DNA from: a virus | Reading direction: 5' to 3' (one strand) | Length of the DNA: 30,015 bases | Virus record (IMG/VR): IMGVR_UViG_3300025809_000084 | Location: 1 to 30,015 of that record | The notes under the pieces: generated by a model | The model's database searches: none | Seen by the model: only the letters and a program-made list of their open reading frames with translations | Told to the model about the DNA's origin: nothing | In this document: piece by piece, positions 1 to 30,015 of the stretch | Layout of the letters: each line of letters opens with the position of its first letter | How positions within the stretch are numbered: position 1 is the stretch's first letter | Program-made: the position numbers and the translations under genes

Positions 1-2
1 GG

Positions 3-659
3 CCTGGTAATGATTACATGGGAGCTTTTGGTTGTGATAGTTACGATATATCTGGAACTGTAGACAGAAGAGGATCAAATGGAGCTTTACATGGTTTGAC
101 TAAGTTTAACATGGATAATGTTCCATCAAATCATTTTTTCCTAGAATATATATCTAGACCTCAAACAGCTGAGATATTTTTTGAAGATGTATTGATGGCT
201 TGTGTTTTTTATGGTATGCCAATACTAGCTGAAAATAACAAACCTAGGTTATTGTATTATTTTAAACGTAGAGGTTATAGAGGTTACTCTATAAATAGAC
301 CAGATAAAAAATACAGTAAATTATCAACCACAGAAAGAGAAATAGGTGGAATACCAAACTCTAGTGAAGATATAAAGCAAGCTCACGCAGCTGCTATAGA
401 ATCTTACATAGAACACCACGTTGGTTTAAAAGATGATGGTAACTATGGTGATGTTTATTTTCAAAGAACTCTTGAGGATTGGGCTAAATTCAATATAAAC
501 AATAGAACATCTCACGATGCGTCTATAAGTTCAGGTTTAGCAATCATGGCTTGCAATAAAAATAAGTATAAACCAAATCCAACATTTAAAAGACCTTCTT
601 ATAATTTAGGTTTTAAAAGATATAATAACAAAGGTACATTGTCAAAAATAATTGAATAA
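3..659 (+). CDS. terL: Terminase large subunit, C-terminal nuclease part (5' truncated by window edge)
   Basis: The reading frame is open to the left edge, so the ATG at 18 is only an internal Met and the real start lies outside. The visible 218 or so residues look like the RNase H-fold nuclease domain of a phage terminase large subunit, the motor that cuts and packages DNA into the prohead. Candidate metal-binding acids lie in the expected order: Asp at 36-38 in a GCDSYD context, Glu at 231-233 (ILAENN), and Asp at 516-518 (SHDASISSGLAI). The ATPase half is not in the window. The stop codon directly abuts the ATG of the portal gene, which matches the usual terL-portal order and suggests coupled translation. 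Family assignment is from recognised motif layout and synteny, without a database search. Confidence 0.85.
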   Translation, partial: PGNDYMGAFGCDSYDISGTVDRRGSNGALHGLTKFNMDNVPSNHFFLEYISRPQTAEIFFEDVLMACVFYGMPILAENNKPRLLYYFKRRGYRGYSINRPDKKYSKLSTTEREIGGIPNSSEDIKQAHAAAIESYIEHHVGLKDDGNYGDVYFQRTLEDWAKFNINNRTSHDASISSGLAIMACNKNKYKPNPTFKRPSYNLGFKRYNNKGTLSKIIE

Positions 660-3074
660 ATGAAAATATATACTAATTCAAATAGCGCTTTTCCTAGTCA
701 GGTAGTACCAGACGCTGAAAAAGCTTCAAGAGAGTACGGCTCTCAAGTAGCTTCTGCTATTGAAACTGAGTGGTTTAATCAAGGTAGAACAAACGGTAAC
801 AGATACCTTACTAGTTGGAATAATTTTCATAACCTAAGACTATACGCTAGAGGAGAGCAATCTGTTCAAAAATACAAAGACGAGTTATCTATAAATGGTG
901 ATTTGTCTTATTTAAATTTAGACTGGAAGCCAGTTCCTGTTATATCTAAATTTGTTAATATAGTAGTAAATGGTATATCTAATAAAGAGTTTGAAATTAA
1001 AGCATATTCTCAAGATCCAGAGTCTGTAAAAAAACGAACAAAATATGCACAGGCTATAGCTGAAGATATGTACGCTAAAGAATTAATGCAGCAAGCAAAG
1101 CAAGCTTTGGGCATTGATGCTAAACAGTCAAAAATACCAGCTGAACAACTACCTCAAAGTAATGAGGAATTAGAACTTCACATGCAACTTTCCTACAAAC
1201 AATCAGTAGAAATAGCAGAAGAGGAAGCTATAACAACTACATTAGCTAGTAATAGATGGCCATTGACAAAAAGAAGAATAAACGAAGACTTAGTTGTTTG
1301 TGGTATTGCTTGTGCTAAAACAAGTTTTAATAAAACAAACGGTATAGTTGTTGACTATGTTGATCCAGCTAATTTAATATATTCCTATACAGAAGATCCT
1401 AACTTTGAAGATGTTTACTATGTTGGTGAAGTTAAATCTATTACAATACCTGAATTAAAAAAACAATTTCCTAGTATACCAGAAAAAGAACTTCAAAGAA
1501 TACAGGAAATGCCAGGTAATAGGCAGTACATAACAGGGTGGGGTAACTACGACAGTAACACGGTTCAAGTTATGTATTTTGAATATAAGACGTATATGAA
1601 CCAAGTGTTTAAATTAAAAAACACTGAAAATGGTTTAGAAAAAGTTATTCAAAAAACAGACGAATTTAATCCACCACCTGCTGACACGTATAACAAGGTT
1701 TCTAGAACCATAGAAGTTTTATACTCAGGTGTTAAAGTTCTTGGTACGGATATAATGTTAAAATGGGAACTTGCTGAAAATATGACAAGGCCTAATTCTG
1801 ACAACACTAAGGTTGAAATGAACTACGCTATATGCGCACCTAGAATGTATAAAGGTAGAATAGAATCTATAGTAAGTAAGATAACAGGTTTTGCTGACAT
1901 GATTCAAATAACACATTTGAAAATGCAGCAGGTCTTGTCTAGAATGGTGCCAGATGGTGTGTTTTTAGATATGGATGGGCTCGCTGAAGTTGACCTAGGT
2001 AACGGCACAAATTATAATCCAGCAGAGGCATTAAACATGTATTTTCAAACTGGTTCTATCGTTGGTAGATCTCTAACTCAAGATGGAGAGCTAAATAGAG
2101 GTAAAGTGCCTATTCAAGAATTACAATCATCAGCTGGAAGCGCTAAGTTACAAAGCTTAATAATGACTTACAATTATTATCTACAAATGATAAGAGATGT
2201 AACAGGTCTTAACGAAGCTAGAGATGGTAGTATGCAGGATAAAGACGCATTAGTAGGCATAGCAAAGATGGCTGCTAATCAATCTAATATAGCAACTAAG
2301 CACGTTAATCAAGCTAGCTTATTTCTTGCTCTTAGAATATGTGAAAACATATCTTTAAAGATGGTTGATGTACTTTCTTTTCCTTTAACTAAAAATGCTT
2401 TAATAGAGAGCATATCATTATTTAATGCTAGTACATTAGCTGAAATAGCTACACTTAATCTGCATGATTTTGGTATATTCTTAGAATTAGAACCTGATGA
2501 CGAAGCTCAAGCTCAGTTAGAGCAAAACATACAAATAGCTTTGCAAAGCGGAGGTATTGACTTAGAAGATGCTATAGATATAAGGCAAATAAAAAACCTT
2601 AAACTAGCTAATCAGTTGCTGAAGCAAAAAAGAAAAAAGAAAATAGCAAGGGAGCAAGCGCAACAACAGCAAATGATTCAAGCACAAGCACAAGCAAATG
2701 CTAAAACTACAGAAGCTGCCGCTATGGCTGAGGTTCAAAAAAACCAAGCTATGACAGAATCAAAAGTACAGGTAGAACAAGCCAAGTCACAGTTTGAAAT
2801 TCAAAGGATGCAAACAGAGATGACGGTTAAACAACAGTTAATGGCTCAAGAGTTTGAGTACCAAAAACAGTTAGCTCAAATAAAAATGGGCGTAGAGTCT
2901 GAGAAAGAAAGCAAAATAGAAGATAGAAAAGATAAAAGAGTTAAATTACAAGGAACTCAACAAAGTCAATTAATAAATCAACGACAAAACGATTCAGCTC
3001 CAGTAGATTTTGAAAGTGGAGATTCATCACAACTAGGCACGTTTGGTTTACAAAATATAATGCCGCCTAGTTAA
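660..3074 (+). CDS. Portal protein (crAss-like type, with long Gln-rich C-terminal coiled coil)
   Basis: An 804-residue protein placed directly after terL, the canonical place for the portal, the dodecameric ring at the packaging vertex. The N-terminal half carries a portal-like core, with a segment around residues 90-110 (VSKFVNIVVNGI) and a later metal- or DNA-facing helical region around residues 500-560. From about residue 653 the chain becomes a Lys/Gln/Glu-rich helical stretch of about 110 residues (KRKKKIAREQAQQQQ, then many AQAQ and QMQ steps), predicted as a coiled coil, followed by a disordered tail. Length exceeds typical podovirus portals of 500-600 residues and fits the roughly 750-800 residues I recall for crAss-like portals. 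The start is the ATG immediately after the upstream TAA, with no Shine-Dalgarno site. Confidence 0.85.
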   Translation: MKIYTNSNSAFPSQVVPDAEKASREYGSQVASAIETEWFNQGRTNGNRYLTSWNNFHNLRLYARGEQSVQKYKDELSINGDLSYLNLDWKPVPVISKFVNIVVNGISNKEFEIKAYSQDPESVKKRTKYAQAIAEDMYAKELMQQAKQALGIDAKQSKIPAEQLPQSNEELELHMQLSYKQSVEIAEEEAITTTLASNRWPLTKRRINEDLVVCGIACAKTSFNKTNGIVVDYVDPANLIYSYTEDPNFEDVYYVGEVKSITIPELKKQFPSIPEKELQRIQEMPGNRQYITGWGNYDSNTVQVMYFEYKTYMNQVFKLKNTENGLEKVIQKTDEFNPPPADTYNKVSRTIEVLYSGVKVLGTDIMLKWELAENMTRPNSDNTKVEMNYAICAPRMYKGRIESIVSKITGFADMIQITHLKMQQVLSRMVPDGVFLDMDGLAEVDLGNGTNYNPAEALNMYFQTGSIVGRSLTQDGELNRGKVPIQELQSSAGSAKLQSLIMTYNYYLQMIRDVTGLNEARDGSMQDKDALVGIAKMAANQSNIATKHVNQASLFLALRICENISLKMVDVLSFPLTKNALIESISLFNASTLAEIATLNLHDFGIFLELEPDDEAQAQLEQNIQIALQSGGIDLEDAIDIRQIKNLKLANQLLKQKRKKKIAREQAQQQQMIQAQAQANAKTTEAAAMAEVQKNQAMTESKVQVEQAKSQFEIQRMQTEMTVKQQLMAQEFEYQKQLAQIKMGVESEKESKIEDRKDKRVKLQGTQQSQLINQRQNDSAPVDFESGDSSQLGTFGLQNIMPPS

Positions 3075-3102
3075 CTATTTAATAATTATATAATATTTTA
3101 TC

Positions 3103-4329
3103 ATGTCAGAAGAAACAAAATCAAATGAGCCTATCAAGCAAGAAGGTGAGTTTAAAATTAAAAAGAAAAAACCTAAAAATTTAAGTCTACAATCTAAAGA
3201 CGAAATAACCAAGGTTGATTTAACAAAACCAGAGGCAACAGGTGATATAGCCCCAGAGGTTATAAAAGTGGAAATACCTACTGAGGCTTTAAAAAAAGAA
3301 GAAGATGCCATTCAAATCGGAGAAACAAAGAAAATGGATGTGGGCGAACAAACCGGAGATAGCTCTGGAGTGGACGAACAAGTATCAAAGCCCAGCGAGG
3401 TTGTTGAAGAAATTACCCCGATCCAAGAAATAACAAAAGAAGAGGTAAAGGAAATAGCGAAAGAAGTTAAAGAAGCGCAAAGAGATGAAAAAATCTTAGG
3501 TAAACCTTTACCAGAAAACATTGAAAAACTAGTATCTTTTATGGAAGAAACTGGTGGAACTGTACAAGACTATGTGTCTTTAAACAAAGATTATAGTTCT
3601 TATAGTCCTAAGGATGTTTTAAAAGAATATTATACAAAGGCAAAACCACATTTAGATCAAGAAGAAATTAGCTTTTTAATGGAAGATAATTTTGATTTTG
3701 ATGAAGATGTAGATGAGCCAAGAGAAATACGTAAGAAAAAACTTGCGTTTAAGGAAGAGGTTGCAAACGCAAAACAATTTCTTGAAAGTTCTAAGAGCAA
3801 ATATTACGACGAGATCAAGTTGAGACCGGGCGTTACTCAAGAACAACAAGAGGCTATTAGCTTTTACGACCAATACAAGCAGCAACAAGAAGTTGCTACA
3901 CAAGTGCACGGTGACTTTAGAGACAGAACTAAAAAACTATTCAACAACGAATTCAAAGGTTTTGAATTTGATCTTGGTGAAAAAAGATTTAGATATGGCA
4001 TTAAAGATCCGGTTAAAGTAGGTGAACTACAAGCTGATGTACAAAACTTCGTAGGTAAATATACAAACGAAGAAGGATTAATGACAGACGCTGCAGGTTA
4101 CCATAAAGCAATGTATGCTGCTATGAACGCAGATAAACTTGCTAATCATTTTTACGAACAAGGAAAAGCTGATGGTGTAAAAAGCATAATCAGTGGATCT
4201 AAAAATCCATCTAAAGACGAACCTAGGCGAGTTGCCGACGGAAATGTATTTATAAATGGATTAAAAGTTAAAGCAATTAGTGGGTTAGACTCGTCAAAAC
4301 TAAAAATTAAAACTAAAAAGTTTAACTAA
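3103..4329 (+). CDS. Scaffold-like head assembly protein
   Basis: A 408-residue, highly charged protein between portal and major capsid genes, the usual position of the scaffolding protein. The first 130 or so residues are rich in Lys, Glu, Thr and Pro and appear disordered (for example KKKKPKNLS and several EEVxEIxKEV steps). The middle is acidic and helical (MEDNFDFDEDVDEP). The C-terminal third has the YHKAMYAAMNADK and HFYEQGKADGVK pattern that I associate with scaffold C-termini of podovirus-like phages, ending in basic residues that would contact capsid protein. It lies 28 bases after portal and 15 bases before the capsid gene. Role is inferred from composition and position; a minor capsid or internal head protein is the alternative. 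Confidence 0.7.
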   Translation: MSEETKSNEPIKQEGEFKIKKKKPKNLSLQSKDEITKVDLTKPEATGDIAPEVIKVEIPTEALKKEEDAIQIGETKKMDVGEQTGDSSGVDEQVSKPSEVVEEITPIQEITKEEVKEIAKEVKEAQRDEKILGKPLPENIEKLVSFMEETGGTVQDYVSLNKDYSSYSPKDVLKEYYTKAKPHLDQEEISFLMEDNFDFDEDVDEPREIRKKKLAFKEEVANAKQFLESSKSKYYDEIKLRPGVTQEQQEAISFYDQYKQQQEVATQVHGDFRDRTKKLFNNEFKGFEFDLGEKRFRYGIKDPVKVGELQADVQNFVGKYTNEEGLMTDAAGYHKAMYAAMNADKLANHFYEQGKADGVKSIISGSKNPSKDEPRRVADGNVFINGLKVKAISGLDSSKLKIKTKKFN

Positions 4330-4344
4330 TTAAAAATTAAAATT

Positions 4345-5823
4345 ATGGCAATTGCTCCGCAATTTGGTTCAATCGTACCAAGTCAACAACAACAAACGTT
4401 GGCAAACAACTACCTAAATTTCACAGGTGGACAAAACGATTTCTCACAACAATACCTACCAGAGCTTTACGAAGCAGAGGTAGAAAGATATGGTAACAGA
4501 ACGTTATCAGGATTTTTAAGAATGGTTGGCGCTGAAATGCCAATGACATCTGATCAAGTAATTTGGTCTGAACAAAATAGATTACACATTGCTTATAACA
4601 ACTGTACTTCAGCTTCTGGAGCGGGAACAATTACAATTCCTGTTACAGCTGCAGGTGCTGCTGTGCCGGTTGTAAACGTAATTTCTCCAGGTGCAACGAT
4701 AGTTGTAATGGATCAATTCGGTGGTGAAGCAAAATGTTTTGTTAGAACTTCTGACACTCGCTTAGCAGGTGGAGGAGGTAATCCAGGACAGTTAGTTGTA
4801 GAGCCTTATGGTTTTGCTACTTTAGCTGCTGCTGGTATTGCTGACGGTGCTGGAAAAAAGATATTTGTTTACGGTTCTGATTTTCAGAAAGGAACTTCAA
4901 CTGCAAATGCAGCTGTAGGAGCAAATACTTATGCTGCTAATAATAACCCTATGGTTACTGTAGATCCTAGCTTTACTCAATTTTCAAACTCTCCAATAAT
5001 CATTAGAAGTACTTATACTATCAATGGTTCTGACACTGCTCAGATTGGATGGGTAGAAGTTGCTACTGAAGATGGAACTGGAGGATACTTATGGTATTTA
5101 AAAGCTGAATCTGAAACTCGTTTACGTTTTGAAGATTACTTAGAAATGGCAATGGTTGAAGGAGAATTAAGTGCTGGTGGACCTGCTGCATTGACAAATC
5201 AAAGTGGTGGTTCTCAAGGTTTATTCTCTGCTATCAGTCAGAGAGGTAATGTACAAACTGGATTTACAGCTGCTGCTGGATTAGATGCTTTTGATGCAAT
5301 ACTTAAAAACTTAGATACTCAAGGAGCTATTGAAGAAAACATGTTATTCTTAAACAGAGCTACTGCTCTTGATTTTGATGATATGCTTGCTTCTATCTCA
5401 GGTGGATTCGCTGGAGGTACTGCTTTTGGATTATTTGAAAATTCTGAGGAAATGGCATTAAATTTAGGTTTCTCTGGTTTCAGAAGAGGTTCTTATGACT
5501 TCTACAAAACTGACTGGAAATACTTAAACGATGCTTCTACTCGTGGAGCTATTGCTGGACCTGCATCTATTGAAGGTGTATTAGTACCAGCTGGAACTTC
5601 TACGGTATATGATCAAATCTTAGGAACAAACATTAGAAGACCATTCTTACACGTGCGTTATAGAGCTTCTCAAGCTGATGACAGACGTATGAAGTCTTGG
5701 TTAACTGGTTCTGTAGGAGGTGCTTTTACTTCATCTTTGGATGCAATGGAAGTAAACTTCTTATCAGAAAGATGTTTAGTTACACAAGCTGCGAACAACT
5801 TTGTATTGTTCAAAGGAATCTAA
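4345..5823 (+). CDS. Major capsid protein (HK97-like fold expected)
   Basis: A 492-residue protein with the composition of a major head protein: many Ala and Gly, few charged runs, and a regular codon pattern with more GGT/GGA/GCT than its neighbours, consistent with high expression. The conserved-looking N-terminal block at residues 48-66 (RYGNRTLSGFLRMVGAEMP) followed by SDQVIWSEQNRLH matches my memory of the crAss-like and related marine major capsid proteins of about 490 residues. A Gly/Ala/Val-rich segment around residues 95-160 may be an inserted beta domain. It follows the scaffold-like gene and is followed by a strong hairpin at 5838-5874. Assignment rests on motif recognition and synteny. 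Confidence 0.82.
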   Translation: MAIAPQFGSIVPSQQQQTLANNYLNFTGGQNDFSQQYLPELYEAEVERYGNRTLSGFLRMVGAEMPMTSDQVIWSEQNRLHIAYNNCTSASGAGTITIPVTAAGAAVPVVNVISPGATIVVMDQFGGEAKCFVRTSDTRLAGGGGNPGQLVVEPYGFATLAAAGIADGAGKKIFVYGSDFQKGTSTANAAVGANTYAANNNPMVTVDPSFTQFSNSPIIIRSTYTINGSDTAQIGWVEVATEDGTGGYLWYLKAESETRLRFEDYLEMAMVEGELSAGGPAALTNQSGGSQGLFSAISQRGNVQTGFTAAAGLDAFDAILKNLDTQGAIEENMLFLNRATALDFDDMLASISGGFAGGTAFGLFENSEEMALNLGFSGFRRGSYDFYKTDWKYLNDASTRGAIAGPASIEGVLVPAGTSTVYDQILGTNIRRPFLHVRYRASQADDRRMKSWLTGSVGGAFTSSLDAMEVNFLSERCLVTQAANNFVLFKGI

Positions 5824-5837
5824 GATTCAACAAATGT

Positions 5838-5874
5838 AATTCTTACCCTCGTTGTAACCACGGGGGTAACAATT
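5838..5874 (+). terminator. Stem-loop after the capsid gene, without U-tract
   Basis: A 9-bp stem (TTACCCTCG at 5843-5851 with CGGGGGTAA at 5861-5869, one G-U wobble) encloses a 9-base loop. AATT at 5838-5841 and 5871-5874 add four further pairs beyond a C/C mismatch. It starts 14 bases after the capsid stop codon. There is no T-run behind it, so it is not a classical intrinsic terminator. It could be a partial terminator or an mRNA stabilising or processing element that raises capsid expression relative to downstream genes. Confidence 0.5.
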
Positions 5875-5906
5875 ACTCTTATAAAATTATTTAATTATAT
5901 TATATT

Positions 5907-6671
5907 ATGTCAACAAAAAAACAAACTAAACCTACTGAGTGGGAAATAAAAGATAGAAATTACTATCTAACAGGTAATGAGTCACCATTGACTTATACAA
6001 TACCTAGTAAGCATACAAAAAAACATCCATTATTGTGGTTTGATGAAGCAATAGGATCTCAAAGAGAACTTAAGTACGCGACAAATCAAGCATCTGTCTT
6101 TGTAGATGAACACAAAGGAGAATCAACAATGGGTCATATAACTTTTAGAGACGGCGTTTTAGCTGTTCCAAAAGAAAAACAAAACTTACAAAAAATGTTG
6201 TCTTTATATCACCCTCTATCAGGGCATAGGTTTAAAGAACTAAAACCACAAGAAAATGCTGTTAACGAATTACAGTGGATGGAGTGGGAAATACAAGCAC
6301 TTTTAGCAGCTAGAGATATGGATATAGACCAAGCCGAGGCTGTACTGAGAGTGGAAATAGGAACTAGCATAAACAAACTAAGTTCTAAAGAAATAAAAAG
6401 AGATTTACTAATGTTTGCTAAATCAAATCCACAATTATTTATGGAGCTAGCAAATGATGAAAATGTACAATTAAGAAATTTTGGTATAAAAGCCACTGAA
6501 GCTAGAATAATAAAGTTATCACAAGATCAACGTGTATTTACTTGGGCTAGCAATGGAAGAAAATTAATGACTGTACCATTTGATGAAAATCCATATGCGG
6601 CGTTTGCTGCTTTCTTGAAGACTGATGAAGGAGTAGAAATATACAAGTCTATCGAGAAAAAGTTTAAATAA
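5907..6671 (+). CDS. Conserved-looking virion-module protein of unknown function
   Basis: A 254-residue soluble protein between the capsid gene and the first ring-like gene. I do not recognise a defined fold. The N-terminus is Lys/Thr-rich and then has an aromatic YYLTGNESPLTYTIPSKHT segment. The middle (residues 110-200) is helical and charged, and the C-terminal block (VFTWASNGRKLMTVPF, then PYAAFAAFLKTDEG) looks well folded. No signal peptide or membrane segment is visible. Similar proteins occur, as far as I recall, in marine phage structural modules. Position between capsid and neck genes suggests a head-completion, minor capsid or assembly role. It is isolated by a hairpin on each side, so its dosage may differ from its neighbours. 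Confidence 0.75.
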   Translation: MSTKKQTKPTEWEIKDRNYYLTGNESPLTYTIPSKHTKKHPLLWFDEAIGSQRELKYATNQASVFVDEHKGESTMGHITFRDGVLAVPKEKQNLQKMLSLYHPLSGHRFKELKPQENAVNELQWMEWEIQALLAARDMDIDQAEAVLRVEIGTSINKLSSKEIKRDLLMFAKSNPQLFMELANDENVQLRNFGIKATEARIIKLSQDQRVFTWASNGRKLMTVPFDENPYAAFAAFLKTDEGVEIYKSIEKKFK

Positions 6672-6681
6672 CATGTAATAC

Positions 6682-6714
6682 TAATATAGGGCTCGTTCAC
6701 TCGGGCCCATATTA
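6682..6714 (+). terminator. Stem-loop before the first ring-protein gene, without U-tract
   Basis: GGGCTCG at 6689-6695 pairs with CGGGCCC at 6702-6708 (one T-G wobble) around a 6-base loop. TAATAT at 6682-6687 pairs with ATATTA at 6709-6714 beyond one bulged A. The result is a 13-bp stem just after the stop of the 254-residue gene and 17 bases before the next ATG. No T-run follows, so attenuation, RNA processing or mRNA protection is as likely as termination. Confidence 0.5.
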
Positions 6715-6730
6715 TAATAAACAAATTAAA

Positions 6731-7663
6731 ATGGCAATAAACGTAGATCAAGTTTATAAAACAGTCTTGTTAATAATAAATAAGGAACAAAGAGGTTATC
6801 TCACGCCTAACGAGTTTAACAAGTTAGCTACTCAAGTACAGCTTGATATAGTTGACACTTACTTTGAAACTATAAACCAACAACTACGAGTGCCGCAAAA
6901 CGAAAGTGAATACGGTGACAGGTACAAAAGCGTTCAAGAAAAACTTGACGTTTTTAAAACTATAGGCTCTTGTACTTATACTGCACCAACTACAACGCAA
7001 CCAGGTTTTTTCACGACCCCAACATCTTCAGGGACAGCTACTGGAACTCAAAACTTAACAGGAATATTAAACACTATATCATATCCTTTAACAACTATAA
7101 CTCAGGCTCAGGTTGAACAAAGCCAAATTGTTGTAACTGTTAATGGTATTGTGTATACTAATTACAACATAACAGGTGGTAACTTTAATTTAACAGCAGG
7201 AGCGCTAGGTGTAGGTGTAAATATAGTTATAACATTGTATCCTTTAGATTTTTATAAGTTAGGTACTGTTATTTATAATGACGATAAAGAGGTTGAGGCT
7301 GTTCAAAGAAATGAGCTAGCTCAATTAAACCTATCTACAATAACTAAGCCTTCAACTTATTTTCCAGTTTACCTTTATGAAGGTAATAAAATAACTATAT
7401 ATCCTCAATCAATAAATTCTAGCGTACAGGCTACTTACGTTAGAAAACCAGCGGATGTTGTTTGGAATTTCACATCATCTCAGCCAGATTACACATATAT
7501 ATGGAATCCTTCTACTTCAGTTGATTTTGAATTAGATATTACAGAGCAAACAAATGTTGTTTTGCAGATCTTGCTTTACGCAGGAGTTGTAATAAAAGAC
7601 CCAAATATAGTTCAAGCTGCTGCTAGTGAAATTGCTCAAGAGGCACAAAACGAAAGAAACTAA
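6731..7663 (+). CDS. Ring/adaptor-like neck protein (crAss-like ring protein type) with inserted beta domain
   Basis: A 310-residue protein whose N-terminal helical block (INVDQVYKTVLLIINKEQR, then LTPNEFNKLATQVQLDI) and C-terminal block (YKLGTVIYNDD, KPSTYFPVYLYEGNKITIYP, then an ITEQTNVVLQILLYAGVVIKD helix) match the conserved neck or tail-stub protein of crAss-like phages as I remember it. Such proteins stack under the portal as connector rings. Between these parts, at residues about 80-174, lies a Thr/Gly/Val-rich beta segment of about 95 residues that looks inserted. The module VVTVNGIVYTNYNIT followed by a G-V-N-I-V-I-T strand resembles small phage-fibre beta repeats. The next gene starts 6 bases after the stop. 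Confidence 0.72.
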   Translation: MAINVDQVYKTVLLIINKEQRGYLTPNEFNKLATQVQLDIVDTYFETINQQLRVPQNESEYGDRYKSVQEKLDVFKTIGSCTYTAPTTTQPGFFTTPTSSGTATGTQNLTGILNTISYPLTTITQAQVEQSQIVVTVNGIVYTNYNITGGNFNLTAGALGVGVNIVITLYPLDFYKLGTVIYNDDKEVEAVQRNELAQLNLSTITKPSTYFPVYLYEGNKITIYPQSINSSVQATYVRKPADVVWNFTSSQPDYTYIWNPSTSVDFELDITEQTNVVLQILLYAGVVIKDPNIVQAAASEIAQEAQNERN

Positions 7664-7669
7664 TATATA

Positions 7670-8938
7670 ATGGCTATACAACCTACTAATAACGGATTAA
7701 TAACTGAAAATTCTCAACAGTATTATCAAGGAACACAAGACTTTAGAGGAGCTGGAACAATAACAGTTAATCAAAAGTTTGTAACAGACTTTGATTCTGA
7801 TTTAATACTAGGAAGCTCTACTAGTTGGAATCCTAGTGATCCTGATTATGGTTTAAACAATTTCAAAGTTTACACAAGCCCAAGCGGTTTAGCTGGTACT
7901 TGGAGTCAATGGGTTACGGAAATAGTGGTTACTAATGGTAAAACAATATCTTTAACTGCATCACCTTCAGCTAACGCTTTTATAGTTGTTCAGTTAACAA
8001 CACTAAGTGGTGGTAAGTATGCTAACACAGAAGCTGAAAAAGCATATGGTCAAACAGTAGAAGATAATTACGGAGGATATCAGTACGTAAAGTTAAATGA
8101 CATTGTAAGTAATTTTTTAGTAGGATACATAGGGCAAGGTAAATTAATACCAAATGCCAAGAGAACAGATGTAATATTCCACACTAAGAGAGCAATGCAA
8201 GAGTTTAGTTATGATACTTTAAAAAGTATAAAAAAAGCTGAACTAACTATACCCAACGAACTTACGTTAATATTACCTCAAGATTATGTTAACTACGTAA
8301 GTATGTCTTGGATTGATGAGCTAGGTGTTAAAAGACCTATGTACCCAGCTAACAACTTAACAACTAGTCCTTATTACACTCAAGCTCAAGATTCAGCAGG
8401 TATACCAACTCAGGATCAATGGGGTAATGACATAGAGGGAACATCTATAACACAAGAAAGATGGCACAATGCTAATACTGATTTTATTGACGGAAACTTC
8501 ACTAATGATTTCACAAATGATATGTGGGCTTACAACTGGGGTGGTTTAGGAAGTAATATTGGATCTGGTTATGGAAGAATGTACGGAATGGATCCTCAAT
8601 ACTCTCAAATGAACGGTTGGTTTAACATGAACGAAAGAGAAGGTAAAGTTTCTTTTTCAAGTAATTTAGTTGGTAAACTTATTATATTAGAATATGTGTC
8701 AGATGGATTAGCTTTTGATTTAGATAGTAGAATACCTAAGATGGCTGAAGATGCTATGTATGCTTATATATTACACGCTTTGATATCTACTAGAATAAAT
8801 CAACCAGAGTACATAGTTCAAAGACTAAGAAGAGAGAAAAGTTCTAAATTAAGAAATGCTAAAATAAGATTATCTAATATAAAACTTGACGAAATAGTTC
8901 AAGTGATGAGAGGTAAATCTAAATGGATAAAATCATAA
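7670..8938 (+). CDS. Second ring/tail-stub protein (crAss-like, gp4-like adaptor role) with N-terminal beta extension
   Basis: A 422-residue protein. From residue 137 on it carries the conserved-looking core YQYVKLNDIVSNFL, then KRTDVIFHTKRAMQEFSYDT, LILPQDYVNYVSMSWIDE and YPANNLTTSPYYTQ, which I associate with a tail-stub or ring protein next to the portal ring in crAss-like phages. The C-terminus has a long basic helical region (QRLRREKSSKLRNAKIRLSN). The first 130 or so residues are a Ser/Thr/Gly-rich beta extension that would decorate the outside of the ring. It follows the first ring-like gene by 6 bases and is followed by the muzzle-like gene after 3 bases, a layout expected for proteins assembled in equimolar rings. 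Confidence 0.72.
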   Translation: MAIQPTNNGLITENSQQYYQGTQDFRGAGTITVNQKFVTDFDSDLILGSSTSWNPSDPDYGLNNFKVYTSPSGLAGTWSQWVTEIVVTNGKTISLTASPSANAFIVVQLTTLSGGKYANTEAEKAYGQTVEDNYGGYQYVKLNDIVSNFLVGYIGQGKLIPNAKRTDVIFHTKRAMQEFSYDTLKSIKKAELTIPNELTLILPQDYVNYVSMSWIDELGVKRPMYPANNLTTSPYYTQAQDSAGIPTQDQWGNDIEGTSITQERWHNANTDFIDGNFTNDFTNDMWAYNWGGLGSNIGSGYGRMYGMDPQYSQMNGWFNMNEREGKVSFSSNLVGKLIILEYVSDGLAFDLDSRIPKMAEDAMYAYILHALISTRINQPEYIVQRLRREKSSKLRNAKIRLSNIKLDEIVQVMRGKSKWIKS

Positions 8939-8941
8939 TAC

Positions 8942-11900
8942 ATGGCAGAGGCTAAAAATAGTTTCATCAAGTCTAAAATGAATAAAGATTTAGACGAGAG
9001 ACTTATACCAAATAACGAATACAGAGACGCTTTAAATATAGCTGTTTCTAGATCAGAAGCAAGCGATGTTGGAGCTTTAGAGTCTATATTAGGTAACACT
9101 AAAGTTACATCTAACGAATATGACGACGCTGGTGAGGTGATAGGTTATTTTGTTGATGATGCTAACTCTCTTGTATATTATTTTAAAACAGACTGGACAG
9201 AAGTTAGTTTAGCCCCATCTACAGCTACTTGCCAAATACTAGTATACAACTCTTTGCTTAACACTACTAACGTTAAAGCTGAAGGTTATTGGTTGAACTT
9301 TTCAACACAAAGTCCAGTGTTAGGTATTAATTTAGTTGAAAACTTACTATTTTGGACAGATAACAGAAATCAACCTAGGAAAATAAATGTAGAACAACCT
9401 TCTACCTATTACTTTAATGAAGACCAAATTTCTGTAGCAAAGTTTGCGCCTATATTTCCACCTGAGTATTTAAATTTAAGAGCTCCTCTTATAAACAATT
9501 ATTCGCCAGAGCTAGATACTTATCCTTCTACAATGACAAACGCTGCTGATCCAGACACTGTACCAGTAGGTGTATACGAGGTTAGTGACTCTAACTTAGC
9601 TGTAACTAGATATAGAAATGGAGATCCAATAGTTGAAGCACAGACCTTAGCTTCGTGGCAAGCCGCGGACACCGGTCAGTATGGAGCCTTTTGTTATTAT
9701 GATGAATACATAGGAAATGAAGTGACTTATGGTGTTTTATACAACAAATACGCTGTAATGGATTCTAGAGGTTTAGCGCCTATAGGATTTACAATACCAA
9801 CAACTGTACAATGGAATGGCATTATAGGTGCTGGTGGCGCTACTTCTAATCTTTTCAAAAGCACAACGCTTTGGGACAACCCACCTCAAGCAAACACAAA
9901 TGCTAACGGAATGAATGTTAAACCTGGTGGTTGGAGACAAGCAGCTAACTCGAGTCAAGACTTTAGAGAGTTAACTACAAGAGCTAGGTTTTGGACGAGC
10001 GATGCTATTACTACAAACAATCTTTATGTTAACTTTAGTAACACTAACGCTTTACCAGTCACAACACTGACAAGTCCAGCATCTTACGGAATGTCTGTAA
10101 GAGTTATAAAAGAAGCAGGTTACAATGGTTGGAATGGAGATCCTGAGTTGTTAAAAGATAAATTTGTTAGATTTAGTTATAGATTTAAGTTTGATGACAA
10201 CGAATACTCTATAGTAGCTCCTTTTAGTCAAGATGTTTTTATTCCTGAGCACCAAGGTAAATTTATTAACGATGATGAAACTCAAGCTTTTATTACCACT
10301 GTAGTTGAGTTTATGCAGAATAGCATTAACAATGCTGTGTTAAATATTAAGCTTCCTTGTATAGATATAATAAACAACTACAAGATAAAAGCCATAGAGA
10401 TAATATATAAGGAGTCAGACAAGCAGGCTTATCAGATATTAGAAAAAGTAGATGTTGACGCTACATTTATAAGCAGTTTAAATTATACTAACGTATATCA
10501 ATACAATTATCAATCTAAGCAACCTATAAAAACAATGCCGCAGTCTGAAACCACTAGAGTTTTTGACAAAGTGCCTGTTAGAGCTTTAGCGCAAGAGTCT
10601 AGTGGTAATAGAATACTATATTCTAATTATGTAGAAAGCTATACTGCACCATTAGGTTTAGATTATTACACTTCTGTTGCTGATAAATCCACTCAGCAAT
10701 TTATAGAATATCCACAACACTCATTAAAGCAAAACAGAAATTATCAAGTTGGTATAGTTTTAGCAGATAAGTTTGGTAGACAAACGGATATTGTTTTGTC
10801 TAATTACGACGGTTTATTAGATGTCAATGGTGACCCTCAACCAGGTTCTAACGTGTTTTCTGATTACAATACCTTGCAATTCAATGGTAATGTATTAAAC
10901 TGGCCTGGCGATACGCTTTCTGTAAACTATCTTCAACCAATACCAGAAAATTCTTTAACATCAGGTTATCCAGGTTCTTATGCTCAAGGAGAGTATTACG
11001 CTGTAAACATTGAAGATGGAACAAGCGGGACAGGTACTGGTGCTTTATATCCTTTTTTTCAAAGTGAAAGTTACCAATACTTTACCGCAAACACAACAAC
11101 TTTAACAACAACGTTTTTTGCTTATTCTATTAAAGCTGTTGACTTTCAAAATAACGCTAATACTCTTAACGTATATGTTAATGAAGGTAATGGTTGGATA
11201 CTAAAAACACTTAATTCTGATTATACTGCAAGTGTTAGTTTAGCTCACGTAAATGTTGTATTTGCCGCAGCTATAACCCCTGGTTTTAATGTTAAAGTAG
11301 AATTGCTGTTTGGACCTAATAGATACTATCAATACAAGTTAGGATCAGCTGGAGTACGTTCTGATGGAACTGGACTTATGTTTGACAACTTTCCTACAAA
11401 TTATGATAGATGTTTTTCAGTTGGTAGAAAAATGTCAGGCCAGTATATAGACTACACTAATATAGTAACTGTAACACCATCTAGTTTAACGCCTATATAT
11501 AATATAACTATACAGACTAAGGAAGAAATAGATGTTAAATATCTGTTCTCTAATACACCAGATCTTCAACAACCAGAACCTACTTTGTCGTCAAATATGA
11601 CTCGTGCTACTTACGATATAAACGTAAATGGTTTTTATACTTACAAGTTTGGAGTAAAACAACAACAGCAAGATTATTACAATGTTTATTTACCTGGTAT
11701 AGTAAACGGTTACCCAATTAAAGCCTCTACATTAGAAGAGGGAGAGACTGGTTTTATAACATTAATATCTGACAACATAAACAAAGTACCTAGAAACTTG
11801 CAAGATGTTGGTCCACTACAAGATCAATTTACATCTGATGAAACAATGTTTCCTAGAGTAACAAACATAGTTCCAGTAGTTGTAAATAGTTTTTCAACTC

Positions 11901-13867
11901 AAACAAAACAATTTGATCCCGCATTCTCGCCTGACTCAGTTGATTTAGTTGGGACAATAAAAGATGTGTTTCCTCTTTTAACCGGTGAGGGCAGCACCCC
12001 TCCTATACCAACAGCTGCAGGTGAGGTTAACCCGTATTCTATATATAATTTTAATACAAAACCTTACGTTGCTAAGCTTTCTACTAGAAAACCAGTAGGT
12101 TTGGATGAGCAACTGTACACTATACCTACAGGTAGTAATCCTTATCCGGCTAATTTAGGTTTAGCTGTTTATGAAACATCTCCTTTTGTATCGCAGTTAG
12201 AGTTATTTTACGAAACCTCTTCAGCACAACTTATATCTGATTTAAATGTTGATATACAAAATGAAAGTGGTGATATAAATGGATCTACTTTTTCAAGCGT
12301 ATCAGTTTCTTTCTCTGAAAATGACGTTATAGGTAGCACTATAACAGGTAACTTTTTTCCAACAAGTGGTGGTCAATTAGTTACATCTGCTTCGTGTTCT
12401 ATTGTGAATATTTTTTCTTACAATCCAACAACGCAAGCTATAGACACTAATATAGACTATATAAGTAGATTTAGTTTAGTGGCTGTTGGTAATGGTAGTT
12501 TTAATATAGCTACAGCTCAGGGGACTAATGATCCTAATGGGTTTTTTGCTGGTGGCAGTAACTCAAACTTGTATGATGTTACGTGGAGAGGTAAATTTGA
12601 AGTTAATCTTAGATGGAGTTTAGGTGGTGTTGATACTTTTGAAACTGTAACTTTACAATTACAAAACGATCCACCCGTTATAATTAACACTTTACCTCCT
12701 TTTACAATGCCTAACACTGGAGGATTGATAGTTGGTATGTACCCAAACGCAAGTGCGCGTAGCCTTAGCCCATTAGGTTTAAATGGTAGTGCTATAACAT
12801 CCGGTGTTGGATATCCAACTAATGGTGATTCTGCAACTTTTAGTAGTAACAACGGTTGGGATATTGTAGGCGCTAGATATGTAAATAATTCTGGAACTAC
12901 AACATATTGGGGCGTTTATCCTGGCAACTCTGGTACTTCTGGAAATATAAGTGATTTTGCAAGCATTGTGTATCAAGCTAATGTAACAGCGTCACCAGGC
13001 GTAAGTCCTACTAAGTATAGACAATTTGTATGTTCAGGTAACAGTACTACTGGTAACTACCATCAAGTAGGTTCTTATTCTTTATATTTTAGTCTTACAG
13101 ATGATGTTGGAGCTGTTACGTATACTTATATGAGCTACACTGTTGGGGCAGCTAACTATACTGGTCAAGTAGTATATGCTTCTTACACACAAGGAAATCC
13201 AAGTCCAGCATACGCAGGTACTCAGTCAGATATATCACTAAACACTATTACAAGCTCAACCAATTTACCTATATGGCAAGGTCAAATTCAAAACTGGACA
13301 GCAAACGACGTAGATATATGGATTGCTTCTAGTAAGCAAAACCCTGGTTTTTGTGATATTAGAGGTTGTGTTGAAAACGGAGGTACATACCCTGATGGTA
13401 CATTAGGTAGTGGTACTAACACTGTAGGTGGATATTTTGTCTCCGATGTAACCAGTTTTGGTTTAAATCAGAATACAGGTTTTACTGGTTCTTTTCAAAG
13501 AGTCGCTAGACTAGAAGGTCTTTCTAGAACTTCAACTCAAATAACAGAGGGAGTTAGCCCAGGTGAAAAAAATCCTACACCAACAACTAATACGGGTACT
13601 TACGATTTTCAACCTAGCGCAGCGGTTAACTTAAAAATAGAAATGATTCGAAATCAAAACTGGCCAGGTGTTCCTCCAACTGGTTATGCTGGTGCTATAG
13701 TTACGTATCTTCCTGCTGGTCAAACACCAACTATAAATAACCCAGGAACAAACTTAACTGAAGTTATAATGGCAGATCCACCATTCTATCCAAGAGGAGG
13801 TACTGGCATAACAGATCCAACCGTATTTCCAACAGTGGTTCCATCAGGTGGATTTGTAGGACCATAA
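8942..13867 (+). CDS. Large muzzle/tail stabilisation-like protein with inserted FISUMP domain
   Basis: A 1641-residue tail protein. The N-terminus (SKMNKDLDERLIPNNEYRDA, then DVGALESILGN) is the signature I recall for stabilisation or muzzle proteins of crAss-like and related marine phages. Residues about 218-393 form a FISUMP-type domain: VTRYRNGDPI, an aromatic YGAFCYYDEY segment, YGVLYNKYAVMDSRGLAPIGF, RFWTSDA and YGMSVRVIKEA. The frame resumes the muzzle-like pattern after it (DKFVRFSYRFKFDDNEYSI). Residues 740-795 hold a small fibre-like beta repeat. The last 550 or so residues are Gly/Ser/Thr/Asn-rich beta sheet, with a PPVIINTLPPF linker near residue 1245. It probably forms the distal tail knob and may contact the host surface. 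The start lies 3 bases after the previous stop. Confidence 0.75.
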   Translation: MAEAKNSFIKSKMNKDLDERLIPNNEYRDALNIAVSRSEASDVGALESILGNTKVTSNEYDDAGEVIGYFVDDANSLVYYFKTDWTEVSLAPSTATCQILVYNSLLNTTNVKAEGYWLNFSTQSPVLGINLVENLLFWTDNRNQPRKINVEQPSTYYFNEDQISVAKFAPIFPPEYLNLRAPLINNYSPELDTYPSTMTNAADPDTVPVGVYEVSDSNLAVTRYRNGDPIVEAQTLASWQAADTGQYGAFCYYDEYIGNEVTYGVLYNKYAVMDSRGLAPIGFTIPTTVQWNGIIGAGGATSNLFKSTTLWDNPPQANTNANGMNVKPGGWRQAANSSQDFRELTTRARFWTSDAITTNNLYVNFSNTNALPVTTLTSPASYGMSVRVIKEAGYNGWNGDPELLKDKFVRFSYRFKFDDNEYSIVAPFSQDVFIPEHQGKFINDDETQAFITTVVEFMQNSINNAVLNIKLPCIDIINNYKIKAIEIIYKESDKQAYQILEKVDVDATFISSLNYTNVYQYNYQSKQPIKTMPQSETTRVFDKVPVRALAQESSGNRILYSNYVESYTAPLGLDYYTSVADKSTQQFIEYPQHSLKQNRNYQVGIVLADKFGRQTDIVLSNYDGLLDVNGDPQPGSNVFSDYNTLQFNGNVLNWPGDTLSVNYLQPIPENSLTSGYPGSYAQGEYYAVNIEDGTSGTGTGALYPFFQSESYQYFTANTTTLTTTFFAYSIKAVDFQNNANTLNVYVNEGNGWILKTLNSDYTASVSLAHVNVVFAAAITPGFNVKVELLFGPNRYYQYKLGSAGVRSDGTGLMFDNFPTNYDRCFSVGRKMSGQYIDYTNIVTVTPSSLTPIYNITIQTKEEIDVKYLFSNTPDLQQPEPTLSSNMTRATYDINVNGFYTYKFGVKQQQQDYYNVYLPGIVNGYPIKASTLEEGETGFITLISDNINKVPRNLQDVGPLQDQFTSDETMFPRVTNIVPVVVNSFSTQTKQFDPAFSPDSVDLVGTIKDVFPLLTGEGSTPPIPTAAGEVNPYSIYNFNTKPYVAKLSTRKPVGLDEQLYTIPTGSNPYPANLGLAVYETSPFVSQLELFYETSSAQLISDLNVDIQNESGDINGSTFSSVSVSFSENDVIGSTITGNFFPTSGGQLVTSASCSIVNIFSYNPTTQAIDTNIDYISRFSLVAVGNGSFNIATAQGTNDPNGFFAGGSNSNLYDVTWRGKFEVNLRWSLGGVDTFETVTLQLQNDPPVIINTLPPFTMPNTGGLIVGMYPNASARSLSPLGLNGSAITSGVGYPTNGDSATFSSNNGWDIVGARYVNNSGTTTYWGVYPGNSGTSGNISDFASIVYQANVTASPGVSPTKYRQFVCSGNSTTGNYHQVGSYSLYFSLTDDVGAVTYTYMSYTVGAANYTGQVVYASYTQGNPSPAYAGTQSDISLNTITSSTNLPIWQGQIQNWTANDVDIWIASSKQNPGFCDIRGCVENGGTYPDGTLGSGTNTVGGYFVSDVTSFGLNQNTGFTGSFQRVARLEGLSRTSTQITEGVSPGEKNPTPTTNTGTYDFQPSAAVNLKIEMIRNQNWPGVPPTGYAGAIVTYLPAGQTPTINNPGTNLTEVIMADPPFYPRGGTGITDPTVFPTVVPSGGFVGP

Positions 13868-13902
13868 CCTAAATAATTTAAAAAACAAGTAATAATAAAA
13901 AT

Positions 13903-15198
13903 ATGGCTACAGCTATACCAGTAAAATATTATAACACATACGTTTTAAAAAAAATAAACAGACAGACTGGGCCTTCTAGAACTGAGTATGATTGGTATAT
14001 TGAAGAATCTAGAATTAGAGGTGGCTATAACAACGTACAAACCGGGTTAGCTCCTAGAGCTTTTTTAGCTTCAGATGAAAACACCCAACAACTTTTAGCT
14101 AACTCCATTATATATTCTGGCGTTGTAAACTCTAGAACAGGTGTAAACCAAACAAATGTTTTTCCATCTGGTCAAGATATAACTAGAACTGTAGACCCAT
14201 CAAAAGGTAGTATACAAAAACTATACGCTGAAGATACTAATTTAACTATATTTCAAGAAAGAAAAGTCAATAGAGCTTTAATAGATAAAGACGCTATATA
14301 TACTCAAGAAGGTTTACCTGTGCAAACCACGTCTAATGTAGTTATCGGGGCTATACAACCTTACGCCGGTGAATTTGGAATTGCAAAAAATCCAGAGTCT
14401 TTTGCTGTATATGGTTACAGAAAGTACTTTACTGATGCAGCTCAAGGATCTGTTCTTAGGTTGTCTAGAGATGGTATAACAGAAATATCTAACTATGGTA
14501 TGTATGACTTTTTTAGAGATCAGTTTGGTATATTAGAAGCTGGAAAAGCTATAGGTGGTTATGACATATACAATAAAGCGTATGTTTTGGCTTTACAAAC
14601 CTCTACTTCAGGTTCACCGATAACCGTGACGTTTGATGAGCAAGTATTAGGCTGGACAAGCACATTGAGTTACATACCTAGACAGATGTTTAGTATACAA
14701 AATAACTTCTTCTCTACTAAAAACGGTTCTTTATATAAGCATTATGTTGAGTTTAATAACTCTGGTGGTGTTTTACCTAGAGCTAATTTTTATGGAGTTC
14801 AATATGATTCAACTGTTACTAGTATATTAAACACAAATCCTTCTCTAGTAAAGACATTTAAAACAGTTAATTATGAAGGTAACTTTAATTGGTCTATGGA
14901 GAGCTTTGTTACTAATGAAGATTCAGCAAATCCAATTGCAGTTTACAATTTACCAACAACTTTAGCTAGCATGGAGAGTAGTTTGTTTAAAAATGAATTT
15001 AAAAGAAAAGAAGATAAGTATTTTGCTAACTTAATAAATACTTCAGCAGCTACGGGTGGTGAGGTTATATATGGTAGATCAATATCTGGGGTTAAAGGAT
15101 TTTTTGCAACAGTAAAGTTAAGAGCTACAAACACAGCTAGCTCAGGAACAAATGAGTTATTTGCGCTATCATCAAACTACTCTGAATCATCTTATTAA
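13903..15198 (+). CDS. Companion tail/muzzle structural protein
   Basis: A 431-residue protein following the muzzle-like gene. The blocks YIEESRIRGGYNN, SIQKLYAEDTNLTIFQERKV and NRALIDKDAIYT are, from memory, part of the tail stabilisation/muzzle assembly in crAss-like and marine phages, where they can occur within the same long polypeptide as the upstream N-terminal motifs. Here they are in a separate gene, so the two products probably form one complex. The chain is beta-rich with frequent Tyr and Phe and no membrane segment. A 35-base A/T-rich gap separates it from the upstream gene. Structural role is fairly secure from context; the exact position in the tail is inferred. Confidence 0.7.
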   Translation: MATAIPVKYYNTYVLKKINRQTGPSRTEYDWYIEESRIRGGYNNVQTGLAPRAFLASDENTQQLLANSIIYSGVVNSRTGVNQTNVFPSGQDITRTVDPSKGSIQKLYAEDTNLTIFQERKVNRALIDKDAIYTQEGLPVQTTSNVVIGAIQPYAGEFGIAKNPESFAVYGYRKYFTDAAQGSVLRLSRDGITEISNYGMYDFFRDQFGILEAGKAIGGYDIYNKAYVLALQTSTSGSPITVTFDEQVLGWTSTLSYIPRQMFSIQNNFFSTKNGSLYKHYVEFNNSGGVLPRANFYGVQYDSTVTSILNTNPSLVKTFKTVNYEGNFNWSMESFVTNEDSANPIAVYNLPTTLASMESSLFKNEFKRKEDKYFANLINTSAATGGEVIYGRSISGVKGFFATVKLRATNTASSGTNELFALSSNYSESSY

Positions 15199-15208
15199 AT
15201 AAAATTAA

Positions 15209-15622
15209 ATGGAATTAACAGCAAGAAGATTAACTGAAAAAGACTATAATACTATCGTAGAATGGTGGAAGTCTTGGCCAGAGTGGGAACCTTTGTCACA
15301 AGAAATGTTACCTGAAAATGGTACAGGTGGAATAATAATAGAAAAAGAAGGTGAACCTATAGTAGCGGGTTTTTTATATGCAACAAATTCAAAAATAGCT
15401 TGGATGGAGTGGATAATATCAAATCCAAAATATATAATTAAAAAAGACAGAGAGCAAGCTATACTACTGTTAATAGATTCATTAGAGCAATGGGCTTATG
15501 ATGGAGGTTTTAAATTAATACTTAGTATAGGTAGAAGCAAAAGTCTAATAGATAAACACAAGAAATTAGGGTATACGGTGGACGAAAATCCATCACACGA
15601 AATAATTAAAAAAATAAAATAA
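15209..15622 (+). CDS. GNAT-type acetyltransferase-like protein
   Basis: A 137-residue protein with the beta-alpha order of a GNAT N-acetyltransferase: an N-terminal strand-helix (LTARRLTEKDYNTIVEWW), central strands (GGIIIEKEGEPIVAGFLYAT and KIAWMEWIISNP), a helix in the acetyl-CoA loop position (REQAILLLIDSLEQWA), and a final strand with a GYTVDE-like end. The classical Q/RxxGxG/A loop is not clear, so catalysis is uncertain. Small GNAT proteins of this look, starting with a W-rich helix and a LPENGTGG segment, are frequent in marine phage structural modules as I recall. It sits between tail and ejection-protein genes, 10 bases after one and 1 base before the next, so it is co-expressed with virion proteins. 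It may acetylate a phage or host protein. Confidence 0.72.
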   Translation: MELTARRLTEKDYNTIVEWWKSWPEWEPLSQEMLPENGTGGIIIEKEGEPIVAGFLYATNSKIAWMEWIISNPKYIIKKDREQAILLLIDSLEQWAYDGGFKLILSIGRSKSLIDKHKKLGYTVDENPSHEIIKKIK

Positions 15623-15623
15623 T

Positions 15624-16361
15624 ATGGCAGCAATAGCAGCAATTGGAGCTGGAGTTTCCCTTATAGGTGGAGCTGTGTCAGCAAATCAAGCGGACAAAGC
15701 AGGTAAAAGAGCCGGTAGGGCAGCGGCAAGAGCTCAACAAGAAATAGACAGAATAAAAGCTGAAAGAGTTCCCATAACAAATCCTTATGCAGGTAATAGT
15801 AATCTATCTAGTTTAGCTTCTAATTTAAGTGATATGATATCTAATCCTTTCGCTAGCATGTCTGTTGCCACTCAAGCCTCTGAAATACAAATGGAACAAG
15901 CTGATATGGCTTTGGCTAATTCTTTAGATACACTAGCAACGACAGGCGCGAGCGCTGGTGGTGCGACTGCTTTAGCGCAAGCAGCTTTAGCTAGTAAAAA
16001 AGGAGTATCAGCTAGTATAGAACAACAAGAAGTTGCTAACGAAAAACTAAGAGCGCAAGGTCAACAAAAAATGGAAATGCTTCAAATGAATGAAGAACAA
16101 AGAATACAAGGTATACAAATATCAGAAGGACAAAGAATGCAAACTCAAATGGCAGCTGGGGAACAATTTGTAATGCAAACAGAGGAAAACAGAAGTAACG
16201 CAGATTTAGCTAGAGCAGCTGGACAACAACAGCAAGCTATGGCAAATCAAGCTTCCGCTAATCAAGCAAAAGCTCAAGCGTGGGGTAGTGCTATATCAGG
16301 AGCGGTTGGTATGGCGTCGGCTGTTGGTACAGCTGGAGAGGGAACATTATTTAACCCATAA
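15624..16361 (+). CDS. Internal virion/ejection protein, T7 gp14-like in size and position
   Basis: A 245-residue Ala/Gln-rich protein. Residues 3-20 form a small-residue hydrophobic helix (IAAIGAGVSLIGGAVSA) that could insert in a membrane. A basic helix follows (KAGKRAGRAAARAQQEID), and residues 140-220 are a long Gln/Met/Glu helix likely to be a coiled coil. A second Gly/Ala-rich helix closes the protein (AWGSAISGAVGMASAVGTAG). This layout, and its place before a mid-sized and a giant gene, fits the short first member of podovirus ejection-protein sets (T7 gp14, then gp15 and gp16), which build a channel across the cell envelope. The assignment is by composition and order, not by sequence match. 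Confidence 0.6.
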   Translation: MAAIAAIGAGVSLIGGAVSANQADKAGKRAGRAAARAQQEIDRIKAERVPITNPYAGNSNLSSLASNLSDMISNPFASMSVATQASEIQMEQADMALANSLDTLATTGASAGGATALAQAALASKKGVSASIEQQEVANEKLRAQGQQKMEMLQMNEEQRIQGIQISEGQRMQTQMAAGEQFVMQTEENRSNADLARAAGQQQQAMANQASANQAKAQAWGSAISGAVGMASAVGTAGEGTLFNP

Positions 16362-16375
16362 TAAAAGTACAAAAC

Positions 16376-18028
16376 ATGAGTGCATACACTAATCCAACAA
16401 TAATACAAGATTTATACGGTGCAAAAGCTTGGGCAGATGCATCTAGTCAAGTTTCAGCAGCTTTAGTATCTGGCTTTAAAGAAGTAGTAGATGCTAGAAA
16501 TAAACAAGCTGACATAGTACAAAAGAAAAAAGAAATATATCAAAAATCATATATATCTGCAGAGCAAAAAGCTTTAGAAGCGTCAGAAGCTAACTTTATA
16601 AAATTAGAAAACGAAGGCGCTGATAAAGGTTTTATAGAGCAAGCAAGAGAGCAAGTTGAGTACGAAATGTATGGAGGTGTTTATGAATACAAAGGTTTTA
16701 AAAAAGACTATGGAATAGGTACCATAAAGATGGCTGCAGAGGTTAATTCAAATTTAGACTTAGACTCAGATACAAGAAAACAATACCAAAAGGCTATAGC
16801 AGGTCAACAAAAAACTTTTAATAACTTTGCTAAAGAAGCTGCAATACCATTAGCTGACAAAGATGATTTTGAAAAAGTAATTAGTGGTGAAGAAGGTTAC
16901 TATTTATCTGGGACAGGAGCTGGACAATATACTAACTACTTAGTTGGTTCTAGTATATATAACAAACCTTTACCTAGTAACGTGGAAGTTACAAATAGAG
17001 CTTTTGAAAGAATACAAAACTCAAAAGGAGATTTTGAATCAATAATGAAGCTTTCATTTAAGATAAAAGCAGGAAGCCCAGAAGCGGCTTCTTATAGTGA
17101 TGAAAGTAAATACCCTGTAGTTGACGGTTATATAAATGTTGATTGGAGCAGAAACCTATCTGACGGCAGTTGGGATGGTAATATTGCTAGACAAAATATA
17201 ATACCTAAAATAGATTACAACGCACAGGCTAAAGAGTTTAATGTAGTAAAAAACGGGCAATTAAACAAGCAATATAAACATAAATTAGCAGGAACAAAAA
17301 CAAAAGGAGATACCTTAGACCAAGTTAAATCTATGGAGTTTGTTAATGTAGAAGGAGCATTAAGCTCTATGAAAAATTTATTTAACGCTAAAGCAGGCAC
17401 AATAACAAAAATGCTGCAAGGAAGTCCTACAGATCAACAAGATGCTTATAATTATTTAGAGTCCTTAGGTAGAGCTGGTATAGATTACGCTGATCAAATT
17501 AAATCTGGAAAATTCTCAGCAGAAGATGTTCAGCAAGAAATACTTGGATATATTAACGATGATTTTTTAACTCATTTTAACTTAGGTCAAGAAAGAGATC
17601 CTGCAACTGGAAAATTTGTTAATCAAAAAGTTAATGGATTAGAACTTCAAAAGAGAATGATAACGCAAGAGCAGATAGACGAACTTAAAGAAGCTGGCGT
17701 TGACGTAAGCAATGTTAAACCAGGTACAGAGCAATATTTTTACATAGAAGAAAGTGATGTTTCTAAACCAACTAGAAACCGAAATTATAACCCTAGTGGA
17801 AAGTTAACTGAAAAACAACAAGACAAAGTTGATTTTGCTGAAGACGTTGCTAATAACCCTGAAAAATTTAAAGTAATGAGAACAATACCTGGATCAGGTG
17901 GTAGAAAAATAAAATTAAATGATGATGGAACTTATAAAATTTATGATAAAGAGAGTAGTCCTGTTCCAGGAAGAACTAGCGTAACCAAAGAAGAGTTAAT
18001 GAAAATTTATCCAATTAAGAAAAAATAA
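16376..18028 (+). CDS. Probable internal virion protein, gp15-like in position; function unknown
   Basis: A 550-residue protein rich in Lys, Glu, Gln and Ala, with no recognised catalytic motif. The N-terminal 110 residues are helical (ADASSQVSAALVSGFKEVVD, then repeated QKxxE steps). The middle has aromatic blocks such as SYSDESKYPVVDGYINVDW, and the C-terminus is Lys-rich and ends in a PIKKK tail. No signal peptide or membrane span is visible. Placement between the gp14-like protein and the 3017-residue protein suggests the second component of an ejection-protein set. Cargo protein of the tail barrel is an equivalent term in crAss-like phages. The stop is 1 base before the next ATG, so translation is probably coupled. 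Confidence 0.6.
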   Translation: MSAYTNPTIIQDLYGAKAWADASSQVSAALVSGFKEVVDARNKQADIVQKKKEIYQKSYISAEQKALEASEANFIKLENEGADKGFIEQAREQVEYEMYGGVYEYKGFKKDYGIGTIKMAAEVNSNLDLDSDTRKQYQKAIAGQQKTFNNFAKEAAIPLADKDDFEKVISGEEGYYLSGTGAGQYTNYLVGSSIYNKPLPSNVEVTNRAFERIQNSKGDFESIMKLSFKIKAGSPEAASYSDESKYPVVDGYINVDWSRNLSDGSWDGNIARQNIIPKIDYNAQAKEFNVVKNGQLNKQYKHKLAGTKTKGDTLDQVKSMEFVNVEGALSSMKNLFNAKAGTITKMLQGSPTDQQDAYNYLESLGRAGIDYADQIKSGKFSAEDVQQEILGYINDDFLTHFNLGQERDPATGKFVNQKVNGLELQKRMITQEQIDELKEAGVDVSNVKPGTEQYFYIEESDVSKPTRNRNYNPSGKLTEKQQDKVDFAEDVANNPEKFKVMRTIPGSGGRKIKLNDDGTYKIYDKESSPVPGRTSVTKEELMKIYPIKKK

Positions 18029-18029
18029 A

Positions 18030-21000
18030 ATGGCAATAGATCCTATTTACATACACCCAATCTTAGGTGAACTAACACTTGCTGAGGTACAAGACAACGC
18101 TAATTACGAAGAAATGTCTTTAGAAGAATACGTAAGTGCTTTTAATTTAAAGATAAAGGAAAAAGAACCAGTAGGAACAGGTACGGTGTTAAGACCTGAA
18201 GAGGGAAAGCCAATAGTTGTTGCAGGAGAGAATGTACCTGTAGCAACGGAAATAAACGAGACATTCGCTTTGGAATCTCAGTTGGAAGATATTTTATCGG
18301 AATACGAAAAAGTTGAACCAGGAGGTATATTCGGTGACAAATACAATGGCACTAGAGCAGGTAAGATGCTTCTTGATGAAAGATATTCTAATATAAGAAG
18401 TAAGTTAAAGAAAGCATATCAAGGTTCTAATATGGACATAAATAAACCTATGTCTATTATAGATAAAAGCGAGGAAGAGGTGCAGGAGTTTTTAATGGAT
18501 GCTTATCCAGGTGTTTTTATAGAGCAAACAGGTGTTAGAAATGCTTTAAACATAATACTACCAGGAACAGACAAACCAATAGAATTAGATTTACAGCCTT
18601 TTACTTTAGACGGTAGAGACGAAGCTGTAGATGTTTTAAAAAAATTAGATCAAGTTTACAACAGCCAAACAGACGAAGAACTTATTATTAACACTGTTGG
18701 TCAACTAGCTGATGTGCTAGATGAAACAAAAGACGATAGAGCTATAAACAAAGCTTTAGAATCTACAGGTTATAGCGTGTCTATAAATCAATCAAGTGGT
18801 TCTAGAAAAGATGGAACATATCAGCCTTATTCTTATAATGTTTTAAAAGATGGGGTTATTGTTCAAGAAAAGCTAGATGTTAATAAGTTAAGATCTTTTA
18901 TGAAAGAAGGTCTAGGAGATGAAGGTTATGAATCTATAAAGAAAAGTAGTTACGAAGCAACTAGTAACTACTTAGAAACTAAGGCTAGAGAAGTCAAAGC
19001 CGAAGAAAAAATAATAAAATCTAATAAATCTTTAGATTTAGAGTATTTTAAAAACACGTATGCAGAAGATATAATAGCAAACGTAAACCAGGTTTTACCA
19101 GAAGGTTTTAGCGAGGAAGAGCAAGACCAAATAAGAGAGTACATGGAAAGCAACGCTATAGGCGAAATGGTTTATAATGCTAAGCTGGATAAAATGATTA
19201 AAGTGCCAGGTAAAATAGATGACGACATTATTAGAATGAGAAACTGGCGTGGTCTACCTGAAAATATTGTAAATAAAATAGAGCAAGCTGGAGGTGAGGA
19301 TTTTATTAAAAAAATGTATATTGCTGGTATTAAAGAAGTAAAAAACCAAGAATTACTTGACAGATCTTCTACTATAGCAGAAAAAATAATGGCTAACTCT
19401 GGTGATCAAAACTTAATTAGATTAGGTCAAGGTGTTGCTAAAATTGAAAAAACAAAGTTTGACGAAAGAATAAAAGCTCAAGTTAAAGAACTTCCTAATA
19501 TACAAAAAAAGTTTATTGATATATTAAGTGCAAAAGCTAAAGAAATTTCAAATAACTCACCAGAGGGAACTGAAATTAGTATAGAGTATACTCCAAGCGG
19601 TGAAGCTATATTCTCAGTTTCTAACGATAGAAATCTTAATTCTGAAGAGGGTAAAAAACTTAAACAGGCTCAGTCAGAAATGTACAAGCTACAAAATGAT
19701 TTTGCAAATCTTCAAACAGATTACTCAGCTACTATAGAAAATATGCAGAGAGAAGTTTCGGAGTTTTACGCGGCTAACCCTGCTGATGCTGATGTTTTTA
19801 GAAACTCAATGAAAGAGTACGGTATAGGTGGTTTGTTAGCTAAAGATGTTAATGATGCTTTTGCTGGAATACTGTTAGCAGCACCCACTTTGGTTAACGC
19901 TGACTGGGCTGTAGAAGCACAAAGAAGATTAAACGCTAAAAATGAATATTTTGAAAAAATGGGTAGTTACGATGACGGTAACTTTGGTACTTATTTTTTT
20001 AGAACACTAGGCCAGCAGTCTGCTAATATTACTTTAGCTATAGCTACTGGTGGTATTGGTTCAGCAGCAGGCTTATCTTCCGCTATGACAGCTAATGCTA
20101 TTGGTGGTTTATTTGGTTTGTCTTCAGGAGCTCAAACTTATCGTGATCTAAAAACACAACAACAAATAGTTGGAACAGCTGACAAGCAAGCTAAAATAGC
20201 TTTAAATGCTTATGAGAGTGGCATAATAGATTTATATACTTATACTAACACTATGAGAGATATAAACAAAACAAAAGCAATGAGCGAAATAAGCGATGCT
20301 CAAATTGTAAACTCTTCGTTAGCTAATGGTATAATCGAAGGTACTGTAACTAGGTTTTTAGGTACAGCTCCTAACACTATAAAACTTTTAAAAGACTTTA
20401 AATCACCCACGTCCTTAACAAGTATAGCTCAAAATTTATACGCAGGTAATTATCAAAAAGTAGCAAGTTTAATAGGTAAACCGTTGTTAGTTAGAGGTGC
20501 TGGTGAGCTTGCTGAAGAAGAGTTAATATATGGTGGTCAACAGTTTATAACAGAATATGGTATACTTGATAGAGAACTAGATCTTAGCGCTTGGGACGAC
20601 ACTGCTATGTCTACTATAATAACACTAGGTGTTTCTCAAAGCCCAGGTGTTGCTTATTCTGGTATGGTAAATTATAATGCTACTAAAAAGTTTGAGCAGA
20701 AAATAAACAAACTTAGAATAAACAACAATGAGCTTAGCACTTTAATACAAGATTCTAAATTAGATGATAAACAAAAAAAGCTGTTATTGTCTGACATGGC
20801 TTCAAATCTTCAAGAGCAAGGATTAGAACTAGACAGGTTAGGTGTAGATATTCTTGGTCGTGATGTTAACGATATAAAAAGATTAATAGGTACTGAGTTA
20901 ATAAAGTCACAGCTTTTATCACAAGCAGGGGTTATGCCTGGTATGTCTGACGTTGACAAAGCTGAGGTTATAAATTCATATAAAGAGTCTTTAAGTAAGG

Positions 21001-24000
21001 AGCAAGCTAAAGTGTTTGAAACTCAATTAAATGTGTTAGACAGTCAAACTAAAGACATAAAAGAAAAACCAACCAGTACTAAAAAAGCTAAAGAAAGCTT
21101 AGGTGATTTATGGACTAATAACAATAAGTATTTAAGAAAGGTAAATAAAGATAACTATAAATCCAAATCTACTGAAGACCAAATAGTAGCTGTGATAAAT
21201 CATGTAAGAGAGAGCGTTAGCAGAGAAAGTAAAAGAGCAGCAAAAGCAAATCCTGAGATTGTAGAGATTGTTGAAAACGAAACTATAAACGATAAGCCTT
21301 TAAACAATAAACAAAAAGAATCTAGATATAAAGAGCTTGGAGATCAAATGGCTTTAGACAGATCAAGAGCTATTTCCGTGGCTGAAGGTGTAAGTGCTAA
21401 AGCTAGTGATATATTTGCAGATATAAAAAGTGTAAAATTTGTAGAATATACTACAGAAGAAGAACTAAAAGAAGCACTTGAAAATCAAGGTGTAGATGTT
21501 AATTCTGAAGAGTATAAAAACGCTGTTTCTAAATTCAACAATGGTGAAACTTATGGCGCTGTAATGGGTAACACTATAATAACACAAGATAAAGATCAAG
21601 CAGCAAAAGATTTAGATAAAGGCCAAATTAAAGCTGGAACAGTTATACTACATGAGTTTTCTCATATAGTTGATGATGCTCGTATAAAACCTGAAAACAG
21701 AAAGTTATACGCTGAAAACTTAGCCGCGGCAGCTGCTAAAACAAACAATAAAGCTATAGAAGCTGTAGATAAAAGCGTTAGAAACATGCTTGACAATCTA
21801 TATGCTGATGAAAACTTGACTTTTGAGAATAGTGAAAAGTACAGAGATGAATATACTAAGTATATGCAAGAGTATCTGTATGCTTATGAAGATGAAGTAC
21901 AGATAGAGCAAGAAGATAGTTTTATGACTAGAGTGTTTAACAACACTAACCCTAACAAACTTAACACTCCAGAAAAAGCTTTAAGCTATTTAGCTGCTAA
22001 TAACGCGGCATTTAGAGCTGGTAAGGTAAGTAAAAAAACCAAAAAAGCTTTACAAGAATTTGAGGGTAAAGACACTAAGTTTTCAGATAAATCTACAGTA
22101 AACAAATTAGCTGTTGAATATAAAAATGATCCTAACTCCTTTAACACAGGTGATAAATATTTTGACTTCTTTACTCAATATCAATCAGTAGCTTTAGATG
22201 CCATGGGTTACAATGTTGCTAAAGGTGATATACTAGCTGATGAAGCATCTCAGTTTGTAGCTACAGAATTTGAAAGCGTTATAAAAAATTATAAACCTGT
22301 AGATAAAGATGGTAATAAACAAGCTTTTACTACATACGTATTTAACGTATTTAAAGCGGGTAGAGCAAACAAGTTTTACAAACAAGAGTTTGCACCTAAA
22401 GATTTCAAACAAACTAGAATAGGTGTAGGCTTTGATATAGCTGCGCAAGATTCTAACGAGACGCTAGAAGAAAGAGAAGCTAGAGAAGCTAAAGAAACAG
22501 TATCTAAAATAGATCCTAGGAAGTTTAAAATTGTAAGTCCAGATATTAAAAAGCTTGAAAACTTAGTTAATATATCTCAAAGTGATATAGCTCCTTTTAA
22601 CGCTGACTTTAAATCTATAAGTAGTAAATTTGGAACTAAAATTGCTTCGTCTATTTATAACATATCAGAAGGTAAGCTTGATAAAAACGCAAACTTAACT
22701 TACGCTAAAAAAATAATAAACGGTATACCTGAAAGCTCTGAAGCAGGTAGAATACAAGACGACTTTAGAAACGATCAAGAGGTTAGAAAGTTTATAAAAC
22801 TATTACCACCTACAAATGTAACTTCAAAAGAATCTGAGGTTGGGACTAAAGGAGAAAAAATTCTTGTATCTAAAGACGTTCAAGGTAGATCTATAGGTTT
22901 AAAAGGTAGAGTATTAAATTATTTTTACGCTGACAAAACGGGTGAAAGATCATCTGGATTAAGCAGTCAACCTTTTATAAGAAGATTAAAACCTGAATTT
23001 ACAGGTAATATTTCTACTCAAACTATTAAAGATCTTCAAGAAGCTATGGGTATTACTCCTGCTGGAGAACTAAATAGGTATGATAGAAACATAGGTACTT
23101 TTTTAAGTGGTATAGCTAAACTTAAAGGTTCTATAGTAGCTAACACTATAGCTAGAGACAAAGCCTCTAAGTTAAATCAAAAATCCTCTAGATCACCTAA
23201 ACAAATACAAGCAGACATAGGTGCTGGTAGATCTGATATTCAGTTTAGTGAAAAGGTAAAAGGCATACTAGCTAACCCAGTATTTAAACTAGAGACAAGA
23301 GGTGTTGATGGTTTACTTAAAGCATATGGTATAGATGGTACTTTTAAATTTAAAACAAGAGAAGACGTAGATAAATATGTAGCTGAAGTTAAAAAGAATT
23401 TACTACCTTTAATGCCAAGAGCATTTTGGTTTGGAAAAGGTGGTGGAACTGTGTTTACCCCAACATCTAAAGTTTTAGGTAAAAATGAAAAATCTTTATA
23501 TTATGATTATTATGTAGATCAGATGAAAGCTTTAGGTAATTTAGATCTTAATCCTAATCAAAAGTATGGAGCGCCTATAAAAGGTGTTAGTGATTTTTCA
23601 GTGTCTGGTTACGACACGCTTTTTAAGACAAAAGAAATTATAAAAGCAAAAGTTAAATCAGGTGATATAGCTGCTTTTAATAGAAAAGTGGGTAAAATCC
23701 ATCAAGCTATGTGGTATAGATTTAATAAAGCTATACAGTCAAACAAGGAAAATGCTAAAGTAATAGGTAATTATCTAAAAATAACAGGTAGTGACACTGG
23801 ACACTGGCACAAACTTGGAGCTCAATTTGTGGGTTACTCTAATAAAATTACAGGTAGCAGATTTGAATACGAGCATGCTATGCCTGCTACATCCGCTTAT
23901 TTGTATTTATTAGATGTTTCATTATCTAAAAGTGCTTTTGAAAGTGCTTATGATTTTGTTATAGATAACTACAAGTTAATATCATTAGATAAAGCTATGG

Positions 24001-27000
24001 ATAAAAAGCTTATAGCTGTAGGTCTTCGTAGTGAAATGCCAATTGGTTGGAACTTATTAAACAACAAATGGTACGATAGATATTTTAGCGAACTAGTAGC
24101 TACTGTTGATGGAGGTATAGATCCAAGAGGATTAATAAGCATTGATGGTACTAATTTTCAAGATAAATATAATATAAATGCAGATGGTAGTCCTTACATT
24201 AGAGGCACGTTTAAACCAGAAGCTAAATCACAAGTTAAAAAAGATAACATAGCTGACAAAGCTATGAAAAATGCTAGAAGTCCTAAGTACTCTGAGAAAA
24301 TTAAAAAAGCTAGAGTGTTTGATTTTGATGATACATTAGCTCAAACAAAAAGTAACGTTTTATATACTATGCCTGATGGCACAAAAGGTAAAATAGATGC
24401 TGGTACGTTTGCTAAAGACGCTGGTAGAATGGAAGCAGAAGGAGCTGTATGGGATTTTTCTGAGTTTAGCAAAGTCATGAATGGTAAGAAAGGACCGCTA
24501 TTCGATGTAGCAAAAAAGATACAAGATGCTAGAGGATCTGAAGATATATTTGTATTAACAGCCAGACCACAAGACGCAGCTGGCCCTATTAAAGAGTTTT
24601 TAGGAAGCTTAGGTTTAAACATACCTTTAAAAAACATAACTGGATTAGCAGATGGTAGGCCTCAAGCGAAAGCAGATTGGATGCTAGGTAAGTTCGCTGA
24701 AGGGTATAATGATTTTTATTTTACAGACGATCATCTAGGCAATGTTAAAGCCGTTAAAGATGTGTTAAGTGTTTTAGATGTTAAATCTAAAGTACAACAA
24801 GCTAGAATAAAGTTTAGCGAAAAGCTTAGTGACGAATTTAACTCTATGATAGAAAGAAACAAAGGTGTTGATGCTAAAGCTACTTTTTCAGATGCACTAG
24901 CTAGAAGAAGAGGTCAAAAGCAAAAACGTTTTTCTTTCTTTATACCACCGTCAGCTGATGACTTTAGAGGTTTAACAATGTACACGTTTGCTGGAAAAGG
25001 TAAACAAGGTGAAGCTGATCAAGAGTTTTTTGATAAAGCATTAATAAAACCCTACATGAGAGGAGTTGGAGCTGTAGAGCAAGCAAAGCAAAGGATAACG
25101 AATGATTACAGAGCTTTAATAAAAAAGTATCCAAAAATAAAAAAGAAACTAAGAAAGAAATTTGAAGGCACAAAGTATACGACAGATGAAGCTGTGAGAA
25201 TATTTTTATGGGACAGAGCTGGGTTTACTATACCAGGTTTAAGTAAAACAGATCAAGCAAAGATTGTAAACTTAGTATCTAAAAATGAATCTATGGTGCA
25301 GTTTGCCGATGGAGTTGAACTAGTAACTAGATTAGATACTTTTGTAGAGCCAAATGAATTTTGGGACGCTAGCACTATAATAGGTGATTTAAGTAGAGTT
25401 GGTAGAGATGTTAATAGAAAAGAATACTTAAGCGAATTTATAGAAAACGTAGATATAATATTTTCACCAAAGAACTTAAACAAAGTACAAGCAGTATATG
25501 GATTTAGAGTAAGGGAAGCTTTAGAAGATTCTATACGTAGAATGAAGAGTGGTAATAATAAAACTAGTGGTGGTGGAAGATTAGTTGAGTCGTGGAATAA
25601 TTGGGTTAACAACTCTGTTGGTGCTATAATGTTTTTCAACAGAAGATCAGCACTGTTACAGTTAATGTCTTCTGCTAACTTTATTAACTGGTCAGACAAC
25701 AACCCAGCACAAGCTGCTTTAGCTTTAGCAAATCAACCTCAGTATTGGAAAGATGTTATAAGGTTATTTAACTCAGATAAACTAAAACAAAGAAGATCTG
25801 GATTAGAAGGTGATATACAAGAAGCTGAAATTGCTCAAGCATCTAGAAAAGGTGGAATGACAGGTGTTATATCTTACTTGCTTAAAATAGGTTTCACACC
25901 AACACAAATAGCGGATAGTATAGCTATATCTACAGGTGGTGCAACTTTTTATAGAAATAGAATTAATACTTATAAAAAGCAAGGCTTTGAAGCAGATGAA
26001 GCGGAAGCAAAAGCTTTTGAAGACTTTAGTGCTATATCGGATGAGACACAACAGTCTGCAGATCCAATGCTTATATCGGGTCAACAGTCTAGTGTTTTAG
26101 GTAGATTAGTTTTAGCTTTTCAAAATACACCTATGCAGTATACTAGGTTAATTAAAAAAGCTGGTCAAGATCTTATAAACGGAAGAGGTAGTAAAAAACA
26201 AAATATATCTAAAATACTATACTACGGAGCTATACAAAACTTTATATTTAACGCATTACAAAACGCGTTGTTTGCTTTAGTGCCAGGATTCGATGATGAA
26301 GACGAAGATTTTGCAACAGATAAAGAAAAAGAAAAATACGACGAAAAGAAAATTAGAAGTGAGGAAAATAAAATAGCTAGAATAGCTAATGGTATGGTTG
26401 ATTCAATTGTTCGTGGATCTGGTTTAGCAGGTGCAGTTGCTGTTACTATTAAAAACACCATAAGAGAGTTTATTGAGTTTCAAGAAAAACCTCAGTTTTC
26501 TAGAGAAAACGCAGACATAATACTAGCAGCTCTTCAGATATCACCACCTATAGGCTCTAAAGCTAGAAAAATAAACGCAGCGCTACAAACCTTGCAATAC
26601 GAGAAAGATGTTATAAATGAAAGAGGTTTTGATGTTATGATAGATGGTAAGTTTCAGTTAAGCCCTACATACAATATGATAGGTTCATTATCAGCTGCAA
26701 CACTTAATTTACCTTTAGATAGAGCTGTAGATGAAATTAATTCTATAACAGAAGCTTTAGATACTAGAAATACACAATGGCAAAGAATAGCATTAGGTTT
26801 AGGTTGGAGATCATGGGATACAGGTGTTAAAATCGAAGAGCATGATTTAATAAAAACAAAAGCTAAAGCGGCTAGAAAAGAAGCTGGTAAAATAAAAGCT
26901 AAAGAAACTAGAAAAATAAACAAGCAAAAAACAAAAGAGTATAAAGCTTACAGATTATTAGTTTTAGAATCGGTTCCAGATAGTGTTCTTGAAATGATTT

Positions 27001-27083
27001 ACTCAGAAGAAAGAAAAACAGGTAAACCATACCCTGCTTTTAAACTTCAAAAAATATATGATAAATATTCAGATTTAAAATGA
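18030..27083 (+). CDS. Giant polyvalent virion protein: HExxH metallopeptidase, HAD phosphatase and large polyvalent domains
   Basis: A 3017-residue protein, the largest gene here. Residues 611-622 and about 665-705 are Gly/Ala-rich hydrophobic segments. Residues 1208-1212 are HEFSH, a zinc-metallopeptidase HExxH motif inside GTVILHEFSHIVDDA. Residues about 1400-1455 resemble sigma-70 region 2 in spacing (ADEASQFVATEF, then AFTTYVFNVFKAGR). Residues 2094-2258 contain HAD motifs: DFDDT at 2098-2102, VLTAR at 2175-2179, Lys 2214 and FTDDH at 2231-2235. The C-terminal 750 residues match the large polyvalent-protein class I recall from marine phages and MuF-type prophages, with an acidic DEDEDF patch and a Lys-rich end. 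It takes the place of T7 gp16, so ejection into the cell is the best guess. Its stop overlaps the amidase start (ATGA). Confidence 0.72.
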   Translation: MAIDPIYIHPILGELTLAEVQDNANYEEMSLEEYVSAFNLKIKEKEPVGTGTVLRPEEGKPIVVAGENVPVATEINETFALESQLEDILSEYEKVEPGGIFGDKYNGTRAGKMLLDERYSNIRSKLKKAYQGSNMDINKPMSIIDKSEEEVQEFLMDAYPGVFIEQTGVRNALNIILPGTDKPIELDLQPFTLDGRDEAVDVLKKLDQVYNSQTDEELIINTVGQLADVLDETKDDRAINKALESTGYSVSINQSSGSRKDGTYQPYSYNVLKDGVIVQEKLDVNKLRSFMKEGLGDEGYESIKKSSYEATSNYLETKAREVKAEEKIIKSNKSLDLEYFKNTYAEDIIANVNQVLPEGFSEEEQDQIREYMESNAIGEMVYNAKLDKMIKVPGKIDDDIIRMRNWRGLPENIVNKIEQAGGEDFIKKMYIAGIKEVKNQELLDRSSTIAEKIMANSGDQNLIRLGQGVAKIEKTKFDERIKAQVKELPNIQKKFIDILSAKAKEISNNSPEGTEISIEYTPSGEAIFSVSNDRNLNSEEGKKLKQAQSEMYKLQNDFANLQTDYSATIENMQREVSEFYAANPADADVFRNSMKEYGIGGLLAKDVNDAFAGILLAAPTLVNADWAVEAQRRLNAKNEYFEKMGSYDDGNFGTYFFRTLGQQSANITLAIATGGIGSAAGLSSAMTANAIGGLFGLSSGAQTYRDLKTQQQIVGTADKQAKIALNAYESGIIDLYTYTNTMRDINKTKAMSEISDAQIVNSSLANGIIEGTVTRFLGTAPNTIKLLKDFKSPTSLTSIAQNLYAGNYQKVASLIGKPLLVRGAGELAEEELIYGGQQFITEYGILDRELDLSAWDDTAMSTIITLGVSQSPGVAYSGMVNYNATKKFEQKINKLRINNNELSTLIQDSKLDDKQKKLLLSDMASNLQEQGLELDRLGVDILGRDVNDIKRLIGTELIKSQLLSQAGVMPGMSDVDKAEVINSYKESLSKEQAKVFETQLNVLDSQTKDIKEKPTSTKKAKESLGDLWTNNNKYLRKVNKDNYKSKSTEDQIVAVINHVRESVSRESKRAAKANPEIVEIVENETINDKPLNNKQKESRYKELGDQMALDRSRAISVAEGVSAKASDIFADIKSVKFVEYTTEEELKEALENQGVDVNSEEYKNAVSKFNNGETYGAVMGNTIITQDKDQAAKDLDKGQIKAGTVILHEFSHIVDDARIKPENRKLYAENLAAAAAKTNNKAIEAVDKSVRNMLDNLYADENLTFENSEKYRDEYTKYMQEYLYAYEDEVQIEQEDSFMTRVFNNTNPNKLNTPEKALSYLAANNAAFRAGKVSKKTKKALQEFEGKDTKFSDKSTVNKLAVEYKNDPNSFNTGDKYFDFFTQYQSVALDAMGYNVAKGDILADEASQFVATEFESVIKNYKPVDKDGNKQAFTTYVFNVFKAGRANKFYKQEFAPKDFKQTRIGVGFDIAAQDSNETLEEREAREAKETVSKIDPRKFKIVSPDIKKLENLVNISQSDIAPFNADFKSISSKFGTKIASSIYNISEGKLDKNANLTYAKKIINGIPESSEAGRIQDDFRNDQEVRKFIKLLPPTNVTSKESEVGTKGEKILVSKDVQGRSIGLKGRVLNYFYADKTGERSSGLSSQPFIRRLKPEFTGNISTQTIKDLQEAMGITPAGELNRYDRNIGTFLSGIAKLKGSIVANTIARDKASKLNQKSSRSPKQIQADIGAGRSDIQFSEKVKGILANPVFKLETRGVDGLLKAYGIDGTFKFKTREDVDKYVAEVKKNLLPLMPRAFWFGKGGGTVFTPTSKVLGKNEKSLYYDYYVDQMKALGNLDLNPNQKYGAPIKGVSDFSVSGYDTLFKTKEIIKAKVKSGDIAAFNRKVGKIHQAMWYRFNKAIQSNKENAKVIGNYLKITGSDTGHWHKLGAQFVGYSNKITGSRFEYEHAMPATSAYLYLLDVSLSKSAFESAYDFVIDNYKLISLDKAMDKKLIAVGLRSEMPIGWNLLNNKWYDRYFSELVATVDGGIDPRGLISIDGTNFQDKYNINADGSPYIRGTFKPEAKSQVKKDNIADKAMKNARSPKYSEKIKKARVFDFDDTLAQTKSNVLYTMPDGTKGKIDAGTFAKDAGRMEAEGAVWDFSEFSKVMNGKKGPLFDVAKKIQDARGSEDIFVLTARPQDAAGPIKEFLGSLGLNIPLKNITGLADGRPQAKADWMLGKFAEGYNDFYFTDDHLGNVKAVKDVLSVLDVKSKVQQARIKFSEKLSDEFNSMIERNKGVDAKATFSDALARRRGQKQKRFSFFIPPSADDFRGLTMYTFAGKGKQGEADQEFFDKALIKPYMRGVGAVEQAKQRITNDYRALIKKYPKIKKKLRKKFEGTKYTTDEAVRIFLWDRAGFTIPGLSKTDQAKIVNLVSKNESMVQFADGVELVTRLDTFVEPNEFWDASTIIGDLSRVGRDVNRKEYLSEFIENVDIIFSPKNLNKVQAVYGFRVREALEDSIRRMKSGNNKTSGGGRLVESWNNWVNNSVGAIMFFNRRSALLQLMSSANFINWSDNNPAQAALALANQPQYWKDVIRLFNSDKLKQRRSGLEGDIQEAEIAQASRKGGMTGVISYLLKIGFTPTQIADSIAISTGGATFYRNRINTYKKQGFEADEAEAKAFEDFSAISDETQQSADPMLISGQQSSVLGRLVLAFQNTPMQYTRLIKKAGQDLINGRGSKKQNISKILYYGAIQNFIFNALQNALFALVPGFDDEDEDFATDKEKEKYDEKKIRSEENKIARIANGMVDSIVRGSGLAGAVAVTIKNTIREFIEFQEKPQFSRENADIILAALQISPPIGSKARKINAALQTLQYEKDVINERGFDVMIDGKFQLSPTYNMIGSLSAATLNLPLDRAVDEINSITEALDTRNTQWQRIALGLGWRSWDTGVKIEEHDLIKTKAKAARKEAGKIKAKETRKINKQKTKEYKAYRLLVLESVPDSVLEMIYSEERKTGKPYPAFKLQKIYDKYSDLK

Positions 27084-27505
27084 GAACAATAGACAAAATA
27101 ATAATACATTGCTCTGCTACACAGGAAGGTAGAAATTTAGATGCTGCTGAAATAAATAGATGGCACTTAAAAAGAGGATGGAGTGGAATAGGTTACCATT
27201 ACGTAGTTTTACTAGATGGAACTATAGAGTATGGTCGCTCTATATACAAACAAGGTGCTCATGTTAAAAATGAAAATAAAGGTTCTATAGGTATTTGTTA
27301 TATTGGAGGCGTTGAATCAGAACGTGGTTCTAATGGCAAATGGATAGCTAAAGATACTAGAACACCTGAACAAAAAGAAAGCTTACTATTGCTTCTTAAA
27401 ACATTAAAAAAAATGCATGCTAACGCTACTATACATGGGCACAACGAATTTGCTGCAAAAAGCTGCCCATGCTTTGACGCTTATAAAGAATATTGTAACA
27501 TATAA
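27080..27505 (+). CDS. N-acetylmuramoyl-L-alanine amidase, T7 lysozyme (gp3.5) type
   Basis: A 141-residue zinc amidase that cleaves the bond between MurNAc and the peptide of peptidoglycan, here the probable endolysin. Zinc ligands are visible: His10 (IIIHCSAT), His121 (IHGHNEF) and Cys129 (KSCPCFD), aligned to T7 His17, His122 and Cys130. Tyr39 and Lys127 match the T7 catalytic Tyr46 and Lys128. The GWSGIGYHY block is also typical. Length is close to the 151 residues of T7. There is no signal peptide, so release would need a holin, and a candidate lies about 1.1 kb downstream. An extra Cys131 beside the zinc Cys is less usual. The ATG overlaps the stop of the giant gene by 4 bases. Confidence 0.92.
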   Translation: MRTIDKIIIHCSATQEGRNLDAAEINRWHLKRGWSGIGYHYVVLLDGTIEYGRSIYKQGAHVKNENKGSIGICYIGGVESERGSNGKWIAKDTRTPEQKESLLLLLKTLKKMHANATIHGHNEFAAKSCPCFDAYKEYCNI

Positions 27506-27515
27506 AACTAAAAAA

Positions 27516-27662
27516 ATGATAGATAGAATAATAGGAGGACCCGCTAAAAAGAAAACAACATGCTGGAAAGGCTACAGTAATATTGTTAACGGAAAACCAC
27601 AGTTTAAAAAGAAAGGTGATAAAATGGTTCCTGATTGTAAACCTACTAAAAAGAAAAAGTAA
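27516..27662 (+). CDS. Small Lys-rich protein with two cysteines (48 residues), unknown function
   Basis: A 48-residue basic protein starting at an ATG 10 bases after the amidase stop. It contains about 15 lysines, two cysteines (TTCWKGY and PDCKPT) and a Lys-only C-terminus. An in-frame ATG at 27417 would lengthen it to 81 residues, but that extension lies inside the amidase gene in another frame, so the 27516 start is preferred. Its TAA overlaps the next ATG by one base (TAATG). It could be a DNA- or RNA-associated virion peptide, but nothing identifies a family. Confidence 0.6.
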   Translation: MIDRIIGGPAKKKTTCWKGYSNIVNGKPQFKKKGDKMVPDCKPTKKKK

Positions 27663-27922
27663 TGGCTACAGACAAGAAAACGTTAGCTTGTAACAAACCA
27701 AGAAGAACACCTAGTCACAAGACTAAGTCACATATAGTTAAAGCATGTGAAAATGGTAGAGAAAAAATAATTAGGTTTGGTCAACAAGGAGTAAGTACAG
27801 CTGGTAAGAAAACAGATTCTAAATCAAAAGCTAGAAGAGCTAGTTTTAAAGCTCGCCACGGAAAAAACATAGCTAAAGGTAAAATGAGCGCAGCTTACTG
27901 GGCTAATAAAGTTAAATGGTAA
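27662..27922 (+). CDS. Conserved marine-phage small basic protein (86 residues)
   Basis: An 86-residue strongly basic protein. The pattern LACNKPRRTP, SHIVKACENGREKIIRFGQQ, ARRASFKARHGKNIAKGKMS and a final AAYWANKVKW is one I recognise from many marine phages, where it is annotated as hypothetical or with a DUF name. Two cysteines (C9 and C28) and the positively charged surface suggest binding of nucleic acid or a role in the virion, but no function is known to me. Its start shares one base with the preceding stop, and its own stop shares one base with the next ATG at 27922, so translation of the three genes is probably coupled. Confidence 0.82.
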   Translation: MATDKKTLACNKPRRTPSHKTKSHIVKACENGREKIIRFGQQGVSTAGKKTDSKSKARRASFKARHGKNIAKGKMSAAYWANKVKW

Positions 27923-28494
27923 TGAGAGACAAATTAAGAAATATTAAACCTTTTCATTTTGGGCCAGCACAGACGCCTCAAGATGATTACAAGTTTGCTA
28001 CAGAAGATCCACCTGCTACTATAAGTATGCCTACCCCAGACGACAGTGTTTTTAAGCAGCTAGGAACCTTACTTAGTAATCCATTCGATGGAGTAAGAGC
28101 TTTGGTTAACCAAACAAGAGGAGGGATACGTGAATCACTTGGCATGAGAGATGAAGGGGATAGAGATGGAGTTTACGGTAGTCTTTCTAGTTTAAGAAGA
28201 GCAAATGAATCCAAAAATGAAGAGGTCAAAAGTGAGTTAAAAAGAAGCTCAGCTTTTAATACAGCATCTCAAATAGGTGCATTGGCAAGTGGAGCGGTAT
28301 TAACGGCGTCAACAGTAAACGATTTAATACAAGGAGATCCTAAAGCAGCACTTTTAAAGAAAGCTAAAGTAGTCAAGCCCATTTACAACGCGGTTAAAAA
28401 AGTTAGTAATAATCCAACTAAATCTTTATTAGGTTTATATTATGGATACAAAGGAGTTAAAACAGCAAAAAATATTAAAGATCAAAATCAATAA
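27922..28494 (+). CDS. Hypothetical protein with Ala/Gly-rich hydrophobic segment (190 residues)
   Basis: A 190-residue protein of no recognised family. The N-terminal third is Pro- and acid-rich. Residues 95-115 are charged, and residues about 113-135 (SQIGALASGAVLTASTVNDL) form a weakly hydrophobic Ala/Gly segment. The C-terminal part is basic (KKAKVVKPIYNAVKKVSNNP, then a YYGYKGVKTAKN end). An ATG at 27916 gives two more residues but overlaps the upstream gene by 7 bases; the 27922 start reproduces the TAATG junction of the preceding genes and is preferred. The placement between amidase and holin candidate suggests virion or lysis accessory function, but this is only positional. Confidence 0.7.
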   Translation: MRDKLRNIKPFHFGPAQTPQDDYKFATEDPPATISMPTPDDSVFKQLGTLLSNPFDGVRALVNQTRGGIRESLGMRDEGDRDGVYGSLSSLRRANESKNEEVKSELKRSSAFNTASQIGALASGAVLTASTVNDLIQGDPKAALLKKAKVVKPIYNAVKKVSNNPTKSLLGLYYGYKGVKTAKNIKDQNQ

Positions 28495-28498
28495 AACA

Positions 28499-28576
28499 AT
28501 GAAAAAACTAATAGATAAATTACAGCACTTCTGGAATAAATTATTATATAAATTAATGTTTAAAAAATATAGATAA
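28499..28576 (+). CDS. Micro-ORF, 25-residue cationic amphipathic peptide
   Basis: A 25-codon frame opens with an ATG 4 bases after the previous stop and ends in TAATG, sharing one base with the start of the holin candidate. The product (MKKLIDKLQHFWNKLLYKLM plus a basic end) would be an amphipathic helix with about eight lysines/arginines. Placement and junctions look like a real gene of the tight array, but a translated leader regulating the next gene, or chance, cannot be excluded. Confidence 0.4.
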   Translation: MKKLIDKLQHFWNKLLYKLMFKKYR

Positions 28577-28743
28577 TGGATGCAGGCCAGATAAAGTTAT
28601 ACGTTATAAACGCCTCTACTCTTGGGGTAACTACATTTACAACATTAGAGATGGGTTTAAAAATATTACTATTAGTAGTCACTATAGGTTACACCATAGA
28701 CAAATGGTTAAAGCTTAGAAAAGAAAGGAACAAAAAAAAATAG
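28576..28743 (+). CDS. Probable holin, 55-residue single-span membrane protein
   Basis: A 55-residue protein with one clear membrane span at residues 24-43 (TLEMGLKILLLVVTIGYTID) and a strongly basic C-terminus (KLRKERNKKK), the topology of small class II/III-like holins. Proteins of this kind, with a short TLExxLKILLL helix followed by GYTxxKW, recur in marine phages beside lysis genes as I remember. A holin would form membrane lesions that let the signal-less amidase at 27080 reach peptidoglycan. It is the last gene before the operon terminator and starts with a one-base stop/start overlap. The frame falls below common gene-size cut-offs. Spanin or another small membrane protein is the alternative. 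Confidence 0.68.
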   Translation: MDAGQIKLYVINASTLGVTTFTTLEMGLKILLLVVTIGYTIDKWLKLRKERNKKK

Positions 28744-28773
28744 GCGTACCATACCTAAAGTTCCTGTAACCAG

Positions 28774-28803
28774 AAAGGGCCCTCATTACGAGAGCCCTTT
28801 TTT
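28774..28803 (+). terminator. Rho-independent terminator closing the structural/lysis operon
   Basis: AAAGGGC (28774-28780) pairs with GCCCTTT (28794-28800). Inside, CTC (28782-28784) pairs with GAG (28790-28792) across one C/A mismatch, leaving a 5-base loop ATTAC. Six T follow the GC part (28798-28803). It lies 30 bases after the holin candidate, at the junction of two convergent gene sets. Read in the opposite direction it has only three T, so it is mainly a plus-strand terminator. Confidence 0.88.
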
Positions 28804-28855
28804 GATATGTATAGATTATTGAATTTTTTATACCTATTAGTTATTGTATGTATAA

Positions 28856-28871
28856 AAAAGTCATAACTTTT
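28856..28871 (-). terminator. Weak AT-only hairpin, possible terminator for nrdA
   Basis: On the minus strand AAAAGT pairs with ACTTTT around the loop TATG, and the 3' arm runs into six T in total. It lies about 60 bases beyond the nrdA stop. All but two pairs are A-T, so it would be weak; it is listed as the only minus-strand terminator-like element seen between the operons. Confidence 0.3.
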
Positions 28872-28878
28872 AGCCTTT

Positions 28879-28930
28879 AGTAAACATATATGCTTACTTT
28901 TGCTTCATATTGTAAACGTATACGCTTACT
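28879..28930. repeat. Pair of 20-bp near-palindromes in the convergent intergenic region
   Basis: Copy 1 is AGTAAACATATATGCTTACT at 28879-28898 and copy 2 is TGTAAACGTATACGCTTACT at 28911-28930. Their centres are 32 bp apart, close to three helical turns. They share the same single A/C mismatch. The two internal differences, A to G and T to C, are opposite each other in the palindrome, so symmetry is kept. Copy 2 reaches two bases into the nrdA stop codon. They could be a protein-binding operator pair or RNA hairpins at transcript ends. Confidence 0.6.
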
Positions 28931-30015
28931 ATCCATCACAAGCTAAACAATCTTCACTCATTGCTTGTTGCGCTATATCACCACGTAAAACAGATTCAGT
29001 TCTAGTGTAGTATAAGGTTTTAACTCCTTTTTTCCAAGCCTCAAAGTGTACTTTGTTAAGCCATTTAGGTGTTGCAACACTTGGAAAAGCTAAGTTTAAG
29101 CTAACTGATTGATCTACGTACTGCTGCCTTAGTCCGGCTTGGGTAACGAGTTCCAGCTGATTGATCTCTTTAAATGTTTTAAAAACTTCTTTAGATGGTA
29201 TGTCATGCCCCATTGTAATATCGTCAAGTTCAGATAAGCCTTGAACGCTACCACCGTCAGCCAGGATCTTGTTCCATATTTCTTCATTGTTTAGTTTATG
29301 TTTTCTTAGTAGTTTAATTAATGTTGGGTTTTTCCTAATGAAAGTCCCCTTCGCACTCTGCTCTGTAAAAACATTTGCAGCCCACGGCTCAATACCTGGA
29401 GAAACATTGCCACTAAGCTTACTATTAGAAACAGTAGGAGCAATAGCACGGAGATGAGTATTACGCATACCGGTACCAACACACCATAAAGGCTCTCCAT
29501 AAATTTCAGCAAGATCTCTTGAGGCTCTTTCACTTTCGATTTTAATCTGTGAAAATATTTTCCTAGTTTCAAACTGAGCAAGTAAGCCTTCAAAAGGAAT
29601 ACCTTTTTCTTGGAGATACGTGTGCCATCCGAGTACACCCAACCCAAGCGCTCGTCCTTTTTGAGCAGAACGAACGGCATTTTCAAAACCTCTAAGTCCT
29701 TTTGCTCTTTGTATAAATTCCTCCATAACCCCATCAAGAAACCACGTAGCGTGGTATATAAGATTAGTGTCTTTCCATTCTTCATATTTAGCTAAGTTTA
29801 ATGATGATAAACAGCATACAAAACTGTGATTCTCATCTGTTGTTAATGTTATCTCTGAGCATATGTTAGTCATATGTACTTTCAATCCATTATCTTTATA
29901 TGCTTTTGGATTTGCTTTGTTAACATTTCCTTTAAACATAATATACGGTTCTCCAGTTGCTTTTCGCTTTCTAAGTAATTTACTCCATCTAGATCTTGCC
30001 TCCTTATCTCCTTGT
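28929..30015 (-). CDS. nrdA: Class I ribonucleoside-diphosphate reductase, alpha subunit, C-terminal part (5' cut by window edge)
   Basis: Ribonucleotide reductase large subunit, which makes dNDPs for phage DNA synthesis. About 361 residues are visible. The frame stays open to the right edge, and the residues before the Met at 29939 continue the family pattern (KATGEPYIMFKGNVN), so that Met is not the start. Recognisable sites are NICSEI (active-site Asn, Cys, Glu), CCLSSLNL (redox cysteine), GLGVLGWHTYLQ, a PTVSNSKLSGNVSPGIEPW loop, the YYTRTESVLRGD tyrosine pair region, and the C-terminal CLACDG tail cysteines that reduce the active site. All expected catalytic features in this half are present. 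It ends in tandem stops TAG TAA. It is convergent with the structural operon, so it belongs to another, probably earlier, transcription unit; the small subunit gene is not in the window. Confidence 0.95.
   Translation of the reverse strand, partial: QGDKEARSRWSKLLRKRKATGEPYIMFKGNVNKANPKAYKDNGLKVHMTNICSEITLTTDENHSFVCCLSSLNLAKYEEWKDTNLIYHATWFLDGVMEEFIQRAKGLRGFENAVRSAQKGRALGLGVLGWHTYLQEKGIPFEGLLAQFETRKIFSQIKIESERASRDLAEIYGEPLWCVGTGMRNTHLRAIAPTVSNSKLSGNVSPGIEPWAANVFTEQSAKGTFIRKNPTLIKLLRKHKLNNEEIWNKILADGGSVQGLSELDDITMGHDIPSKEVFKTFKEINQLELVTQAGLRQQYVDQSVSLNLAFPSVATPKWLNKVHFEAWKKGVKTLYYTRTESVLRGDIAQQAMSEDCLACDG

Follow-up and report, generated by a model that had tools for sequence, protein, structure and literature searches.

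The window analysed here, a stretch of 30,015 nucleotides of viral DNA, carries a giant open reading frame with an ATG start, which encodes a protein of 3017 aa, P0001 (Table 1). The re-checked open reading frame and translation agree with a previous sequence-only reading of this DNA in coordinates, strand, length and all cited residues. P0001 stems from an uncultured marine-type phage of Bacteroidota and lies behind three smaller genes, with which it is discussed below.

Table 1. Features of the P0001 locus, with nucleotide positions in the window.
Feature	Residues	Position	Strand	Basis or remark
137-aa protein, phrog_17252		15209..15622	+	common to isolates
245-aa protein		15624..16361	+	syntenic with phi40:1 gp99 (200 aa, virion by MS/MS)
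550-aa protein		16376..18028	+	syntenic with phi40:1 gp100 (549 aa, virion by MS/MS)
P0001, polyvalent ejection-type protein		18030..27083	+	ORF, relatives, C-terminal model matches
N-terminal region	1-1037	18030..21140	+	A9 alignment, 11 relatives
Zincin-like metallopeptidase	1140-1345	21447..22064	+	invariant HEHE, A4 alignment, AF2, Pfam
HEFSH motif	1208-1212	21651-21665	+	sole HExxH of P0001
Third zinc ligand	Glu1274	21849-21851	+	invariant among relatives
Sigma-70 region-2-like helical domain (suggestive)	1377-1457	22158..22400	+	
Middle domain	about 1550-1735	22677..23234	+	A2 moderate conservation, confident AF2 segments
Border motif QFS	1738-1740	23241..23249	+	RGxxKFS in relatives
'EH' domain	1741-2076	23250..24257	+	E1948-H1949 conserved
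Border motif KYS, ahead of HAD	2086-2088	24285..24293	+	
HAD-superfamily phosphatase domain (predicted)	2088-2262	24291..24815	+	A3 alignment, Pfam, model, Foldseek
HAD motif I, DFDDT	2098-2102	24321-24335	+	
HAD C1-cap site		24372..24389	+	insert position in relatives; no insert in P0001
HAD motif II, VLTAR	2175-2179	24558-24560 (T2177)	+	
HAD motif III	K2214	24669-24671	+	
HAD motif IV, FTDDH	2231-2235	24726-24731 (D2233-D2234)	+	
Border motif KFS, right behind HAD	2261-2263	24810..24818	+	
C-terminal all-helical region	2300-2972	24927..26945	+	family's best-conserved part; A1 alignment, AF2, BFVD

Relatives of P0001 in IMG/VR comprise 148 complete proteins of 2068-4137 aa, 123 of which are non-redundant; they were selected with a profile built solely from the C-terminal part, and the motif counts given below refer to those 123 (or 122) proteins. 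Direct comparison of P0001 with Pfam, PHROGs and the PDB yielded no matches, neither half of the protein matched isolated phages (tblastn, E 0.01), and no cultured member of the family occurs among 50,697 isolated-phage records. Genome matches of the family are only phage contigs in MAG bins, with no proviral copy, and an origin as a prophage gene was therefore rejected.

The metallopeptidase motif that had been proposed from the sequence proved to be real. Exactly one HExxH occurs in 121 of the 123 relatives, where composition predicts 1.5 in the entire set, and the family profile shows its two histidines and its glutamate, together with the downstream Glu1274, to be invariant (121/121). In the AF2 model, HEFSH sits on a helix behind strands, at a local pLDDT of about 95, and Glu1274 on the subsequent helix, which is the zincin arrangement of an HExxH in the active-site helix and a third ligand in the next. 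Pfam M78/M90 matches were obtained for a few family members, and the zincin profile matches solved structures weakly (small neutral proteases and IrrE, E 0.7-1); Foldseek of this region against the PDB, with the whole multi-domain model as query, gave no match.

The HAD motif set noticed in the same reading is equally genuine, with motifs I-IV following each other in order on a Rossmann-like fold, the first strand of which ends in DFDDT in the AF2 model, in the canonical HAD order. The set is retained in 116-122 of 122 relatives, motif II being present in every one, the lysine in 120 and the aspartate pair in 116. Among 49 family members, 36 match Pfam DUF2608 and 13 match HAD, and Foldseek relates the HAD model to a class C acid phosphatase (probability 0.92, but E 1.1, with the whole multi-domain model). 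The domain is a predicted phosphatase; its profile found no match to PNK phosphatases.

An insert at the cap site is present in 28/122 relatives and is polynucleotide-kinase-like in 25 of the 122 and ADP-ribosyltransferase-like in two. The kinase inserts match AAA_33 (up to 1.7e-15), and their profile matches solved polynucleotide kinases (Pnkp, T4 PNK), while the insert of relative L053 matches ART-PolyVal (1.5e-4). Because a polynucleotide-kinase-like domain is nested in the HAD of these relatives, nucleic-acid ends or nucleotides could be the substrate of the HAD domain, an assignment we make with low confidence; such nesting suggests a function in nucleic-acid end repair and not in protein dephosphorylation.

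Situated between the zincin and the HAD is a helical domain found in 104/123 relatives, 159-405 aa downstream of HExxH, whose resemblance to sigma-70 region 2 is suggestive. Comparison with sigma factors by hhalign gave probabilities of 57-67, exceeding every shuffle, and in the PDB its A5 profile matches nothing but two sigma factors, at E 0.024 and 0.7. A broader MAFFT profile of the region lost the sigma signal, the Pfam Sigma70_r2 threshold was not reached in the window protein, and sliding windows detected no match of more than 14 columns to the helix-turn-helix of sigma region 4.

The remaining regions are less readily classified. Two hydrophobic stretches of the N-terminal region that are rich in Gly and Ala (residues 610-628 and about 655-705) point to a possible membrane or channel role; E826, E829 and E830 are invariant in the 11 aligned relatives, and the region has no Pfam match in P0001 itself, no convincing one among the relatives and no meaningful PDB match. 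In the EH domain the E and the H are each at least 90% conserved, and no Pfam or PDB relative was found. A short motif of the form (K/R)(F/Y)S recurs at the domain borders and is a candidate processing site. At the QFS border Ser1740 is 92% and Phe1739 71% conserved, and the strict form RGxxKFS occurs in 18 proteins versus 0.2 in shuffles. The motif lies at most 35 aa upstream of DFD in 36/122 relatives (4.0 in shuffles), KFS follows the HAD in 77/122 (4.5 in shuffles), and a further RFS at 2300 opens the C-terminal region.

The polyvalent character ascribed to the protein on first inspection is borne out by the fold of this C-terminal region, whose model matches PolyVal ART, LPD and MuF-type proteins in BFVD as well as a structural protein of elemoC_14-1A. 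P0001 has no Pfam LPD match, and it is the BFVD structure matches that include LPD-annotated proteins. In the comparison of folds recommended earlier, BFVD yielded these relationships; against the PDB, Foldseek with the models of 950-1040 aa was swamped by long helical proteins and told little except for the HAD. P0001 thus joins several disparate domains in one long chain, namely a zincin, a HAD and possibly a sigma-like domain, with the zincin as the hub. Its long helical C-terminus is best read, from the model, as a shared packaging or ejection scaffold.

Giant virion-associated chains with a single zincin, variable enzymes including ART-type ones and a helical LPD-like C-terminus have been described as polyvalent phage proteins (Iyer et al., 2017; PMC5512222). 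P0001 resembles them, but its family adds HAD, polynucleotide-kinase-like and possibly sigma-like domains; the terms haloacid, polynucleotide kinase, zeta toxin and sigma are absent from the text of that study. A kinase and a HAD are joined in one chain in about a fifth of the relatives, as in T4 Pnkp and bacterial Pnkp, although the kinase of the relatives is inserted within the HAD cap and P0001 itself has none.

Much of what can be said about the location of P0001 comes from its neighbourhood. The gene ends a cassette syntenic with gp97-gp101 of Cellulophaga phage phi40:1, all annotated as virion proteins from experimental MS/MS, and the gene order also matches elemoD gp61-gp72, gp72 being annotated as structural. 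The portal matches only phages of Flavobacterium, Cellulophaga, Tenacibaculum and Maribacter and one uncultured podovirus, with no crAss-like match among 87 records. Together with gene-for-gene synteny with Pervagoviridae and Elemovirus, this replaces the crAss-like context assumed previously: the lineage is that of a Pervagoviridae/Elemovirus-like podovirus. The neighbours had been called gp14- and gp15-like, a likeness of gene order and size and not of homology. The 245-aa gene is found at 72/148 relatives' loci, and the 550-aa protein, without a sequence relative among isolates, would by its position be an ejection partner.

The slot of P0001 is occupied by gp101 in phi40:1 and phi38:1 (1691 aa) and by gp72 in elemoD (3757 aa), structural proteins in the same order and position. 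The elemo partner has one HExxH and a C-terminal fold that matches P0001. The slot partners differ in having no HAD motif, and phi38:1 gp101 in lacking HExxH as well; no sequence similarity to P0001 is detectable. The virion location proposed earlier is supported by this analogy, the phi40:1 partner having been found by MS/MS, and P0001 is likely to be carried in the virion and ejected into the host.

We favour, with a probability of roughly 0.6, the reading of P0001 as a multi-enzyme chain that accompanies the DNA on ejection and has a self-cutting zincin and a HAD phosphatase. P0001 would be assembled into the virion together with two smaller ejection proteins and would enter the host along with the DNA. 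The zincin would most likely cut its own chain, probably at the (K/R)(F/Y)S borders, thereby freeing single domains, and the freed HAD would act as a phosphatase whose most likely substrates are nucleic-acid ends or nucleotides. Self-cleavage itself is put forward tentatively, at slightly less than even odds. No domain is commoner in polyvalent proteins than the zincin, which has been proposed as their processor, and P1 DdrB, a protein of this class, is processed before packaging, yet the N4 vRNAP has a zincin and is packaged uncut (PMC5512222), which counts against self-cutting. So does the lack of the border motif at some borders in many members, as ahead of the HAD. A sigma-like factor released in the host by cutting at these motifs, which might direct the RNA polymerase of the host to the earliest phage genes, plus an end-healing module of HAD and, in some members, nested polynucleotide kinase, is a more speculative extension to which we assign little weight.

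The sequence-only reading had suggested a host-takeover weapon; in such a case zincin and HAD would act after ejection on host proteins as protease and protein phosphatase. Host-directed proteolysis is listed as an alternative for such zincins by Iyer et al. (PMC5512222), and related polyvalent proteins carry host-modifying ADP-ribosyltransferases, with ART-like inserts in two relatives here. The zincin is, however, near-universal while the other domains vary, a pattern expected of a processing role, and the kinase inserts suggest nucleic-acid or small-molecule substrates for the HAD. The zincin precedent favours self-processing at least as much as host attack, and we consider the weapon unlikely. 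Even less probable is an assembly protease of the prohead type that, in head maturation, would cut itself or other proteins of the virion and never be ejected. The late structural gene position and the processing of DdrB prior to packaging would suit such a protease, but a conserved HAD and inserted enzymes make little sense if undelivered, and the small, medium and giant trio resembles an ejection set such as that of N4 (PMC12633501).

N4 itself offers a further parallel, since gp50 of this member of the Schitoviridae has about 3000-3500 aa, an HExxH (C1), then C2, a large helical part of about 110 kDa, and two smaller co-ejected proteins (PMC12633501). The zincin and helical C-terminus of P0001 could correspond to C1 and C2 of a virion RNA polymerase of this kind. 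P0001 differs from gp50 in lineage, in its HAD and in the lack of a detectable RNA polymerase domain, as neither the whole protein nor its N-terminal or middle parts match one in Pfam or the PDB. Family members encode a free sigma factor in 23/25 long records, which implies use of the host RNA polymerase; a search of 25 records for a phage single-subunit RNA polymerase gave no match but carries no weight, its control search having been silent too. We regard a virion polymerase as very improbable. No more credible would be motifs surviving as structural relics without catalysis, as every catalytic residue, the third zinc ligand among them, is invariant where overall identity drops to 10-20%.

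The P0001 family constitutes a large group of probable giant ejection proteins, of which the IMG/VR loci sampled hold 148 complete members. Its additions to the repertoire that phages deliver before any transcript is made would be a HAD phosphatase, a cap-nested kinase and possibly a sigma-like domain. The repeated border motif offers a testable handle on the old idea that polyvalent proteins are cut by their own zincin. Searches for RNA families and tRNAs found none, and RtcB is absent from 37 records; an RNA ligase is present in 11/37 records, unlinked to the kinase insert, which counts against the favoured reading.

The open reading frame at 18030-27083 (+) encodes a giant protein of 3017 residues and takes up 30% of the window. 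The residues singled out by the sequence-only reading are all present, including HEFSH 1208 as the sole HExxH, and DFDDT 2098, VLTAR 2175, K2214 and FTDDH 2231. The gene is preceded, in this order, by the end of TerL, the portal, head proteins, two large proteins and proteins of 137, 245 and 550 residues, and downstream of it come an amidase and, on the opposite strand, a ribonucleotide reductase. The record of 30,015 bases is classed as linear in IMG/VR and is probably a fragment.

Four IMG/VR scans recovered 148 complete relatives, 123 of them non-redundant (2068-4137 residues), which were selected by a profile of the C-terminal region, independently of HExxH. The cassette is conserved, since relatives of the genes at 13903 and 15624 recur in 77 and 72 loci, upstream of the giant gene where the order was inspected. 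Neither half of the protein has a match at E 0.01 among 50,697 phage records, and matches in 84,980 genomes lie exclusively on contigs within MAG bins. In one locus (L028, 5102-13130) the giant frame is broken into frames of 1810 and 883 residues close to HAD motif I, a frameshift or sequencing error.

The crAss-like context proposed earlier finds no support, as the portal search returned 87 records, nearly throughout flavobacterial phages, without any crAss-like signal. Gene order is the same in Cellulophaga phage phi38:1 (Pervagoviridae), Elemovirus elemoD and the Manatee Spring podovirus MW202828, and in phage phi40:1 the same stretch (gp97-gp101), including the last large protein, is annotated as structural from experimental MS/MS. 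In these isolates the last slot is also filled by a giant protein, but one without sequence similarity to the window protein, carrying one HExxH in elemoD gp72, none in phi38:1 gp101 and two in the 3859-residue protein of MW202828 (L085, 741-12320). The latter is named 'reticulocyte binding/rhoptry protein' in its record, surely a misannotation.

Exactly one HExxH occurs in 121 of the 123 relatives, where composition predicts 1.5 in total, and in the zincin profile H1208, E1209, H1212 and E1274 are invariant (121/121), while elsewhere in the domain identity is only about 10-20% in distant members. The structure model (pLDDT about 95 in this region) places HEFSH in a succession of strands, the HExxH helix and a helix bearing E1274; a Foldseek search of this region against the PDB gave no informative match. 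Conserved motif and model topology thus give good support to a zincin domain, and a solved relative gives none.

The HAD assignment likewise withstands modeling, with the elements in canonical order: motif I ends strand 1, motif II ends the next core strand, the lysine starts a helix and DD follows the last strand. Motif II is conserved in 122/122 relatives, the lysine in 120/122 and DD in 116/122; the count for motif I (122/123) is partly built in, because the selection profile starts 30 residues before it. Among 49 members, Pfam matches are to DUF2608 (36) and HAD (13), and the top-ranking structure in the PDB by fold is that of a class C acid phosphatase (Foldseek probability 0.92, but E 1.1).

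The HAD of the window protein has a small cap only. Motifs I and II lie more than 110 residues apart in 28 of 122 relatives, and 25 of these (L012, L077, L115-L169) hold a P-loop polynucleotide-kinase-like domain of about 200 residues inside the cap. Six inserts scanned match AAA_33 (to 1.7e-15) and Zeta_toxin (to 9.4e-13), both above cut-offs. A profile of all 25 matches Pnkp kinase domains of known structure (4gp7 and relatives, which we take to be from Clostridium thermocellum, and 4xrp, Pnkp1), T4 polynucleotide kinase and, ranked last, zeta toxin. The same site holds an ART-PolyVal-like insert in L031 (6e-3) and L053 (1.5e-4), both below cut-off, and a third kind of insert in L062. Pnkp heals nucleic-acid ends, and since a kinase within a phosphatase resembles it, our guess is that the HAD is a phosphatase acting on nucleic-acid ends or nucleotides. 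An RNA ligase (PF09414) in 11 of 37 longer records shows no link with the kinase insert.

The polyvalent character suggested from sequence is upheld by the C-terminal model (residues 2070-3017, pLDDT 77.5). Its strongest matches are four viral proteins belonging to the same family (E to 1.9e-62). PolyVal ART, LPD and MuF-type proteins and further large phage proteins come next (E 1e-12 to 1e-4), with the elemoC_14-1A structural protein at 7e-4, and these matches place the giant protein among the polyvalent proteins. For such proteins, injection with the DNA and cutting by their own zincin have been proposed; P1 DdrB is processed before packaging and N4 vRNAP is not (PMC5512222). N4 gp50 has the same layout, HExxH followed by a helical part, and two smaller proteins are ejected alongside it (PMC12633501). 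On these precedents, the giant protein is likely delivered into the host from the virion, and its HAD would remove phosphates from nucleic-acid ends or nucleotides. The zincin may cut its own chain or serve in host proteolysis, the former being somewhat more likely by the same analogy.

A (K/R/Q)(F/Y)S border motif, naturally read as a candidate processing site, follows the HAD in 77 of 122 relatives (4.5 in shuffles) and precedes it in 36 (4.0 in shuffles). RGxxKFS stands upstream of the EH domain, named for its Glu-His pair, in 18 relatives (0.2 in shuffles), and FSEK occurs 22 times against 3.1 expected. The EH domain, for which no relatives were found in Pfam or the PDB, might be a further enzyme. 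A glutamate cluster in the N-terminal part adjoins Gly/Ala-rich hydrophobic stretches and is possibly, together with them, a membrane or channel element.

Features of the giant protein and their positions in the window
Feature	Residues	Window positions	Remark
GE..EE cluster	826-830	20505-20519	E826, E829, E830 invariant; 11 relatives
Border motif	1350	22077-22085	
Border motif	1738	23241-23249	
EH domain	1741-2076	23250-24257	conserved Glu-His 1948-1949
Border motif	2086	24285-24293	
Border motif	2261	24810-24818	
Border motif	2300	24927-24935	

Between zincin and HAD, residues about 1377-1457 (22158-22400) read like sigma-70 region 2. A profile of 37 relatives, searched against the PDB up to E 5, retrieves two chains only, both sigma factors (RpoE 2q1z, E 0.024; 8b3z, E 0.7), and with a cleaned profile 104 of 123 relatives show the domain, invariably 159-405 residues past HExxH. 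Against 30 Bacteroidota sigma factors, hhalign scores 29.6 (probability 57), with maxima of 16.7 and 20.6 in two runs of block-shuffled controls; adding four phage sigma factors gives 31.0 (probability 67), and those four by themselves do not score above shuffles. A broad MAFFT profile of the region matched no sigma factors, and sigma region 4 was not found in the giant protein. The top three of 59 sliding windows along the protein overlap the sigma-like region. L221-L224 and 23 of 25 long records encode a phage sigma factor as a separate protein, about 253 residues long; transcription is therefore likely carried out by host RNA polymerase, and the sigma-like domain would have had a local source.
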